DNA from: Haloferax denitrificans ATCC 35960 | Lineage (GTDB): Archaea > Halobacteriota > Halobacteria > Halobacteriales > Haloferacaceae | Assembly (NCBI RefSeq): GCF_000337795.1 | Contig: NZ_AOLP01000018.1 | Coordinates: forward strand, 62,001 to 126,000 | Length of the DNA stretch: 64,000 nucleotides | Reading direction: 5' to 3' | Part shown: in pieces, positions 1-64,000 of the stretch | How positions within the stretch are numbered: the first letter of the stretch is position 1 | Layout of the letters: each line of letters begins with the position of its first letter | Position numbers and translations under genes: made by a program | The notes under the pieces: generated by a model | Told to the model about the DNA's origin: nothing | The model's database searches: none | What the model saw: only the letters and a program-made list of their open reading frames with translations

Positions 1-2
1 AG

Positions 3-581
3 CCGATTCTCTCCTTTATCGGCTGGTTCTACATCCTCGTCAAGCGGCCGTACGCGGTCGGCGACCGCGTCAACATCGGCTCGGTCTCCGGCGACGTGGC
101 GGAGGTCGATTTCCTCGTCACGACGCTCTGGGAGACCGGCGGCCCCCTCGCGTCGAACCAGCCGACCGGCCGGACCGTCACCGTCCCGAACTCGCTGGTC
201 CTCTCCTCCGAGGTCGTCAACTACGGCGCGCTGTTCGACCGCGTCTGGACCGAGGTGCCGGTGCAGGTGTCCTACGAGACCGACCTCCCGTTCGTCCGCC
301 AACTCCTCTTGGACGTGGCCGACGAGGAAGTCGGCGACGACATGGACGCCGCGATGAGACGCTACCGGGACAGACTCGCCGAGTCGCCGCTGGACCTCGA
401 CGTGGCCGACGGCCCGACCGTCAACGTCGCACAAGAGGAGTCGTGGGTGGTCTTCCGACTCCGCGTGCTCGTCCCGCCGACCCGCGCTCAGCGCGTCAAA
501 AACCGGCTGTACGAGCGCATTCTCGACCGACTGGGCGACCACCCGGACCGCGTCAGCTTCCCGGTGAGTCGCAACCGCTGA
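3..581 (+). CDS. MscS-family mechanosensitive channel, C-terminal part (5' end outside window)
   Basis: Open frame entering from the left edge; about 192 residues are visible. It starts with the end of a pore-type segment (FIGWFYILVKRPYAVGDRV) followed by the MscS beta-domain with the typical TVPNSLVLSSEVVNYG stretch, then the alpha/beta cytosolic cage domain. MscS proteins release solutes across the membrane on hypo-osmotic stress. The transmembrane sensor region is missing, so subfamily cannot be judged. A second MscS-type gene lies at 14981-15886. Family call is firm; the physiological trigger is inferred from the family. Confidence 0.9.
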   Translation, partial: PILSFIGWFYILVKRPYAVGDRVNIGSVSGDVAEVDFLVTTLWETGGPLASNQPTGRTVTVPNSLVLSSEVVNYGALFDRVWTEVPVQVSYETDLPFVRQLLLDVADEEVGDDMDAAMRRYRDRLAESPLDLDVADGPTVNVAQEESWVVFRLRVLVPPTRAQRVKNRLYERILDRLGDHPDRVSFPVSRNR

Positions 582-723
582 GCGCGGCGCGCCCCGACGC
601 GGCGCACCGCGGGTCGCCGTGCCGCCACCGCCTCGACCGCCCGCCCCGCCGTCTCGGCTCGCCACCACCGCCTCGCCCGCCGGCATCGAAACCCGCAAAT
701 CCCCCGCGCCCAACGTCGAAGCG

Positions 724-1638
724 ATGGAGACGGGTGTCATCGACCTCGCGAGCCTCGACGGAGCGTTCGACCTCCAATCGACGCTGGAGAGCGGCCAGTC
801 GTACCTCTGGGACCGGCCCGACGGCCGGATGTACGAGCGCGACGCGGCCCACGGCGGCGACGCGTGGTACCAGACGGTCGTCCCGCCGCTCGACGGCGTC
901 TCCGACGAGTCGGCCGTCGTCAGGGTCCGCCAGACCGACGGCGCGCTGGAGTGGGAGTCGAACCTCGACGCCGTCCCGCTTCTCACTCACCTGCTCCGCC
1001 TCGACGACGACCTCGACGCCATCGTCTCGGCGATGCCCGACGAACCGCTGGTCCGGCGGGCCTACGAGGCGTATCCGGGCATGCGACTCGTCCGCGACCC
1101 GCCGTTCGGCTGTCTCGTCTCCTTTATCTGCTCGGCGCAGATGCGCGTCTCCCGAATCTTCGGGATGCAGTCGCGGCTCAGAGAGACCTACGGCGAGCGC
1201 GTCGAGTTCGACGGCGAGACGTACTTCGCGTACCCCACGCCCGAGCGACTGGCCGAGGCCACCGAGGAGGAACTGCGCGACCTCAGCCTCGGCTACCGCG
1301 CCCCCTACGTCCGGCGGACGGCCGAGATGGTCGCCACCGGTGAGGCGACCCCCGACGAGGCCCGCGGCCGCGACTACGAGGACGCCCGCGACTTCCTGAC
1401 GACGTTCGTCGGCGTCGGCGACAAGGTCGCCGACTGCGTCCTCCTGTTCTCGCTCGACTACCTCGAAGCCGTCCCGCTCGACACGTGGATTCGGTCGGCC
1501 ATCGAGGAGCACTACCCCGACTGCGACCGGGGGAACTACGCCGACACCTCGCGGGCCATCCGCGAGCGCCTCGGCGGTCGCTACGCCGGCTACACCCAGA
1601 CGTACGTGTTTCACTACCTCCGCTCCGGCGGGGAGTGA
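724..1638 (+). CDS. ogg: 8-oxoguanine DNA glycosylase, OGG1-type (HhH-GPD)
   Basis: 305 residues from the ATG at 724; a longer in-frame start at 619 would add a Pro-rich, non-homologous tail. The N-terminal OGG_N-like half is followed by a helix-hairpin-helix/GPD core. The motif GVGDKVADCVLLFSLD places the Schiff-base lysine at K235 and the catalytic aspartate in VPLDTW at D254, the same 19-residue spacing as K249/D268 of human OGG1. It should excise 8-oxoG opposite C and nick the strand as a bifunctional glycosylase. It stands alone between the MscS gene and a DUF555 gene. Confidence 0.88.
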   Translation: METGVIDLASLDGAFDLQSTLESGQSYLWDRPDGRMYERDAAHGGDAWYQTVVPPLDGVSDESAVVRVRQTDGALEWESNLDAVPLLTHLLRLDDDLDAIVSAMPDEPLVRRAYEAYPGMRLVRDPPFGCLVSFICSAQMRVSRIFGMQSRLRETYGERVEFDGETYFAYPTPERLAEATEEELRDLSLGYRAPYVRRTAEMVATGEATPDEARGRDYEDARDFLTTFVGVGDKVADCVLLFSLDYLEAVPLDTWIRSAIEEHYPDCDRGNYADTSRAIRERLGGRYAGYTQTYVFHYLRSGGE

Positions 1639-1699
1639 GCGACGCGTGACGGCGTGGCAAGAAGGTTGATAGCCTTCGGCACACTACCTCATCGTACCC

Positions 1700-2140
1700 A
1701 TGGACTGCAGAGTCGTCGTCGAGGCCGCGGTCCCGGTGTACGACGTGGAGACCGTCGACGAGGCGATTCGCATCGCCATCTCGAAGACGGGCGAGATGCT
1801 CAATCCCGACCTGAAGTACGTCGAGATTAGCATGGGCGCTCGGACCTCGCCCGGCGGCGAGGAGCTTCCTCCCGCGTTCATCGCCGCGGACGAGGCGCTC
1901 GTCGCCCTCGAACTGGAGATGACGGTGTTCAACGTCGAACGGGAGGAACACGCCTCGCGCATCGCCCGCAAGGAGATCGGCCAACGCCTCGAAAACATCC
2001 CGCTGAAGGTGCTGTCGGTCGACCGCGTCGACGACGAGTCGGTCGAGACCGACGGCGAGGGCGACACCCGCGCCGAGACCGGCCCGTCGGAGGCCGACGG
2101 GACGCTCGTCGACTACGACGACCTCGTCGACGACCGCTGA
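1700..2140 (+). CDS. DUF555/UPF0212 family protein
   Basis: 146 residues, MDCRVVVEAAVPVYDVETVDEAI at the start and an acidic C-terminal tail typical of halophilic extensions. The body (residues 1-115) matches the euryarchaeal UPF0212/DUF555 family as I remember it (VEISMG, ERxEHASRIARKEIGQ). Function is unknown in this family; the small alpha/beta sequence has no membrane segment or obvious metal ligands. It follows the OGG gene by 61 bp on the same strand with an AT-containing gap (gttgatagcc), so it probably has its own promoter. Confidence 0.8.
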   Translation: MDCRVVVEAAVPVYDVETVDEAIRIAISKTGEMLNPDLKYVEISMGARTSPGGEELPPAFIAADEALVALELEMTVFNVEREEHASRIARKEIGQRLENIPLKVLSVDRVDDESVETDGEGDTRAETGPSEADGTLVDYDDLVDDR

Positions 2141-2310
2141 AGCCGCCGGCGTCGCGTCGCCGCCTCAGTCCCGCCCGCTGTTTCTGCCTGCGCGGAACTC
2201 ATCCACCGCTCCGACGCGGCAGTCGCTCGGAAGCGTCGTCGTCCACGAGAGCACGGCGCGGTCGCTCTCGGGTGTAGGGTCGCAGAGGAGAACGCGTTTC
2301 TTTTCTCGGT

Positions 2311-2547
2311 TCAGTCGGCTTGCGGTGCGAGCGGCTCTGGTTCGGCCTCGCGCATCGCTCCGGTGATTCCTTTCGCCAGTTTAAACACGGCTGCTTTGTG
2401 GTCCGTCTTGGACTTGTGGATGGATGTCGGTCGTACGCCGAGTTCGTTGTACTCGACGAGACTGATTTCCTCGTCCTCCCAGGCCTCAATCTGGGTGTGG
2501 ACTTCTGCGAGCAGACCGTGCAGGTGGATGAGTTCCTGCTTCTTCAT
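2311..2547 (-). CDS. UPF0058 family small protein
   Basis: 78 residues from the ATG at 2547 (MKKQELIHLHGLLAEV); another ATG two codons upstream is possible. The MKKQELIHLHxLL start, the central helical segment and VRPTSIHKSKTDHKAAVFKLAKGI match the archaeal UPF0058 family. The His-rich positions (HLH, IHKSKTDH) could bind metal, but that is inference. Single gene, convergent with nothing close; an AT-rich stretch (2575-2720) upstream provides promoter sequence. Confidence 0.75.
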   Translation of the reverse strand: MKKQELIHLHGLLAEVHTQIEAWEDEEISLVEYNELGVRPTSIHKSKTDHKAAVFKLAKGITGAMREAEPEPLAPQAD

Positions 2548-2814
2548 GAGCAACCACGGCTTGAGACCGGAGGGATATAGTATTATCTTGAGTCACGTTA
2601 GCATCCGACTCCCTTAAACCGGCGATTATGGGGGTCTCAAGGGAAATTTCGTGTTCGAACGTTTTCAATTCGTTTGTTGTTTCGCCCCGTCGATAGATAT
2701 CCTCGGCGGAATCTCACGAGCAGTTTATATAGCTATGTAGCCCGCGCATCGAGCGCCGGTTGCGCGCGCCGGGGGTCGTGAGAATTTTACGCCGGCGCGC
2801 GCGTACTGTCGCGC

Positions 2815-3222
2815 ATGGACTACGACGACCAACTGGACCGCGCGCTCTCGGAGTCGTCGGACGTCGCGGAGGGCGGCGACCGCTTCAGCGTCCCGGAGCC
2901 GACGGTCCGACAGGAGGGGAACGTCACGGTCTACGAGAACTTCGCGGCGACCCACGACCGGCTCGCGCGCGAGGCGACGCACGTCCTGAAGTTCTTCCAG
3001 ACGGAACTGGGCACGAGCGCCCAAATCGACGACCGCGGCCGCGCGCGCTTTACCGGCGAGTTCCGACAGCGCCGCATCGCCGACGCGCTCGACGAGTACG
3101 TCGAGTCGTTCGTGCGCTGTAGCGAATGCGGGTCGCCCGACACGAAACTCGTCACGGAACAGGGTGCGAAGGTGCTGAAGTGCGACGCGTGCGGCGCGCT
3201 CTCGGCGATTCCCGACATCTAA
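2815..3222 (+). CDS. Translation initiation factor aIF2 subunit beta
   Basis: 135 residues, the usual size of the archaeal subunit. An alpha/beta core (residues 15-100) is followed by the C-terminal zinc ribbon CSECGSPDTK...LKCDACGA (C-x2-C...C-x2-C). aIF2-beta joins alpha and gamma in the GTP-dependent complex that brings initiator Met-tRNA to the small ribosomal subunit. A TTTTAC element at about 2785 is at leaderless-promoter distance; a stronger TATA (GTTTATATAG, 2720-2730) is further upstream. Several haloarchaea carry paralogues, so the exact paralogue number is not assigned. Confidence 0.88.
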   Translation: MDYDDQLDRALSESSDVAEGGDRFSVPEPTVRQEGNVTVYENFAATHDRLAREATHVLKFFQTELGTSAQIDDRGRARFTGEFRQRRIADALDEYVESFVRCSECGSPDTKLVTEQGAKVLKCDACGALSAIPDI

Positions 3223-3279
3223 AAAACGAGCGTCCGGCGGGGTCTCCCCCGACCGGGAGACGGGCTGTCTCTTTCCTCG

Positions 3280-3459
3280 CTACTCGAACTGCTTGAGCGT
3301 CTGGAGGTCGCGCTCCGTCCGCATGAACTCGGCCGTGCGCCGCGTCGCGCCACAGCCCTGACACGAGTAGTTGTCGCGGTGAGCGGGGAGTTCGTTCGGA
3401 TTCGTCTCCCAGTCCTTTCCACATTCGGGGCACAAGAGTCGGACGAACGCTTCAACCAT
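3280..3459 (-). CDS. Small zinc-ribbon protein (about 59 aa)
   Basis: 59 codons read on the minus strand from the ATG at 3459 to a TAG at 3280. The product begins MVEAFVRLLCPECG and has two Cys pairs (CPECG near residue 10 and CQGCG near residue 34), a classic two-knuckle zinc ribbon, followed by a basic/helical tail ending LKQFE. Haloarchaea encode many such CPxCG micro-proteins, some of which affect adaptation phenotypes; a specific role cannot be read from sequence. Third positions are strongly G/C, as for neighbouring genes. Confidence 0.8.
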   Translation of the reverse strand: MVEAFVRLLCPECGKDWETNPNELPAHRDNYSCQGCGATRRTAEFMRTERDLQTLKQFE

Positions 3460-3547
3460 ACCCCGTATATGCTCCGGGAGCGCGGATAAATGTTGTTACG
3501 GGCTGGCACGGGCGAGAAAAAGTACGGGCCACCGACCCACAGAGCGC

Positions 3548-4543
3548 TTACGCGAACAGGCCGTCTTGGACTTCGAGCAGTTCTTTGTAGCGGTTGCGGA
3601 TGGTGACTTCGGAGATGTCTGCGACCGTCGAGACTTCGCTTTGGGTCACCTTCTCGTTGGTGAGGAGGGCGGCGGCGTAGACGGCGGCGGCGGCGAGGCC
3701 GACCGGCGACTTGCCGGAGTGGACGCCCGTCTCCTTCGCGTCGCGGAGGAGCTGGCGGGCCTGCCGCTCGGACTCGTCGGAGAGGCCGAGCTCGCTGGCG
3801 AACCGCGGGACGTACTGCTCGGGGTCGGCGGGCTTGATTTCGAGCTTCAGCTCGCGGACGATGTAGCGGTACGTCCGGGTGAGCTCCATCTTATCGACGC
3901 GCGAGACTTTTTCGAGCTCGTCGAGCGAGCGGGGAGTGCTCGCCATCCGGGCCGACGCGTACAGCGCCGCGGTGGCGACGCCCTCGATGGAGCGGCCGGG
4001 GAGCAGGTCGTCGTTGAGCGCGCGGCGGTAGATGACCGAGGCCGTCTCGCGGACGTTCTCGGGCAGGCCGAGCGCCGAGGCCATGCGGTCGATTTCGCCG
4101 AGCGCCTGCTTGAGGTTGCGCTCTTTCGAGTCGCGGGTGCGGAACCGCTCGTTCCACGTGCGAAGCCGTTGCATCTGCTCGCGCTGGCGCGGCGAGAGGG
4201 ACTTGCCGTAGGCGTCTTTGTTCTGCCAGCCGATGTTGGTCGACAGCCCCTTGTCGTGCATCATCTTGGTCGTCGGCGCGCCGACGCGGGACTTGCTGTC
4301 GCGCTCGGCGGAGTCGAACGCGCGCCACTCCGGGCCGCGGTCGACGACGGTGTCCTCGACGACGAGACCGCACTCTTCGCAGATGGTCTCGCCGTGTTCC
4401 TCGTCGGTGACGAGGTGGCCGCTACACTCGGGGCAGACCTGCGTCTCGTCTCGCTGTTTTTCGTCTCGCTCGGACTCGCGGGAACGGACGTCCCGGGTCT
4501 TTGCGTCGGCGCTGTAGGTTCGGGTGGTTATGGTGTCGCTCAT
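3548..4543 (-). CDS. tfb: Transcription initiation factor TFB (TFIIB homologue)
   Basis: 331 residues from the ATG at 4543; an upstream in-frame ATG at 4585 adds 14 non-conserved residues. The N-terminal zinc ribbon has C37/C40 and C55/C58 (CPEC...CEEC). The B-reader/linker (MHDKGLSTNIGWQNKDAYG) and two cyclin-fold repeats (about 125-225 and 230-325) follow. It recruits RNA polymerase to TBP-bound promoters and reads the BRE. A TTATAA element around 4644-4651 (minus strand) suggests a roughly 70-nt leader, longer than usual here. Haloarchaea carry many tfb paralogues; which one this is cannot be settled from the window. Confidence 0.93.
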   Translation of the reverse strand: MSDTITTRTYSADAKTRDVRSRESERDEKQRDETQVCPECSGHLVTDEEHGETICEECGLVVEDTVVDRGPEWRAFDSAERDSKSRVGAPTTKMMHDKGLSTNIGWQNKDAYGKSLSPRQREQMQRLRTWNERFRTRDSKERNLKQALGEIDRMASALGLPENVRETASVIYRRALNDDLLPGRSIEGVATAALYASARMASTPRSLDELEKVSRVDKMELTRTYRYIVRELKLEIKPADPEQYVPRFASELGLSDESERQARQLLRDAKETGVHSGKSPVGLAAAAVYAAALLTNEKVTQSEVSTVADISEVTIRNRYKELLEVQDGLFA

Positions 4544-4763
4544 GGTGGGTGGAAGGCGCGGATACGTCTCGGCCGGGAAGACCACAGAAGACGAAAGAAT
4601 AATCCGGCTTGGACTGGCCTTACCAACAGTAAGTTCGAAAACCTTATAAAGTTTTCGCCGATTCTGTGCGGGTGAATCGCACGATGTAGGCGCTTTGTCG
4701 TCACTGAGTCGACGAGAATCGAGCGTCGGTGTGATTAATCGGGTAGTATAGCTCTTTCGTCGC

Positions 4764-5747
4764 TCAGAGCCAGTGCTCCCGGCGGAAGTAGACGAGCAGG
4801 ACCACGGAGACGAGCGCCATCCCGAGCATCGTCGCGGGGTAGCCGTAGGCCCAGCCGAGTTCGGGCATGTTGAACGCCGACGCGCCGGGGTCGAAGTTCA
4901 TGCCGTAGATGCCGACGACGAGCGTCAGCGGGAGGATGATGGTCGCGACGACGGTGAGCGTCTTCATCACCTCGTTCGTCGACTGCGAGAGGGTGTTGAG
5001 GTAGATGTCCCGCGCGCCGCGCGCGAGGTCGCGGTACGTCTCCGTCAGGTCGACCAACTCGACGAGGTGGTCGTACACGTCGCGGTAGTACTTCTCGGTC
5101 GCCTCGCGGACGTAGTCGGGGTCGCCGCGGGCGAGCACCCCGATGGCCTCGCGAGTCGGCCACACCGTCTTTCGGAACGAAAGCAGGTCGCGCCGGACCG
5201 CGTTCAGCCCTTCGAGCACCTCCGGGTCCGGCCCCTCGAAGATGCTGTCTTCGATGAGTTCGATTTCCTCGCCGACCTCGTCCAACAGCCCGAAGTACTC
5301 GTCGACGATGCGGTCGACGACGCGGTAGGCCACGTAGTCCGGCCCGAACCGGAGCATTCGCGGCTCCTCGCGCTCGATGGCGTGCCACACGTGGTTTATC
5401 GGCTCCAACTCCCGGCGCGTCAGCGTCACGAGCCAGTCCTCGCCGAAGCAGAGTCCCACGGGTCTGGTCTGGACCTCCTCTTCGAACACCTGTTCGCCGA
5501 CGCGGAGCGTCGCCATTCGGACGAGGACGAACGTGTACTCGTCGTACTCCTCGGTCTTCGGGCGGGCGTCGTTCCGCACGTCTTCGACCGAAAGCGAGTG
5601 GATGCCGAACGCCTCGGCGACGCGGTCGAACTCCTCGCCGGTCGTCGCGCGAACCCACGTCGTCCCGTCGGCGTCGCGCGCCGCGTCCAGCGCGGTCTCC
5701 TCGTAGGCCGACGCGCCGTCGTCGCGGTAGACGAGCGCCGAAATCAC
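4764..5747 (-). CDS. corA: CorA-type divalent cation (Mg2+/Co2+) transporter
   Basis: 327 residues. A large acidic cytosolic alpha/beta funnel domain (1-255) is followed by two C-terminal membrane segments (about 262-283 and 303-322) joined by the signature IYGMNF, the selectivity motif of CorA pentamers. The C-terminus is basic (YFRREHWL). The GTG start at 5747 overlaps the TGA of an upstream small membrane-protein gene, so the two are probably co-transcribed and translationally coupled. Confidence 0.92.
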   Translation of the reverse strand: MISALVYRDDGASAYEETALDAARDADGTTWVRATTGEEFDRVAEAFGIHSLSVEDVRNDARPKTEEYDEYTFVLVRMATLRVGEQVFEEEVQTRPVGLCFGEDWLVTLTRRELEPINHVWHAIEREEPRMLRFGPDYVAYRVVDRIVDEYFGLLDEVGEEIELIEDSIFEGPDPEVLEGLNAVRRDLLSFRKTVWPTREAIGVLARGDPDYVREATEKYYRDVYDHLVELVDLTETYRDLARGARDIYLNTLSQSTNEVMKTLTVVATIILPLTLVVGIYGMNFDPGASAFNMPELGWAYGYPATMLGMALVSVVLLVYFRREHWL

Positions 5748-5899
5748 CGCACGTCACCCCCGATGGCCCACAGCGTGATGCCGACCATGACGGCCGTCAC
5801 CGAGAACGCTCGCCCCGGATAGACGACGAGCGTCCCGAGGCCGTAGCCGACGACGCCGAGCGCCGTCACCGCGATGCCTGCGGTCCGTACGCGACTCAT
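5744..5899 (-). CDS. Small membrane protein upstream of corA (51 aa)
   Basis: 51 codons from ATG (5897-5899) to the TGA that overlaps the corA GTG. The product starts MSRVRTAGIAVTALG and contains two short hydrophobic segments (residues 7-26 and 34-46). The overlap geometry and G/C-ending codons argue that it is a real gene. It could be a small accessory of the transporter, but nothing in its sequence shows that; I know no named family for it. Confidence 0.65.
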   Translation of the reverse strand: MSRVRTAGIAVTALGVVGYGLGTLVVYPGRAFSVTAVMVGITLWAIGGDVR

Positions 5900-5944
5900 G
5901 GACTCACCGACCCGCGGCGACGAGAAAAAGCCACCCCCCGACGG

Positions 5945-6595
5945 TTACGCTTCGGACGGGTGTTCGACCGACCGAATCAGTTCGAGGACGTTCTCCTCCT
6001 CGCCGTCGAGTTGCTGTGGGTACAGCCCCATCGCGACGATGAAGTCCTCGTCGTGCTGGACCTTCGTCACGTGGACGTACACGTCGACTTCCTGCCCGCC
6101 GAACCGCGCGGTGGCGCTGTACTTCGTGACGTTGGTCGTCTGGCCGAGCATCTGGACGTTCCGCGAACTGACGGGCTCGACGTCGCTGAGGCCCTGATAC
6201 CGGTTGTCGACGAGGCGGATGAGGTCGTCGTTCGAGTAGTCGCCGATGGGGTTCCGCGGCTGGCCGGCGACCTCGACCGCGGGCGTCGAGATGACGCTGA
6301 ACGAGCCGAGCCTGGCCTCGCCGAAGAAGCCGAGGTCCAGCGTCTTCTCGTAGGTCGTGATGTGGTTGCTGGCGGCGATTTTGCGCTCCTGTCCGCCGAA
6401 CGAGAGCGTCCGGTTCACCGCGAACGCCTCGGTCCCGTTGGTCTCGTAGCCGGCGTTCGCGGCGACCGTCGCGTCAGCCGTGGCGGGCTCCGACTCGAAT
6501 CTCAGCGTCTCCTCGCCCGTCAGAAAGCCGATACAGCCGCTGGTGAGCACGAGCGCGGCGAGCGCGAGCACCGCGACTACGCGTCTGGAACTCAT
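5945..6595 (-). CDS. Secreted lipoprotein, DUF6517-like
   Basis: 216 residues. An N-terminal signal sequence ends in a lipobox (LVLTSGC, Cys at about 21), so the protein is probably anchored outside the membrane through a lipidated cysteine. The mature part is mostly beta-type (SFGGQERKIAASNHITTYEKTL, TTNVTKYSATA, YVHVTKVQHDEDFIVAMGLYPQ), resembling a repeated haloarchaeal family I remember as DUF6517. No catalytic motif is visible. Function unknown; extracytoplasmic location is the firm part. Confidence 0.75.
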   Translation of the reverse strand: MSSRRVVAVLALAALVLTSGCIGFLTGEETLRFESEPATADATVAANAGYETNGTEAFAVNRTLSFGGQERKIAASNHITTYEKTLDLGFFGEARLGSFSVISTPAVEVAGQPRNPIGDYSNDDLIRLVDNRYQGLSDVEPVSSRNVQMLGQTTNVTKYSATARFGGQEVDVYVHVTKVQHDEDFIVAMGLYPQQLDGEEENVLELIRSVEHPSEA

Positions 6596-6689
6596 TGCCC
6601 CGCCATTTCCCCGCTCCGGGCATAAGTTCGGTGGCCGCCGCGGCGACCGACTCGGCGCGCCCCGAACCGAGCGGTTCGTCGGTTCCGCG

Positions 6690-7061
6690 TCAGTCGTCGA
6701 GGTCGCGCGACTCGTTCTCGCGGCGAATCACGCGACCGCTGTAGACGTAGTAAGCGGGCGCGACGAACGGGAGCGCGAACGCCGCACCGAACCAGAGATG
6801 CCGCGACGCGCCCCAGTCGATGCCCTGCCCGCGGAGCGACCTGATGTCGGCGCGAATCAGCCCCGCGTAGAAGACGTGCGTGACGAGGTAGACCGCGAAC
6901 GCCGGTTCGGGTCCGATGTACAGCGAGACGGCGGTGAACATGACGAACCCGATGGCGTAGATGACCGGTAGCACCCCGCGGTAGCGGCCGCGGGCCGGGC
7001 GCTGTTTCCGCTGGCGCTCGCGCTCGACCGCCGTCCCGCGGCGGTACTCGTCGGTGCTCAT
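6690..7061 (-). CDS. Hypothetical membrane protein with three probable TM segments
   Basis: 123 residues from the ATG at 7061 (MSTDEYRRGTAVERERQRKQ). A basic cytosolic N-terminus is followed by hydrophobic segments near 32-50 (VLPVIYAIGFVMFTAVSLYIG), 54-72 and 86-105 and an acidic end. A longer reading from 7193 would start inside the next gene and look non-coding. Not recognised beyond a haloarchaeal small integral membrane protein; no functional residues stand out. Confidence 0.7.
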   Translation of the reverse strand: MSTDEYRRGTAVERERQRKQRPARGRYRGVLPVIYAIGFVMFTAVSLYIGPEPAFAVYLVTHVFYAGLIRADIRSLRGQGIDWGASRHLWFGAAFALPFVAPAYYVYSGRVIRRENESRDLDD

Positions 7062-7099
7062 GTCGCTACGGTGTGGCCCGCGGGGAAAAAGTGGTTCGC

Positions 7100-7522
7100 T
7101 CAGCCGAGGTACTTGACCTCGACCTCGTGCGGGCCGGCATCTGTCGGGAGCGCCACCGCGTCGCGGAGGTGCTCGCGGACCGCCGAGCGCCACGCTCGAA
7201 CCGCCTCCGTGTGGCGCTCGTGGTGGGTCTCGACCTCGTACGGGTCCGGCCGCGTCTCGTCGGGCTCCGGATACGCGGGGGCGTCGTCGGCGACGAAGAC
7301 CCGCGGGTCGAGGTGTATCGGTTCGGGGGCGGCGTAGTCCGACGCCTCGCCGCCGGTGCGGTGAATCCGCGCTCGCATCCGCCCGTAGAACGGTGGGGTG
7401 ACGCGGAGGACGACGGGGTCGTCGCCTCGGCGGTTCGCTTCGAGCGCGGTCACGAGGTCGTCGGTCGTGACTGCGAGCGAGCGGATGGCGTCCGGGTCGG
7501 ACGACCCGCGCGCGCCGCTCAA
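7100..7522 (-). CDS. Haloarchaeal hypothetical protein, soluble, about 140 aa
   Basis: The open frame could extend to 7624, but the upstream part is antisense-like and overlaps a zinc-ribbon gene. The TTG at 7522 overlaps the TGA of that gene and gives a product starting (M)SGARGSSDPDAIRSLAVTTDDLVTALEANRRG. It is acidic and soluble and includes PFYGRMRARIH followed by a proline-rich stretch. The ORF pair looks translationally coupled. I do not recognise the family with confidence; the start is the least certain point. Confidence 0.6.
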   Translation of the reverse strand: MSGARGSSDPDAIRSLAVTTDDLVTALEANRRGDDPVVLRVTPPFYGRMRARIHRTGGEASDYAAPEPIHLDPRVFVADDAPAYPEPDETRPDPYEVETHHERHTEAVRAWRSAVREHLRDAVALPTDAGPHEVEVKYLG

Positions 7523-7653
7523 TCTCCGACGCGCCGGCGGTTCGTCACCGACGTGGGCCGCAGTTCGCCACTGCACTCGGGGCAGGTCGACCGGTACGAT
7601 GCGGCGCTCACGGTCGTTTGACACTCACGACAGACGTACGAAGCGCGTTCCAT
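7519..7653 (-). CDS. Rubrerythrin-like/zinc-ribbon micro-protein (44 aa)
   Basis: 44 codons from the ATG at 7651-7653, product MERASYVCRECQTTVSAASYRSTCPECSGEL and a basic tail. Two CxxC pairs (C8/C11 and C25/C28) form a single zinc ribbon of the rubrerythrin-like type common in haloarchaea. An AT-rich stretch (tggtgtgttaaaactt) upstream at 7670-7690 supplies a promoter. It overlaps the downstream gene by one base step (TTGA), suggesting a small two-gene operon. Confidence 0.7.
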   Translation of the reverse strand: MERASYVCRECQTTVSAASYRSTCPECSGELRPTSVTNRRRVGD

Positions 7654-7765
7654 CGAGCATTCGTACGATACATGGTGTGTTAAAACTTACCACGGGATAC
7701 CGCGAGCGCCGACTCGCGCCCGCGGGTCCGTGTCCTTTTACCCGGACGGGGCGCAATCCGCCAGT

Positions 7766-8608
7766 ATGACAGACGCATGGTTCGCCGGCGCGGACCCCGA
7801 CGACCCCGAATCCGGGGCGACGCGAGTCCGAACGGGCCGCGCCCCCGCCCCCGCCGACTGGCCGGCCGAGGCCGTCGACGCCGGGTTCGCCGCCGACGAG
7901 ACCGACTACTACGCCAAACTCCGCTCGGCGACGCTCGCCGCCGCCAGCGAGGCCGTCGCGGAGCGCGAGCGCGCCGACGACGTGCAACTCGCCCACGCCG
8001 TGCGGGCGATGGACGACGCCGAGCGGACCGCGAACGAACTCGCCGAGCGGGTCGTCGAGTGGGCCGGCACGCTCTACGGGGACGTTCCGCGCGGCCTCGA
8101 CGGCGTCCGCGACATCGCCGCCCGCGACCCGAAGACCGCCGCCGAGGAGCGCGTCGTCTCCTACGCCACCCGCGCGGTGGACCTGCTCGACGAGCGCGAC
8201 GACCTCCGGTCGTTCATCGAGGAGCGCGCGCCCACGGCCGCGCCGAACCTCGCCGAGATGGCCGGGCCGGTCCTCGCGGCGCGGCTCATCGCGCTGGCGG
8301 GCGGCCTCGAACCCCTCGCCAAGAAACCGAGCGGCACGGTCCAAGTGCTCGGGGCGGAAGACGCCCTGTTCGCGCACCTGAAGGGCCGCGCCACGTCGCC
8401 CAAACACGGCGTCATCTTCACTCACGAGTACGTCCGCGGGACGCGCCCGCAGGACCGCGGGTCGGCCGCCCGCGCGTTCGCCGGGAAGCTCTCTATCGCC
8501 GCGCGCATCGACCACTACTCGGGCGACTACCGGCCCGAACTGCACGCCGAACTCGCCGACCGGATGGAGACGATTCGCGCCCGCGCCGACGAGGGGGCGG
8601 ACGAATGA
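7766..8608 (+). CDS. nop5: Nop5, C/D box sRNP scaffold protein (NOP56/58 homologue)
   Basis: 280 residues from the ATG at 7766. The N-terminal domain and coiled coil (about 60-150) precede the Nop domain (LAEMAGPVLAARLIALAGGLEPLAKKPSGTVQVLGAEDALFAHLKGRATSPKHGVIF in the gene, residues about 168-225), which binds the L7Ae-RNA complex. Nop5 bridges guide RNA/L7Ae and fibrillarin for 2'-O-methylation of rRNA and tRNA. The TGA overlaps the next ATG (ATGA) and the next gene is fibrillarin, the expected operon partner. Confidence 0.93.
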   Translation: MTDAWFAGADPDDPESGATRVRTGRAPAPADWPAEAVDAGFAADETDYYAKLRSATLAAASEAVAERERADDVQLAHAVRAMDDAERTANELAERVVEWAGTLYGDVPRGLDGVRDIAARDPKTAAEERVVSYATRAVDLLDERDDLRSFIEERAPTAAPNLAEMAGPVLAARLIALAGGLEPLAKKPSGTVQVLGAEDALFAHLKGRATSPKHGVIFTHEYVRGTRPQDRGSAARAFAGKLSIAARIDHYSGDYRPELHAELADRMETIRARADEGADE

Positions 8609-9249
8609 GCGACGACAGTGGCCTCCCCGACGGCGTCGAACGCCGGACGTTCGGCGGCCGCGAGCGCCTCTCGACGCGGGGAGCACAGGTCTACGGCGAA
8701 CCCGTCGACGCCGACGGCTGGCGCGCGTGGGACGCCGGGCGCTCGAAGCTCGGCGCGATGCTCGAACTCGGCATGGACACCGGCCTCGTCGGCGGCGAGT
8801 CGGTGCTCTACCTCGGGGCCGCCTCGGGGACGACCGTCTCGCACGTCGCCGACTTCGCCGGGCCGACCTACGCCGTGGAGTTCGCGCCGCGGCCCGTCCG
8901 CGACCTCGTCGGCGTCGCCGAGGACCGCGACAACCTCTTTCCGCTTCTGAAGGACGCGCGCGACCCCGAATCCTACGCGCACGTCGTCGAAGCCGGCATC
9001 GATTGCCTCGTCATGGACGTGGCGACCCGCGGGCAGGCGACCGTCGCCGTCCGCAACCGGCAGTTCCTCGCCGACGACGGCCGACTCCTGATGGCCGTCA
9101 AGGCGCGGAGCGAGGACGTGACCGCCGACCCGGACGACGTGTTCGACGGCGTGGTCGCCGAACTCGACTCGGCCTACGAACTCCTCGAAACCGCCCGTCT
9201 CGACCGCTTCCACGCGGACCACCTCGGTATCGTCGCCCGGCCGAAGTAG
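8605..9249 (+). CDS. flpA: Fibrillarin-like rRNA/tRNA 2'-O-methyltransferase
   Basis: 214 residues, overlapping nop5 by 4 bp. A Rossmann-type SAM-binding fold is clear: VLYLGAASGTTVSHVAD (motif I), then YAVEFAPRP, LVMDVA and LLMAVKARSED. Residues likely to form the K-D-K part of the catalytic set are the lysines of GRSKLGA and AVKARS and the Asp of VMDVA. It is the catalytic subunit of the C/D box sRNP with Nop5 and L7Ae, acting on rRNA and tRNA. Confidence 0.94.
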   Translation: MSDDSGLPDGVERRTFGGRERLSTRGAQVYGEPVDADGWRAWDAGRSKLGAMLELGMDTGLVGGESVLYLGAASGTTVSHVADFAGPTYAVEFAPRPVRDLVGVAEDRDNLFPLLKDARDPESYAHVVEAGIDCLVMDVATRGQATVAVRNRQFLADDGRLLMAVKARSEDVTADPDDVFDGVVAELDSAYELLETARLDRFHADHLGIVARPK

Positions 9250-9386
9250 GTCGTCGCCGCCGGCTGGCACCGCGATTCGCGCGGGCCGCCGCCGGTGTTG
9301 GGCGTCCGCGGAACCATTCGGTCGCTGTCACGTCGTCGGATTCGACCGGCGGCGGTCGTGCGACGCGTTCGCCGGCTCCCACGGTG

Positions 9387-9395
9387 TTTTTAATT
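9387..9395 (+). promoter_or_regulatory. TATA element of gshA
   Basis: TTTTTAATT centred 27 bases upstream of the gshA ATG at 9418, the spacing expected for a leaderless haloarchaeal transcript. Confidence 0.6.
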
Positions 9396-9417
9396 CGGCG
9401 CAACTTACGCCGTTGCG

Positions 9418-10494
9418 ATGGAACTAGGGTCGGCGGATGCCTTCGACCGAATGGGGACGCTCGGCGTCGAAGAGGAATTCTACATCGTCGATGCCGACGG
9501 CCGCCCCACCTCGGGTATCGACGACTTAGTCTACGGACCGGAGCCACCGGAACCGCTCGCGGGACGGCTCGACCACGAGCTGTTCCAGTTCACTATCGAG
9601 ACGCAGACGCCGCTCATCGAGGACCCCGACGAGGCCGGTGCGGCTATTTCGACGGTCCGCGAGGCGCTCGTCGACCACGCCGCGGACCACGGCTACCGCA
9701 TCGCCGCGGCCGGGCTCCACCCCGCCGCCAAGTGGCGCGAACTCGACCACGCGACGAAACCCCGATATCAGGCGCAACTCGACCGAATTCAGTACCCACA
9801 ACACCGGAACACGACCGCCGGCCTCCACGTCCACGTCGGCGTCGACGACGCGGACAAGGCCGTCTGGGTCGCCAACGAACTCCGCTGGTATCTCGCCCCC
9901 CTGCTCGCGCTCTCCGCGAACTCTCCCTTCTGGAACGGCTTCGACACCGGCCTCGCCTCCGCCCGCGCCAAGGTGTTCGAGAACCTCCCGAACACCGGCA
10001 TGCCGACCGCCTTCGACGACTTCGAGGAGTTCCAGCGCTTCGAGCGCCGGATGGTCGAGTACGGCTCGATAGACGACCGGGGCGAACTCTGGTACGACGT
10101 GCGCCCCCACACCGGCCACGGGACGGTCGAAATCCGCACCCCCGACGCCCAGACCGACCCCGAGCGCGTCGCCGACTTCGTCGAGTACGTCCACGCGCTC
10201 GTGTTGGACCTCGCCGACCGCTACGAGTCCGGCGAGTCGGGAACGTCGGTCCGACGGGAACTCCTCGACGAGAACAAGTGGCGCGCGACGCGCTACGGGC
10301 GAGACACGGACTTCATCGCCCCCGACTCCGAGGGCGTCGTGAGCCTCGAAACGTTCGTCGAAACCGAGTCCGACCGCCTCGGCGTCGACGGCCTCCGGTC
10401 GCTTCTCGACGCCGAATCCGGCACCGCCGTCCAGCGACGGATTCACGAGGAATCCGGGCTCGACGCCCTGTGCGAACACCTGACGCTGGACTGA
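9418..10494 (+). CDS. gshA: Glutamate-cysteine ligase (gamma-glutamylcysteine synthetase)
   Basis: 358 residues of the GCS2/YbdK-type carboxylate-amine ligase family: N-terminal [13 protein letters not shown], glycine/His motif [27 protein letters not shown] with the acid-binding Arg, all present. It makes gamma-glutamylcysteine from Glu, Cys and ATP. Haloarchaea such as H. volcanii use gamma-glutamylcysteine itself as the main thiol instead of glutathione, and its ligase is a gene of this type (from memory). Transcription is probably leaderless from a TATA at 9387-9395. Confidence 0.93.
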
Positions 10495-10561
10495 GTCGCA
10501 CGCCGACGCGCGACAGGAAACATTTTTTAGCGCCCCAGTTTTGACCTTTGCCGTAGCACAA

Positions 10562-11026
10562 ATGTCTGCGGACCAGAGCACAGAGGGGAGCGCGGAGTCG
10601 ACGGACGAAGACCACTCGGGCGGCGCGGCCGACTGCGCCGTCTCCGAGTTCGACGACGGGTTGGTGGACCTGCTCGCGTGGATTCTCGACACCGAGACGC
10701 GCGCGCGAATCTATGTCCACCTCCGACAGCACCCTCACTCGACGAGCGAGGAAGTCGCCGAGGGGACCGGCCTCTACCCGAGTACGGTTCGGGAGGCGCT
10801 GGCCGAACTCGCCGACGACGAGACGGTCGAGCGCCGCAAGCGGAAGAGTTCCGGCGCGGGCAACAACCCCTACGAGTACGTCGCCATCGCGCCGAGCGAC
10901 CTCGTGAAGGGCGTCTCCGGACAGGTGCAGGCGCAGTTGAACGCCGTGTTCAACCTCGACCGACACCTCGGCACCGACCGCACCGACGAGACCGAACCGG
11001 TCACGATTACGGTCCGCGAGGAGTAG
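10562..11026 (+). CDS. wHTH transcriptional regulator (TrmB/ArsR-like)
   Basis: 154 residues. An acidic, low-complexity N-terminus (1-35) is followed by a winged helix-turn-helix: LLAWILDTETRARIYVHLRQHPHSTSEEVAEGTGLYPSTVREALAELADDETVERRKR in the gene, residues about 40-100. The C-terminal part (DLVKGVSGQVQAQLNAVFNL) is helical and could dimerise. No ligand-binding domain is evident. A CATTTTTTAG element lies at 10521-10530, 30-35 bases upstream of the start. It follows gshA in the same direction but has its own promoter. Confidence 0.82.
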   Translation: MSADQSTEGSAESTDEDHSGGAADCAVSEFDDGLVDLLAWILDTETRARIYVHLRQHPHSTSEEVAEGTGLYPSTVREALAELADDETVERRKRKSSGAGNNPYEYVAIAPSDLVKGVSGQVQAQLNAVFNLDRHLGTDRTDETEPVTITVREE

Positions 11027-11143
11027 CCCGGCGGTCTGTCGGCTTCTGCGAACTCGCACGTTCTCTAGCCCCTTGCTCGCTCGTCCGTCGGCCCATTGGG
11101 CTAACCCGACCCGCTTAAGTCGCGCCGTACCCACCCCGAGAGT

Positions 11144-11644
11144 ATGCACGTCGCGTTGGGCGGGACGTTCGACCCTGTCCACGATGGACATCTCGCGCTG
11201 TTCGAGCGGGCGTTCGAATTGGGTGCTGTCACGGTCGGACTCACGAGCGACGAACTCGCGCCGAAGACGCGACACGTCGACCGCTACGTCCGGCCTTTCG
11301 ACGACCGCAAGGCGGACCTCGAAGCCGAACTCCGGCCGCTCGCCGAGGAACACGGCCGCGAGTTCGAAATCCGCGAACTCGACAAACCGACCGGCATCGC
11401 GACCGAAGAAGGCTTCGACGTGCTCATCGTCTCGCCCGAGACGCGGGGCGGCGGCGAGCGCGTCAACGAGATTCGCGAGGAGAAGGGCCTCAAGCCCCTC
11501 CGTATCGAGGTCGTCGAGCACGTCCCCGCCGAGGACGGCGAGCGCATCTCCTCGACGCGCATCGTCTCCGGGGAGATAGACCGCCACGGCAACCTCACGC
11601 CCGACCGCGAGGGCCGCGGCCGGACGCCGCCGAGCGACGAATAG
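11144..11644 (+). CDS. coaD: Phosphopantetheine adenylyltransferase, archaeal type
   Basis: 166 residues of the nucleotidyltransferase superfamily. GGTFDPVHDGHLALFERAF contains the HxGH-class ATP-binding motif (HDGH), and the distal ISSTRI signature is present near residue 135. The archaeal enzyme is distantly related to bacterial CoaD and eukaryotic PPAT and makes dephospho-CoA from 4'-phosphopantetheine and ATP. The C-terminal 20 residues are a charged extension. A TTAAG element near 11112-11119 lies at leaderless distance. Confidence 0.9.
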   Translation: MHVALGGTFDPVHDGHLALFERAFELGAVTVGLTSDELAPKTRHVDRYVRPFDDRKADLEAELRPLAEEHGREFEIRELDKPTGIATEEGFDVLIVSPETRGGGERVNEIREEKGLKPLRIEVVEHVPAEDGERISSTRIVSGEIDRHGNLTPDREGRGRTPPSDE

Positions 11645-11673
11645 TTTTCACGCTCACGGTCGTACTGTCGCCC

Positions 11674-11880
11674 ATGCGACACCCGCTTTTCGCCAGCTTC
11701 GCCGTCGGCGTCGTCGCCGCGGTCCTCGTCGGCGTCGCCGTCACCGAGGTGGCCGCTCGGTGGGTCTTCTTCTCGCTTTTCGTCGGTATCCCGGCCGGAC
11801 TCGTCGCCGGCGTCCTCGCCATCGCGGTAACCTATGCGGTGTTGACTCGCCGGATGGCACCGTCGAACGCCTCGGAGTGA
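11674..11880 (+). CDS. Small two-TM membrane protein
   Basis: 68 residues with two strongly hydrophobic segments (about 5-25, FASFAVGVVAAVLVGVAVTEV, and 31-57, FFSLFVGIPAGLVAGVLAIAVTYAVL) linked by a short AARW turn, and a polar tail. It begins 29 bp after coaD and may be co-transcribed. Haloarchaeal small membrane proteins of this kind are common; no function can be read from it. Confidence 0.65.
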   Translation: MRHPLFASFAVGVVAAVLVGVAVTEVAARWVFFSLFVGIPAGLVAGVLAIAVTYAVLTRRMAPSNASE

Positions 11881-11884
11881 GCGC

Positions 11885-12193
11885 CTACCAACTCGGCGGT
11901 CGGAAGCCGGCCTCCCGGAGGAGGTCCTTCCAGCGCTGTTGGATGCTGAGCCGTGACACGTCCATCGACTCGGCGACGGCGGTCTGCGAGCGCTCCTCGC
12001 CGGCGATGAGCGCGCCGGCGTAGAGGCTGGCGGCGGCGACGGCCTTCTTCGAGCGCTCCTCGTCGGGCAACTGCGTGAGAAACATGTCCGAGGCGTACGA
12101 GCGGGCCTCGCTACCGAGTTCGAGGCCGTCGGCGGCGGCGTCGATGCGGGCCAGCCACTCCCGGTTGTCTCGCTGGTCTCGGGCGCTGTACAT
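11885..12193 (-). CDS. Mini-TFB: single cyclin-fold TFIIB-family protein
   Basis: 102 residues from the ATG at 12193 (MYSARDQRDNREWLARIDAAADGLELG). The body resembles a single TFB cyclin repeat: ARSYASDMFLTQLPDEERSKKAVAAASLYAGALIAGEERSQTAVAESMDVSRLSIQQRWKDLL in the gene, ending in an HTH-like helix pair. There is no zinc ribbon, no B-reader and no second cyclin repeat, so it cannot replace TFB. It might bind DNA or compete with full TFBs, which is inference. It faces the small membrane protein gene with a 4-bp gap and diverges from tRNA-Leu. Confidence 0.75.
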   Translation of the reverse strand: MYSARDQRDNREWLARIDAAADGLELGSEARSYASDMFLTQLPDEERSKKAVAAASLYAGALIAGEERSQTAVAESMDVSRLSIQQRWKDLLREAGFRPPSW

Positions 12194-12244
12194 GGTCCTC
12201 GTTGCGGCCGCGGGGGCATAATCCCCGCGGCGGGCGCTCGTGAC

Positions 12245-12253
12245 GTTTATATG
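12245..12253 (+). promoter_or_regulatory. TATA element of the tRNA-Leu gene
   Basis: GTTTATATG about 50 bases upstream of the mature tRNA 5' end, implying a short 5' leader removed by RNase P. Confidence 0.55.
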
Positions 12254-12299
12254 GCGGTGCGGGAAATGTGCGGTCGAAGGGCGAGCGTCGCCCGACCGC

Positions 12300-12382
12300 G
12301 CGCGGGTAGCCAAGTGGCCAAAGGCGCAGCGCTTAGGACGCTGTGGTGTAGACCTTCGCAGGTTCGAACCCTGTCCCGCGCA
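12300..12382 (+). tRNA. tRNA-Leu (UAG anticodon)
   Basis: 83-nt class II tRNA. The 7-bp acceptor stem GCGCGGG/CCCGCGC closes perfectly with discriminator A at 12382. The D arm is GCC...GGC, the anticodon stem CAGCG/CGCTG holds the loop CTTAGGA with anticodon TAG at 12334-12336 (reads CUA), a long variable arm follows, and the T arm carries GGTTCGAACC. No intron is visible and CCA is not encoded. The 3' half is copied downstream (12463-12484 and 12518-12533). Confidence 0.95.
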
Positions 12383-12533
12383 TACCGTCTCGAACACCGT
12401 GAGAGACGTGTATGCAAGCCGAAGGGTTCGAATCAGGGAGCAACGCGGAGCGTTGCGACCGTGGTTCGAACCCTGTCCCGCGCACCAAGCGGGTGATGTG
12501 AGCGAGGGAGCAGACTCGTTCGAACCCTGTCCC
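12361..12533 (+). repeat. Repeated copies of the tRNA-Leu 3' end (att-like)
   Basis: The last 22 bases of the tRNA (12361-12382, T arm plus acceptor 3' strand and discriminator) recur exactly at 12463-12484. A 16-base version (GTTCGAACCCTGTCCC) lies at 12518-12533, and a looser T-arm-like GGTTCGAATC is at 12425-12434. Between them sits a perfect hairpin CAACGC-GGA-GCGTTG (12441-12455). Multiple 3'-tRNA copies in tandem are what repeated integration and excision by tRNA-targeting integrases leave behind. No integrase gene is adjacent. The remaining 12534-12606 shows nothing else. Confidence 0.75.
12381..12414 (+). other. Stem-loop directly after tRNA-Leu
   Basis: Imperfect inverted repeat: CATACCGTCTC (12381-12391) pairs with GAGACGTGTATG (12403-12414) with one bulged base and an 11-nt loop. 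It begins at the last base of the acceptor stem. It could be part of a 3' trailer, a terminator-like hairpin or a recombination relic. Confidence 0.45.
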
Positions 12534-12606
12534 CGTGTCTCTGCGGCACTTCCTCTCGAAAACCGAGATTGGATGAGTGATCCCGCCGGAAGATGGAACC
12601 ACCTCG

Positions 12607-13494
12607 TTATCGCGGCGATTGGACCGGCGGATGGGGAACGTCGTCGTCGGCGGTCATCGTTTTCGCGCCCCAGAGTGCGACGATTGCGCCGGCGAGCACG
12701 AACCAGAGGCCGTAGTACGCGGGGTCGGGTACCACGATGACTTCGGCGGTGAAGTTCACCCAGCCGTGGAGGACGATGATGCCGAGGATGCTCCGCGCCG
12801 TGTTGTTGTACACCCACGTGAACGCGAACGAGAGCGCGACGATGCCGGCCATGAACAGCCAAAACCCCGTGGTCGCGAACCCGACCGAGTCGTGTTGGAA
12901 CGACCCCTCGATGAAGAACAGGGGGAGGTGCCAGAGCGCCCAGACGACGCCCAGAATCAGGCTCGCGCTCGCGGCCGACCGCTTCAGTTGGAGTCGGTCG
13001 AGCGCGTATCCCCGCCACCCTAACTCTTCGAGAATCGGGGGGAGAGTCGCAAAGAACAGCGTGGGAAGCACGGCCAGCGGGTTCACGCCGAACTCCGTGA
13101 CGGCTTCGCCCCACGTCGGCCCGGGTCCACCGAGTAGCAAGTCGAGGGCACCGGCGAGAACGCCGACGCCGAGGGGGACGAGGAGAATGACGAGGAGCCA
13201 TCTGACGCCGACTCGACGGGGGTTACGCACGCGGTTCCAGAAGTCGCTCCGCCCGCGTTCGTCGTAGACGAGAGAGACGAACGCGATGCCGCTCACGCCG
13301 GGGACCGCGAGGCCAACGAGAAGCAACAACAGCCCGACAGCGCTGTCGAACCGCACCCCCAGCGCGATAGCTGGGAGCCAGAAGGCCCACGTCCCACCCA
13401 CGGCGACGGCGAGATACACCCACCAACGTCCGACGAGCCCGGAGGTGTCTGCGGCTCTCTTTTCGGTCCTCAGTTGTGGGTTCGGTACGACCAT
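12607..13494 (-). CDS. CPBP family intramembrane metalloprotease (CAAX/Abi type)
   Basis: 295 residues, about eight membrane segments. The CPBP motifs are present: EELGWRG (EExxxR, motif 1), ALWHLPLFF (motif 2 His) and IIVLHGWVNF (motif 3 His). These residues coordinate the metal in Rce1-like proteases, which cleave prenylated or other membrane peptides; bacterial relatives act in bacteriocin self-immunity. The substrate here is unknown. The gene lies immediately beyond the tRNA-Leu repeat cluster, with composition similar to the chromosome, so transfer is not obvious. Confidence 0.87.
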   Translation of the reverse strand: MVVPNPQLRTEKRAADTSGLVGRWWVYLAVAVGGTWAFWLPAIALGVRFDSAVGLLLLLVGLAVPGVSGIAFVSLVYDERGRSDFWNRVRNPRRVGVRWLLVILLVPLGVGVLAGALDLLLGGPGPTWGEAVTEFGVNPLAVLPTLFFATLPPILEELGWRGYALDRLQLKRSAASASLILGVVWALWHLPLFFIEGSFQHDSVGFATTGFWLFMAGIVALSFAFTWVYNNTARSILGIIVLHGWVNFTAEVIVVPDPAYYGLWFVLAGAIVALWGAKTMTADDDVPHPPVQSPR

Positions 13495-13689
13495 CTCGCG
13501 GTACTATCTGTCGAGCAACCTCATAGTCCAGCGCTATACTTCCTGAGAACAGAGAACCGGGCCCGGTAACGGACGAACGCCCGCTGACACAGCTAGCTTC
13601 ACTTCTGTGGTCCTCACCCAACCAACGCTTAAACACCCCGAATACGTTCGGAGGAAGCCTTACCGTCGCGCCGTCCAACACCCCGACGA

Positions 13690-14052
13690 ATGCCAGCGCA
13701 GTCACTCTACGCTCGCCTCGGCGGCCGGGAGGCCGTCGAAGCAGTCGTCTCGGACTTCTACGACCGCGTCCTCGCCGACGACTCGGTCGCGCACTACTTC
13801 GACGACATCGACATGGTCGAACAGCGCGCCCATCAGGTCAAGTTCATCAGCGCCGTCGCCGGCGGTCCCGTCGAGTACGACGGGGCCGACATGCGGGACG
13901 CGCACGACCACCTCGACCTCTCGGGCGAGGACTTCGACGCCATCGCCGAGCACCTCGCGGCCGCGCTCGACGAAAACGGCGTCGCCCCGGAGGACGCCGA
14001 TGCGATTCTCGACGAGGTCGCCGCGCTCAGAGCGCCGATTCTGGGGACGTAA
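13690..14052 (+). CDS. Group I-like truncated haemoglobin
   Basis: 120 residues: SLYARLGGREAVEAVVSDFYDRVLADDSVAHYFDDIDM is the trHb start, with the proximal region VEYDGADMRDAHDHLDLSGEDFDAIAEHLAAAL carrying the haem-binding His in the DAHDHLDL stretch. These cytosolic 2-over-2 globins bind O2, NO or CO and are usually linked to nitric oxide or oxygen handling. It is a single gene with an upstream CGCTTAAACACC element near 13626-13637. Confidence 0.88.
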   Translation: MPAQSLYARLGGREAVEAVVSDFYDRVLADDSVAHYFDDIDMVEQRAHQVKFISAVAGGPVEYDGADMRDAHDHLDLSGEDFDAIAEHLAAALDENGVAPEDADAILDEVAALRAPILGT

Positions 14053-14169
14053 GTTCCGTTCGACCCCCTTTCGGGGAGCATCAGTCGCCGGTTCCGACCG
14101 GCCGAACCGCGCACGCCACGCGTCAGACGCGACACAACCCTTTTTCTCACCCGGTGTCTCTCTCCACCA

Positions 14170-14979
14170 ATGGTGGCGTTATCCGAATTATTGGGCGACC
14201 TCGTGGCGGACGTCGATGGGCTGTTTCTGTTCACGCCGAGCCACTCCCACTACGAGCAGTTCGCCGAGACGGACGTTCCGACGGTGGTTATCGCGCCGGA
14301 GAACACGGTCGAAGCCGAGACGTTCGTGGAACTGCCCCTGCAGTTCCAGAACGTCAAAGACCGCATCCGCTTCGGCGTCGAGGGCGCGATGGAACAGAGC
14401 ATCGTCGAGGCCGGCGACACTATCGCCTGCAACGTCGGGGTCTTCGGGGGCGACCCCGACACGCTCGTCCGCGTCCGCGTCGAGGAGAACATGCGGTCGG
14501 GCATCTACGACCTCTTTGCGAACTCCCGGGCGGACCCCGGCGTCATCCGCGACGTGTTCGAGGTGGCCATCGAACTGGGCAAGAAGGGCCAGAAGGGCGA
14601 ACCAGTCGGCGCGCTGTTCATCGTCGGCGACGCGGGCAAGGTGATGAACAAGTCCCGGCCGCTTTCGTACAACCCCTTCGAGAAGTCCCACGTCTACGTC
14701 GGCGACCCCATCGTCAACGTGATGCTCAAGGAGTTCTCGCGGCTCGACGGCGCGTTCGTCATCTCCGACTCGGGGAAAATCGTCTCGGCGTACCGCTACC
14801 TCGAACCCTCGGCGGAGGGCGTCGACATCCCGAAAGGGCTGGGCGCGCGCCACATGGCCGGCGGCGCTATCACCCGCGACACCAACGCCACGGCCATCGT
14901 CCTCTCGGAGTCCGACGGGCTCGTCCGGGCGTTCAAGGGCGGCAAGATGATTCTCGAAATCGACCCGGAGGCGTACTGA
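14170..14979 (+). CDS. dacZ: Diadenylate cyclase DacZ
   Basis: 269 residues with a C-terminal DAC domain: DGA at 193-195 (RLDGAFVIS) and GLGARHMAGGAIT with RHM at 227-229, the motifs that bind ATP and metal in DisA-type cyclases. The N-terminal half is the archaeal regulatory domain. It converts two ATP to cyclic di-AMP; the H. volcanii orthologue is essential and must be kept at balanced level (established, from memory). The next gene, an MscS channel, starts one base after its stop, so both are surely one transcript. Confidence 0.95.
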   Translation: MVALSELLGDLVADVDGLFLFTPSHSHYEQFAETDVPTVVIAPENTVEAETFVELPLQFQNVKDRIRFGVEGAMEQSIVEAGDTIACNVGVFGGDPDTLVRVRVEENMRSGIYDLFANSRADPGVIRDVFEVAIELGKKGQKGEPVGALFIVGDAGKVMNKSRPLSYNPFEKSHVYVGDPIVNVMLKEFSRLDGAFVISDSGKIVSAYRYLEPSAEGVDIPKGLGARHMAGGAITRDTNATAIVLSESDGLVRAFKGGKMILEIDPEAY

Positions 14980-14980
14980 G

Positions 14981-15886
14981 ATGACGGGGTTCGCTTCGGC
15001 GTCCCTCATCTACTCGTCGGTCGGTTCCGCACCAGCGCCCACAGCCGCGTCCGCGTCAACATCCGTGTCCACGTTTGCATCCGCGTCCGCCGTCCCGCTC
15101 CAGACGGTCGGCGGCGTCGTCGACGACATCGTTCGAATCGCCGGCGTTCGGTTTCTCGGCGTGCTCGCCATCCTGCTTTTCGGGATACTGCTCGCGTACG
15201 TCACGGGGACGCTCGTCCACCGGCTCCTCGTCAGCGTCGGCGTTCCGGAGGCCATCGAGGGCACGGCCTTCGAGCGGACCGCCCGCGACTTCGAGACCTC
15301 GACGGTCGAAATCCTGTCGTGGCTGACGCGGTACTTCGTCCTCGGCATCAGCCTCTTCGCCGCGCTCTCCTTTGCCGGCGTCAACTACGCCGACCGGTTT
15401 TGGGGCCTCGTCATCGCCATCCTCCCGCAACTGTTCATCGCCATTCTCGTTCTCATCATCGGCGTCGTCGTCGGCGACAAGGTCGAACTCCTCGTCGCCG
15501 AACGGTTCCGCGCGGTCAAACTCCCGCAGGTGAACCTCCTCCCCGCGCTCGCCAAGTACACCGTCTTCTTTCTCGCCACGCTGGTCGCGCTCTCGCAGGT
15601 CGGCGTCGCCACGCTCGCGCTCATCGTCCTCCTCGGAGCGTACCTGCTCGGCCTCATCGTGTTCAGCGCCGTGGCGTTCCGCGACCTGCTTCGCTCGGGC
15701 GCGGCGGGGACGTACCTCCTTTTCACCCAACCGTACAGCATCGGCGACGAAATCGTCGTCGGCGACGTCCGCGGCGTGGTACAGGAGTTCGACATGTTCG
15801 TCACCCACGTCGAAGCCGAGGAGACGGAGTTCGTCGTGCCGAACGCGCGCGTCCTCAACAAGGGCGTCGGGCGCGTCCGCAGGTAA
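14981..15886 (+). CDS. MscS-like mechanosensitive channel in operon with dacZ
   Basis: 301 residues. After a Ser/Ala-rich N-terminus there are about four or five membrane helices (50-80, 105-130, 135-165, 185-245) and a short MscS beta-domain at the end (GDEIVVGDVRGVVQEFD, EFVVPNARVLNKGVGRV). It lacks the large C-terminal cage domain of E. coli MscS. Its one-base spacing from dacZ suggests that c-di-AMP and turgor release are linked, in keeping with the osmolyte role of c-di-AMP elsewhere; direct ligand binding is not shown by the sequence. Confidence 0.87.
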   Translation: MTGFASASLIYSSVGSAPAPTAASASTSVSTFASASAVPLQTVGGVVDDIVRIAGVRFLGVLAILLFGILLAYVTGTLVHRLLVSVGVPEAIEGTAFERTARDFETSTVEILSWLTRYFVLGISLFAALSFAGVNYADRFWGLVIAILPQLFIAILVLIIGVVVGDKVELLVAERFRAVKLPQVNLLPALAKYTVFFLATLVALSQVGVATLALIVLLGAYLLGLIVFSAVAFRDLLRSGAAGTYLLFTQPYSIGDEIVVGDVRGVVQEFDMFVTHVEAEETEFVVPNARVLNKGVGRVRR

Positions 15887-15987
15887 CCCGAACCCGACCC
15901 CGACCCCGAACGCCCACCGCCCCGCGAGAAGTCGCTCGTTCGGCCTGACGGCGACCTAGCGACGACCTGACGGCGGCGGTGAGTCGG

Positions 15988-16530
15988 TCACTCCCCGTCG
16001 GCTTCGCCGCCGGACATGGGTCTCGCGGGCACGCCGGCGACCGTCTCGCCCGCGGGCACGTCGCGCGTGACGAGGGAGTTCGCCGCGACCTGCGCGCCCT
16101 CGCCGATGCGGACGCCCGGGAGGACGGTCGCCTTCGCGCCGATCATGGCGCGCTCGCCGACGACGACCTCGCCGGTCCGGTACTCGTCCTGCAGGAACTC
16201 GTGACAGAGGATGACCGCGTCGTAGCCGATGATGGCGTCGTCCTCGATGGTGACGAGTTCCGGCCAGAACACGTCGGGCGTCGCTTCGAGGCCCCACGAG
16301 ACGCCCCTTCCGACGGTGACGCCGATGCGCCGGAGCGCCCAGTTTCTGACTCGGAGCGACGGCGCGATGCGGGCGACGAGGACGAACACGTAGTTGAGCA
16401 TCACGCGCCAGACGGGCTTGGCGTCGGTCCAGTACTGGAGCGAGTTCCGCGGGCCGGGCGTCGGGTGGTGCTGGATTCGGTCGTGTCGGCGGCCCTCTGC
16501 GTCCGCCGGTGCGGCATCGTCGTCGGTCAC
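15988..16530 (-). CDS. Left-handed beta-helix acyltransferase (hexapeptide repeat)
   Basis: 180 residues. A charged N-terminus and one hydrophobic segment (WRVMLNYVFVLVARIAPSL) precede hexapeptide repeats from about residue 85 (VTIEDDAIIGYDAVILCHEFLQ, GEVVVGERAMIGAKATVLPGVRIGEGAQVAANSLVTRDVPAGETVAGVPAR in the gene). The His in ILCHEF is a candidate catalytic base as in maltose/galactoside acetyltransferases. It probably transfers an acetyl or similar group to a sugar or envelope precursor; the substrate is unknown. Confidence 0.82.
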   Translation of the reverse strand: MTDDDAAPADAEGRRHDRIQHHPTPGPRNSLQYWTDAKPVWRVMLNYVFVLVARIAPSLRVRNWALRRIGVTVGRGVSWGLEATPDVFWPELVTIEDDAIIGYDAVILCHEFLQDEYRTGEVVVGERAMIGAKATVLPGVRIGEGAQVAANSLVTRDVPAGETVAGVPARPMSGGEADGE

Positions 16531-16620
16531 GGCAGTCGATTGGACCGCGGGGGTAAAAGCGCCCCCGGCGCGGGGGCGACGAGAGAACTAGAAAACCGGT
16601 CCCGCGGAACCGCGTCTCGC

Positions 16621-17907
16621 TTACTCGCCGCGGAGTTCGGCCATGTGGTCGATGCGGCGCTGGACGAGCGCCGCCGTGCCGATGTCGTGGCGGATGTGGA
16701 AGCCCTCGCCGGCGTCGGCGAGCGCGTCCTCGGCGAGTTCCTCAGCCTCGGCGATGCTGTCGGCGACGCCGACTACCGCGAACGACCGGGAGGTCGTCGT
16801 GTAGAGGCCGTCCTCGCGGTCGTCGACGCTGGCGTAGAACAGCAGGGCGTCGGCGTCCTCGTCCACCTCGACCGTGATTTCCGCGCCGGCCTCGGGGTCC
16901 GTCGGGTAGCCCTCGGGGACGGCGTACTTACAGACCGTGGCGGCCTCGGCGAAGTCGAGGTCGGGGAGCGACTCGCCCTCGCGGGCGGCCGTGAGCACGT
17001 CGATGAAGGGCGTTTCGAGGACCGGGAGCGTGTTCATCGCCTCGGGGTCGCCGAAGCGGGCGTTGAACTCGATGACCTTCGGCCCCTCGGTCGTGAGCAT
17101 GAACTGGCCGTAGAGGATGCCCTTGTACTCCGGGAGCGCCTCCACGACGGCCTCGATGACCTCGACGGCGGCCTCGTAGTCGCCGTCGGCCATGAACGGC
17201 AGGGAGGGCGTCACGTCGGTGTAACTGCCCATGCCGCCGGTGTTCGGCCCCTCGTCGCCCTCGTAGGCGCGCTTGTGGTCCTGCACGGCGGGGCTGACGC
17301 GGAACTCGCCGTCGGCGACGAACGCCTGAATCGTGAACTCCTCGCCGACGAGGCGCTCTTCGAGGACGACCCGCTCGTAGTCCGAGTCGCGGAGGTACGC
17401 CTTCGCCTCCTCGGGCGTCACCTGGTCGCCGATGACCTTCACGCCCTTGCCGCCGGTGAGGCCCGCGGGCTTGACCGCGAGGTCGCCGTCGTAGTCGTCG
17501 ATGTAGTCGCAGGCGGCCTCCATGTCGTCGAAGGTGGCGAAGTCGGGGTTGCCCGGAATCTCTTCGTCGCGCATGAACTGCCGCTGGAACGCCTTGTCCG
17601 TCTCGATGCGGGCCTCGGCGGCCTGCGGGCCGAAGGTGTAGATTCCCGCCTCGTCGAGGGCGTCGGCGACGCCAGCCGCGAGTCCGGACTCGGGACCGAC
17701 GATTGCGAGCGTCGCGTCGACGGACTCGGCGTAGGCGACGATGTCCTCGGCGGCGGTCTCCGAAATCGTCTCGAAGCCCTCGGCGAGGGCGGCGATGCCG
17801 GGGTTTCGGTTGCTGGCGCAGGCGTACAGGTCGCAGTCGGGGGCCAGCGCGCGGGCAATCGCGTGCTCGCGGCCGCCGCCGCCGACGAGAAGGACGGTCT
17901 CGCTCAT
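16621..17907 (-). CDS. purD: Phosphoribosylamine-glycine ligase
   Basis: 428 residues of the ATP-grasp family. The N-terminal domain starts VLLVGGGGREHAIARAL. The ATP-binding region has GLTGGKGVKVIGD and VVLEERLVGEEFTIQAFV, the active-site stretch is VQDHKRAYEGDEGPNTGGMGSY, and EFNARFGDPE coordinates metal. It makes GAR from phosphoribosylamine, glycine and ATP, step 2 of purine synthesis. Full length and intact; monocistronic by appearance. Confidence 0.95.
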   Translation of the reverse strand: MSETVLLVGGGGREHAIARALAPDCDLYACASNRNPGIAALAEGFETISETAAEDIVAYAESVDATLAIVGPESGLAAGVADALDEAGIYTFGPQAAEARIETDKAFQRQFMRDEEIPGNPDFATFDDMEAACDYIDDYDGDLAVKPAGLTGGKGVKVIGDQVTPEEAKAYLRDSDYERVVLEERLVGEEFTIQAFVADGEFRVSPAVQDHKRAYEGDEGPNTGGMGSYTDVTPSLPFMADGDYEAAVEVIEAVVEALPEYKGILYGQFMLTTEGPKVIEFNARFGDPEAMNTLPVLETPFIDVLTAAREGESLPDLDFAEAATVCKYAVPEGYPTDPEAGAEITVEVDEDADALLFYASVDDREDGLYTTTSRSFAVVGVADSIAEAEELAEDALADAGEGFHIRHDIGTAALVQRRIDHMAELRGE

Positions 17908-18084
17908 GGTCGCATACCCTGCGCACGGGAGTGTAAAGATTGCTCTTTATCGGCGGCGAAATAGGCACGATTGTGGTTATGTTCGGTCGGAAACGAGGGC
18001 GACTCGCTGTCCCACCCACGTGCCGCGCCGGTCACGACGGCTGTCTCCACGCCGCTTTAGTTGCCGGAGCGCCGACTCCGACGC

Positions 18085-20196
18085 ATGTCCGACCCGGTGG
18101 GACGCAACCGACTCGACGACGAGCAGAGCCCGTACCTCCGCCAGCACGCCGACAACCCGGTCAACTGGCAACCGTGGGACGAGACGGCGCTCGACGCCGC
18201 CCGCGAGGCGGACAAGCCCATCTTCCTCTCGGTCGGCTACTCGGCGTGCCACTGGTGTCACGTCATGGCCGACGAGAGCTTCTCGGACCCCGATATCGCC
18301 GAGGTCCTCAACGAGCACTTCGTCCCGGTGAAAGTCGACCGCGAGGAGCGCCCGGACCTCGACCGCATCTACCAGACCATCTGCCAACTCGTCACCGGCG
18401 GCGGCGGCTGGCCGCTTTCGGTCTGGCTCACCCCAGAGGGCAAGCCCTTCTTCGTCGGCACGTACTTCCCACCCGAACCGCGCCGCGGCGCGCCCGGCTT
18501 CCGCGACCTCGTCGAGAGCTTCGCCGAGTCGTGGCGGACCGACCGCGAGGAGATAGAAAACCGCGCCGAGCAGTGGACGAGCGCCATCACCGACCGACTG
18601 GAGGAGACGCCCGACGTGGCCGGCGAAGCCCCCGGTTCGGAAGTGCTCGACACCACCGTGCAGGCCGCGCTCCGCGGGGCTGACCGCGACCACGGCGGCT
18701 TCGGCGGCGACGGGCCGAAGTTCCCCCAACCCGGTCGCATCGACGCCCTGCTCCGCGGCTACGCCGTCTCCGGCCGCCGCGAGGCGCTCGACGTGGCGCG
18801 ACAGAGCCTCGACGCGATGGCCAACGGCGGCCTCCGCGACCACCTCGGCGGCGGCTTCCACCGCTACTGCGTCGACCGCGAGTGGACCGTCCCGCACTTC
18901 GAGAAGATGCTGTACGACCAGGCCGGCCTCGCCGCTCGCTATCTCGACGCCGCCCGACTCACCGGCAACGAGTCCTATGCGACGGTCGCCGCCGAGACGT
19001 TCGCGTTCGTCCGCCGCGAACTCACCCACGACGACGGCGGCTTCTTCGCCACCCTCGACGCCCAGTCCGGCGGCGAGGAGGGAACCTTCTACGTCTGGAC
19101 CCCCGACGACGTGCGCGAGCTCCTCCCCGAACTCGACGCCGACCTCTTCTGCGACCGCTACGGCGTCACGCCCGGCGGCAACTTCGAGAACAAGACGACC
19201 GTTCTGAACGTCTCGGCGACGACCGCCGACCTCGCGGAGGAGTACGACCTCGCCGAGTCCGAGGTGGAAGCCCGACTCGAAAAGGCCCGGAAAGCGCTGT
19301 TCGCCGCCCGCGAGGGACGCGATCGGCCCGCCCGCGACGAGAAGGTGCTCGCCGGCTGGAACGGCCTGATGATTTCGGCGTTCGCGCAGGGGTCGGTCGT
19401 CCTCGAAGACGACTCGCTCGCCGACGACGCCCGTCGCGCCCTCGACTTCGTGCGCGAGCGCCTCTGGGACGACGAGACCGAGACGCTCTCGCGGCGCGTG
19501 ATGAACGGCGAGGTGAAAGGCGACGGCTACCTCGAAGACTACGCCTTCCTCGCGCGCGGCGCGTTCGACCTCTATCAGGCGACCGGCGACCTCGCGCCGC
19601 TCTCGTTCGCGCTCGACCTCGCGCGGGCGACCCGCCGCGAGTTCTACGACGCCGACGCGGGCACGCTCTACTTCACCCCCGAGAGCGGCGAGTCGCTCGT
19701 CACCCGCCCGCAGGAGCCGACCGACCAGTCGACGCCGTCGAGCCTCGGCGTCGCCACGTCGCTGTTCTTGGACCTCGAACAGTTCGCGCCCGAGGACGGC
19801 TTCGGCGATGTCGCGGACGCGGTCCTCGGCTCGTTCGCCAACCGCGTCCGCGGCAGTCCGCTCGAACACGTCTCGCTCGCGCTCGCCGCCGAGAAGGCCG
19901 CCAGCGGCGTCCCCGAACTCACCGTCGCCGCCGACGAGGTGCCCGACGAGTGGCGCGAGACGCTCGCCTCGCGGTACCTCCCCGGCCTCGTCGTCTCCCG
20001 TCGCCCCGGCACCGACGAGGAACTCGACGCATGGCTGGACGAACTCGGATTAGACGAGGCCCCGCCAATCTGGGCCGGCCGCGAGGCGGCCGACGGCGAA
20101 CCGACCGTCTACGCCTGCGAGAACTTCACCTGCTCCGCGCCGACCCACGACCTCGACGAGGCGCTGGCGTGGTTCACGGCCGGTAGCGACGCCTGA
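18085..20196 (+). CDS. DUF255 thioredoxin-fold protein (YyaL/SPATA20 family)
   Basis: 703 residues from the ATG at 18085. The N-terminal thioredoxin-like DUF255 domain has NRLDDEQSPYLRQHADNPVNW and a redox-type CHWCHVM (C55, C58). It is followed by a long (alpha/alpha)-barrel-like region resembling N-acylglucosamine epimerase/cellobiose epimerase folds (EKMLYDQAGLAA, LAGWNGLMISAFAQ). The family occurs in all domains; biochemical function is not established. Full length, no frameshift. Confidence 0.9.
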   Translation: MSDPVGRNRLDDEQSPYLRQHADNPVNWQPWDETALDAAREADKPIFLSVGYSACHWCHVMADESFSDPDIAEVLNEHFVPVKVDREERPDLDRIYQTICQLVTGGGGWPLSVWLTPEGKPFFVGTYFPPEPRRGAPGFRDLVESFAESWRTDREEIENRAEQWTSAITDRLEETPDVAGEAPGSEVLDTTVQAALRGADRDHGGFGGDGPKFPQPGRIDALLRGYAVSGRREALDVARQSLDAMANGGLRDHLGGGFHRYCVDREWTVPHFEKMLYDQAGLAARYLDAARLTGNESYATVAAETFAFVRRELTHDDGGFFATLDAQSGGEEGTFYVWTPDDVRELLPELDADLFCDRYGVTPGGNFENKTTVLNVSATTADLAEEYDLAESEVEARLEKARKALFAAREGRDRPARDEKVLAGWNGLMISAFAQGSVVLEDDSLADDARRALDFVRERLWDDETETLSRRVMNGEVKGDGYLEDYAFLARGAFDLYQATGDLAPLSFALDLARATRREFYDADAGTLYFTPESGESLVTRPQEPTDQSTPSSLGVATSLFLDLEQFAPEDGFGDVADAVLGSFANRVRGSPLEHVSLALAAEKAASGVPELTVAADEVPDEWRETLASRYLPGLVVSRRPGTDEELDAWLDELGLDEAPPIWAGREAADGEPTVYACENFTCSAPTHDLDEALAWFTAGSDA

Positions 20197-20250
20197 AACG
20201 GGCGTTTCCCACCTCTGAGTTTCACCTCTACCTCTATCCTACTCTCACTC

Positions 20251-21495
20251 TCACTCCGGGTTCGCCGACTCGACGCCGACCACGACGCCTGACTCGCCCG
20301 TCTGGTGCGACGGTAGATACACGCGGTCTTCACCGACCGCCGCGGCGTACCCCATCTTCCCGTCGAGTTCCAGGGTCCACCGCGGGTCGCCGGAGTCGAC
20401 GTCGAGGGCGTAGGTGACCGCGTGGTCGTCGACCCGCGGGTTGTCGGTCGAAACGACGACCGACTCCCCGGTCACCGTCGGGTGCGTCCGGAGGTGGGTG
20501 TCGGCCTCGAACTCCCATCGGCGGCCCCCGTCTTCTCGCCCGAGCGCGACCGCCCGCCGTCCATCGGTGGCGAACACGGCGTCGTCACCGACCGCGAGTC
20601 GACCGAACCGCGAGTCGACCCGGTGGCTCCAGACCCGACTCCCGTCCGCCGAGTCGAGCGCCTGAACCGTCTGTTTCCCCGCGAGGTAGAGGCGGCCGTC
20701 GGCGGCGCTGACGGTGGCGAAGTTCTCGCCGCGAGCGGCCTCCCAAACCACCTCGCCGGTCTGGAGGTCGAGGGCCGCGACGACCGACGATTCGTCGTCG
20801 ACCGACTCGCTCTCGTCGCCGGTGAAAACCGACCCGACGTAGACCGTCCCGTCGACCACCGTGGGCGTCGTCAGGAAGGTGTGGTTCAGTTTGCTGTAGC
20901 GCCACTGTTCTTCGCCTGCCGTGTCGAACGCGACGATGTACTCCTGTTGAGCGAGACAGACCACGCCGTCCGCGGCGACGACTGGTCGGTTCACCGACCC
21001 GCCGAGGTCCGCCGTCCACCGTACGTCTCCGGTCCGGGCGTCGACGGCGTAGAGGCCGTGCCGCCCGGCGTCGCCGACGTAGACGGTCCCGTCGTAGACG
21101 ATGGGGGAACAGCCCGCGTACCCACCGCCGTGACTGTCGAAGACGGTTCGCCAGCGTTCTGTTCCCGTCTCGCGGTCGACGGCGAGGAGCGCCCCGATGT
21201 GGTACTTTCTGTCACCTTCGTCGGGGACGCCCGCCGCGAGGTACACCGTCTCGCCGACGACTGCGGGGGTCGACACCGGGCCGTCGTTCTCGACGCGCCA
21301 CGCCTCGGTCGGGTCGGTCACCGAGACGTGAGCGGCGTGGCGACGGTTGGCGGGAGTGGGGCCCTGTTGGGCCCACGCGGAGGCGTCGTCTTCTCCGGGG
21401 AGGGGGTTTACGGCGCGCGGGACACCGAGGTTCGAGGTGCTACAGCCAGCGAGGGCGGCGGCACCGAGGGACGCGAGGACCTGTCGACGTCTCAT
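20251..21495 (-). CDS. PQQ-like beta-propeller lipoprotein, Tat-type signal
   Basis: 414 residues from the ATG at 21495; a start at 21522 adds nine residues before the signal. MRRRQVLASLGAAALAGCS combines a twin-arginine motif and a lipobox Cys, so it is probably folded before export and then lipid-anchored. The mature protein has seven or so WD/PQQ-like blades (YLAAGVPDEGDRKYHIGALLAVDRETGTERW, VVALDLQTGEVVWE, VQALDSADGSRVWSH). Such propellers may be binding scaffolds or enzymes; no dehydrogenase ligand set can be identified by eye. Confidence 0.85.
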   Translation of the reverse strand: MRRRQVLASLGAAALAGCSTSNLGVPRAVNPLPGEDDASAWAQQGPTPANRRHAAHVSVTDPTEAWRVENDGPVSTPAVVGETVYLAAGVPDEGDRKYHIGALLAVDRETGTERWRTVFDSHGGGYAGCSPIVYDGTVYVGDAGRHGLYAVDARTGDVRWTADLGGSVNRPVVAADGVVCLAQQEYIVAFDTAGEEQWRYSKLNHTFLTTPTVVDGTVYVGSVFTGDESESVDDESSVVAALDLQTGEVVWEAARGENFATVSAADGRLYLAGKQTVQALDSADGSRVWSHRVDSRFGRLAVGDDAVFATDGRRAVALGREDGGRRWEFEADTHLRTHPTVTGESVVVSTDNPRVDDHAVTYALDVDSGDPRWTLELDGKMGYAAAVGEDRVYLPSHQTGESGVVVGVESANPE

Positions 21496-21570
21496 CACGT
21501 CGTCGTACTCGGTCGTGTCCAATCAGTCCACCGGCACAGCGCACACCGCGAGAAGGCGACCGAACCGCGC

Positions 21571-21951
21571 TCAGTTCGAGAGCTGGTCCGCGAGGTAGAC
21601 CGCAATCGGAACGTCTTCCTCTTCCACGAAGCGGGCGACCTCGTCGCCGTCGCGTTCGACGACGACCGTGGGGATGAGTTCGATGTCGTACTCCTCGACG
21701 AGCGGGCCGACCTTCGAGCCGTCGTCGGCCTTCTCGACGGGGTAGTGGTCGATTCGCTCGGCGGGGACGCCGGCGGCGTCGAGCGCCGCCGCGAAGTCGG
21801 GGAGCTGACCGCGGCAGTCGCCGCACCAGTCGCCGCCCCAGACCTTGAACGTGTAGTCTGCGGCCGCGAGGGCGTCCACTACGTCGGGGTGGGACGCCGC
21901 GTCCCACGCGGGGTTCGGTTGCATCGTTTCGAGCGTCTCGGCTTCGGCCAT
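21571..21951 (-). CDS. Thioredoxin family protein
   Basis: 126 residues from the ATG at 21951. The thioredoxin fold contains WGGDWCGDCRGQLPDF with the redox pair C43/C46 and the cis-Pro motif ELIPTVVVERDG. The CGDC centre is unlike the standard CGPC and suggests a specialised reductase or peroxide-related role. It lies between the PQQ lipoprotein and a cysteine synthase-like gene, giving a loosely thiol-related neighbourhood. Confidence 0.85.
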   Translation of the reverse strand: MAEAETLETMQPNPAWDAASHPDVVDALAAADYTFKVWGGDWCGDCRGQLPDFAAALDAAGVPAERIDHYPVEKADDGSKVGPLVEEYDIELIPTVVVERDGDEVARFVEEEDVPIAVYLADQLSN

Positions 21952-22096
21952 GGGAGGGCGTACCGGCCGCGCGGATTTAACGGGTGCGCTCGCGGCGGTG
22001 CTCGCCACCCGCGCTCGTCGCTGTCTCCCCCCGAGACGGTGGCCGTATCGTCCGCCTCCGCCAGTCGTTTAGTGTCGCGCCGTCAACGGAGGGTCG

Positions 22097-23017
22097 ATGG
22101 ACGACAGTATCCTCGACGCTATCGGGTCGCCGCTGGTCCGCGTCGACTCCCCCGAGGGGTCGACGGTCGCGGCGAAGATAGAGTCGAAGAACCCGGGCGG
22201 GTCGGCGAAGGACCGCCCCGCGCTGGCGATGGTCGAGGCGGCCGAGGAGGCGGGCGACATCTCGCCGGGCGACCACCTCGTCGAACCCACGTCCGGGAAC
22301 ACCGGTATCGGACTCGCCGTCGTCGCGGCGGCGAAAGGCTACGACCTCACAATCGTCATGCCGGACTCGATGTCGCCCGAGCGCCGCGAAATCATGCGCG
22401 CGTACGGGGCGACTATCGAGCTCGTCGACGGCGACATCTCCGCCGCGAAAGACCGCGCGGACGAACTCGAAGCCGAGGGCATGTACCAGCTCCGGCAGTT
22501 CGAGAACCCCGCGAACCCGGAGGCGCACTACCGGACGACCGCCGAGGAGATTCTCGAACAGGTGGGCGACCGCCGCATCGACGCCTTCGTCGCCGGCATC
22601 GGCACCGGCGGCACGATTTCGGGCAACGGCCGCCGCCTCGTCGAGGAGTTCCCCTCGATGCGCGTCGTCGGCGTCGAACCCGCCGAGAGCGCCGTCCTCT
22701 CGGGCCACGAGGTCGGAAACAACGACTTCCAGGGGATGGGGCCGGGCTTCGTCAGCCCCAACCTCGACACCGACCTCCTCGACGACGTGGAAATCGTCGA
22801 ACTCGCCGACGCCGAGGCCGAGTGTCGCCGCCTCGCCCGCGAGGAGGGCGTCCTCGTCGGCCAGTCGTCCGGCGCGTCGCTCCTCGCGGCCAAGCGCGTC
22901 GCCGAGCGACTCGCCGACCCCGACGCGGACGAGGCGGACCAACCGCTCGTCGTGACGGTCTTCTGGGACTCCGGCGAGCGCTACATGTCGACCGGGATGT
23001 TCGACGCCGACGAATAG
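22097..23017 (+). CDS. PLP-dependent cysteine synthase-like enzyme (CysK/CysM)
   Basis: 306 residues, fold type II PLP enzyme. The Schiff-base lysine is K38 in NPGGSAKDRPALAM, the phosphate/substrate loop is PTSGNTGIGLA, and the cofactor loop is GIGTGGTISGNGR. SGASLLAAKR and YMSTGMF close the family pattern. It should make cysteine (or a related beta-substituted alanine) from O-acetyl- or O-phosphoserine and sulphide. CysK, CysM and cystathionine beta-synthase-like members cannot be told apart reliably by eye. Confidence 0.9.
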   Translation: MDDSILDAIGSPLVRVDSPEGSTVAAKIESKNPGGSAKDRPALAMVEAAEEAGDISPGDHLVEPTSGNTGIGLAVVAAAKGYDLTIVMPDSMSPERREIMRAYGATIELVDGDISAAKDRADELEAEGMYQLRQFENPANPEAHYRTTAEEILEQVGDRRIDAFVAGIGTGGTISGNGRRLVEEFPSMRVVGVEPAESAVLSGHEVGNNDFQGMGPGFVSPNLDTDLLDDVEIVELADAEAECRRLAREEGVLVGQSSGASLLAAKRVAERLADPDADEADQPLVVTVFWDSGERYMSTGMFDADE

Positions 23018-23035
23018 TCGCTCGGCGGCCTGTTT

Positions 23036-23488
23036 TCACCGACCGAACTCGTCTTCCGCGACTCTGACGACGAGCGTTCGCTCCACGTCTCTGAGGTCGT
23101 AGTCGGGGACCGAGCCGTCGACGCGCGTCACGTACATCGGCTCGACGAGGCGGCCGTCTTCGACGCCGTAGATGGCGAGGTGGTCGCCGGTGTCTTCGGG
23201 CTGGACCTTCCCGTCTCGAATCTGTCGGGCGAGGTCGCGGGAGAGCCACTCGTCGGGCGAGACGGAGGGCTCGCGGACCAGCGAGAAGTCGGCGAACCGG
23301 ACGAGATACCAGTTGAGGTCGTTGAGAAGCGAGACGGCCGCGCCGAGGCTCACCGTGTCGACCGAAAGCGAGTTGTCGAACGGTTCGGAGATGTCGTAGG
23401 TCGAGAGCGCCGCGCGCGCGGTGTCGCGCGACAGCAGTTCGTACTGGAGGTGGGCGTCCTCCGCGCCGACGATACAGACCTGCGTCAC
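23036..23488 (-). CDS. Haloarchaeal conserved protein, probably DUF5804
   Basis: 150 residues, MTQVCIVGAEDAHLQYELLSRDTARAALSTYDI at the start. It is an acidic soluble alpha/beta protein with the conserved-looking stretch LNDLNWYLVRFADFSLVREP. I associate this sequence style with DUF5804, from memory only. No catalytic or metal motif stands out. It is convergent with the cysteine synthase-like gene (18 bp apart). Confidence 0.65.
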   Translation of the reverse strand: MTQVCIVGAEDAHLQYELLSRDTARAALSTYDISEPFDNSLSVDTVSLGAAVSLLNDLNWYLVRFADFSLVREPSVSPDEWLSRDLARQIRDGKVQPEDTGDHLAIYGVEDGRLVEPMYVTRVDGSVPDYDLRDVERTLVVRVAEDEFGR

Positions 23489-23530
23489 GTCGAGAGGGAG
23501 GGGCCGGACTCGGTAAAGCGGTTCCGGTAC

Positions 23531-23785
23531 TCAGGCGGTCGATTCCCACTCGGCGGCGCAGGACTCGTCGCAGAAGACGACGCGCTCGCGTTCGAGGGTT
23601 ATCTTGCCGGGCTTGTCGATGTCCCGTTCGAGGAGGAGCTGAAAGTGGGGCTCGCTCAGGTCGACGCGGGCGTGGCACGCCGCACACCGCTCGACGGTGT
23701 CGCTCCAGTCGGTCCGCGACGCTCGGTGGCTGACGCGCCACTCGGGGCCGGGGTGTCCGCGACCGGGACGCGATGTTTTCGACAT
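23531..23785 (-). CDS. Small zinc-finger protein (DUF7576-like)
   Basis: 84 residues with a spaced set of metal-binding candidates: CAACHARVDLSEPHF in the middle and VVFCDESCAAEW near the end (C-x2-C and C-x3-C). The N-terminus is basic and loop-rich. The arrangement resembles a treble-clef or MYM-like knuckle, as in haloarchaeal DUF7576 proteins. It precedes the DUF5804-like gene by 42 bp on the same strand, so a common transcript is likely. The 198 bp upstream (23786-23983) hold only an AT-rich promoter-like stretch. Confidence 0.7.
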   Translation of the reverse strand: MSKTSRPGRGHPGPEWRVSHRASRTDWSDTVERCAACHARVDLSEPHFQLLLERDIDKPGKITLERERVVFCDESCAAEWESTA

Positions 23786-23983
23786 GGGAGAACCCTAGCG
23801 CTCACGGTAAATAAAGCCATTTTTGTGCAATTGTTCATTCGAAACGAATCTAAACGGTCGCCGATTCGTGACTATGGTTGTCGTTTGCATGGTTCGTGTG
23901 TGCTCCGGTACCGCACCTCGATGGGTCGGGCGGCGACCGTCCTCGGGTCCCTCGTCGGCGACCCCCGTCTCGCGCTTCCACGC

Positions 23984-25159
23984 TCACTCGCCGTCCGGCG
24001 AGACGACCACCCGCTCCCGGGCGGCCTCGACCGCGAGGTCGAACAGGTCGTCGGGCTCCGCGGCCTCGACGGCCGACAGCGAGGCGTTCGTCTCGGGGAA
24101 ACTCGGTGCGACGCGCTCGCACCCGACGGGGAGCGTCGAGTCGTCGTAGGTGCCGAGGTCGCGGGCGGCCGCGACGATGTCGGTCTTGTCGCGGGTCAAA
24201 AGCGGGCGGTGGACGGGGTAGTCGACGGCGGCCTCGGTGACGGCGAGGTTCTCGCCGGTCTGACTCGACTTCTGGCCGAGCGATTCGCCGGTCACGAGCG
24301 AGTGGGCGTGTTCGTCGGTGGCGACCTCGGCGGCGATGGCGAGCATGGCGCGCCGAAGCGAGAGCATCCGGGTGTCATCGACGGTCTCCATCAGTCGCTC
24401 GACCGCGTCGCCGGCCGGGACGACGTGCACTCGCATGTCCGCGTTCGGGGCGCGGCGGGCGATGGTCCGAACCGTCTCGATGGCCCGCGCGCGGTGGTCC
24501 GCGCCGCCGTAGTCGCCCAAGTCGACGTAGACGGGGACGATTTCACAGCCGCGGCGCATCAGCTCCCACGTCGCCACCGGCGAGTCGATGCCGCCGGAGA
24601 CGAGCGAGACGGCCCGCCCCTGCGTCCCGAGCGGGAGTCCGCCCGGGCCGTCGAACCGCCGGACGGAGAGATACGCCGTCTCCTCGCGGCACTCGATTCG
24701 GTAGGTTCGGTCGGGGTCGTCGAGGTCCACGGGTGCGCCGGTCGCCTCGACGACGGCGCTCCCGGCCTCGCGTTCGAGGTCGGAACTCGTGAACGCGTGT
24801 TGGTCGGCGTCGCCGACGCGGTCGGCGTCGACGGCGAACGCCGCCCCGTCGGGATGGTCGGACGCGAGGCCGCGGCAGACCGCGACGATGTCGTCGAGGA
24901 CGGGGTCGCAGGCGACGCAGGGGCGCGCCCAGACGACGCCCGGCACCTCGGCGCAGGCGGCCGCGACGGCGTCGGCGTCGGCCACGTCGCGGACGAGCAG
25001 GCGGGACCACTCCCGCTCGACGCGGCCCGAGAGCGAGCGGTCGTCGAGGACCGCTTGGAGGTTCGTCCGCAGTCTCGCCTCCATCTTCGCCCGGACGCTC
25101 GAACTCTTCGTGCCCACCTCGCCGTAGCCGACGAGGACGACGTGCGCCGTCTGATTCAC
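23984..25159 (-). CDS. thiI: tRNA 4-thiouridine synthase ThiI
   Basis: 391 residues from the GTG at 25159 (VNQTAHVVLVGYGEVGTKSSSVRAKMEARL); the frame is open further upstream but without homology. N-terminal ferredoxin-like and THUMP domains (1-165) are followed by the PP-loop pyrophosphatase SLVSGGIDSPVATWELMRRG. SLGQKSSQTGENLAV is also typical. There is no C-terminal rhodanese domain, as in other archaeal ThiI. It adenylates U8 of tRNA for sulphur transfer; a role in thiazole synthesis is less likely without rhodanese. Confidence 0.92.
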   Translation of the reverse strand: MNQTAHVVLVGYGEVGTKSSSVRAKMEARLRTNLQAVLDDRSLSGRVEREWSRLLVRDVADADAVAAACAEVPGVVWARPCVACDPVLDDIVAVCRGLASDHPDGAAFAVDADRVGDADQHAFTSSDLEREAGSAVVEATGAPVDLDDPDRTYRIECREETAYLSVRRFDGPGGLPLGTQGRAVSLVSGGIDSPVATWELMRRGCEIVPVYVDLGDYGGADHRARAIETVRTIARRAPNADMRVHVVPAGDAVERLMETVDDTRMLSLRRAMLAIAAEVATDEHAHSLVTGESLGQKSSQTGENLAVTEAAVDYPVHRPLLTRDKTDIVAAARDLGTYDDSTLPVGCERVAPSFPETNASLSAVEAAEPDDLFDLAVEAARERVVVSPDGE

Positions 25160-25480
25160 GGTCGACGTTCTCCGCGGGCACCCTTCAGCGTCTCGTTTCG
25201 CGGGGCGCTCGCGCCCGGCGCGACACGGCTCCCCCAATCACTATTAGTGTTATATATCTGTAAATAGTACAATTTACTGAACCGTAGACAGACGGCGAAA
25301 CAATATAAACCGCTTAATAGATTTCACCCCGTCTCTGTCTCGTACGACCGCCGAACGGCCCGCAGGCGATTCGAGTCCATCTCGCTCGCTCGACGCCCGG
25401 TCGATGCTCGCCCGACCCACATCCGACCCGCGCCCGACCCGAACCCGACGCCCACTTGACGCCCACTTGACGCCCACTCG
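25160..25480. other. Intergenic region between thiI and ppk1 (321 bp)
   Basis: No gene is seen. It contains an AT-rich stretch (25239-25320) with back-to-back TATA-like elements (GTTATATATC at 25250-25259, AATATAAACC at 25302-25311) for the divergent genes. A C-rich 140-bp stretch of CCCGACC-like words follows, ending in three 11-bp tandem repeats just before ppk1. Confidence 0.6.
25447..25479 (+). repeat. Three 11-bp tandem repeats abutting the ppk1 start
   Basis: The unit GACGCCCACTT occurs at 25447-25457 and 25458-25468 and, with one change in the last base, at 25469-25479. The ppk1 ATG begins two bases later. Degenerate CCCGACC words precede it. Confidence 0.8.
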
Positions 25481-27958
25481 ATGCCAATGACCGACGAGTT
25501 GCCAGCCGACGTCGACCTCGCCGACCCGCAGTACTACCTCAACCGCGAGCTGAGCGAACTGGAGTTCCAGTCTCGCGTGCTCAACGAAGCCCTCGACGAC
25601 CGGAACCCGCTTCTCGAACGGGTCCGCTTTCTGTCCATCTTCACGAAGAACTTAGACGAGTTCTTCATGAAGCGCGTCGGCGGGCTGAAACAGCAGATAG
25701 ACGCCGGCGTGACCGAGCGAACGACCGACGGCCGGACGCCCCGCGAGCAGTGGGAGGAGGCCATCGACAAGGCCCGCCCCATGTTCGAGCGACAGGCCGC
25801 GTGCTACCGCGAGGAGATTCGCCCGGCGCTCGCCGAGGAGGGCATCCGCATCTGCGACTACGACGACCTGACGCCCGACCAGCGGGCGGAGATGCGCGAC
25901 TACTTCGAACTCTCGGTGTTGCCGACGCTCACCCCGCTGTCGTTCGACCCGGCGCACCCGTTCCCGTTCATCTCGAACCTCTCGCTGTCGCTCGCGGTCG
26001 TCACCCGCGACGACGACGGCGACCAGACGTTCACTCGGGTGAAGATTCCGCAGAACCGCCCGCGGCTCGTCGAGGTCGACACCGGCGACGACGAGGTCCG
26101 ATACGTCCTCTTGGAGGAGGTCATCCGCGCCAACCTCGACCTGCTGTTCCCGAACGTCGAAGTCGTCGACACCGCGGTGTTCAAGCTGACGCGGAACGCG
26201 GAGGTCCGCCGAAACGAGGAGGTCGCGGAGGACCTCATCGACATGATTGAGGAGGTGCTCGAACAGCGCCGCTTCGCGACCGTCGTCCGCCTCGAAATCG
26301 AGGCCGACGCGCCCGAGGCCGCGCGGGACCTCCTCGTCGACCAGTTGGACCTCGACGACCGCGAGGTGTTCGAACTCCGCGGGCCGCTCGACTACCGCGA
26401 GCTGATGGACCTCACGGACCTCGACCGCCCGGACCTCTCGCTGGCGTCGTGGACGCCCCAGCCGCACCCGCGGTTTTCGGACCTCGACGCGGGCGACGCG
26501 GGAATCGGGTCGAGCGCGTCCTCCCCCGAGGCGGCCGGCGACGACGGCGATACCATCTTCGACGAAATTCGCCGCAAGGACGTGCTGTTGCACCACCCGT
26601 ACCACTCCTTCGGCGACACCGTCCAGCAGTTCCTCGACGCGGCCGCAAACGACCCCGACGTGCTGGCTATCAAGGCCGCAATCTACCGGACGGCCTCGGA
26701 CTCGAAGGTCATCGAGGCGCTCATCGACGCGGCCGACAACGGCAAGCAGGTCGCGGCGATGGTCGAACTCAAAGCGCGGTTCGACGAGCAGAACAACCTC
26801 GAATGGGTCCGTCGCCTCGAAGAGGAGGGCATCCACGTCGCCTACGGCACCATCGGCCTGAAGACGCACACGAAGACCGCGCTCGTCGTCCGCGAGGAGG
26901 AAGACGGCGTCCGCCTCTACTCCCACGTCGCCACCGGCAACTACCACTCCGGGACCGCGAAGGGCTACGTCGACCTCGGCGTCCTCACCGCCGACCGCGA
27001 CATCGGTCAGGACCTCGTGAAGGTGTTCAACTTCTTCACCGGGCCCTCGCTGGACGAGGAGTTCCGGAAGCTCCTCATCGCGCCCGTGACGATGCGAAAC
27101 GAGTTCACGAAATGCATCCGCCGGGAAGCCGAACACGCCCGCGCCGGCCGCGACGCCCGCATCGTCGCCAAGATGAACGCGCTCGAAGACCCCGGCATCG
27201 TCGAGGAACTGTACGAGGCGTCGATGGCCGGCGTCGACATCGACCTGCTCGTCCGCGACATCTGTCGGCTCCGCCCCGGGCTGGAGGGCGTCTCGGAGAC
27301 CGTCACGGTCCGGAGCGTCGTGGACCGCTTCCTCGAACACTCCCGCATCTTCTACTTCGAGAACGCGGGCGACCCCGACTACTACGTCGGCTCCGCCGAC
27401 TGGATGACCCGCAACCTCGACAAGCGCGTGGAGGCCGTCGCGCCCGTCGAGGACCCCGACATCCGCGAGCAGTTGCGGTTCGTCCTCGAACTCGGCTTCG
27501 CCGACAACCGGAAGGCGTGGGAGATGCACGCCGACGGCACCTACGACCAGCGCGCCCCCGGCGACGACCACGAGATTAGCATGCAGAAGATTCTGATGGA
27601 CCAGACGCTCGCGGCGTCGAACACGCCCGGCGTCCACCGCGGTATCTCGGCGTCGCACCCGGACGTCCCCGAGACGCTCCTCGTCGAGTCCGACCCGTCC
27701 GTGATGGCTCCCCGAGACGGCGCAGAGACACAGGATGGTGACGAGGACGAGAGCACCGAACCCGCCGTCGAGGCGGGCGCGGGCGCACCGAAGAACGGTG
27801 ACCCGCGGCACGTCCTCGACGACTTCCCCGAGAAGTGGTACGTGCCGAGCAGTCGCCACTACGAGTACGCGGTTCGGACGCCGGACGGCGACCGCGACTA
27901 CCGGAAGACGGCCGAGGCGGCCGCGCGACTGGTCGAGAAGTACTACGGCGAGGAGTAG
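25481..27958 (+). CDS. ppk1: Polyphosphate kinase 1
   Basis: 825 residues; the first ATG (25481) or the one two codons on are both possible. PPK1 domains run in order: N domain (YYLNRELSELEFQSRVLNEA), head (FDPAHPFPFISNLSLSLAV), then two PLD-like catalytic domains. SHVATGNYHSGTAKGYVDLGVLT carries the candidate autophosphorylated His, and YYVGSADWMTRNLDKRVEAV the second-domain motif. Residues about 745-785 are an acidic linker rich in Glu and Ala. It makes polyphosphate from ATP reversibly. The unusual repetitive leader may influence its expression. Confidence 0.94.
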   Translation: MPMTDELPADVDLADPQYYLNRELSELEFQSRVLNEALDDRNPLLERVRFLSIFTKNLDEFFMKRVGGLKQQIDAGVTERTTDGRTPREQWEEAIDKARPMFERQAACYREEIRPALAEEGIRICDYDDLTPDQRAEMRDYFELSVLPTLTPLSFDPAHPFPFISNLSLSLAVVTRDDDGDQTFTRVKIPQNRPRLVEVDTGDDEVRYVLLEEVIRANLDLLFPNVEVVDTAVFKLTRNAEVRRNEEVAEDLIDMIEEVLEQRRFATVVRLEIEADAPEAARDLLVDQLDLDDREVFELRGPLDYRELMDLTDLDRPDLSLASWTPQPHPRFSDLDAGDAGIGSSASSPEAAGDDGDTIFDEIRRKDVLLHHPYHSFGDTVQQFLDAAANDPDVLAIKAAIYRTASDSKVIEALIDAADNGKQVAAMVELKARFDEQNNLEWVRRLEEEGIHVAYGTIGLKTHTKTALVVREEEDGVRLYSHVATGNYHSGTAKGYVDLGVLTADRDIGQDLVKVFNFFTGPSLDEEFRKLLIAPVTMRNEFTKCIRREAEHARAGRDARIVAKMNALEDPGIVEELYEASMAGVDIDLLVRDICRLRPGLEGVSETVTVRSVVDRFLEHSRIFYFENAGDPDYYVGSADWMTRNLDKRVEAVAPVEDPDIREQLRFVLELGFADNRKAWEMHADGTYDQRAPGDDHEISMQKILMDQTLAASNTPGVHRGISASHPDVPETLLVESDPSVMAPRDGAETQDGDEDESTEPAVEAGAGAPKNGDPRHVLDDFPEKWYVPSSRHYEYAVRTPDGDRDYRKTAEAAARLVEKYYGEE

Positions 27959-28030
27959 TCGTCGTCGCCCGCGCGGGCGACGCGGCGTTCGCGTTCTGTC
28001 TCTGGTTTCGAGACCCCGCGAGGCGACGCC

Positions 28031-29239
28031 TCAGAACGTGCTGAGTTCGCCCTCGATGGTCCGACGGGTGATGTCGGTCACGTTGGCGAGTTCGCGGTCG
28101 ATGATGGCGATGACCTCGTCTTCGATGTCGGCGACGGTGACGCCGTCGTCGGTGATGACCTTCGCGTCGGCGACGTGGGGTTCGTCGATGGGGCGGCCGA
28201 TCTGCGAGAGCAGGCGGACCTGCAGGTCGCGGATGCCGTCGACCTCGGCGACGACCGTCTCGGCGATGTGGGTCGAAAGCAGGTTGTAAATCTTCCCGAT
28301 GTGGTTGACGGGGTTCTTGCCGGAGGTGGCTTCCATGCTCATCGGGCGGTTCGGCGTGATGAGGCCGTTGGCGCGGTTACCGCGGCCGACCGAGCCGTCG
28401 TCGCCCTGCTCGGCGGACGTGCCGGTCGTCGTGAGGTAGATGGAGCCCTCCTCGTAGTCGTCGGCGGTGTTGACCTCGACGTTGACCTCGCGGTCGGTGT
28501 AGTCGGTGGCGAGGTCGGTGACGAACTCGCGCACGTCGTCGACGGCGGCGACGTAGTCGTCGATGTCGTCGAGGTGCTTGTCGACCATCGCGGCGGCGAC
28601 GGTCACGTCGATGACGTCGCCCTCGCGTTTGCCCATGAGCTTGATGTCCTGTCCGAGTTCGGGGTGGTCGTCGCCGTAGGCCGCGCCGTTGAGGGCGCGC
28701 TCGGCTTCGAGGACGATGCGCTCCGTCTCGGTCAGGGGGGCGTGGCCGACGCCGAAGCTCGTGTCGTTGGCCATCGGGACCTGCTGGGTCTCCTCGCCGA
28801 ACACGTCCTGAAGGTCGCCGGACCCCTCGCCGAGCTTCACGTCGACGATGATGTCCGTGCCCACGTCGAGTCCGGGGATGTTCTCGTTGAGGTACTCGCG
28901 GGCGGCCCGGAGCGCCGTCGAGTCGACGGGAATCTTCTCGCCGTCGTACTCCTTGGTCGCGCGGCCGACGATGAGGAGATAGATGGGCTCGATGACCTCG
29001 CCGCCGCCGAAGGCGGGCGCGGCCGTGCCGGCGACGAGCTGGGTCTCGTCGGTGTTGTAGTGAAGCACCTTGCCGACGCGGTCGAGATAGAGGTTCGAGA
29101 GCGCGCGGGAGACGCTCTCGGCGATGCCGTCGGAGATGGAGTCAGGGTGCCCGATACCCTTTCGCTCGACGATTTCGACCTCCTGGTCCTCGACCGCGCG
29201 CTTGTCGGCGGATTCGAGGCGGATATTTCGGTCGCTCAT
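28031..29239 (-). CDS. mat: Archaeal S-adenosylmethionine synthetase
   Basis: 402 residues of the archaeal MAT family, unrelated at first sight to bacterial MetK but with the same chemistry. Motifs: [18 protein letters not shown] near the N-terminus, [25 protein letters not shown], and [18 protein letters not shown]. It forms AdoMet from ATP and methionine. Single gene, complete, strongly expressed codon style. Confidence 0.95.
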
Positions 29240-29364
29240 TGGCGGGACGTACCCGGCGGGCGGTTCTATAACTTGCGGAAACCTTTGGCCACCGTCGTAT
29301 TACTTGAGAGTATGCTCGGGCAGTATCTGCCGAGAGAACCGACGCCCGCGGGCCGGGAGGCCGC

Positions 29365-29922
29365 CTACTCCTCGGGCGCGCCGAGCAACATCCCGAGGTA
29401 GGAGGTCCGAATCTGGTCGTCGGGGTCGAGACCGAGGTCCCGGAGGACGGCGAACGCCCCTTCGCGGGCGTCGTCAACGCCGGATTCGACCTCGACTTCG
29501 ACCTCCACGAACTCGCCGAGGCCCGACACCGAATCGAGCGAGACGGTGTAGCCGTCGAGGGCGAACCGCTCGCGGTCTTTCTCGACGGTCGCGGCGGGTT
29601 CGAAGCCGACCGCCTCGCAGATGGCGTCCATCGTCTCGCCGTCTTCGACGCCGGTCTCGTACTCCCGGCGGGTCTTCGACGACTCGTCGACGAGCGGTCC
29701 CTTGTAGGTGACGACCGTCTCCTCGTCGGCGAGTTCGCCGCCCTCGTAGCGCGACTCTCGCCGGAGGCGGAGCGCCTCGTCGGTCTCGGCGAAGTCCCTG
29801 TGCGGGGCGTCGTAGTAGGTGTCCGTCTGGGCGACGCGGTTTTCCTGTTCGGCCCCGGCCGCGTCGAGTCGCTCGCGAACCGCGCCGTGGTCCGCGCGGA
29901 CCTTGACCTCGACTTCGTACAT
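29365..29922 (-). CDS. CYTH domain protein (CyaB/ThTPase-like)
   Basis: 185 residues from the ATG at 29922. The N-terminal strand [10 protein letters not shown] carries the ExExK motif of the CYTH superfamily. It is followed by the charged tunnel residues [15 protein letters not shown] and [10 protein letters not shown] expected for binding triphosphates with Mg2+. Members are class IV adenylate cyclases, thiamine triphosphatases or inorganic triphosphatases; archaeal ones are usually called CyaB by homology only. Activity not assigned. Confidence 0.85.
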
Positions 29923-30036
29923 GCTCTCACGGGCGCGTTCGGAGGGCAAAAACCTCGGTGACTCGCGTCGGCGACCCCTCGGAACCACGGCATTTGTTAC
30001 CTTTTATCATGAATGAACCCGTAGTATGACGGGAGT

Positions 30037-30552
30037 ATGAGCCAAGAGACGCCGAACCCGGCCACCGCGGTAGAACAGCACGTCGGCGAGACAGCCGACT
30101 ACGAAATCACGGGGAACGTCATCCTCACCGCGATGGCCGGCGGCTTCGTCGGGACGGTGTTGATGCTCCCCGTCCTCGTCGGCATCCCCGAACTCCTCGG
30201 TCTGTTCACGACCGAGCCGATTACGCGGTTCGCCGGGATGGCGGCGTTCTTCGGCTACGAACCGACGTTCGCGCTCGGGGCGTTCCTCTTCGGTATCGGC
30301 GGGGTGGTCGTCCTCCCGGTGACGTTCGTCGTCGTCGGCGCGTTCCTCCCGCCGGAGTCGCCGAAGTACCTCCGGGGCGTGTCGTTCGCGACGCTCTACT
30401 GGGTCGGGTTCGTGCCGGCGTTCTGGCCGCCCGCGGACGCGTTCGTCATCGCCTCGTTCCTCGTGTTCTCGCTTCTGGCTCACTGGGTGTACGGCCTCTC
30501 GCTCGGCTACGTGCTCGACCTGTTCGCGGATATCCCGCAACACGAGGTCTGA
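30037..30552 (+). CDS. Polytopic membrane protein, DUF6789-like
   Basis: 171 residues with about four hydrophobic segments (28-50, 62-75, 82-110, 120-160). A polar N-terminus (MSQETPNPATAVEQHVGETADYEITG) faces the cytosol. The pattern GNVILTAMAGGFVGTVLMLPVL resembles the DUF6789 family, from memory. It precedes the cytochrome oxidase operon by 193 bp in the same direction, so an assembly or accessory role is conceivable but unproven. Confidence 0.65.
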   Translation: MSQETPNPATAVEQHVGETADYEITGNVILTAMAGGFVGTVLMLPVLVGIPELLGLFTTEPITRFAGMAAFFGYEPTFALGAFLFGIGGVVVLPVTFVVVGAFLPPESPKYLRGVSFATLYWVGFVPAFWPPADAFVIASFLVFSLLAHWVYGLSLGYVLDLFADIPQHEV

Positions 30553-30716
30553 GCGTCACCGCGGGCGCGGTCGCCGTTGTTGGCCGCCCCCACTGTCGTC
30601 CGCGCTCTTCGCCCCGCCCGCGTCTCTTCTCTGTTCGACCGTCGCCGTGGACGACCGGAACCGGCCGCTCGACACCATCTGCCCCGGCTTCTCCGAAACA
30701 ATAATCATCACGAACG

Positions 30717-30724
30717 TTAATTAT
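30717..30724 (+). promoter_or_regulatory. TATA element of the cox operon
   Basis: TTAATTAT, centred about 26 bases before the coxB ATG at 30746. It supports that start over an upstream in-frame start at 30647. Confidence 0.6.
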
Positions 30725-30745
30725 CTTATTTGGGTGGTGTTATCA

Positions 30746-31537
30746 ATGGTCACGGAACTCGTACTGACGGCCGCGTTCCCGCTCCAGTCGGGGTTGGTCC
30801 CGCGAGGGACGCGCGCGTTCGTCTTCGAACGCATCTTCGAGGTGTTCCTGCTTTTGGGGACGCTCGTCGGGGTCGTCGTCGTTGGGTACATGCTCTACAA
30901 CGCGTACAAGTATCGCTCCGGCTCCGGAAAGGGCCACGTCGACGAGGGAAACCGCCTCGTCCTCGGGGAACTCCCGTCGGGGAGCGGCGGGGGCCGAAAG
31001 CTGTTCACCTCGTTTTTCATGAGCATGGTCATCGTCGTTTCGCTGGTGTCGTGGACGTACCTGACGCTCCTGTACGTCGAGGAGGGACCCGCCGACGACG
31101 AGTCGCTCGACGTCGAGGTCGAGGGCTACCAGTTCGGCTGGCGCTTTACCTACCCGAACGGCCACACGACCGACGGCGTGCTCCGGGTCCCCGCAGACCG
31201 GCCCGTCCAACTGACGATTACCACGGCGGACGTGTTCCACAACTTCGGCGTCACGGAGTTACGCGTCAAGTCCGACGCCATCCCCGGACAGGAGACGGAG
31301 ACGTGGTTCACCGCCGACGAACCGGGGACCTACACCGCGCAGTGTTACGAACTCTGTGGGGCCGGCCACTCCTACATGTCCGCCGAGGTCATCGTGATGC
31401 CGCCCGACGAGTACGAGGCGTGGTACGCGAACGCGACCGCGGAGAACGCGACCGCCGATAACGCGACCGCGAACGAGTCGAGCGCCGACGCGTCTGTCGC
31501 CGCGCAATCGAACCTCCGACCGGCGGTGGTCCCATGA
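30746..31537 (+). CDS. coxB: Haem-copper oxidase subunit II (CuA)
   Basis: 263 residues from the ATG at 30746. Two N-terminal membrane helices (about 30-55 and 88-110) are followed by a cupredoxin domain outside the membrane. The CuA ligands are complete: H165 (DVFHNFG), C200 and C204 (CYELC), H208 and M211 (GHSYM). The C-terminal 35 residues are a low-complexity NATA/Ser tail. It passes electrons from the soluble donor (a blue copper protein in halophiles) to subunit I. The stop overlaps the next start (ATGA). Confidence 0.93.
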
Positions 31538-34092
31538 CCGACGCGTCTCCCGAGCGGGACGCCGCGGTCGACGGCGGCCACGAGGTCGCCCACGGCGACG
31601 ACCACGGCCACGACTTCCCCGGCACGGGGAGCATCAAACGCTGGTTCGTCACGACGAACCACAAGGACGTTGGCGTCCTCTACGTCGTCACGTCGCTTTT
31701 CTTCCTCGTGCTCGGCGGCGTCCTCGCGTGGCTGATGCGCGTCCAACTGCTCGCCCCGCGGGCGCTCGGCGAGGGGATTCTCTCGCCCGTCGCGTACAAC
31801 CAAGCCGTCTCGGCCCACGGGCTGTTGATGGTGTTTTGGTTCCTCTCGCCGTTCGCGTTCGGCTTCGCCAACTACGTCGTCCCGCTCCAACTCGGCGCGA
31901 AAGACCTCGCGTTCCCGCGGCTCAACGCCCTGTCGTACTGGCTGTATCTCTTTTCGGGAATCCTGTTCGGCGTCTCGTTCTTCCAAGGGGGGACGTTCTC
32001 CGGCGGGTGGACGATGTACGCCCCGCTGAGCGTCCCGACGTTCACGCCGGACGTGGGGGCGTCGACGGCGGTCTTGGCGCTCGTGCTGTTCGTCGCCTCC
32101 GTCACCGTCTCGTCGGTCAACTTCCTGACGACGATGCACCGGATGCGCGCCGAGGGGCTGACGCTCCGGAACCTCCCGCTGTTTAGCTGGACGATTCTCC
32201 TGACCGCGTGGATGATGCTGTTCGCCTTCGCGGCGCTTCTGGCGGCGCTGTTGGTGCTGTCGTCGGACCGCCTGCTCGGGACGACCTACTTCGCCATGGA
32301 GTCGCCGGCGGGGGCGCTCCTGTGGACCCACCTGTTTTGGTTCTTCGGCCACCCCGAGGTGTACATCGTCTTCTTCCCGGCGCTCGGCGTCATGGCCGAG
32401 GTGTTCCAGACGTTCACCGGCCGCCGCATCGTCGGCCGCAAGTGGTTCATCCTCGCGATGGTGCTCGTCGCCATCCAGAGCTTCGCCGTCTGGATGCACC
32501 ACATGTTCCTGACGAGCATCAACCTCCAGGTGAAGACGCTGTTCATGATAACCACCATCGGCATCTCCCTGCCGTTCGACCTGATGGTGTTCGCGCTCAT
32601 CTACACGATGCTCAAGGGGAAGATACGCTTCACGACGCCCTTCCTGTTCGTCTTCGGGGCGCTCCTGTTGTTCATCATCGGCGGCATCACCGGCGTGTTC
32701 CTCGGCGCGGTCGTCCTCGACTACGAGTTCCGCGGCACCTACTGGGTCGTCGCCCACTTCCACTACGTGATGGTAGGCGGGGTGACGGCGCTCGTCGGCG
32801 GCCTCTACTACTGGTTCCCGAAGATGACCGGCCGGATGTACGACGAGTTCCTCGGTAAACTCCACTTCGCCGTCTACTTCGTCGGCTTCAATCTGCTGTA
32901 CTTCCCGCTTTTCGTCGCGTGGGAGACGCCCCGCCGCGTGTTCGACTACGCGCCCGAACTCGCGCCGTGGCACCAGCTCGCCACCGTCGGCGGGTTCGTC
33001 CTCGGACTGTCGTTTCTCATCATGTTCTACAACCTGTTCAAGAGCGCCTTCGCCGGCGACCCCGCGCCCGACAACCCGTGGGAGTACGCGACGACGGCCG
33101 AGTGGGCCGTCTCGTCGCCGCCGCCGCTGGAGAACTTCGACGGGACGCCGACCTACCGAAACGGACGCCTCGAATTCCTCGACATCGGCGAGGTCACGCC
33201 GAGCGAGGGCCGCGCGAGCGGGCCGACCGGCGCGGCCGTCTCCGACGGCGGCGTGACGGCCTCGGCGACGGCGACCGTCTCCTCTGCGCTCTCGACGGCC
33301 GAAGCGACCGAAGTCGAGGGGCCGAGCCACGCGAGCATCTGGCCGTTCGTCCTCTCCGCCGGCGCGTTCCTCGTCCTCCTCGGCCTCTCGCCGCTCCAAG
33401 ACGCCGCGTTCCCCGAGGGGATGGTCGGAGCCGCCTACGCGACCACGACGGTCGCGGGCGGCGTCGTCACCCTCGGGTCGCTCGTCGCCATGGGGCTCGA
33501 ACCGTTCCACGGCCCGGTCTTCGAGGAGGGCGAGGCGTGGCCCTTCGCCGGCATCGACAACGGCAAGGTCGGGATGTGGATATTCCTCGCGTCCGACGTG
33601 GTGCTGTTCGGCGGCTTCATCGGCGCCTACGTGTTCACCCGCGTCGCCTTCGGATGGACCGGTTGGGAGCCGATTCCGCCGGACCCGATTCCGGGGCTCG
33701 TGAACACCTACATCCTGCTCACGAGTAGTTTCACGGTCGTGCTCGCGCTCGTCGCGGCCGAAAAGCGACACAAGTGGGGCGTCGTGACGAGCCTCGGGGC
33801 GACGTTCGTCCTCGGCATCGGCTTCCTCGTCAACAAGGGACTGGAGTGGCAACACCTGTTCCACGAGGGGCTGTGGCTCTCGACGAACGTCCGCGCCTCG
33901 ACGTTCTTCCTCACGACCGGCCTGCACGCCGCCCACGTCATCGCGGGGCTCGTCGTCGCACTGTACCTGACCGCGCGCGCCTGGCGGGGCGCGTACCTCG
34001 AAGACAGCCGCTCGGTGGAGTACTTCGGCCTCTACTGGCACTTCGTCGACATCGTCTGGCTGTTCCTGTTCCCGCTGTTCTACATCCTGTGA
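31534..34092 (+). CDS. coxAC: Haem-copper oxidase subunit I + III fusion
   Basis: 852 residues. Residues 30-520 are subunit [12 protein letters not shown] at the start, haem a ligand H95 (AVSAHG), GHPEVY with CuB ligand H273 and cross-linked Y277, CuB ligands H322/H323, and haem a3/a ligands H408/H410 (AHFHY). The GHPEVY motif marks an A-type oxidase. A charged linker (about 520-595) leads to a subunit III part (598-852, [16 protein letters not shown] to the end). It reduces O2 and pumps protons. Fusion of I and III is known in archaea and some bacteria. Confidence 0.94.
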
Positions 34093-34102
34093 GGTGACAG
34101 AA

Positions 34103-34363
34103 ATGGTGTCAACGAAACTCTATACGGCGATTTACGCGGTGTTGTTCGTCTCGGCGACCGTCCAGGTGCTGGTCGAGTTCGCCGGACTGAGCTACTGGCT
34201 GGCCTTCGGCGTCATCATGGTCCTGTCGGCCGCGAAGGCGGTGCTGGTCGCGGCGTACTTCCAGCACCTCCGGTTCGAACCGCGGTCGCTGACGTATCTG
34301 GTCGGCATCGGCCTCGCGGCCGCGCTGGCGCTCACGCTCGCGGCGTCGTACTCGCTCCTGTGA
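34103..34363 (+). CDS. Haem-copper oxidase subunit IV-like membrane protein
   Basis: 86 residues from the ATG at 34103; a GTG three codons upstream is possible. Three hydrophobic helices (5-25, 31-50, 63-84) with the AAKAVLVAAYFQHLRFEP stretch typical of prokaryotic COX4/CyoD-like subunits. It follows coxAC by 10 bp. It probably stabilises the oxidase complex. Confidence 0.85.
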   Translation: MVSTKLYTAIYAVLFVSATVQVLVEFAGLSYWLAFGVIMVLSAAKAVLVAAYFQHLRFEPRSLTYLVGIGLAAALALTLAASYSLL

Positions 34364-34593
34364 CCGTGCGAGCCGACTCCCAATCTCGCTGGCGCTCCCG
34401 CGAAACGCTCGTCGCGGTCGGCTACGCCCTGCTGTTTTCGGTCCCCGTCGGCGTCGGCGTGACCGTCATGATGACCCGCGTCGCCCCCGGCCGGCTCACC
34501 GACCCGCTCGTCGTCGGCCCCGGCATCGTCCTCGCGGTGGCCGTCTTCGCGCTCGTCGTCGCCGCCGCGACGACCGGCGAGAACGCGGCCTGA
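34360..34593 (+). CDS. Small two-TM membrane protein of the cox operon
   Basis: 77 residues from a GTG overlapping the stop of the subunit IV gene. Two helices (17-38 and 52-70). I recall a DUF7520-like small protein in this position in haloarchaeal cox loci, but cannot confirm it. A supernumerary oxidase subunit or assembly helper is the natural guess from the overlap. Confidence 0.65.
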   Translation: MTVRADSQSRWRSRETLVAVGYALLFSVPVGVGVTVMMTRVAPGRLTDPLVVGPGIVLAVAVFALVVAAATTGENAA

Positions 34594-34664
34594 CCGACGG
34601 TCTCGCTTCTGTCCGGCCCGCACTCGCACGTACCTTCTTTGACCTCGGCGTGGTAACAATATGC

Positions 34665-34877
34665 ATGAACAGAACAACCGTCGCCCTCGCGGCCGCGTTC
34701 GGAGCCGTCGTCCTCGGACTCGCGGTCCTCCTCGTCTCGGAGGCCGTCGGCGCGAGCGAATCGCTCGTCGTGGTCGGCGGCGGCGTCGCGCTGGCGGGGG
34801 TCGGCGTCCTCACCGCCGTCGTGATGCGCCTGCCGGACCCCGCAGAGGGGGAACACGGCGGCGGCGACCACGCCTGA
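34665..34877 (+). CDS. Small membrane protein at the end of the cox operon
   Basis: 70 residues from the ATG at 34665 (MNRTTVALAAAFGAVVLGLAVLLVSEAVG). Two hydrophobic helices (6-25 and 33-52) and a tail EGEHGGGDHA rich in Glu, Gly and His that could bind metal. A GGTAACAATA stretch precedes it, so it may also have its own promoter. Convergent with the next gene, 24 bp away. Confidence 0.65.
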   Translation: MNRTTVALAAAFGAVVLGLAVLLVSEAVGASESLVVVGGGVALAGVGVLTAVVMRLPDPAEGEHGGGDHA

Positions 34878-34901
34878 CCGACTCGCCACGAGAACGGCGA
34901 T

Positions 34902-35213
34902 TTACAGGCTGAAGCCGACGACCGCGAGCAGGAACAGCGCCGTGAACACCACGCCGAGCGCGCCGGCGACCTTCAGGTGATAGACGAACAGGTCTTCGGC
35001 CTCGGCCTCGACCGCCGCCTCGTACGCCGCGGTTTCGCCGTCGCTCTGGCTCTCGTGGGCGTCGCCGACGTGGAGGTCTCGGAGGCGCTCCCGGCGGAAC
35101 GGGCGGTCGCAGTAGGGACACGTCGCCGCCGCGGTCTCGCCGTCGGGGACGGCGGTTTCGGGGACGACGACCGATTCTTCGCGGCCCATCCCGTGACTCA
35201 CTTCGCGACTCAT
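34902..35213 (-). CDS. C2H2-type zinc finger protein with a C-terminal TM helix
   Basis: 103 residues. A single zinc finger CPYCDRPFRRERLRDLHVGDAH (C32, C35, then two His) sits in the middle and a hydrophobic helix (80-101) ends the protein, giving a tail-anchored cytosolic finger. Its TGA-ATG context overlaps the next upstream gene's end (TCAT on the plus strand). I recall DUF7410 for this arrangement, not confirmed. The tie to the oxidase locus suggests an assembly or regulatory role. Confidence 0.72.
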   Translation of the reverse strand: MSREVSHGMGREESVVVPETAVPDGETAAATCPYCDRPFRRERLRDLHVGDAHESQSDGETAAYEAAVEAEAEDLFVYHLKVAGALGVVFTALFLLAVVGFSL

Positions 35214-36634
35214 CCCGCGACACCTCCGACCGTCGGTTGGGCGACGACCCACAGGCTCGCCATCGTGTAGCAGACCGTGACGGCGACGAAGGGGTACTCG
35301 CTTCGGAGCGGTTGCAGGCGACCCGGAAAGAGGTCGAACGCGCGGGCGTGGGCGACCCACACCGAAAGCAGGTGGCCGAGGACGACGAACGCCAACTGGA
35401 GGCCGCCGAACCACGCCGGCGCGGCCAGCACCGAGGGGTTCGCGGGCGGGGACAAGGGCGAGGCCGCGACCGCGACCAGCGCGGGCGCGAGGCCGACGAC
35501 GTAGCCGAGGAAGTGCGCGAGGTGGTAGCCGGCGGCGATGGGGACCAACGCGGGCGCGAACCAGCCGGCGACGAAGCCGACGGTCACGTACGTGTCGGCG
35601 GTTCCGCGGGCGACCCGCGCGGCCAGTCGGTAGCCGCCGAGGAAGACGAGAAAGCCCGCGACGATTCCGACGAGGTTCACGAGCCACGCGGGGACCGGAG
35701 CCGCGGCGTCGAGGACGCGGCCCCACGCGACGGTGACGACGAGGCCGTCGAACGTCGTCACCCAGAGGAGCGCGACGACGAACGCCACGTCGTCGGCACC
35801 GAGTCGCTCGCGGGTGCGCGCCAGTCCCGCGCCGGGAACCGAAATCGAGAGGCCGCCGTCGTCGCCCCGCCGGACCGGCGCGAGCAGGCCGTACAGCCGG
35901 AACACCCGCGCCACGGGGTCGGCGCGGCGGAACCATGCGTCGCCGTAGACGACCGCGCCGCCGATGGTGCCGAGGCTGTACGCGACGACCACGACTGCGA
36001 GCGCGCGCGGGTCCGCCGCGAGCGGGCTGACGACCTCCAGCCAGACGAGTCCGAGCAGACCGGCGACGCTCGGCCACGACCCGAGTCGGTCGGGGTACGG
36101 CCGCGACAGCCCCCAGTCGCTCCCGAGCCGACCCCGAAGCGCCGCGCCGAGCGTCCGCCACGGGTTCACGAGCGGCCACGCGTTCCCGACGAGGTAGGTG
36201 ACCATCGTGAACCCGGCCCACCAGCCGACCCAGACGAGCAGGACGCCGAGGTTGGCGATGCCCACGGGCGGCCCGAACAGCCCGAAGGCGACGACGAGGA
36301 CGAGCGCGGCGACGCCGAGGAGCCTGAGCGCGGCCGCCGCGGTCGCGACGCCCCCGGCGAGTCCTCCGATTCGGACGCCCGCGCGCCCGAAGGCGTCGAG
36401 CGTCTCGTCGTCGGTGACGAACGCCGAAAGCAGGAACGAGACGCAGACGACGCCGCCGCCGGAGACGACGACGAGCCAGAACGGGGCCGGAACGGAGCGG
36501 AGCGACCCGGCCAGCGAGCCGGCGTGCGCGAGCGCCGGAGTCGAAAAAGCGACCGAGGCGACCGCGAGCGCCGCGGTCCAGACTGCGCCGCGTCGACCTC
36601 CGGCGCGGACCGCCCCCGCGGCGCGTCGGCTCAT
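35210..36634 (-). CDS. Large polytopic membrane protein next to the cox locus
   Basis: 474 residues from the ATG at 36634. An N-terminal signal-like helix (GAVWTAALAVASVAFSTPALAHAG) precedes 10-12 membrane segments. Interfacial motifs include GNAWPLVNPWRTLG and GYHLAHFLGYV; the latter His pair could hold haem. The start overlaps the next upstream gene and the stop overlaps the zinc-finger gene, so the series is one operon. Function not recognised; the context suggests haem/copper handling. Confidence 0.7.
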   Translation of the reverse strand: MSRRAAGAVRAGGRRGAVWTAALAVASVAFSTPALAHAGSLAGSLRSVPAPFWLVVVSGGGVVCVSFLLSAFVTDDETLDAFGRAGVRIGGLAGGVATAAAALRLLGVAALVLVVAFGLFGPPVGIANLGVLLVWVGWWAGFTMVTYLVGNAWPLVNPWRTLGAALRGRLGSDWGLSRPYPDRLGSWPSVAGLLGLVWLEVVSPLAADPRALAVVVVAYSLGTIGGAVVYGDAWFRRADPVARVFRLYGLLAPVRRGDDGGLSISVPGAGLARTRERLGADDVAFVVALLWVTTFDGLVVTVAWGRVLDAAAPVPAWLVNLVGIVAGFLVFLGGYRLAARVARGTADTYVTVGFVAGWFAPALVPIAAGYHLAHFLGYVVGLAPALVAVAASPLSPPANPSVLAAPAWFGGLQLAFVVLGHLLSVWVAHARAFDLFPGRLQPLRSEYPFVAVTVCYTMASLWVVAQPTVGGVAG

Positions 36635-37341
36635 CGCCGCGCCCGCTCCGCCAGCGCCGGCCCGAACGCGAGCAGGGCGACGGCGACGACGAACACCAGC
36701 GTCGAGATGTCGACCGAGAGCGCCCGGAGCGCGCTCACGACGCCGGTGCCGCCGGCCGCCCCCGCGGTGAGCCCGCCGACGAGCGGGACGGTACAGCCGA
36801 CGCACGAGACGAGTCCGAGCGCCCCCGAGAGCGCGCGCTTCGCCGCGTCGAGGACGGCGGCGTAGACGAGGTACGCGAGCGCGAGGTAGCCGGCGACGCG
36901 GTACGGGACGAACGTCGCGGAGACGACTTCGCCGGCGTAGCCCACTCGCGGCCCCCATCCCGGCGCGGCGAGCGAGAACTGCCAGCCGAGCGGGTGGTGC
37001 GCGGCGGCGACGTGACCGTGGCTCCCGCCGAAAAGCGCGCCGAGGTCCACGGACACCAACCCGGCCAGCGACGCGAGGACGACGAAGTACGCGACTGCGA
37101 CCGCGCCGGCGACGAGTCGCGCCCGGCCGCTCGCCCGCGGCGGGTCGGTCCAGAGGACGGCCGCCGCGCCGACGGTTATCCAGACGAGCGGGTACAACAG
37201 GTATCGGAGGCTCTCGACGCGCTCCGGCGCGGCGGAGAGATACGCCCCGACGGCGAGCGCCTCGACCCAGCAGAGCGCCGCGAGCCACCACAGCCGCGGC
37301 GCGTGTCGGGGGTCGAGCCGCCCCGCGTACGAGGTCGCCAT
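36631..37341 (-). CDS. Polytopic membrane protein with an SCVGCT motif
   Basis: 236 residues, about six membrane helices. LGLVSCVGCTVPLVGGLTAGAAGG contains a CxxC pair within the membrane region, and GSHGHVAAAHHPLGW has four His near an outer loop. A similar VGC(T/S) motif is seen in some copper or thiol-disulphide membrane proteins, but homology is not proven. It overlaps the start of the 35210-36634 gene by 4 bp. Confidence 0.68.
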   Translation of the reverse strand: MATSYAGRLDPRHAPRLWWLAALCWVEALAVGAYLSAAPERVESLRYLLYPLVWITVGAAAVLWTDPPRASGRARLVAGAVAVAYFVVLASLAGLVSVDLGALFGGSHGHVAAAHHPLGWQFSLAAPGWGPRVGYAGEVVSATFVPYRVAGYLALAYLVYAAVLDAAKRALSGALGLVSCVGCTVPLVGGLTAGAAGGTGVVSALRALSVDISTLVFVVAVALLAFGPALAERARR

Positions 37342-37342
37342 C

Positions 37343-37822
37343 TCAGAGGAATCCCACCAACCTGAGCACGATGCCGACGACGGACAGCAGGCCGAGCACC
37401 CACGACCCGAGGAGCGTCGCCTGCGACCGCGTCAGTCCGCGCCCCCGCGCGGCGTGGTACGTCCCGTAGAAGAGGTACGCGACGACGACGGTGAGCGTCC
37501 CGGCGACGAGGACCGGCCCCGCGGCGTTCGACACGCCCTCGGGGATTGCGCTTCCGCCGACGAAAAGCACCGCCACCGCGCCGAACCCGAGCGCCGCGAG
37601 GACGAAGACGAGCGACAGGACCGTCGGGTCGTCGGCCCAGCGGCCAGCGGCGGCTCCGCTCTCGGTATCGCTTCCGCCCGCGCGCCCCGACGAGCCGCCA
37701 CCGGTCGGCATCGGCACGCTCGTGACGGAGTACTGTCGCCAACCGCGACCGGTCAGAAACACGGTGAGCGCCAGCAGTACGACGCCGAGGACGAACCCGA
37801 GGAACAAGCCAGTCTGTGCCAT
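37343..37822 (-). CDS. Membrane protein, four TM segments, first gene of the cox-facing operon
   Basis: 159 residues. An N-terminal helix (5-24), a polar Gly/Ser-rich loop (35-62) and three further helices (67-88, 100-122, 135-157). Its stop is one base before the next gene's start region. The upstream gap (37823-37977) contains CTATAACTATT-like promoter sequence at 37841-37851. I do not recognise the family. Confidence 0.65.
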   Translation of the reverse strand: MAQTGLFLGFVLGVVLLALTVFLTGRGWRQYSVTSVPMPTGGGSSGRAGGSDTESGAAAGRWADDPTVLSLVFVLAALGFGAVAVLFVGGSAIPEGVSNAAGPVLVAGTLTVVVAYLFYGTYHAARGRGLTRSQATLLGSWVLGLLSVVGIVLRLVGFL

Positions 37823-37977
37823 GTGAACACGCCTCGTTTTCTATAACTATTGACAATGATATAAGCGATTCGACCACACAGCGGCCCTCGGGGTCGAGTT
37901 CCCGGCGGTCGGCCGCCTCGAACGCGTCGCGACGGCGAAACGTGATTCTTAAGGGTCGCACGAGTCACGTAGCGTGT

Positions 37978-38910
37978 ATGAGCGACGAACAGCAGGCGGA
38001 GGCCGAGCAGGTCGATGAAGAGGTCGAGTCCGGTATTCAGGACGGCGACTTCGTCCGCCTCGCGTACACGGTGCGAACGATCGAGGACGGCGACGTCGTC
38101 GACACGACGGACAAAGAAGTGGCCGAAGAGGCCGAGATAGACGTCGAGGGCTACGAGTTCGAGCCCCGCGTCGTCATCGTCGGTGCCGGCCACGTCTTCC
38201 CCGAGGTCGACGAGGCCCTCATCGGTGCCGAGGCGGGCGACGAGGGTACCGTCGAGATTCCGGCGGTCGACGCCTTCGGCGAGTACGACGAGGACGAAGT
38301 GCGCACGGTCAGCGCCAACAAGATCGACGAGGACGACCGCTACCCCGGCGCGCAGGTCACCATCGACGGCGACCAGGGCCGTCTGGAGACCATCATCGGC
38401 GGTCGCGCCCGCGTCAACTTCAACCACCCCCTCGCCGGCGAGGACCTCGAATACGAGTACGAAGTGCTCGAACTCGTCGACGACCGCGAGGAGCAGGCCT
38501 CCGGCCTCCTCGGCATGTACCTCCAGCAGGCCCCCGAAGTCTGGATTCAGACGGACGAGGTCGAAGAGGAGCAGGTCGTCGAGTCCGACGACGACGAGGA
38601 TGAAGATGCCGAGCCCGAGACGGAGACCGTCACCGTCGAGAAGGACACGCTCTACATCGAGGCGACGCCGCAGATGACGATGAACCAGCAGTGGATGTTC
38701 TCCAAGCAACAGATCGCGCAGGACATCATGCAGCGGCTGGACATCGACCGCGTCATCGTCCAAGAGACCATCGAGGGCGGCATGGGCGGCATGGGCGGCC
38801 TCGGCGGTATGATGGGCGGCGCGGGCGGCGCCGACATCGAAGAGGCAATCGAGGACGTCGACATCGACGCCGACGAACTCGCCGCGGAACTCGACGCCGA
38901 CGAAGAGTAA
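37978..38910 (+). CDS. FKBP-type peptidyl-prolyl isomerase (SlyD-like, long archaeal form)
   Basis: 310 residues from the ATG at 37978. The FKBP domain (DGDFVRLAYTVRT...VIVGAGHVFPEVDEALIGAEAGDEGTVEIPAVDAFGEYDEDEV in the gene, about 22-110) has an inserted-flap region (120-160). A C-terminal archaeal domain ends with a Gly/Met-rich stretch (GGMGGMGGLGGMMGG) and an acidic tail. It catalyses prolyl cis/trans isomerisation and acts as a chaperone. Archaeal long FKBPs of this size are known. Confidence 0.92.
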   Translation: MSDEQQAEAEQVDEEVESGIQDGDFVRLAYTVRTIEDGDVVDTTDKEVAEEAEIDVEGYEFEPRVVIVGAGHVFPEVDEALIGAEAGDEGTVEIPAVDAFGEYDEDEVRTVSANKIDEDDRYPGAQVTIDGDQGRLETIIGGRARVNFNHPLAGEDLEYEYEVLELVDDREEQASGLLGMYLQQAPEVWIQTDEVEEEQVVESDDDEDEDAEPETETVTVEKDTLYIEATPQMTMNQQWMFSKQQIAQDIMQRLDIDRVIVQETIEGGMGGMGGLGGMMGGAGGADIEEAIEDVDIDADELAAELDADEE

Positions 38911-38983
38911 GCGAGTCCGCCGCCCTCGCTCTCCCGGCGAATCGGCGGCTTCTTGATACTCGCCTTCCGACCGCCTCGTAGCT

Positions 38984-39250
38984 ATGGCTTCGTCAGACGA
39001 CGCCGCGACGGACCAGTTCCGCGACCTCACTGACGTGAAAGTCGCGCTCGTCGCCGGGCTCTGTACCGTCGCATTGACCCTCTCGCTCGAATACGGCGTC
39101 GGCATCGAGGTGCCGTTCGTCTACCGCCTCTCCCCGCTCGCACCGTACTTCGCCTACGTCTTCTCCCGCGGCGCGGCGCTGTCCGCTCGGACGTGGATGG
39201 CGCTCACCGCGGCCGTCACGCTCGCCACGTTCGGTTTCTTCGTGTTCTAA
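38984..39250 (+). CDS. Small membrane protein, three hydrophobic segments
   Basis: 88 residues, acidic N-terminus then helices at about 20-40 (VALVAGLCTVALTLSLEYG), 45-62 and 68-88. Separate from the FKBP gene by 73 bp on the same strand. No known motif; a haloarchaeal membrane protein of unknown role. Confidence 0.6.
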   Translation: MASSDDAATDQFRDLTDVKVALVAGLCTVALTLSLEYGVGIEVPFVYRLSPLAPYFAYVFSRGAALSARTWMALTAAVTLATFGFFVF

Positions 39251-39282
39251 GCGACCCCAGCCGGCCGGACGCGACTCTCAGG

Positions 39283-39912
39283 TCAGGCGATGTCGCGGCT
39301 GGTGTCGACGGTGACGCGCTCGGCCAGCCGGAGCTTGATGGTCTCGTTGAGCGCGCGGCCCCCGCGGAACTTGGGGACCGCGAGTCGGTTGACGATTTCC
39401 GAGCCGTCGATCTTCGTGTCGAGGTCGAACACCACGTCGGCCATGTGCTCGGTCAGGTCGCGGTTGTCGGGAATCGTCTCGCCTTTCAGGCCGTGGAGGA
39501 CGGTCAGCCCCTGTGTGTTGACCATGTGGGTCTGGAGGTCGTTGAGAAAGCGCCGGTAGCGGGGCGGCTCGCTCCGTTCGAGCACGTCGACCACGTCGAT
39601 GACGAGGTTCGCGCCCTCCGGGAGGTCGCGGACCAGACTGCTCGCGGCGTCCAGCGGGGCGTCGCCGCCCACGTCGCGCACGGTGGGGTTCCCGGTCGGG
39701 ACCGGGTTTCGCTCCAGCGCGTCGGTGACCGCCTGCTCGGAGCGAATCGTCGTCAGCCACAGCGTCCCCCGCGTGGTCGTCAGCTCGTGGAGAAACAGTT
39801 CAGACTGGCTGGCCGGGTCGGCGGCGAGGAGGACGATGCTCCCCGCAGGAATGCCCCCGCCGAGTTGGCGGTCGAGCACGTCGATTCCCGTCGCCAGTCG
39901 AGACATGCTCAT
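39283..39912 (-). CDS. RecA-superfamily (KaiC/RAD55-like) protein with degenerate P-loop
   Basis: 209 residues. The start RLATGIDVLDRQLGGGIPAGSIVLLAADPASQSELF follows the RAD55/KaiC pattern, but the Walker A position reads ADPASQSE instead of GxxGxGKT, so ATP binding is doubtful. A Walker B-like strand is present (NLVIDVVDVL), followed by helical and strand pattern of the RecA core. Related haloarchaeal proteins (DUF7504-like, from memory) are thought of as signalling partners. It lies 20 bp downstream of the MinD-like gene in the same operon. Confidence 0.75.
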   Translation of the reverse strand: MSMSRLATGIDVLDRQLGGGIPAGSIVLLAADPASQSELFLHELTTTRGTLWLTTIRSEQAVTDALERNPVPTGNPTVRDVGGDAPLDAASSLVRDLPEGANLVIDVVDVLERSEPPRYRRFLNDLQTHMVNTQGLTVLHGLKGETIPDNRDLTEHMADVVFDLDTKIDGSEIVNRLAVPKFRGGRALNETIKLRLAERVTVDTSRDIA

Positions 39913-39932
39913 GTGTTAGGCGGTGACTCATA

Positions 39933-40550
39933 TTACTCCTTCCCCGGAATCCTGTCGGCTATTCGACTGTACGCCGCCCGAACTGTCGGGCGAGTGAGGA
40001 CTGGCGACGACTCCTCCGGAACGGTCCCGAGCACCGGTGCGCCCACGAGGTCGGACACCGCCTCGGGAGCCATTCGTGACCGCGAGACGACACATCCGAC
40101 GACGGGGGTGCCGAGCGCCCGCGCCATCGCGGCCGTCTTCGCGGCGTCGCGGAGCGCCGGCGCGCACAGCGGCGACACGACGACCACGCCGTCGGCGACG
40201 CGGAGCGGGACGGCGGCGTCGGGGCCGGCCCCCGCGGGGCAGTCGACGACCGCCCGCCGCTCGTCGTCCGCGGCGGTTCGGAGCCACCGCTCGAAGGCGT
40301 CGTCGTCGGTCCCGGTGGGTGCTGGTAGCACCGAGACGGTCGGGTCAGTCGGATGCGACCGGACCGACGGCTCTCGGACGGGTGCGCCCGGCGCGGCGTC
40401 CACCGGGCGTTCGACGCCGGCCATCGCGTGGAGGTTCGGCATGTCCCTGTCGGCGTCGACGGCGAGCACCGGGCCGTCGAGCGCGCTCGCCAGTCCGAGG
40501 GTCGTGGTGGTCTTCCCGCTTCCGCCCTTGCCGCCCGCGATTGCCAACAT
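39933..40550 (-). CDS. MinD/ParA-family ATPase
   Basis: 205 residues. The deviant Walker A is complete: GGKGGSGKTTTTLGLAS, with the signature Lys before the P-loop. VLAVDADRDMPNLHAM is switch I and VVDCPAGAGPDA switch II/Walker B. No C-terminal amphipathic membrane-targeting helix is obvious. H. volcanii has several MinD homologues without MinE, at least one of which positions polar machinery; this one probably corresponds to one of the less studied copies (from memory HVO_1634, unverified). Confidence 0.88.
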   Translation of the reverse strand: MLAIAGGKGGSGKTTTTLGLASALDGPVLAVDADRDMPNLHAMAGVERPVDAAPGAPVREPSVRSHPTDPTVSVLPAPTGTDDDAFERWLRTAADDERRAVVDCPAGAGPDAAVPLRVADGVVVVSPLCAPALRDAAKTAAMARALGTPVVGCVVSRSRMAPEAVSDLVGAPVLGTVPEESSPVLTRPTVRAAYSRIADRIPGKE

Positions 40551-40613
40551 AGCCGGGGCTGGTCCCGGCTTGGTACTTGAACCTGCGGCGAAAACGAGTC
40601 CGTCGAGCCGGCC

Positions 40614-40988
40614 TCAGTCGTGACAACAGCCGCCGGCCTCGCCGCCGAAGTCGACCGACAGCGGCTCCGAGATGGCCTGGTTAATCTTCTCTAACTCGCC
40701 GACGAGTTCGGCCTGCGCGAGGAGGTACTCCTCCATCACGGGTTCGGAGTGGAGTTCCTCCTGGGCCGCCTGGACCTTCCGGAGCCCCTCTTGGGTCGCT
40801 TCGCCCATCTGCCGGGACACGTTGAACTCCTCGCGGAGCTGATTGAACTCGGTGATGAGTTCCTGCACGTCGTCGTCGGCTTCGACGGCGGCCTTCGCCT
40901 CCTCGTAGGCTTCGTACTTCGGATGGTCGGCGATGGCTTCGCCGAGTTCGCGCCCGAGTTCTTCGAGCCGCGTCGTCTGCGTGCTCAT
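40614..40988 (-). CDS. YlbF/YmcA-family protein
   Basis: 124 residues from the ATG at 40988. All-helical: LEELGRELGEAIADHPKYEAYEEAKAAVEADDDVQELITEFNQLREEF in the gene fits the Com_YlbF domain. In Bacillus, YlbF/YmcA/YaaT form an Fe-S complex that affects RNA processing. The C-terminus GGEAGGCCHD has two adjacent Cys and a His, a possible metal or Fe-S ligand. Partners are not seen next to it. Confidence 0.83.
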   Translation of the reverse strand: MSTQTTRLEELGRELGEAIADHPKYEAYEEAKAAVEADDDVQELITEFNQLREEFNVSRQMGEATQEGLRKVQAAQEELHSEPVMEEYLLAQAELVGELEKINQAISEPLSVDFGGEAGGCCHD

Positions 40989-41066
40989 AGCCGCGCGTTG
41001 GGGTGCGAGCGGTTTCAACCTGCCGAACGGGGAAGGAGAGGCGTCGAGCAGTCGGCCCCGGAGGGC

Positions 41067-41720
41067 TCAGACGTGGGCTTCGACGAAATCGACCACGTCC
41101 TGCAGTTCGTCCGGGCCGACGCCGTGGGGCGCGCCGTAGACGTTCGCGGTCACGTCCGCGCCGAGTTCGCGGAGTCGCTCGGCCGCGCGTTCGACCCGCG
41201 AGGCCGGGATGATTTGGTCCATCGACCCGCCGCCGACGAACACCGGCTTGCCGGCGATGCCCTCGGGTTCGAGGTCGGCGTGCGAGTCCGCGAGGTAGCC
41301 GTGGAGCGCGACGACCCACGCGTAGTCGTCGGGGTCGTCGAGGAGGAGCGAGAGGCTGGTAATCGCGCCCTGACTGAAGCCGAGGAGGCCGATTCGGTCG
41401 GGGTCGATGTCGTACGCCTCGACCGCGCCGGCGACGGCCTCGCGGACGAGGCTCCGCGAGCGCTCGAACTGCTCGGCGTGCGGCTGGCTCTGGTGGAGGC
41501 CGCCCTCCGAGAGGTCGAGTTCGTACCACGTGTAGCCGCCCTGTAGGCGGTCGGGCGCGCGGAGGCTCACGACGTGGACGTGGTCGGGGAACTCTCGTGC
41601 GATAGACAGGAGGTCCTGTTCGTTCGAGCCGCGACCGTGGAGCAAGACGACGGCGGGAGCCGGTCCGTCGCCCGGCTCCGACGGTTCGACGTGGACGTGT
41701 TCGAGCGGGATGTCGGACAT
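41067..41720 (-). CDS. Alpha/beta hydrolase, phospholipase/carboxylesterase type
   Basis: 217 residues from the ATG at 41720; the frame upstream is open but not homologous. LLHGRGSNEQDLLSIARE is the oxyanion region, GLLGFSQGAITSLSLLL the nucleophile elbow (Ser in GFSQG), and the catalytic Asp and His are likely in GGGSMDQIIP and GAPHGVGPDE. The family includes acyl-protein thioesterase-like and carboxylesterase enzymes. Substrate unknown. Confidence 0.87.
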   Translation of the reverse strand: MSDIPLEHVHVEPSEPGDGPAPAVVLLHGRGSNEQDLLSIAREFPDHVHVVSLRAPDRLQGGYTWYELDLSEGGLHQSQPHAEQFERSRSLVREAVAGAVEAYDIDPDRIGLLGFSQGAITSLSLLLDDPDDYAWVVALHGYLADSHADLEPEGIAGKPVFVGGGSMDQIIPASRVERAAERLRELGADVTANVYGAPHGVGPDELQDVVDFVEAHV

Positions 41721-41883
41721 GGACGGCGGTAGGCCGCCGCGAGCCTTGAATCCCCGAGTGACGGGAGGGTAACCGGGTGACCCCGTCGCCGACGCCAACC
41801 GAGTCGGACCCGCGTGCGGGTGTGTGACGCCCATTCGTGGGGAAGCGCGGTGGTTAAACGGCTCCGTCCGCAACGATGGGGCA

Positions 41884-42918
41884 ATGAGCCAGGACGCCTC
41901 CTCGGAGGGAGACCTTCGAAACACCGGGATGTCGCTGAAGCACGACCGGGAGTGGGACTACGAACTCGAACGAATCGTCGAAGCCGTCGAAGAGCGCGAC
42001 GCCAAGCGCGTCGGCCTCCAGTTCCCTGAGGGACTGAAGCGCCGCGGCCCGGCCGTCGCCGACGACCTCCGACAGCTCTGCGACGACGACGTGACGTTCA
42101 TGCTCTCCGGTCAGCCGTGTTACGGCGCGTGCGACCTCGACACCTATCTCATGCGCCGGACCGACGTGTTCGTCCACTTCGGCCACTCGCCGATGAAGGA
42201 GTCGGACAAGATCATCTACGTCCCGCTGTTCTCCAACGTCGACCCCTTCCCCATCATGGAGGACGCGCTCGACGACATCGAGGGCGACGAGGTCGGCCTC
42301 GTCACCACCGCCCAGCACATGAACCGCTTCGAGGAGATGTGCGACTGGCTCGAAGAGCGCGGCTACACCGTCCAGACCCGCAAGGGCGACGACCGCCTCA
42401 CCTACGAGGGACAGGTCCTCGGCTGTAACTACGCCTCCGCGGACATCCCGGCCGACGACGTGCTCTACGTCGGCGGCGGCAAGTTCCACCCGCTCGGCCT
42501 CGCGATGGAACACCCCGACAAGAACGTCGTCATCGCCGACCCCGTCAACAACGTCGTCACCATCGCCGACACGCGGAAGTTCATGAAACAGCGCTACGCG
42601 TCGGTCCACAAGGCGATGGACGCCGAGAAGTGGGGCGTCATCTTCTGTACGAAAATCGGCCAAGGTCGGATGGAAATCGCCGAGAAGATTCTCGAAGACA
42701 ACGACAACGCCTACCTCCTCACGATGGACGAGGTGACGCCGGACCGCCTCCGCAACTTCGACATGGACGCGTTCGTCAACACCGGCTGTCCGCGCATCAC
42801 GACCGACGACGGCCCGCGGTTCCACAAGCCGATGCTGACGCCGCAGGAGTACCGCATCGCCGTCGGCGACGAACCGCTCGACTCCCTCGAATTCGACACC
42901 TTCCACGGTACCTGGTAA
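41884..42918 (+). CDS. dph2: 2-(3-amino-3-carboxypropyl)histidine synthase (diphthamide step 1)
   Basis: 344 residues from the ATG at 41884. The three cysteines that hold the 4Fe-4S cluster are C79 (QPCYGACD), C181 (GCNYAS) and C302 (NTGCPRI), one per domain as in archaeal Dph2. It cleaves AdoMet to a 3-amino-3-carboxypropyl radical and modifies the target His of elongation factor aEF2. It is divergent from the hydrolase gene with a 163-bp gap containing GGTTAAACGG at 41851-41860. Confidence 0.94.
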   Translation: MSQDASSEGDLRNTGMSLKHDREWDYELERIVEAVEERDAKRVGLQFPEGLKRRGPAVADDLRQLCDDDVTFMLSGQPCYGACDLDTYLMRRTDVFVHFGHSPMKESDKIIYVPLFSNVDPFPIMEDALDDIEGDEVGLVTTAQHMNRFEEMCDWLEERGYTVQTRKGDDRLTYEGQVLGCNYASADIPADDVLYVGGGKFHPLGLAMEHPDKNVVIADPVNNVVTIADTRKFMKQRYASVHKAMDAEKWGVIFCTKIGQGRMEIAEKILEDNDNAYLLTMDEVTPDRLRNFDMDAFVNTGCPRITTDDGPRFHKPMLTPQEYRIAVGDEPLDSLEFDTFHGTW

Positions 42919-43077
42919 GCCGGGACGCTCCACGACGCCGGTGAACGACCGCGCGCGCCGCCGCCGCCGCGTGTCACGTCCTGTCTCGATTCTCTCGTCG
43001 CGCCTCGTCTCGGACGTGTTCGATTTCCTCACAGTCTCTCCAGAATACCTATACGGGTCGCCCGTTCACGGACACGT

Positions 43078-43638
43078 ATGGTCCCTCCACGAACACGAAC
43101 CGCCCTCCTGAGCCTGCTCGGCGTCCTCGCGCTCGCGGGAACCGCCGCCGCGCAGAACTTCGAATCCGCACCGCAGATTTCGCCGGTGTTCCGCGCCGGT
43201 GGAAGCTTCCTCATCGACCTCGTCGTCGGCGGCATCCTCGTCGCCGCGGCCCCGGCGTACACCAGAGACGCCATCGCCGAGATTCGGGACGACCCCGGCG
43301 GGTCGTTCCTCTGGGGCCTCGGCGTCGGCATCGGCGGCGTCATCGTCCTCGTCCTCCTCGCAATCACCATCATCGGCCTCCTCGTGGCGATTCCGGGGTT
43401 CCTCGCGCTCGTCCTCCTCAGTATCGTCGGCGGCGCGGTCTCGACGGTCCTCCTCGGCTCGCTCGTGACCGGCGTCGCTTCGGGCGGGTCGCCCTCGCTG
43501 GGCGTCTCGCTCGTCGTCGGCGCGCTCGTCGCGGCGGTCCTGTCGCTCGTCCCCGTCCTCGGCGGCGTCGTCCTGTTCGTCGTCGATATGCTCGGCCTCG
43601 GCGTCGTCGGACGAAACCTCTACCGCGCGTGGTCCTGA
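43078..43638 (+). CDS. Polytopic membrane protein with signal-like N-terminus
   Basis: 186 residues. An N-terminal hydrophobic segment with Ala-rich cleavage-like end (LLSLLGVLALAGTAAAQ) precedes a mature region with four glycine-rich helices (40-58, 82-105, 108-135, 142-172). Similar proteins are seen with bactofilin-type polymers in bacteria, but I cannot confirm homology. Single gene with an AATACCTATACGGG promoter-like stretch at about 43043-43056. Confidence 0.68.
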   Translation: MVPPRTRTALLSLLGVLALAGTAAAQNFESAPQISPVFRAGGSFLIDLVVGGILVAAAPAYTRDAIAEIRDDPGGSFLWGLGVGIGGVIVLVLLAITIIGLLVAIPGFLALVLLSIVGGAVSTVLLGSLVTGVASGGSPSLGVSLVVGALVAAVLSLVPVLGGVVLFVVDMLGLGVVGRNLYRAWS

Positions 43639-43717
43639 CGCCGCGTCGCCGCTTCTGACAGGCGGCTCTCAGGAGCACCACAACATTCAGGGTACAGGTA
43701 GCGAATTGGTCAGACAG

Positions 43718-45322
43718 ATGCCGACGACCCACCTCCCCGTTCTCGGATTCGACGTGCAGCGGGTCGTCACCCCGCTCGAAGCCGCCGACGTCGACGCCGA
43801 CTGGGTTCGTCTGGTCCGCGACGAGGCCGACCCCGAGCAGGGTCGCGACCCGGACGACTGTACGCCCGGCGCGCCGCGCGCGAGCGCCCACGCCGCGAAA
43901 GCCGTCTCCGAACGGCTCGCGGGACGGGGGACGCTCAGCGAAGCGCGGCTCCCCTTCACCGCCTCCTTCGAAGAACTGTACGCCGCGACGGCCGACCTGC
44001 TCCGCGAGGCCGCCGCGGACGGCGACGTGCAGGTGAACCTCGCCGGCGCGCCCCCGCAGGTCGCCGCCGCCTTCTACGCCGCGCGAACCGCCCTCGTCGA
44101 CGGCGGCGACCTCGACCGCGGGACCGTCTCGCTCCTGACGGTTCCCGCGACCGGCCGCCCCGACCTCGCGGCCATCGACGACCTCCGGACGCTCGTCGCC
44201 GACGTCGAGGCCGCGTCCGACGCGTTCGCCGAGTTCCGGCGCGTCGCCGACGGCCCCGCGGCCGCGGCCGTCGCTCAGCCACTCCGTATCGCGCTTTCGG
44301 ACCTGCGCGACGCGCTCGCCGAGGCCAGCGGCGAGTCACGCCCGTCACGTCCGAACTCTCGCGTCCGTCGCCCCGCGGGCGCTCGCGGGGCGCGCTCCGG
44401 CGGTGACTCGCCGCTGGGCGCGATGAGTTCCTACGTCGGCCGCGCCCGCGAACAGCTGGCCGACCTCGTCGAGTCCGAGGCCCCCCGCCCGGACCCAGAA
44501 GACACGCGCGACCCGAACGCGGTCCTCGACGCGCTCGACGGGTGGCTCGACGCCGAGAGCCGCCTGCTCGCGTCGGTCGAAGACGACCCCCACGAACTGG
44601 TCGCGCGCTTCCGAACGAGCTGTGAGGCGCGCTTCGGGAAGTTCGAAGACCGGGCGACCATCGAGCTGTTCGAGTCGCTCGACCGCTTCGAGGCGCACCT
44701 CGACGCCTATCTGGACACCCGGTCGCAACTCTCGACCGCCGCCGGCCCGGTCGCCGAGCGGACGGCCGACCTCTCCGAGCGGGCCACGGCGGCCGCGACG
44801 ACCCTCTCCGAACTCGACGACTCCGGCCCGGCGACCGGCGAGTCGGCCCTCGAACTCGACGCCCACGCGCTCTCGCCGCTGGGCGACCTCGAAGCGGCGG
44901 TGCTGTCCGTCCTCGCAACGGGGCCGCCGCGCTCCCGCCCGCGGACTCGCCGCGCGGTCGCCGCCGAACTCCGCGAGCGCGCCGAGCACCACGGTATCGT
45001 CGCCGGCGCGCGCGACGAGGAGACGTGGTCGGCGTTCGATTCGTTCTGCGTGGGCGTCGCTCGCGATAGCGTGGCGGGTGACCGCTTCGAAAAGCGGCTC
45101 TCGAACGCGCTCGCCCCGCGGCTCGACGTGGCCGTCGAGGGACTCGCCGCGAACGGCTTTGTCACGGCACGCGAGCGCGAGCGCGGCCGCGACGCGCTCG
45201 AACCGACGGACGCGGGCCGGCTGTGGGCGTCGACGACCGACTGGGAGTCGTTCCGCGAGACCGTCGTCGACGACCTGCTCCGCGACTGCGTCGAACGCGA
45301 CGAGGGCGTCGCCGACGCGTAG
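43718..45322 (+). CDS. Putative CARF-like (DUF6293-type) sensor with C-terminal wHTH
   Basis: 534 residues from the ATG at 43718. Residues 1-145 look like the Rossmann-type N-terminal domain of the HFX_2341/DUF6293 family: THLPVLGFDVQRVVTPLEAADVDADWVRLVRDEA, later GDVQVNLAGAPPQVAAAFYAARTAL with the glycine/alanine-rich loop after the fourth strand. A long helical middle (150-370) follows. The C-terminus (about 380-500) is a winged helix with LGDLEAAVLSVL...RLDVAVEGLAANGFVTARE. By analogy it would sense a nucleotide ligand and bind DNA. No cas gene is near. Homology by eye only. Confidence 0.6.
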   Translation: MPTTHLPVLGFDVQRVVTPLEAADVDADWVRLVRDEADPEQGRDPDDCTPGAPRASAHAAKAVSERLAGRGTLSEARLPFTASFEELYAATADLLREAAADGDVQVNLAGAPPQVAAAFYAARTALVDGGDLDRGTVSLLTVPATGRPDLAAIDDLRTLVADVEAASDAFAEFRRVADGPAAAAVAQPLRIALSDLRDALAEASGESRPSRPNSRVRRPAGARGARSGGDSPLGAMSSYVGRAREQLADLVESEAPRPDPEDTRDPNAVLDALDGWLDAESRLLASVEDDPHELVARFRTSCEARFGKFEDRATIELFESLDRFEAHLDAYLDTRSQLSTAAGPVAERTADLSERATAAATTLSELDDSGPATGESALELDAHALSPLGDLEAAVLSVLATGPPRSRPRTRRAVAAELRERAEHHGIVAGARDEETWSAFDSFCVGVARDSVAGDRFEKRLSNALAPRLDVAVEGLAANGFVTARERERGRDALEPTDAGRLWASTTDWESFRETVVDDLLRDCVERDEGVADA

Positions 45323-45340
45323 CGCAGAACAGCGCGACCG

Positions 45341-45360
45341 AACTGAACTGAACTGAACTG
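45341..45360. repeat. Pentanucleotide tandem repeat (AACTG)4
   Basis: Four perfect AACTG units between convergent genes, followed by AATTC. No coding role; possible slippage site or weak terminator region. Confidence 0.85.
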
Positions 45361-45365
45361 AATTC

Positions 45366-45815
45366 TCAGACCGCGTCTTCGACGAACGCGACGGCGGCCT
45401 CCGGCGAGTCGCACGGCTCGAACCCGTCCAGCGAGCCGACCTGTTGGGTTCTGATTCCGGCCGTCGGGCGGTCGAAGACGCTGGCGTAGCCGATTTCGGA
45501 GAGCGTCCCGCCGCCGCCGTCGACGGCGATGACGGCGTCGCCGTTCATCGCGACGAGCGCGTTTCTCGCGTGGCCGAGGCCGGTCGCGACGGCCACGTCG
45601 ACGTAGGGGTTCGCCTCGTCTCGGTCCTCGCCCGGCAGGACGCCGATGGTCGTGCCGCCGGCGTCCTTCGCGCCGCGACAGGCCGCCTCCATGACGCCGC
45701 CGAGGCCGCCGCAGACGACCGTGTGGCCGCGCTGGGCGAGCAGGCGACCCAGGTCTTCCGCGATGGTCTCGACCGGGGCGGGGACGGTGCTCCCGCCGAC
45801 GACGCTCACGCGCAC
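45366..45815 (-). CDS. LOG-like Rossmann protein (TIGR00725 family)
   Basis: 149 residues from a GTG at 45815. The pattern VSVVGGSTVPAPVETIAEDLGRLLAQRGHTVVCGGLGGVMEAACRGAKDAGGTTIGVLPG matches the TIGR00725/LOG superfamily, with the GGLGGVMEA phosphate loop and VDGGGGTLSEI near the end (PGGxGTxxE-like). LOG proteins release cytokinin bases from nucleotides, and related ones act on other nucleotides; the native substrate here is not known. Confidence 0.87.
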   Translation of the reverse strand: MRVSVVGGSTVPAPVETIAEDLGRLLAQRGHTVVCGGLGGVMEAACRGAKDAGGTTIGVLPGEDRDEANPYVDVAVATGLGHARNALVAMNGDAVIAVDGGGGTLSEIGYASVFDRPTAGIRTQQVGSLDGFEPCDSPEAAVAFVEDAV

Positions 45816-45842
45816 GGTGGGACCCCTCTTCGGCGTTCGTGG

Positions 45843-45884
45843 GTGTCGGTGTCGGTGTCAGTGTCGGTGTCGCTGTCGGTGCCG
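45843..45884. repeat. Hexanucleotide tandem repeat (GTGTCG)n
   Basis: Seven units: four exact GTGTCG, one GTGTCA, one CTGTCG and one GTGCCG, in the upstream region of the LOG-like gene. The reading frame through it would give an SV/DT dipeptide repeat but shows no gene context. Confidence 0.8.
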
Positions 45885-46005
45885 ACTCGGCGTTCGTCGG
45901 TACCGCGGCTAACGTCCGTCCTCATGTGATATCGGACCGCGTCGAAGAAGATAAGTGCGGGGCCGCGTCGCCCGACCGGAGTCGGACTGGTGTCGCTCGG
46001 TCGCG

Positions 46006-46128
46006 TCAGAACCCGTCCGTTCGCCGCGAGTCGTCGTCCAGCGGGGAGACCGCTTCCCACGCACCGCACGCGCGCATCGTCCGAGCCATCGAAGAGAAGT
46101 TCGCCGTTTGCTTGTGAGTTCCTGACAT
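46006..46128 (-). CDS. Candidate 40-aa micro-protein with a leaderless promoter
   Basis: ATG at 46126-46128 to TGA at 46006-46008, product MSGTHKQTANFSSMARTMRA then a polar, Asp/Arg-rich end. The codon style is only moderately halophilic. The main support is a TATA-like ATTAAATAT about 30 bases upstream of the ATG. The rest of 45816-46394 holds the hexamer repeat, a low-GC stretch (46110-46260) and no other gene. Confidence 0.4.
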   Translation of the reverse strand: MSGTHKQTANFSSMARTMRACGAWEAVSPLDDDSRRTDGF

Positions 46129-46153
46129 GGTAGCTAATAGCACGAGTTTGTAC

Positions 46154-46162
46154 ATTAAATAT
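46154..46162 (-). promoter_or_regulatory. TATA-like element upstream of the 40-aa frame
   Basis: ATTAAATAT on the plus strand (ATATTTAAT on the minus strand), centred about 30 bases from the candidate minus-strand start. Confidence 0.45.
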
Positions 46163-46394
46163 CTTGCCGGGGTACGACCTTATACACCACATATGTCCTC
46201 AAACTATTTCGAACCTTGGCCGATTCTATCGCAAATCTCCCGATATTGTTGTCTATTTTGCGTTCGATCCCGTCCGTTCGGTGGGAGTACGGCACGGAGA
46301 GCGGGAGGGCGTGAGGGCGCGAGTGCGGAACCGCCCGCGGCGAGTCGAACTGGAGAGCGCAACGCTTAGTCCCCCCGCGTGAGGACACGTCTCT

Positions 46395-47228
46395 ATGACA
46401 GTCAGCGACTGGAGCGACTGGCTCCCGCGCGCGGTCGAGGCGGCCGACCCCGAGACGGTGGCCATCTGGTATCTGGGATGCAACGGGTTCGTCATCAAGG
46501 GTAGCGAGGGGACGACGGTGTTCGTCGACCCGTACGTCGGCATCGGCGACCCGCCGCGGACGGTCCGCATGATTCCCGTCCCGTTCGACCCCGAGGACGT
46601 GACCGAGGCGGACGCGATTCTCGCCACGCACGAGCACACCGACCACGTCCACGGCCCGAGTCAGGCACCCATCCTCGAAAACACGGGCGCGACGTTCGTC
46701 GCCCCCGACGACTCGCTTTCGGTCGCCTACGACGACGAGGCGTGGTTCGACGACTACGACCTCTCTGACGACCAGTTCGAGGAGGTCACGGAGGGCGACA
46801 GCGTCGACATCGGCGAGTTCACGGTCCACGTCGAACCCGCCTACGACCCCGATGCGAGCCATCCGGTCGCCTACGTCTTCGAACACGAGTCGGGCACGTT
46901 CATCCACGGCGGCGACACCAAGCCCGCCGAGCAGTTCGCCGACGTCGGCGACCGCTACGACCTCGACCTCGGCATCCTCGCGTTCGGGACCATCGGCAAC
47001 ATCCCCGACAAGGAGACCGGCGAGCCGGTCCGCACGAAGTGGTACAACGACGAGAACCAGATTATCGAGGCCGCGAGCGACCTCGACCTCGACCGCCTCG
47101 TCCCGACCCACTGGGACATGTGGAAGGGAATGACCTCGGACCCGAAGGTACTGCACCACCACGCCAAGAGCTTCGAGGCCCCGCGCTCGCTCGAACTCGT
47201 CGAAATCGGCGACCGCGTCGACCTCTGA
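46395..47228 (+). CDS. MBL-fold metallo-hydrolase (UlaG-like)
   Basis: 277 residues. The metallo-beta-lactamase core has ILATHEHTDHVHG (HxHxDH), IHGGDTKP (the bridging Asp) and a C-terminal His in LVPTHWDMWKG. GCNGFVIKGSEGTTVFVDPYVG resembles UlaG/lactonase-type members and RNA-metabolism MBLs less. Likely a two-metal hydrolase of a phosphorylated or lactone substrate. Single gene, cytosolic. Confidence 0.88.
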   Translation: MTVSDWSDWLPRAVEAADPETVAIWYLGCNGFVIKGSEGTTVFVDPYVGIGDPPRTVRMIPVPFDPEDVTEADAILATHEHTDHVHGPSQAPILENTGATFVAPDDSLSVAYDDEAWFDDYDLSDDQFEEVTEGDSVDIGEFTVHVEPAYDPDASHPVAYVFEHESGTFIHGGDTKPAEQFADVGDRYDLDLGILAFGTIGNIPDKETGEPVRTKWYNDENQIIEAASDLDLDRLVPTHWDMWKGMTSDPKVLHHHAKSFEAPRSLELVEIGDRVDL

Positions 47229-47351
47229 GGTCGCTCCCGAGCTGTTTTTCGCGGGGCGGCCGTTCCGTGCCGGCCGTCTCCGCCCGACAGCCGCCGCATC
47301 GAAACCGTCGAATCGAGAGACGGCGGCGAGGCGACTTCGCGGCCCCGGTTG

Positions 47352-47360
47352 TTTTATAAT
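47352..47360 (+). promoter_or_regulatory. TATA element of the coiled-coil protein gene
   Basis: TTTTATAAT centred 27 bases upstream of the ATG at 47383, which selects this start over an in-frame ATG at 47359 inside the TATA region. Confidence 0.65.
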
Positions 47361-47382
47361 GGATGTCGGGAAAGTGGCGGCC

Positions 47383-49392
47383 ATGAGCCGCGAGTCCGAA
47401 GGGGTTACATCGGTTTCCGACGGCGAGGTCACGGTCGAAAAGACCTTCGCCGCCGACGAGTTTCCCGTTCCCGCCATCAAGTTCGTCATCAGTTCGACGC
47501 GAGACGAGGCGACCCGAATCCGGGTCATCGACCGCATCCCGGAGTCGTTCCCGATGGAGAGCGTCGGGTTCCACCCCGACTTCGAGAGCGACAACTGGAC
47601 GGCCTACAAGGACCACCGCGTCGAGTACGAGCGGACGCTCGACCCCGGCGAGGAGCTCGTGACGGTCTACGGCATCCGCATCACCGACGGCCACGACCAG
47701 ACGGACTTCCTCGAAGAGCCGACGCTCGAACGCATCCCGGTCGACGGCGGCATCGACCCCGACGACATCGACGACATCCTCGGCGAAGACCGCAGTCAAA
47801 TCGTCCGGGACGTGCTCGCGGGCAACCGCGACCCGCCCCGCGACGAGTCGTCCGCCGCCGACGCGGGCGGGGAGGACGAAGGGGAAGTCGTCCTCGACGC
47901 GCCCGCGGACGCCGATTCTGAGCCCGAAGCCACCGTCGCCGCCGAGACGGACGCGACCGCCGACGCGGGAGCTCTCGGCGACGAGCCGAGCGACGGCGAC
48001 CTCGCGGCCGCCTTCAGTGGCGGAGACGACGAGGACGGAGAATCCGACGCGACGCCCGACGACGGCGACGAGTCGGTCCCCGCGGCCTCCCCCAACGCCG
48101 ACGTGCTCGGCGACGACGGGGAGGCCGACGACGACCCCGCCGAACCGACCGGCCCGCGCGCGGTCGCCACCGACACCGCGCCGGCCGTGACCGCGCACCT
48201 CGAAGAGCCTGATGTCGATACCGAGGTCGAGGCTGAAGCCGCCGAAGACGCCGATATCGAAGCCGAAGCCGAGCCGTCGGCCGGCGAACCGAGCGTGGAC
48301 GACGACGCGACCCCGGCCGGAAGCGCGCCCGAACCTGACGCGGGCGGCCTCGTCGGCGCGCTCGCCGCCGAGATTCGGTCGGGCGCGGCCGACGAGGAGG
48401 ACATCGAAGTCCTCCGCGAGGCGGTCGACGCCGAGACGCGCCGGAGCACCGACGTTCGCATCCGCCGCCTCCAGTCGCAGATGGAGGACCTCGCGGCGTA
48501 CTCCGACGCGCTCGCGGAGTTCGTCGACGAGGAGGGGACCGGGAGCGAACTCGTCTCCGAGTTCCGCGACGAGATGACCGCGTTCCGCGATGACCTCGAC
48601 GCCCTCGACTCGATGGTCGACGGCGCGGTCGAGTCGGTCGACGACGCGACCTCCCGGCTCGACGCGGCCGAAGAGACCATCGCCACGGTCGACGACCGGT
48701 CCGACCGCGTCGCCACGCGGGTCGCCGACGCCGAGAGCCGCCTCGACGACCACGACGGCCGGCTCGAAGGCCTCGCGTCCGACCTCGAAACCGCGGACGA
48801 CACGCTCGACGACTACCACGGCTGGCTCGAATCCCACAACGAGCAGTTCGAGACGGTCGAGGGCCGTCTCGACGACCACGACGGTCGGTTCGACGACCAC
48901 GACGAGCGGCTCGAAACCGCCTCGCGCAACATCGACGCCGGCTCCGCCCGCCTCGACAGCGTCGAGGAGACGCTCGCCAAGCGCGAGGAGGAACTCGTGA
49001 CGGTCCGCGAGCGCCTCGACGACATCGCCGGTCGGCTGGACGAGACCGCCGACCGGCTCGAAGGAGCCGAAACCGACGCCGCCGAAGCGACCGAGCAGGC
49101 CTCGACGCTCCACGCCGAAGTCGGCGACATCCGCGAGGACATCGCCGAACTCGACGGGGATATCGTGGAGACGCGCGAGTCCCTCGACGACCGCCTCGCG
49201 GACGTTCAGTCGCGGGTCGAAGACGCCGCGGCCGACGAGGAAATCGACGCCCTGCGCGACGACATCCAGGAGCTGAACGACACCGTGGCCGAACTCGAAA
49301 CCTTCCGCGAGCGCCTCGCGGGAGCGTTCGGCACCGGAATGGGCGGCGGCCCGGCCGCCGGCGGCGACGGCGGCGACGGCGACGCGGAGTAG
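47383..49392 (+). CDS. Long acidic coiled-coil protein with N-terminal beta-type domain
   Basis: 669 residues in three parts. Residues 1-110 look like a folded beta domain (VTVEKTFAADEFPVPAIKFVISSTR, ESFPMESVGFHPDF, VEYERTLDPGEELVTVYGIRI). Residues 115-330 are an Asp/Glu/Ala-rich disordered linker. Residues 335-650 are a long coiled coil with recurring RLDDHDGR(L/F)-type units, ending in a Gly-rich tail. No membrane segment. It looks structural or adaptor-like. Not recognised by name; the HisG-like gene follows by 72 bp. Confidence 0.75.
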   Translation: MSRESEGVTSVSDGEVTVEKTFAADEFPVPAIKFVISSTRDEATRIRVIDRIPESFPMESVGFHPDFESDNWTAYKDHRVEYERTLDPGEELVTVYGIRITDGHDQTDFLEEPTLERIPVDGGIDPDDIDDILGEDRSQIVRDVLAGNRDPPRDESSAADAGGEDEGEVVLDAPADADSEPEATVAAETDATADAGALGDEPSDGDLAAAFSGGDDEDGESDATPDDGDESVPAASPNADVLGDDGEADDDPAEPTGPRAVATDTAPAVTAHLEEPDVDTEVEAEAAEDADIEAEAEPSAGEPSVDDDATPAGSAPEPDAGGLVGALAAEIRSGAADEEDIEVLREAVDAETRRSTDVRIRRLQSQMEDLAAYSDALAEFVDEEGTGSELVSEFRDEMTAFRDDLDALDSMVDGAVESVDDATSRLDAAEETIATVDDRSDRVATRVADAESRLDDHDGRLEGLASDLETADDTLDDYHGWLESHNEQFETVEGRLDDHDGRFDDHDERLETASRNIDAGSARLDSVEETLAKREEELVTVRERLDDIAGRLDETADRLEGAETDAAEATEQASTLHAEVGDIREDIAELDGDIVETRESLDDRLADVQSRVEDAAADEEIDALRDDIQELNDTVAELETFRERLAGAFGTGMGGGPAAGGDGGDGDAE

Positions 49393-49464
49393 CCCGACCG
49401 CCCGCGTTCCCGAGAGACGTTTTCCCGAAGCGCAACCTGTTTAGCGGGCCGTCCCGACGTTCCG

Positions 49465-50364
49465 ATGATGACAGAGACGGTGCGCGTCGCTGTTCCGCGA
49501 AAGGGACGCCCCCTCGAAGCGGTGCTCGAACGGTTCGCCACGACCGAGAGCATCGCCGAGGTGGCGGACGAAATCACCTCGACACTCCGATACGAGAAGT
49601 CGGTCACGAAGGGCCATACCCAGCCGGAACATGACGTGTACGAGCGACTCGCGGACTACAGCGACCTCTCGGACCCGGCCGCGCCGGAGTACACGCTCCT
49701 GCGCGACGACCGAGACGGCATGCCGCGGCGCATCGTCTTCGACAGTGTCGTCCTCGAAATCGACGGGGTGGACATCCACCTCGTCGGGCGCGAGGAACCG
49801 TTCCGCGCGCTCCGGACCCACGAGTTCGGCCTCGGCTTCGACAGCGCCGACCTCGTGCTCGAAGAGGTCGTGAAGCTCCGCCCCGAGGGGCTCGGGAGCA
49901 TCGAGGACGTGAACGCCCGCATCGACCCGATGGACACCGACGTTCGGGTCGTCTCCGGCCTCGGCGACACGGTCTATCACACGCTCATGGCCGACCCCGA
50001 ACTCCTCCCGCCGGGCTCCGAACTCGACCGGGACTTCGTCGCGGACTACGCGGGCGACCTGTGCATCTCGCCGCGCTACGAGCGTCTCGTGGAGGCGGTC
50101 CTCGGCACGCGGTGTCTCGACGACGTGACGTTCGCGTACCCGGACGACGCGCCCGAAGAGGAGGCCGCAATCGCGGAGACCGGACTCGGCGTCTACCTCA
50201 CGATGACCGGGTCGACCGCGCGCGAACACGGCCTCGTCCTCGGCGAACACCTGTTCCCGAGCGAGACGGTCCTGATGGAGAACGTCGCGGAGGCGACGCC
50301 GGCCGCGGAGACGGTCAAACGGGCCATCGCGTCGCCCGAGTTGGAGACCGAACTGAAGGTCTAA
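49465..50364 (+). CDS. HisG-like (ATP phosphoribosyltransferase-related) protein
   Basis: 299 residues. VRVAVPRKGRPLEAVLERFA resembles the HisG N-terminus, GLGFDSADLVLEEVVKL its middle (GITGxDLV-like), and GVYLTMTGSTAREHGLVLGEHLFPSETVLMEN the phosphate-binding and following region (TGxTLRxNGL). It is thus a periplasmic-binding-type fold paralogue; no other histidine gene is adjacent. The canonical HisG C-terminal PII-like regulatory domain is not evident. Substrate unknown. A tandem ATG pair marks the start (49465 or 49468). Confidence 0.68.
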   Translation: MMTETVRVAVPRKGRPLEAVLERFATTESIAEVADEITSTLRYEKSVTKGHTQPEHDVYERLADYSDLSDPAAPEYTLLRDDRDGMPRRIVFDSVVLEIDGVDIHLVGREEPFRALRTHEFGLGFDSADLVLEEVVKLRPEGLGSIEDVNARIDPMDTDVRVVSGLGDTVYHTLMADPELLPPGSELDRDFVADYAGDLCISPRYERLVEAVLGTRCLDDVTFAYPDDAPEEEAAIAETGLGVYLTMTGSTAREHGLVLGEHLFPSETVLMENVAEATPAAETVKRAIASPELETELKV

Positions 50365-50379
50365 CCGCTGGCCGACGCC

Positions 50380-51339
50380 CTACGTCGACGACTCGTTTTT
50401 CGGTTCCGCGTCGCCACAGAACATCAGCGTCGAGAGCGTCCGCGACTCGAAGCCGCCGTCGTCGGTGAGCGAGACGGTCGTGCTCGACGCGTTGCAGTCG
50501 AACTGCGACTGCTCGACGGTGACCGTCTCGGTCGCCTCCTCGCCCGACTCGCTCCGCCGAGCGACGCGAAGCGTGACCTCGCGGGCCTCGGTCAACGACG
50601 CCCCGACGCGCGCGCCGGGTTCGAGGCGGTACGTGCCGCCGAAGGCCACCGCGCCCGCGGGCGTCTCGTAGGCGAACTCGACGACTTCGGCCGCGTCGGT
50701 CGGATTCGAGACGGCGAGGCCGTGGGGCTTCGTGGCCTCGGTCGGGAGCGACCCGTCGCCGAGCGCGACCGTGACCGCGTCGTCGGCCGCGACCACGCGG
50801 GGTCCGCAGGCCATCCGCGTCGACCCGCCGGAGACCGAGACACCGCCGTCGCCGGGTGAGAACGCGGTCCACGAGCGGTTACAGTCGAAGTCGTCGGGCC
50901 CGACCGAGTCGGTCGCCGCGGCGTCCGAGTCGATGTCGGTGACCGTCACGTCGTAGTCCGCGGGGACGCGAAGCGAGACGGTCATCGTCGCGTCGCGGGC
51001 GAGTTCGTAGGTCTCTACGTGCCCCGCCCCGAGCGGGCGCGAGACGTCGATGCGGGCGGTCCACGGCTCGTCGCCCGGATTTTCGAGGCGGACGTGGTGG
51101 GGTTTCAGCTCCCCGTCGTCGCTGGCGGGTCCGTCGCCGACGACGGTCGTGAGGCGCTCGCCGGTCGCGACCGAGACGGCTTCGACCGGTTCGGGCGTCG
51201 GCGTCGGGCCGGGGGTCGATTCGGTCGTCGAGTTTCCGTCGTCAGAGCCGTCGGAGCCGTCGCCGGCACTCGCGGTACAGCCAGTCAGCGCCGCCGCGAG
51301 GCCGGTTCCGGCCGCGGCGAGGAGGGTTCGTCGTTGCAC
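50380..51339 (-). CDS. Secreted Tat-type lipoprotein, two similar beta domains
   Basis: 319 residues. MQRRTLLAAAGTGLAAALTGC has a twin-arginine-like start and a lipobox Cys. A Ser/Thr/Pro-rich linker (about 24-50) leads to two similar parts: each has KPHHVRLENPGDEPW/KPHGLAVSNPTDAAE, a beta stretch and an FDCN motif (DDFDCNRSW, SQFDCNASS), plus single Cys near TRMACG and LMFCG. The paired Cys probably form disulphides outside the cell. Internal duplication is clear; function unknown. Confidence 0.78.
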   Translation of the reverse strand: MQRRTLLAAAGTGLAAALTGCTASAGDGSDGSDDGNSTTESTPGPTPTPEPVEAVSVATGERLTTVVGDGPASDDGELKPHHVRLENPGDEPWTARIDVSRPLGAGHVETYELARDATMTVSLRVPADYDVTVTDIDSDAAATDSVGPDDFDCNRSWTAFSPGDGGVSVSGGSTRMACGPRVVAADDAVTVALGDGSLPTEATKPHGLAVSNPTDAAEVVEFAYETPAGAVAFGGTYRLEPGARVGASLTEAREVTLRVARRSESGEEATETVTVEQSQFDCNASSTTVSLTDDGGFESRTLSTLMFCGDAEPKNESST

Positions 51340-51381
51340 AGCTACCCCAACGCGTCGGGGTTACTTCCTCCTGTGTGTGGC

Positions 51382-52089
51382 TCAAACGCGCCTTTGAGTC
51401 CAGACCGCGCCGAGGCTCACGAGGACGGCGAGGACGACGCCGACGAGGAGGACGAGCGCGCCGGGCCCGGCGAGGAAGGCGGAGACGAACTCCGCGACGC
51501 TCGGTTCGGGGGTCGGCGATGCGGGGGTGGGGGCAGGAGCGGCGTATCGGACCTGCGGCCGTCGCGCGGTCCACAGCGCCTGCACGGCGACGCTTCCGAC
51601 CAGCGTGACGCCGACGCCGGCGACGAGCGTCCGAAGCCCCGACGAGAGCTTCGACTCGGTTCGCTCCGCGCCCGCAAAGAGGACGACGGCGGAGCGGGTC
51701 GGGCCGTAGACGGCCATCTCGCGGCCCTGCGCGGAGACCCACGTCGTCACGGGCTCTATCAACTCAGCGTCGACCAGTCGCTCGACGTGGTAGCCGACGG
51801 TCTGGAGCGTCGTGTCGAGCGCGTCGGCCAGTTCGGAGGCGGGGCGCGGGTCGTCGTAGACGGCGGCGAGGAGCCGCCTCGCGGTGGCCGACGAGAGCGC
51901 CGACAGGACTTCGTCCGCGTCGTCGTCGTCGAGTTCGACGAGAAGCGGCGTCAGGGCTCGGTCTCGAACCGATGCGGCGGCGGGTTTCAACGGGAGCAAC
52001 GAACTCACGGTCTCGGCCGTCGTTCTCGCTCCGCCGGTAAAGAGCTCGGTATGAGTCAAGCGCCCGTTTGAGCCTCCTCTATTGGACAC
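51382..52089 (-). CDS. Membrane-anchored wHTH regulator (ArsR-like)
   Basis: 235 residues; a GTG at 52089 is the longest start, a TTG ten codons on is possible. The winged helix is at about 55-125 (ADEVLSALSSATARRLLAAVYDDPRPASELADALDTTLQTVGYHVERLVDAELIEPV in the gene). Two C-terminal membrane helices follow (about 152-172 and 207-230) with an Ala/Pro-rich loop between. It could link an envelope signal to transcription. It is 42 bp upstream of the lipoprotein gene on the same strand, a possible operon. Confidence 0.8.
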   Translation of the reverse strand: MSNRGGSNGRLTHTELFTGGARTTAETVSSLLPLKPAAASVRDRALTPLLVELDDDDADEVLSALSSATARRLLAAVYDDPRPASELADALDTTLQTVGYHVERLVDAELIEPVTTWVSAQGREMAVYGPTRSAVVLFAGAERTESKLSSGLRTLVAGVGVTLVGSVAVQALWTARRPQVRYAAPAPTPASPTPEPSVAEFVSAFLAGPGALVLLVGVVLAVLVSLGAVWTQRRV

Positions 52090-52195
52090 AACGAACGTCT
52101 GTGTGGATTAGTACATGCTAGCGACACGGCGATGCCCGCTCGCGGGGTAGTACGACCGTGAACCAGATTCGAACGAATCCCGCGGAGGAACGGCC

Positions 52196-52579
52196 ATGAA
52201 CGGCGATGCGGTCCGGTACGAGAGCGACCACTTCAAGGCGACCGCCGGCTACGGCGCCCGAAAGCGGAACCTGCAACTCGTCTTCTTCGACGCGCAGTAC
52301 CCCGAACCGGAAGCGACGGCCGACGACCACCAGTCGGTCGAGAGCCAGACGATGAGCGCGCTCGAACGCGTCGAAGCGGCCGTCGAACGCTCGGGGCTCG
52401 ACTTAGACGACGTGCTCCGAACGACGGTCTACACGACGGACCTCGACCGAATCGACGCCATCGAGTCGGCGTACGACGCCTACTTCGCCGCCCGACGGCC
52501 GGCGATGACCGTCGTCGGCGTCTCCGAACTCCCGAACGACGCCGCCGTCCAAATCGAGGCGACGGGCGTCAAGCGATAG
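52196..52579 (+). CDS. RidA/YjgF-family protein
   Basis: 127 residues. The C-terminal half is the RidA core: SQTMSALERVEAAVERSGLDLDDVLRTTVYTTDLDRIDAIESAYDAYF in the gene and RPAMTVVGVSELPNDAAVQIEATGV, with the expected Arg (RPAMTVVGV) and Glu near the end. The N-terminal third is less typical. RidA hydrolyses reactive enamine/imine intermediates of amino-acid metabolism; a subfamily without that activity is possible. The last gene before the recombinase block. Confidence 0.8.
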   Translation: MNGDAVRYESDHFKATAGYGARKRNLQLVFFDAQYPEPEATADDHQSVESQTMSALERVEAAVERSGLDLDDVLRTTVYTTDLDRIDAIESAYDAYFAARRPAMTVVGVSELPNDAAVQIEATGVKR

Positions 52580-52593
52580 GTCGGACACCAACC

Positions 52594-52611
52594 AATTAGA
52601 TATAGCGAGAT
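52594..52611 (-). repeat. Dispersed motif copy 1 (ATCTCGCTATA, minus orientation)
   Basis: AATTAGATATAGCGAGAT on the plus strand. The core TATAGCGAGAT (52601-52611) is an exact inverted match of the copies at 55394-55404 and 62782-62792. It lies between the 3' ends of the RidA and recombinase genes. Confidence 0.6.
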
Positions 52612-52650
52612 GTAGTTTACAAGTCGCGTTTCGAACAGCGAGCGCGCTCC

Positions 52651-53706
52651 TCAGCGGAGCGAGTAGATGTTCGATTCGTACGTTTCGCGCACTCTGTCGC
52701 CCCAGTTGTGGGTGTACGTGTCGATGATATCGCCGGCAACGTCGCCGCGGAGGTACTTGACGATACCGCGGTCGCCGGTGCGGTCCCGGAGGTGGGTCGT
52801 AAAGAAGTGCCTGAAGTAGTGCGGCGTGACGTTCTCCTCGCGGTCGCCGCCCGCCCGGTACCAGCCGGCGTCGGCGGCGTGAGCGGTGACGACGTGGTGG
52901 ACGGCGTCGGGGTCCAGTCGCTGACCCCACCCCGAGGCGGTACCGAGGAAAAGTGGTTCGGCCGGAGACGGCGAATCCGGCCGAACCGCCAGCCAGCGAA
53001 GCAGAACGTCCTCCAGTTCGTCGTCGACGGGGACGACCGTCGACCGCTTCCGCTTGTTGGAGGCGGTTCGCTCCTCGCCGTTGGTGACGCTCCCGACGCT
53101 CGGGTCGGCGGCGACGTATATCGACGGTCCGCGGCCGTCGAGGGCGGCGCGGGTCGATACACCGCTTACGGGTGTATCCGCCTCCGCCGCCAGCGACACG
53201 TCTCGAAGGTCGAGGTTGCACAGTTCGCCGACGCGCATCCCGGTCTTGAGGAGGGTGACCACCAGCGCGTGGTCCAGCGGATGGGCGATTTCGCGGACGA
53301 ACCCCCGCATCTGCGGGACCGAGAGCTCCCGTCGGGCGGGGTTGGTGTCGATGCGCTCGTCCATCTCCTCCATCACGAGGCTCATCGGGTTGGAGTCGAA
53401 CGCGCCGACCTGCGCCATGTAGGCGTAAAACCGGTGGAGGTAGGAGGCGTACGTTGCCACCGTGCTCGGCGCGACATCCCGGTTTCGCAGGGTGTGTATC
53501 CACGCCATGCAGTCGCGGTGGGTCGCGTCGTCGACCGACCGAGCGCTCCCGGAGGGGTTCCGCGAGGGGTCGCCGAGGAACGACTCGAACGCCCGGAGGA
53601 CGCGCTCGTAGGCGGCGCGGGTCCGGTCGGTCTTCCCGTGATAGGTCATATCCTGTAGGAAGTAGCCAACCGGGTCCTCCGCGTCGGCGGGTCGCTCAGC
53701 GGCCAT
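52651..53706 (-). CDS. Tyrosine recombinase/integrase (Xer-like)
   Basis: 351 residues. A SAM-like core-binding domain (15-115, DRTRAAYERVLRAFESFLGD, APSTVATYASYLHRFYAYM) precedes the catalytic domain. The active-site set is R158 (TGMRVGEL), H296 and R299 (PHYFRHFF) and nucleophile Y331 (DTYTHN). At the usual second-His position (LGH) it reads RGD (D322), a deviation. An insertion rich in Gly and Thr (178-220) makes it longer than XerA (about 290). It overlaps the upstream DNA-binding gene by 11 bp; a dif-like site lies about 480 bp upstream. Confidence 0.9.
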   Translation of the reverse strand: MAAERPADAEDPVGYFLQDMTYHGKTDRTRAAYERVLRAFESFLGDPSRNPSGSARSVDDATHRDCMAWIHTLRNRDVAPSTVATYASYLHRFYAYMAQVGAFDSNPMSLVMEEMDERIDTNPARRELSVPQMRGFVREIAHPLDHALVVTLLKTGMRVGELCNLDLRDVSLAAEADTPVSGVSTRAALDGRGPSIYVAADPSVGSVTNGEERTASNKRKRSTVVPVDDELEDVLLRWLAVRPDSPSPAEPLFLGTASGWGQRLDPDAVHHVVTAHAADAGWYRAGGDREENVTPHYFRHFFTTHLRDRTGDRGIVKYLRGDVAGDIIDTYTHNWGDRVRETYESNIYSLR

Positions 53707-54142
53707 CGCGCTCCGCGAGGGTGTAGCCGCCGTGTCGCCCGCTGTACACGACTCGACCGCTCGACTGCAGTTCCTGAAGCGTCGATTCGAGGCGGTCTTC
53801 GATGTCGTCGGTCAGCGCCGCGACGAGGTCGTCCCACGACCGGTGGGAATCGGCCGCGAGCGCCTCGATAATCCGGGCCTCGAACTCACCGTTATTTTCG
53901 CTCCCACCGTCCTGATCTGAACCGTCGTTCTGGAGCCCCGTTTCCACCCCTTCAACCCCGGGGGTTGTAGCCGCTTCATCGCCCCTCGACGGAACGTCGA
54001 AATCGCGCCGGCCGGCCTGTACCATGGTTCTGACAAATTCGCTCTGGCTCATCCCGAGTCGGTCCGCGTGGTCCTTCCAGATGGCCTTCTGGTGGGCCGG
54101 GAGATAGGTTTGCACCGTCGCGCGGTCGACCTCATCGCTCAT
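53696..54142 (-). CDS. RHH-like plus wHTH DNA-binding protein (DUF5805-like), recombinase partner
   Basis: 148 residues from the ATG at 54142. Residues 1-45 (DRATVQTYLPAHQKAIWKDHADRLGMSQSEFVRTMVQAGRR in the gene) have the strand-helix-helix look of a ribbon-helix-helix/CopG protein. An acidic linker (50-85) leads to a C-terminal winged helix (EARIIEALAADSHRSWDDLVAALTDDIEDRLESTLQELQSSGRVVYS...). It precedes and overlaps the recombinase gene, so it may be an accessory factor or repressor acting on the repeats just upstream. DUF5805 is the name I recall. Confidence 0.75.
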   Translation of the reverse strand: MSDEVDRATVQTYLPAHQKAIWKDHADRLGMSQSEFVRTMVQAGRRDFDVPSRGDEAATTPGVEGVETGLQNDGSDQDGGSENNGEFEARIIEALAADSHRSWDDLVAALTDDIEDRLESTLQELQSSGRVVYSGRHGGYTLAERDGR

Positions 54143-54184
54143 GAACGGGTCGACACGGGGGTCGATATTCAATCTACCGGCACA

Positions 54185-54212
54185 GTTCAGAATAAGAGAA
54201 GTTATCCTGAGC
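54185..54212. other. dif-like recombination core site
   Basis: Two 11-bp arms in inverted orientation, GTTCAGAATAA (54185-54195) and TTATCCTGAGC (54202-54212), match at 9 of 11 positions and flank the 6-bp spacer GAGAAG (54196-54201). The inner ends ATAA and TTAT next to a 6-bp spacer are the hallmark of Xer dif sites (bacterial and archaeal). It lies 43 bp upstream of the start of the recombinase operon. Confidence 0.65.
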
Positions 54213-54300
54213 AGTGCATGCGGATTTTCGGCGGCGAAATGCGCTTATCCTGAATACTGCAATCGTATTTTCGGCAGTTTACATGCACTATTCCGGATAA
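54202..54300. repeat. Additional arm-like repeats (direct and inverted)
   Basis: The right arm of the core site and the next 20 bases recur at 54245-54275 in the same orientation (about 25 of 31 positions, both ending ATTTTCGGC). TTATCCTGAATACTGCA (54245-54261) is also an inverted match (15 of 17) of TGCACTATTCCGGATAA (54284-54300). These look like extra binding half-sites for the recombinase or its partner; spacing of copies in direct orientation is 43 bp. Confidence 0.65.
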
Positions 54301-55520
54301 TAAATTCTCCCGGAGAACGCCGATTTCGGGCGTTTCGAGCGAATCTGAGAACCGGCCGATGTTCTGTTGCTTCTAGTAGGTCGAATTTCGCACAGCACCG
54401 TCTCTTTTCTGTGATAATACTCGATTTTTGGATGGCTATTCTCTCGCCATTTACCCCCGGAGTAGCGCTTGGAAGAACCACTTACACGGGTTTCGTTATT
54501 TCACACCAGATTTTACTGAACTATTATACAATCTGGATAGCGGTGGTTCTGTCTCTGTTTTATTACATCTACTGTAGATTGAATTATTCCGAACATATTT
54601 TCTTCATATTCTCTCAGAAATATACCCGTGGGACGACGCGTCATCCGTGTTCTCTCGAACGAGTATATTTAATCAAATTCAACTCGGAATTTTAACCGAT
54701 TATATCTGCTATCTTCCTGTGAATCTATGTCGTCGGTCGGGGCTTCGTTTCGAAGCGACTCTATCTGTTATTATGTGGGGTGTCGTCGCGAAGAACTCCG
54801 GCGAGTGTTGTCTGATTCGAACACGCGACCGCTCGGGTGACGCCGTTTCGAACCCACTCGAAGACGAACCCAACCGAGGTCCTTGCCGGCTCGATTCGGT
54901 CTCTTTTGACGCCTTCACAGCCCTCGTCTTCGCGGTGAGCACAGTAACTCGGAGCATGGGCCCATCTCAGGTGAAGCGGCGCTCAAGCGCGTTGTGGCCG
55001 TCCTGACGGGGTCGCGTGAATCCGAGGTTTCGGCTCTCGCTAACGGCCGGATTCGACGACTCACTCGTCCGGCGGCGACGACCCGTTCGAGCGAACCATC
55101 TCTCGGCTGGTGACTCGGTCGAGCGGACCATCCCGAATCTCGAATGCGACGCCGCACTCGTCTGCACAACCGGAGTCGTGGCCGTGCCCCCGCAACCGCC
55201 CGTACTTCCGACTGCGATACGAACCACCCGAGACGCGAGCGCGACGTGGCTGTCGTTTGCGGCGTTGACGGCTCGACACTATCGACTCTTTGAACTCCGA
55301 TTTTCCGCGTTAGCTCGACTCAATCGCTGATTCTCCGAGCGTTTCGGTCTCTGTCGGCTTGCCCGACTGTCCGATTCGAGACTCGTATATCGCATCTCGC
55401 TATACACAATCCCGGTTCTCGGGTTCGACCGAGTTCGGAAAATTCGAGGTCCCGTCGAACCCGGCCGGTTCGCGTCGAAGTCGTCGGGAGGGCCGGATGC
55501 CGACGACCTCACCCGGCGCG
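54301..55520. other. Long non-coding stretch, AT-rich left half
   Basis: About 1.2 kb without a convincing gene. 54400-54730 is distinctly AT-rich with runs such as TTTTATTACATC and ATATTTAATC. 54760-55480 returns to moderate GC, but short frames in it have neither typical codon bias nor recognisable protein patterns. A motif copy (55394-55404) lies near the right end. It may be decayed coding DNA or a functional site region. Confidence 0.6.
55394..55410 (+). repeat. Dispersed motif copy 2 (ATCTCGCTATA)
   Basis: ATCTCGCTATACACAAT. It differs by one base from copy 3 (62782-62798) over 17 bases and is an inverted match of copy 1. Copies 1 and 2 bracket the recombinase block. Confidence 0.6.
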
Positions 55521-56225
55521 CTACGCCTCGACTCGCTCTATCAGGTCGGGGCCGTCGTTGGCGGGGCTGTTCACCCGCGTCGAGACGGGGTACGCCGTGA
55601 GTTCGTCGTCGGGGTAGGTGTCGAGGAGCGCCGCCGCCTCGTCGGGGTCGCCGTGGAGCCACGTCTCCTCTTCGTCGGGGGCGAGAACGACCGCCATCCG
55701 GTGGTGTAGCTCTGAGACGAGGTCGTTCGGCTCGGTCGTGACGACGGTGAACGTCTCAAGCGGCTCCTGTTCGCGCGAGGGGCCGCCGCTCCCGAAGTCG
55801 CCGAGGCCGGTCTGTTTCGTCGAGGGTTTCCACCGTTCCCAGAGGCCGGCCATGGCGAACGGGCGGTCGTCCTCGAAGGCGACGCGGTAGGGCTGTTTGT
55901 CCCCGCCGCGGTCGACCCACTCGTAGAAGCCGTCAGCGGGGACGAGACACCGGCGAGCCTCGTAGGCGTCGGCGAAACTCCGCTTTTCTCGAACTGTCTC
56001 CGCGCGGGCGTTGATTCGGTCGTTGCCGACGCTCGCGCTGTCGGCCCACGAGGGGACGAGACCCCACTTCAGGAAGCGGAACTCCGCGGGCGCGTCGTTG
56101 GTCACGACCGGGAGTTCCTGACCGGGCGCGCAGTTGTACCGCGCCGAAAGCGGGCGCGTCGGCGTCGCGTCGAACCGCGTTTCGAGTTCCTCCGGTGGAG
56201 TAAACAGCGTGTAGCGGCCGCACAT
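55521..56225 (-). CDS. HMCES/YedK SOS response-associated peptidase (SRAP)
   Basis: 234 residues; the start is fixed by the catalytic Cys2 that must follow the removed Met (MCGRYTLF, ATG at 56225). SRAP motifs: YNCAPGQELPVV, GLVPSWA, NARAETV, PADGFYEW (active Glu) and HHRMAVVL (His). The family covalently traps abasic sites in single-stranded DNA and so protects replication forks. An insertion of about 20 residues follows LWERWKPS. Complete and monocistronic. Confidence 0.93.
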   Translation of the reverse strand: MCGRYTLFTPPEELETRFDATPTRPLSARYNCAPGQELPVVTNDAPAEFRFLKWGLVPSWADSASVGNDRINARAETVREKRSFADAYEARRCLVPADGFYEWVDRGGDKQPYRVAFEDDRPFAMAGLWERWKPSTKQTGLGDFGSGGPSREQEPLETFTVVTTEPNDLVSELHHRMAVVLAPDEEETWLHGDPDEAAALLDTYPDDELTAYPVSTRVNSPANDGPDLIERVEA

Positions 56226-56332
56226 ATCTCCGGCTTCGCGCTCTGCGGGTAAAACGCCCGCGGCGGGGACGCCGGACGGGTGTCGTGGCCGCAGACGACG
56301 CATTTAGGGTCGCCGACGCCCCCCTGTCGGAC

Positions 56333-57088
56333 ATGCGAATCGAGAACAGCTTCATCCCCGTCCGCGGCGTGGGCGAGCGGACGGAGCGGAACCTCTGGCG
56401 GGCCGGGTCGACCCACTGGGACGAGTTCGACGCCTCGCTCGTCGGCGCGAAGACGGGCGACCGAATCGAGACGTTCATCGCCGACGCCGCCGCCCACCTC
56501 GACGACGGTAACTCGCGGTTCTTCGACGACTGTTTCCCCTCGGGCGAGCGCTGGCGACTGTACGAGAACTTCCGCGACGAGACGTGCTTTTTCGATATCG
56601 AGACGACCGGCCTCTCGCCCGAGCGCGACTCGGTGACGACCGTCTCGTTCTATCAGGACGGCGAGACGACGACGCTCGTCAGCGGGGAGGACCTGACCGT
56701 CGACGCCCTCCGCGAGCAGTTCGCCGACGCGAAACTCATCGCGACGTTCAACGGCGCGCGCTTCGACGTGCCGTTTCTCGAAACCTCGTTCGACGTCTCC
56801 ATCGACGTGCCGCACGTCGACCTCATGTATCCGTGCCGGACGCTCGACCTCACCGGCGGGCTGAAGCAAATCGAGAAAGACGTCGGCATCGACCGCGACC
56901 GCCCCGACATCTCCGGGCGCGACGCCGTCCGCCTCTGGCGCGAGTACGAGCGCGGCGACCAGTCGTCGCTCGACACGCTCGTCTCGTACAACCGCGAGGA
57001 CGCGGTCAACCTCGAACGCCTCATGGAGACCGTCACCGGCCGCCTCCACGACCGCGCCTGCGAGGGTCTCGACGCGGACCTCGGCTGA
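56333..57088 (+). CDS. RNase H-like (DEDD) exonuclease, YprB type
   Basis: 251 residues from the ATG at 56333. The N-terminal third has a helix-hairpin-helix-like start (IPVRGVGERTERNLWRAG). The nuclease core has CFFDIETTGLSPERD (DxE, motif I), FNGARFDVPFLE (motif II), HVDLMYPCR and YNREDAVNLERL (motif III). Related proteins are often encoded next to helicases; here it is alone. It probably degrades DNA or RNA 3' ends in repair. Divergent from the SRAP gene, a suggestive repair pair sharing a 107-bp gap. Confidence 0.85.
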   Translation: MRIENSFIPVRGVGERTERNLWRAGSTHWDEFDASLVGAKTGDRIETFIADAAAHLDDGNSRFFDDCFPSGERWRLYENFRDETCFFDIETTGLSPERDSVTTVSFYQDGETTTLVSGEDLTVDALREQFADAKLIATFNGARFDVPFLETSFDVSIDVPHVDLMYPCRTLDLTGGLKQIEKDVGIDRDRPDISGRDAVRLWREYERGDQSSLDTLVSYNREDAVNLERLMETVTGRLHDRACEGLDADLG

Positions 57089-57197
57089 GTCGGCCGTCGA
57101 GGTTCGCGCTCCGGTCGGGAGCGCGCGAGCGCCGCCGACCCGAGCGAGCGTGACGGAACCCCGCGCTTTTTTCATCCCCCGAAGCGACCCGCCGCAC

Positions 57198-57554
57198 ATG
57201 ACCGACGACCCCGACGCCGACCCCGAGGCGGACGACACCGCCGATTCGACCCCGCAAGCCGACGCGGCCGAGGCGACCGAGACGACCGACGGCGACGAGC
57301 CAGTCGATGCCGACGCGGCCGTCGGAGCGGCGGACGGCGGCACCGACGAGCGCGACAACGGCAATGGCAACGGCAACGGCGACGAGACCGTCCCGCACGT
57401 CGAACTCGACCTCTACGAACTCTCGGTCCGCGTCAGCGGGCAGTCGAGCGACGAACTCGACGACGTGGAGGCGTCGGCGACCCGCCTCATGGACTACCTC
57501 GTCGACCACGCCAAAGAGCTGGAAGACCAGCCCGACAGCCGCGGACTGAGCTAA
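57198..57554 (+). CDS. Acidic small protein, KH/coil-like C-terminal part
   Basis: 118 residues from the ATG at 57198. The first 65 residues are an Asp/Ala/Glu-rich disordered tail with an NGNGNGN run. The C-terminal half (HVELDLYELSVRVSGQSSDELDDVEASATRLMDYLVDHAKELED in the gene) looks folded: one strand pair and a long helix. Family not recognised; probably a haloarchaeal cytosolic protein. Confidence 0.65.
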   Translation: MTDDPDADPEADDTADSTPQADAAEATETTDGDEPVDADAAVGAADGGTDERDNGNGNGNGDETVPHVELDLYELSVRVSGQSSDELDDVEASATRLMDYLVDHAKELEDQPDSRGLS

Positions 57555-57626
57555 CCCCCGGCCTCGCGTCCCTCTCGGTTTTGGCAAACCTAAACGCTCA
57601 AGAGCGGCCGTCGATAACCCCGTCCA

Positions 57627-58313
57627 ATGACCGAGTTCACCTTCGACGACCTCGCGGTCGTGATGGGGACGTACAACGAAGAGCAGGCCATCGGGTCCGT
57701 GTTGGCCGACATCGACCGGGTCACGGACGGGCGCGCCGAGGTCGTCTGCGTCGACGGCTCCGACGACCGAACGCCCGAAATCGCCCGCAAGATGGGCGCG
57801 CGCGTCATCGAACAGGAGCCGCAGGGGTACGGCGTCGCGGTCGAGGCCGCGGTGCTCGCGCCCGACCGCCCGGTCGTCGTCACGACCGACTGCGACGACA
57901 CCTATCCGATGGAGTATCTCCCGAAGTTCCTCGACCTCATCAACGACGGCTACGACGTGGTCTCCGGCGACCGAATCACGAAGGGCGCGGAGACGATGCC
58001 CCGACTCAACCGCGCGGGGAACATCGCGTTCGCCCGCCTCGCCAGCTTCCTCATGGGCGCGACGGTCCACGACACGACCACCGGCATGCGGGCGTACCGC
58101 CGCGAACTCCTCCACGACATCGAGTGGACCGAGAACACGGGGCTGTCCGCCGAACTCCTCATCCGCCCCGCGATGCGCGGCTACACCATCGCCGAGGTGC
58201 CCATCCCCTACCGCGAGCGCGCGGGCGAGACGAAACTCGACCCCTTCGCCGGCGGCGCGGCTATCGGGAAGTCCATCGTCAAAGTCTGCCTGGAAGAGCG
58301 GCTTCGGTTCTGA
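57627..58313 (+). CDS. Family 2 glycosyltransferase (DPM1/UgtP-like)
   Basis: 228 residues. GT-A fold: LAVVMGTYNEEQAIGSVLADI, VVCVDGSDDRTPEIARKMG, VVVTTDCDDTYPMEYL (DxD-like metal site) and a C-terminal VPIPYRERAGETKLDPF. No membrane helices, unlike GtrB-type enzymes, similar to soluble dolichol-phosphate mannose/glucose synthases. It probably charges a lipid carrier or modifies a lipid sugar; donor and acceptor unknown. Closest known halophilic relatives act in N-glycosylation. Confidence 0.88.
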   Translation: MTEFTFDDLAVVMGTYNEEQAIGSVLADIDRVTDGRAEVVCVDGSDDRTPEIARKMGARVIEQEPQGYGVAVEAAVLAPDRPVVVTTDCDDTYPMEYLPKFLDLINDGYDVVSGDRITKGAETMPRLNRAGNIAFARLASFLMGATVHDTTTGMRAYRRELLHDIEWTENTGLSAELLIRPAMRGYTIAEVPIPYRERAGETKLDPFAGGAAIGKSIVKVCLEERLRF

Positions 58314-58343
58314 GTTCGCGCGGCGGGCGCGCGTGATTCGAGA

Positions 58344-58389
58344 GCGATACGCGGGGAAACGGGCGTGCGATACGCGGGGAAACGGGCGT
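58344..58389 (+). repeat. Perfect tandem duplication of 23 bp
   Basis: The unit beginning GCGATACGCGGGG and ending AACGGGCGT occurs at 58344-58366 and again at 58367-58389 without change, in the gap between two convergent genes. Confidence 0.9.
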
Positions 58390-58413
58390 TCCGGTCGGTC
58401 GTTCAGCGGGCGG

Positions 58414-58617
58414 CTACGACGAGTTCAGGATGTCGCGGACGCGCCGGGGTTCGCCGGAGAGCGCGGGTTCCTTCTCGACGATTTTCAGCACCTCGTGGTC
58501 GGTCACGTCGGGGTAGGACTTCCCGATGGCCTCCTCGATGAGGGTCTTTTCGAGGCGGAACTCCGTTCCCTCGTAGACCACGTCTACGCCGTCGTCGTCG
58601 AAAGAGAGAATCGTCAT
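58414..58617 (-). CDS. DUF5800-like small protein
   Basis: 67 residues from the ATG at 58617: MTILSFDDDGVDVVYEGTEF, then RLEKTLIEEAIGKSYPDVTDHEVLKIVEKEPAL in the gene. A small alpha/beta protein, soluble, present across haloarchaea as DUF5800 (from memory). No catalytic motif. It is divergent from the halofilin gene, with a 121-bp shared upstream region. Confidence 0.75.
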   Translation of the reverse strand: MTILSFDDDGVDVVYEGTEFRLEKTLIEEAIGKSYPDVTDHEVLKIVEKEPALSGEPRRVRDILNSS

Positions 58618-58707
58618 ACCTCTCGTTGTATCCCGCGCGTAGTTAAATACGCGTCGTCGCCGGGAAACCGGCGGCCTCCGTCGTGTCTGACGGTTGTCTT
58701 GCGGACG

Positions 58708-58716
58708 GTTTATTAC
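58708..58716 (+). promoter_or_regulatory. TATA element of the halofilin gene
   Basis: GTTTATTAC, centred 27 bases upstream of the GTG at 58739. It supports the GTG start over a longer frame from 58694. Confidence 0.65.
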
Positions 58717-58738
58717 GGCACGGGTGTTGGTTCGGAGC

Positions 58739-59590
58739 GTGTCACTGGGTACGGACCCGCTCGATGCGCTCGAAATTCCCGACGGGACGACGGTCGAGGA
58801 ACACGACCTCGTCACCGACGGCGACGTGGTCGTCGGCGGGCAGAGCACCGTCGAGTTCGGCGTCCGCGGCCGGAACGTCCTCGCGGGCGAGCGCGTCACC
58901 TTCGGCGGCGACATCGAGGCCGAGGCCGACTGCCGACTCGACATGCTCGACGACGTGGCCGGAAACGTCCTCGTCGGCAACGACGCCTACCTCGGCGAGC
59001 GCGTCCACATCGCCGGCCGCCTGATGGTCTCGGGCGACCTCGACATCGGCGACGACGTCGACATCGAAGAGGGGTTCGAGGCCAACGGCTGGATCGTCAT
59101 CCGCAACCCGATTCCGACGCTCGTGTTCTACTTCATCGTCCTCTCGCAACTCCTCCGACTCGGCGAGGACGAGGCGGCCGACGAACTCGCCGAGACGCTC
59201 TCGGGCGAGTCGCCGCACGACCCGCTCGTGATTCCCCGGAACGCCACCGTCTCCGACGACGCGTGGCGCGTCTCGACGCCCGCTCACGTCGGTTCCGACT
59301 GCCGCATCCACGGCAACATCCGCGCGAAGTCCATCGACCTCGCCGAGGACAACAACGTCTTCGGGAGCCTCCGCGCCCGCGACGACATCGTCGTCGGGAG
59401 CGGGACGCGCATCCACGGCGACGTGACCACGCGAAACGGCGAGGTCCGCATCCACGAGGGCGCGCGCGTCCTCGGCGACGTGTCCTGTAACGACCTCGTG
59501 CTCGAAGCCGGCGCGCACGTCGACGGGACGATGCGCGCCCGCGGCGAGATGCGCATCCACCGCGACAACCTCCCCCGCGAGGCCGAGTAG
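58739..59590 (+). CDS. halA: Halofilin A-like bactofilin with two beta-helix domains
   Basis: 283 residues from the GTG at 58739. Two right-handed beta-helix (bactofilin/polymer-forming) halves are evident: residues about 15-115 (VEEHDLVTDGDVVVGGQSTVEFGVRGRNVLAGERVTFGGDIEAEA in the gene) and 165-275 (NIRAKSIDLAEDNNVFGSLRARDDIVVGSGTRIHGDVTTRNGEVRIHEG). A hydrophobic link (IPTLVFYFIVLSQLLRL, about 122-138) lies between. H. volcanii HalA, a cytoskeletal cell-shape protein with two bactofilin domains, matches this description (recalled as HVO_1610). A single-bactofilin paralogue, HalB, is encoded elsewhere. Confidence 0.82.
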   Translation: MSLGTDPLDALEIPDGTTVEEHDLVTDGDVVVGGQSTVEFGVRGRNVLAGERVTFGGDIEAEADCRLDMLDDVAGNVLVGNDAYLGERVHIAGRLMVSGDLDIGDDVDIEEGFEANGWIVIRNPIPTLVFYFIVLSQLLRLGEDEAADELAETLSGESPHDPLVIPRNATVSDDAWRVSTPAHVGSDCRIHGNIRAKSIDLAEDNNVFGSLRARDDIVVGSGTRIHGDVTTRNGEVRIHEGARVLGDVSCNDLVLEAGAHVDGTMRARGEMRIHRDNLPREAE

Positions 59591-59672
59591 CCGGTGTCGC
59601 GTCCGACCGACTGACCGACCGCGGCTACCCGCGGGCCGCGATAGCAACAGTCGCCGTTTGTGCTTACCCAAC

Positions 59673-59680
59673 GATTAATC
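59673..59680 (+). promoter_or_regulatory. TATA element of the DUF4349 lipoprotein gene
   Basis: GATTAATC, centred about 27 bases upstream of the ATG at 59703. Confidence 0.5.
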
Positions 59681-59702
59681 CCCCACGTCGAGAGTGTCGT
59701 CT

Positions 59703-60575
59703 ATGGACAACCGACTGAAACTTCTCTCGGTCGCCCTCCTCGTCCTCCTCGCCGGGTGTACCGGTGGCGCGGCGGACGGTGGTGCCGGTAGCGCCGGCGG
59801 GGCGGAGAGCGTCTCGCTCACCGCCGATACCGGCGGCTCCGCCGAGGCCGAACAGGCGGGCGGCGACGACCTCCCGCAGGTCCAGCGGCGGGCGGTCATC
59901 AGGAACGGCCAGATAGAGCTGACCGTCGACGAGTTCAACGAGTCGCGCGACGCGGTCGAATCGACCGCCGAATCCTACGGCGGTTACGTCAGCGACTCCA
60001 ACGAGTACGTCAACCGCCGGAGCGGCGGCACCTACCGCTCGGGCCAACTCGTCGTGCGCGTCCCCTCCGAGGACTTCTCGGCGTTCATGTCCGATATGAA
60101 GGACCTCGGTGAGGTCGAGCGCGTCGAGACGGACTCGCAGGACGTGACCGACCAACTGGTCGATATCGAAGCGCGGCTGAGCAACCTCCGCGCCCAGCGC
60201 GACCGCCTCCGCGACCTCTACGAGTCGGCCAACACGACCGAGGACGTGCTCGCGGTCGAAGAGCGCCTGACCGAAGTCCAGACCGAAATCGAGCGGCTCG
60301 AAGCCCAGAAGCAGTCGCTCGAAGACCGCGTCGCCCTCTCGACGGTCCGCGTCTCGCTGTCCGAGCGACCGCCCGGCCCGGCGAACTGGTACGACACGCC
60401 GGTCTTGCAGGCGTTCTCCGAGTCGGTCAACGGCGCGTTCGTCGCCCTCCGGGCGCTCGTCGTCGCCGTCGCCTACGCGGTCCCGTACCTCGTCGTCTTC
60501 GGCGGTCTCCTCGCGATTCTCGGGAGCGGGGTGGTGCTCGCCGGCCGCGCCGCGTTCAGGCGACTGACAGACTGA
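59703..60575 (+). CDS. DUF4349 lipoprotein with coiled coil and C-terminal TM helix
   Basis: 290 residues from the ATG at 59703. LLSVALLVLLAGC is a lipobox signal. A Gly/Ala/Ser linker follows, then the DUF4349 domain (RRAVIRNGQIELTVDEFNESRDAVESTAESYGGYVSDSNEY in the gene). A coiled coil (about 155-210, VDIEARLSNLRAQRDRLRDLYES, EIERLEAQKQSLEDRV) leads to a C-terminal membrane helix (about 250-285). An envelope protein; the family has no fixed function but occurs widely in bacteria and archaea. Confidence 0.87.
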   Translation: MDNRLKLLSVALLVLLAGCTGGAADGGAGSAGGAESVSLTADTGGSAEAEQAGGDDLPQVQRRAVIRNGQIELTVDEFNESRDAVESTAESYGGYVSDSNEYVNRRSGGTYRSGQLVVRVPSEDFSAFMSDMKDLGEVERVETDSQDVTDQLVDIEARLSNLRAQRDRLRDLYESANTTEDVLAVEERLTEVQTEIERLEAQKQSLEDRVALSTVRVSLSERPPGPANWYDTPVLQAFSESVNGAFVALRALVVAVAYAVPYLVVFGGLLAILGSGVVLAGRAAFRRLTD

Positions 60576-60674
60576 CCCCGCGTCTCGCCCGTCGCTCCGT
60601 CGTCGGCCGCCCCGCCGTCGCTCGCGCTTCCTCGCACGCGAGCGTTTTTCCGCGTCCGCGACCATCGTCGAGCC

Positions 60675-61850
60675 ATGCTCTCTCTCGCGTTAGCCGGCAA
60701 GCCGAACGCCGGCAAATCGACGTTCTACACGGCCTCGACGCTCGCCGAGGTCGACGTGGCGAACTACCCCTTCACGACTATCGACGCGAACCGCGGCGTC
60801 ACCCACGCGCGAACCCGCTGTCCCTGTCTCGACCGCGACGAGCGCTGTGGCAACTGCGAGGACGGCATCCGCTACGTTCCGGTCGAACTCGTGGACGTTG
60901 CGGGCCTCGTCCCCGGCGCGCACGAGGGTCGCGGCCTCGGCAACCAGTTCCTCGACGAACTGACGAACGCCGACGCCATCGTCAACGTCGTCGACGCCTC
61001 CGGCGGGACGAACGCCGAGGGCGAACCCGTCGAGGTGGGGAGCTTCGACCCCGTCGAGGAGGTCGACTTCATCGAGGAGGAACTCGAACAGTGGCTCGCG
61101 GGCATCGTCCACAAGAACTGGGAGTCCGTGGTCCGCAAGTCGCGGTCGCCCGACTTCGACATGGACGACGCCCTCTCGGACCTCCTGACGGGCGTCGGCG
61201 CGAGCGAACACGACATCGCCGCGGTCCTGCGGGACCTCGACTACTCGCCGAACCCCCGAGACTGGGAGGACGCTGACCGCGTCGAACTCGCCCGCGCGAT
61301 TCGCCAGCGGACCAAGCCCATCGTCCTCGTCGCCAACAAGGTCGACATCGCGCCCCCGGAGAACCTCGAACGACTCGCCGAGACCGGAAAGCCCGTCATC
61401 GCCGCGACCGCGGACGGCGAACTCGCGCTCCGGCGGGCCCGCGAGGCGGGCATCATCGACTACCACCCCGGCGACGACGACTTCGAACTCGTCGGTGACG
61501 TGAGCGGCGCACAGGAGAAGGGCCTCGAACGCATCCGCGACCTGATGGGCGAACACGGCGGCACCGGCACGCAGGAGGCCATCGACACCGCGGTCTACGA
61601 CGTGCTCGACCGCATCACGGTCTACCCGGTCCAAAACGAGTCGAAGTGGACCGACGGCACGGGAAACGTCCTCCCCGACGCCTTCCTCCTCCCGCGGGGG
61701 TCGACGCCGCGGGACCTCGCGTATGCGGTCCACTCCGACATCGGCGACGGCTACCTCCACGCGGTCGACGCGCGAGCGAAACGCCGCATCGCCGAAGACC
61801 ACGAACTCGAAGAGGGCGACGTCATCAAAATCGTCTCGACGGCGAAGTAA
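60675..61850 (+). CDS. YchF/Obg-like GTPase, archaeal type
   Basis: 391 residues. The G domain has AGKPNAGKST (G1), DVAGLVPGAHEGRGLGNQFLDEL (G3) and LVANKVD (G4, the GTP-type NKxD rather than the NxxE of ATP-preferring YchF). A Cys cluster CPCLDRDERCGNCEDG (about 48-63) in the insert before G3 could bind zinc. The helical domain is about 125-220 and the C-terminal TGS domain ends HELEEGDVIKIVSTAK. It probably acts on ribosomes or translation. Last chromosomal-type gene before the low-GC island. Confidence 0.9.
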   Translation: MLSLALAGKPNAGKSTFYTASTLAEVDVANYPFTTIDANRGVTHARTRCPCLDRDERCGNCEDGIRYVPVELVDVAGLVPGAHEGRGLGNQFLDELTNADAIVNVVDASGGTNAEGEPVEVGSFDPVEEVDFIEEELEQWLAGIVHKNWESVVRKSRSPDFDMDDALSDLLTGVGASEHDIAAVLRDLDYSPNPRDWEDADRVELARAIRQRTKPIVLVANKVDIAPPENLERLAETGKPVIAATADGELALRRAREAGIIDYHPGDDDFELVGDVSGAQEKGLERIRDLMGEHGGTGTQEAIDTAVYDVLDRITVYPVQNESKWTDGTGNVLPDAFLLPRGSTPRDLAYAVHSDIGDGYLHAVDARAKRRIAEDHELEEGDVIKIVSTAK

Positions 61851-62066
61851 CTGTCAGAAATTCATTTTTGTGGCTCTGTTGAAACCCTCACACAGAGACT
61901 GGAAGCGCATGACACATACGGAGTGAGTTCAGCACAACTTTGAGAACTTGTTATCTCCATTAAAATATTAAATATCATATGGTTTTGTACGAAAGATACG
62001 GGGGATCTACCTTGGAATAAAAACCGCCATGCGGCTGATTGGGACTGATCTTTAGTTGATACATTA

Positions 62067-62076
62067 GATTTAATAA
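62067..62076 (+). promoter_or_regulatory. TATA element of the PH-like protein gene
   Basis: GATTTAATAA, centred 27 bases upstream of the ATG at 62099; leaderless spacing. Confidence 0.6.
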
Positions 62077-62098
62077 TGTCCCTTGTTAACACGCATTT

Positions 62099-62515
62099 AT
62101 GTCAGGGGAGATGGAAATTGATGAGCTTCAGTCTGAACTTGCTACATTAAATGACAACGAAACGATATTGGGGAATGTCTCATATTATTGGACTAGCTGG
62201 TGGAAAGAGGTGCTATTTGGGATTTTGACCACACCGGTGCTGATAGGTTTCGTTGTACTTTTTTTAACTTGGAGAGCAAAAAATAAAAGCGGTTGCGTAG
62301 TCACCAATCAACGAGTGATTCACACAAAAGCAGGACTATTGAGTGCTAGAACAAACGAAGTAAGGATGAAAGATATCCGTAGTATCTCTACGTTCGAAGG
62401 TCTGATTAGCGGGGGAGTGAGGCTGGAAACCGGGGGTGGGAATATCGATATCGGGGTACGGAATGTCCGCGAGATGGTCGAGGTTATCCGCAGTCAGAAG
62501 AATAAATACGAATAA
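62099..62515 (+). CDS. PH-like (bPH) membrane protein in the low-GC island
   Basis: 138 residues. An N-terminal helical part (1-35) and one membrane helix (39-59, KEVLFGILTTPVLIGFVVLFLTW) precede a bPH_2/YdbT-like domain: SGCVVTNQRVIHTKAGLLSARTNEVRMKDIRSISTFEGLISGGVRLETGG in the gene. Codon usage is A/T-rich, unlike the rest of the window, and the gene is bracketed by IS-type repeats, so it is probably imported. Role unknown; bPH proteins are membrane-associated and some occur in defence or stress loci. Confidence 0.78.
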   Translation: MSGEMEIDELQSELATLNDNETILGNVSYYWTSWWKEVLFGILTTPVLIGFVVLFLTWRAKNKSGCVVTNQRVIHTKAGLLSARTNEVRMKDIRSISTFEGLISGGVRLETGGGNIDIGVRNVREMVEVIRSQKNKYE

Positions 62516-63002
62516 ATAGCGTTAATTCATCTGTGGTCTGATATATTTGAACAGTCGGACCTCAGGTACTGATATCCATTCAGATTTGTATAGAGGCTGA
62601 CTAGCCTGTAACGGATTGACTTGCGCGCTGTATTCAGCACGCCTACTTAAAACCATCACCAATAGAGGGTTCCAACAAGGTCAACACATCACAAATCCGG
62701 GATTTCAACAGAGCCTTTTCTGCTCATTCTTGTTGCCCTTGGTTGGTCAGATACTCGTCTGCCACGCCACAGATATATTATATCTCGCTATACAGAATTG
62801 GATAGTTCGGTTCACGATAGTGACCGAGCACAGAAACGGAGTCACGCTCTCCGTTCGGCTGTCGCGCGGCTCACGCGCGGGATTCGCGCGAGTCGCGAGC
62901 GGCGGCTCAGCGATTCTTTGCGACGCGAAGCTCTCTGACGGTGACTGTCTCGATCGACTCGCCGGCACGAACGCTGATACCTTCTGCCCGCGTACGGAAC
63001 GC
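62516..63002. other. Region between the PH-like gene and the DUF5367-like gene
   Basis: 487 bp. A minus-strand frame (62519-62653, from ATG, MVLSRRAEYSAQVNPLQAS then a 25-residue end) could be a relic of an IS-associated small gene. The right inverted repeat (62703-62715) and motif copy 3 (62782-62798) follow. From about 62830 the GC content returns to chromosomal level. No confident gene. Confidence 0.5.
62782..62798 (+). repeat. Dispersed motif copy 3 (ATCTCGCTATA)
   Basis: ATCTCGCTATACAGAAT, one base different from copy 2, 67 bp beyond the right IS-type repeat, at the edge where GC content returns to normal. Confidence 0.6.
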
Positions 63003-63422
63003 ATGACAATCGGTTCACAGGTCGTCGAGACCGACGCCCGCCGGCTCCCGCTGTCGGAGACGCGGGTGTTGCTCGGCGTCGGGCTGGCGATTGCCCTCGT
63101 CGCGGGCCTCGTCTTCCGCGTCGTCGGCCAACTCGTGTTGGTCCCCTCCCGTCCGCTGGCCACGGCCGCGGTGTTCGCGCTGACGGTCCCCGCGATGTGG
63201 GCGCTCGCGGTCGGGGTCTTCCGGTGGCGCGGGCTCTCCGGTGGCGCGCGGCGGGAGGCGGCGGTGTTGCTGGTCGTCCCCGGGATGCTCGTCGACGCGG
63301 TCTCGACGGCGCTGTTCTCGGTCGTCTATCCGAACATGGGCCTCGGAGCCGCGGGGCTCTTCGGCGGGCTGTTGCTCTTGGCGTACGCGACGGTGCTGGT
63401 CGCGGGGTTCGTCGGTCGGTGA
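63003..63422 (+). CDS. DUF5367-like membrane protein
   Basis: 139 residues from the ATG at 63003; the frame is open far upstream through low-GC, non-coding DNA. Four membrane helices: about 20-42, 48-70, 76-98 (interrupted) and 115-138. The pattern resembles DUF5367 (four-TM, bacteria and archaea), from memory. No active-site residues can be named. Convergent with the antiporter gene, 18 bp apart. Confidence 0.7.
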   Translation: MTIGSQVVETDARRLPLSETRVLLGVGLAIALVAGLVFRVVGQLVLVPSRPLATAAVFALTVPAMWALAVGVFRWRGLSGGARREAAVLLVVPGMLVDAVSTALFSVVYPNMGLGAAGLFGGLLLLAYATVLVAGFVGR

Positions 63423-63440
63423 AAAAGAGCGGGCGACGGG

Positions 63441-64000
63441 TTAGTCGGACGACGACCCGAACGCGTTCGGGACGCTCACGTCGGCGTGCTGGGAGAGGTA
63501 GTAGGCGGCGACGAAGAGCGTGAGGACGCCGACGCCGAGGAGCGCGAGGGGGCCGACGCCGTAGCCGGAGACCGTGAGCGAGCCAACGCCGTAGCCGTCC
63601 GCGAGGAACAGCCCCGTGGCGACCGTCCCGCTCAGCAGTGCGTACGGAATCTGCGTGTTCACGTGGTCGACGTGGTCCGCGCCGGCGAACATCGACGAGA
63701 GGACCGTCGTGTCGCTGATGGGCGAACAGTGGTCACCGAACAGCGATCCGGTGAGGATAGCGCCGATGGCACCGGGGAGCGGCGCGCCGAGCTGATAGGC
63801 AAGCGGCACCGCGACGGGGAACATGATACTCATCGTCCCCCACGACGTGCCGATGGAGAACGAGATGATGGCCGCGGCGAGGAAGACGACCGCGGGCAGG
63901 AGTTCGGGCGTGATGACGCCTTCGGCGACGCTGACGACGAACGGACCGACGCCGAGCGCCTGACTGACGCCGCCGATGGTCCACGCCAGCGAGAGGACGG
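63441..64000 (-). CDS. NhaC-family Na+/H+ antiporter, C-terminal part (5' end outside window)
   Basis: About 185 residues visible, reading in from the right edge. ISFSIGTSWGTMSIMFPVAVPLA and GAILTGSLFGDHCSPISDTTVLSSMFAGADHVDHVNTQIPYAL in the gene are hallmark NhaC/YfkH-type motifs (GDHCSPISDTT). Two or three further membrane helices follow to a short polar C-terminus. It exchanges Na+ for H+ (or organic acids in relatives). The N-terminal half is missing. Confidence 0.9.
   Translation of the reverse strand, partial: VLSLAWTIGGVSQALGVGPFVVSVAEGVITPELLPAVVFLAAAIISFSIGTSWGTMSIMFPVAVPLAYQLGAPLPGAIGAILTGSLFGDHCSPISDTTVLSSMFAGADHVDHVNTQIPYALLSGTVATGLFLADGYGVGSLTVSGYGVGPLALLGVGVLTLFVAAYYLSQHADVSVPNAFGSSSD

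Follow-up and report, generated by a model that had tools for sequence, protein, structure and literature searches.

The locus considered here raises the question of whether haloarchaea have a dedicated site for the resolution of chromosome dimers. In bacteria, the resolution step of Xer recombination is controlled by FtsK, of which archaea have no known homologue (PMC2958812). Haloarchaea are not mentioned in the main text of Cortez et al. 2010 (PMC2958812). According to a review of Haloferax volcanii, this species has 12 XerC/D-like genes, no dif site has been identified in it, and the part these genes play in termination is still to be established (PMC7776575). No description of a haloarchaeal dif site, or of the DUF5805 family that forms part of the operon described below, was found in the literature searched, with subscription journals mostly outside its scope.

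The candidate dif-like core occupies positions 54185-54212 (minus strand) of the window, that is, of the whole 64-kb stretch of Haloferax denitrificans DNA that was analysed. It reads GTTCAGAATAA-GAGAAG-TTATCCTGAGC and is 28 bp long, with the layout 11-6-11. The inverted arms (54185-54195 and 54202-54212) match in 9 of 11 positions and end in ATAA and TTAT on the two sides of the 6-bp spacer (54196-54201), exactly as the sequence-only reading had described them. The window has a single match to the pattern ATAA-N6-TTAT, and 0 of 100 dinucleotide shuffles contain one. With up to three mismatches allowed, the 28-mer has no further copy in the genome of 3.83 Mb, and looser patterns yielded no second equally good core in this genome. 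The core begins 42 bp upstream of the ATG of the DUF5805 gene at 54142; thus the upstream position given earlier stands, and the distance of 43 bp does not. Between them lies a putative BRE/TATA promoter element (54164-54183, minus strand, GTGCCGGTAGATTGAATATC) that is conserved in alignments and directly abuts the core; its position ~27 bp before the ATG suggests that it is the promoter of the operon. Conserved non-coding islands were observed in 15 Haloferax species 225-320 bp upstream of the core (54437-54530 of the window). The upstream intergenic region has no match to an Rfam family.

Both genes of the operon lie on the minus strand and are those recognized earlier: the DUF5805 protein (PF19121; 53696-54142), with predicted RHH and winged-helix parts, and a Xer-type tyrosine recombinase of 351 aa with SAM-like and catalytic domains (52651-53706), whose gene shares 11 bp with the end of the DUF5805 gene. 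All 15 of the 15 Haloferax genomes encode the recombinase, with 86-100% identity. Residues R158, K218, H296, R299 and Y331 are invariant in 37 orthologs, and so is D322, an Asp at the catalytic H/W position; this is the RGD that had been noticed in place of the usual LGH. Thus the catalytic set R-K-H-R-[H/W]-Y of archaeal XerA is broken at D322. The protein scores 109 bits against the NCBIfam XerA equivalog NF040815, with the cut-off at 220 bits, and because of this score and the Asp it is not classed as XerA. It may act like XerA, yet it falls outside the equivalog. By sequence, the closest solved structures include XerA and XerD. The structural model of the recombinase is fairly confident (pLDDT 86) and has archaeal Xer structures among its top fold matches, with global TM-scores that are low, perhaps due to domain orientation. 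A phage-like recombinase was considered and rejected, as the best phage matches are partial, with ~29-38% identity. Haloarchaea carry many other integrases besides this one.

The model of the DUF5805 protein is weak (pLDDT 67). Its N-terminal part is RHH-like and its C-terminal part resembles a winged helix; a local structural match to CopG has a non-significant E-value. From this model, DUF5805 looks like a DNA-binding protein. The earlier suggestion of a distinct Xer-type system with an RHH-like partner fits both this low-confidence model and the score below the XerA cut-off.

The layout of the locus resembles the archaeal XerA/dif systems of Pyrococcus abyssi, Thermoplasma and Sulfolobales (Cortez et al. 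2010, PMC2958812), which also have a 28-bp site with 11-bp arms, a 6-bp spacer and ATAA/TTAT ends, a single recombinase and no FtsK; in Sulfolobales, dif is also located near xerA (PMC2958812). The haloarchaeal recombinase differs from XerA in being longer, in its score and in the Asp at the His/Trp position, and the haloarchaeal module adds the DUF5805 partner and a pair of accessory half-sites whose positions are fixed. Other systems in which one recombinase serves a dif site are XerS/difSL of streptococci and lactococci and XerH/difH of Helicobacter and Campylobacter. As in the haloarchaeal module, the XerS gene directly adjoins its site; however, difSL is a 31-bp site with an 11-bp central region instead of the 6-bp spacer, and its recombination needs FtsK (PMC5357621).

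The operon is strongly conserved. DUF5805 scores above the cut-off in 132 of 146 genomes of Halobacteriales, is accompanied by the recombinase in 125 of the 125 loci of this order examined, and the operon is mostly single-copy. In the 230 bp upstream of the conserved DUF5805 start, ATAA-N6-TTA is found in 111 of 125 loci (99 of them with TTAT), the Markov expectation being 2.3% per locus; the count becomes 172 of 189 once lineage variants and more loci are included, and neither these counts nor those for location are independent, since the genomes share ancestry. Several of the loci lacking ATAA-N6-TTA have CTAA-N6-TTAT (Halobellus) or, apparently, AATT-N6-TTAG (Halobaculum); disruption by an insertion was rejected as the cause, as these are lineage variants. 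Haloprofundus (L234) and two related Haloferacaceae (L082, L098) carry TCTTAG-N4-CTAAGA at the position of the core and have possibly switched the site type. In the alignment of 15 Haloferax species, the core is retained, and parts of the spacer and arms are variable. At the symmetric arm positions 1-5, complementary bases are more frequent than in shuffled data (z 2.2-4.3, inflated by relatedness), and the spacer is not palindromic across loci. Such arm covariation together with a non-palindromic spacer is what would be expected of a directional tyrosine-recombinase site.

One could argue that the inverted repeat and the half-sites are a mere operator array, through which DUF5805 or the recombinase would control the promoter of its own gene, with no recombination taking place. 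Indeed, the conserved promoter element directly follows the core on its downstream side, with near-constant spacing across the aligned loci, and DUF5805 resembles a DNA-binding protein. However, an operator would not be expected to have the exact dif geometry with a non-palindromic 6-bp spacer, to be located opposite oriC1, or to be split at the spacer by an insertion in a related genome (see below). We regard this explanation as unlikely, and operator and recombination functions may coexist at the site.

The location of the operon was measured in 27 complete or near-complete chromosomes relative to Orc1-1, the orthology of which was checked by protein search. The median distance is 0.453 of the circle, and in 25 of the 27 chromosomes the operon is at 0.40-0.50 of the circle from Orc1-1/oriC1 (nominal P 8e-16, overstated since the genomes share ancestry). 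The control genes are at 0.04 (radA), 0.05 (pheS) and 0.29 (radB-like), with about twice the scatter. Thus the dif-like site appears to lie in the replication terminus region, opposite oriC1, where the sequence-only reading had proposed to look for it; the terminus position is inferred from Orc1-1, and further active origins are possible. The gene adjoining Orc1-1 in the genome of the window reads, by eye, like a signal peptidase.

The expectation of one copy per replicon is borne out for the chromosome, which has a single copy, and fails for the secondary contigs of Haloferax, which generally have none. In Halomarina PSR21, whose megaplasmid is the only one examined, both the chromosome and the 1.16-Mb plasmid have their own operon and site; the chromosomal site is ATAA-GGCTCA-TTAT, and that of the plasmid, ATTA-GGGCAC-TTAT, is a variant. 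No second site of comparable quality was seen in the Haloferax genomes with the exception of G014. There, contig C6 (L155:5385-5418) contains a second perfect core, CAGAATAAGTGAGTTTATCCTG, with a different spacer and away from the operon, perhaps the site of a plasmid or a mobile element.

Attachment sites commonly adjoin integrase genes. The recombinase might have been domesticated from the integrase of an ancient integrative element, with the site a relic attachment site that has no role in chromosome resolution; the other integrases of haloarchaea and the divergent operon copies elsewhere in some genomes would agree with such an origin. However, the near-universal and mostly single-copy conservation within the order and the constant location opposite oriC1 fit a housekeeping function, and there is no second attachment site in the genome of H. 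denitrificans itself. This origin seems very improbable.

The divergent copies are DUF5805-recombinase operons found in addition to the main one in some genomes (L247-L251), in one case on a second contig (contig C2 of G121). By eye, their upstream site may be of a different type, TTA(T/G)-N4-CTAA. Three other loci (L157, L158, L159) contain, besides the intact operon, a degenerate second copy of the DUF5805-recombinase pair; the two operons point away from each other on either side of the dif site. A DUF5805 gene lacking an adjacent recombinase is located on the 149-kb plasmid of Halobaculum halophilum (L242:5956-6342). In several genomes, the dif locus is adjoined by a gene for a fusion protein that combines an HNH nuclease with a Xer-like catalytic domain (L146:18916-19794, L149:512-1390, L159:7189-8025, L157:11565-12425), and remnants of such fusions were found in L102, L078 and L066. 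The Xer-like domain of the fusion lacks the residues aligned to R158, H296 and Y331, and thus is catalytically dead. The fusion or its remnant is located beside the dif/DUF5805/recombinase locus in seven of the nine genomes having either. A possible role is that of a homing or guard nuclease directed to dif.

A natural event bearing on the function of the site was found in genome G093, where a 1.6-kb insert, absent from the sister genome G021, splits the site at the 6-bp spacer. The left junction is GATAA-ACTCAC-TATGATCAAATTATAGG and the right junction is AACATTG-ACTCAC-TTAGCTCGAATAATAGG, the intact site of G021 being GATAA-ACTCAC-TTAGCTCGGATAATAGG. The duplicated segment is exactly the 6-bp spacer. 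The arm contributed by the insert matches the right dif arm of the host in 14 of 20 positions, a level reached by 0.03% of windows of the insert. The insert has no clear gene or ORF, and a search of plasmids, phages and 148 other genomes yielded no relatives of it. Clean insertion junctions were not obtained for G123, G028 and G102.

If an ordinary transposon that duplicates 6 bp of its target had landed on the spacer by chance, the signature would be identical and would be uninformative on recombination, and the insert is known from a single genome and has no clear ORF. However, the duplication coincides exactly with the spacer, the ends of the insert do not form an inverted-repeat pair (by eye), and one of them is the host-like arm mentioned above; a chance landing is thus quite unlikely. 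We prefer to read the junctions as marking the spacer as the crossover point, this being a single case. Mobile elements that exploit the host Xer/dif system are known as IMEX. The G093 event fits the integration of a comparable element with a dif-like half, as here too a dif-like site was interrupted at its spacer, the spacer was duplicated and a dif-like arm was brought in. It differs from IMEX in the archaeal host, in the lack of recognisable genes and in being a single case.

The sequence-only reading had left the choice between chromosome dimer resolution and the recombination site of an integrative element. The former is favoured, as the site is single-copy, is conserved together with the recombinase throughout the order, lies opposite oriC1, and has its spacer interrupted in G093. 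Judging from these genomic patterns, it is likely that the locus is a haloarchaeal module for chromosome dimer resolution, consisting of one Xer-type recombinase and the adjacent dif-like site.

How such a module could do without FtsK is suggested by the region upstream of the core, where the core arms of each locus were scored along its own upstream DNA. Two peaks were found at fixed offsets. At peak B (z 7.2 among offsets), the half-site carries its ATAA 43 bp upstream of that in the core; at peak A (z 5.7 with the right arm), an inverted TTAT is located 95 bp upstream. At the threshold of at least 8 of 12 matches, half-sites occur in 44 of 162 loci (B) and 29 of 162 loci (A), compared with a mean of 1.1 loci at other offsets and maxima of 8 (against B) and 7 (against A); many loci have no clear accessory half-sites at this threshold. 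In the window, half-site B is at 54245-54256 (TTATCCTGAATA on the plus strand), in the orientation of the near arm and 43 bp away from it, and half-site A is at 54289-54300 (TTATCCGGAATA on the minus strand), inverted relative to B and 95 bp from the core. Both had been overlooked in the earlier reading. In Halobellus and Haloquadratum, the core arms are altered and the accessory half-sites are altered likewise, which suggests that one protein reads both.

An analogous arrangement is seen in the internal resolution site of Tn4430, where the TnpI recombinase acts on a core with nearby arm-like accessory motifs, and selectivity is achieved without other proteins. The haloarchaeal accessory motifs also resemble the core arms and have fixed spacing. 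However, the spacing and orientation are different, and TnpI is borne by a transposon, whereas the haloarchaeal module is a core feature of the chromosome with a partner gene. The fixed offsets suggest an FtsK-independent, self-contained resolution complex. More specifically, we tentatively propose, with slightly less than even confidence, that the recombinase, DUF5805 and a compound site of ~120-130 bp form a complex that imposes directionality in the absence of an FtsK-like motor.

The proposed mechanism is as follows. Two protomers of the recombinase, which we infer to be the partner of the adjacent site, would bind the inverted arms, recognizing the outer bases and ATAA/TTAT. Strand exchange across the asymmetric 6-bp spacer would then resolve directly repeated sites of a dimer to monomers. 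The accessory half-sites lie ~4 and ~9 helical turns upstream. Either the recombinase or DUF5805 probably binds them, and they would build a topologically selective synapse in place of FtsK. Protein binding at the core probably also autoregulates the operon, since the site abuts its promoter.

Several facts count against dimer resolution. The recombinase is below the XerA cut-off and has Asp at the catalytic H/W position, and the insertion is a single case. Haloferax is polyploid, and therefore dimers may be tolerated. Four XerC/D-like genes of H. volcanii, which may or may not include this gene, can be deleted with viability kept (PMC7776575).

The analysis points to a single gene pair and an exactly defined site in an archaeon amenable to genetics, and thus the question of dimer resolution becomes directly testable. 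The site also provides a terminus landmark for haloarchaeal genomes. The accessory half-sites and the dedicated partner are a concrete candidate answer to how Xer recombination may be controlled without FtsK and, if true, the compound-site complex would explain this control in archaea lacking FtsK.
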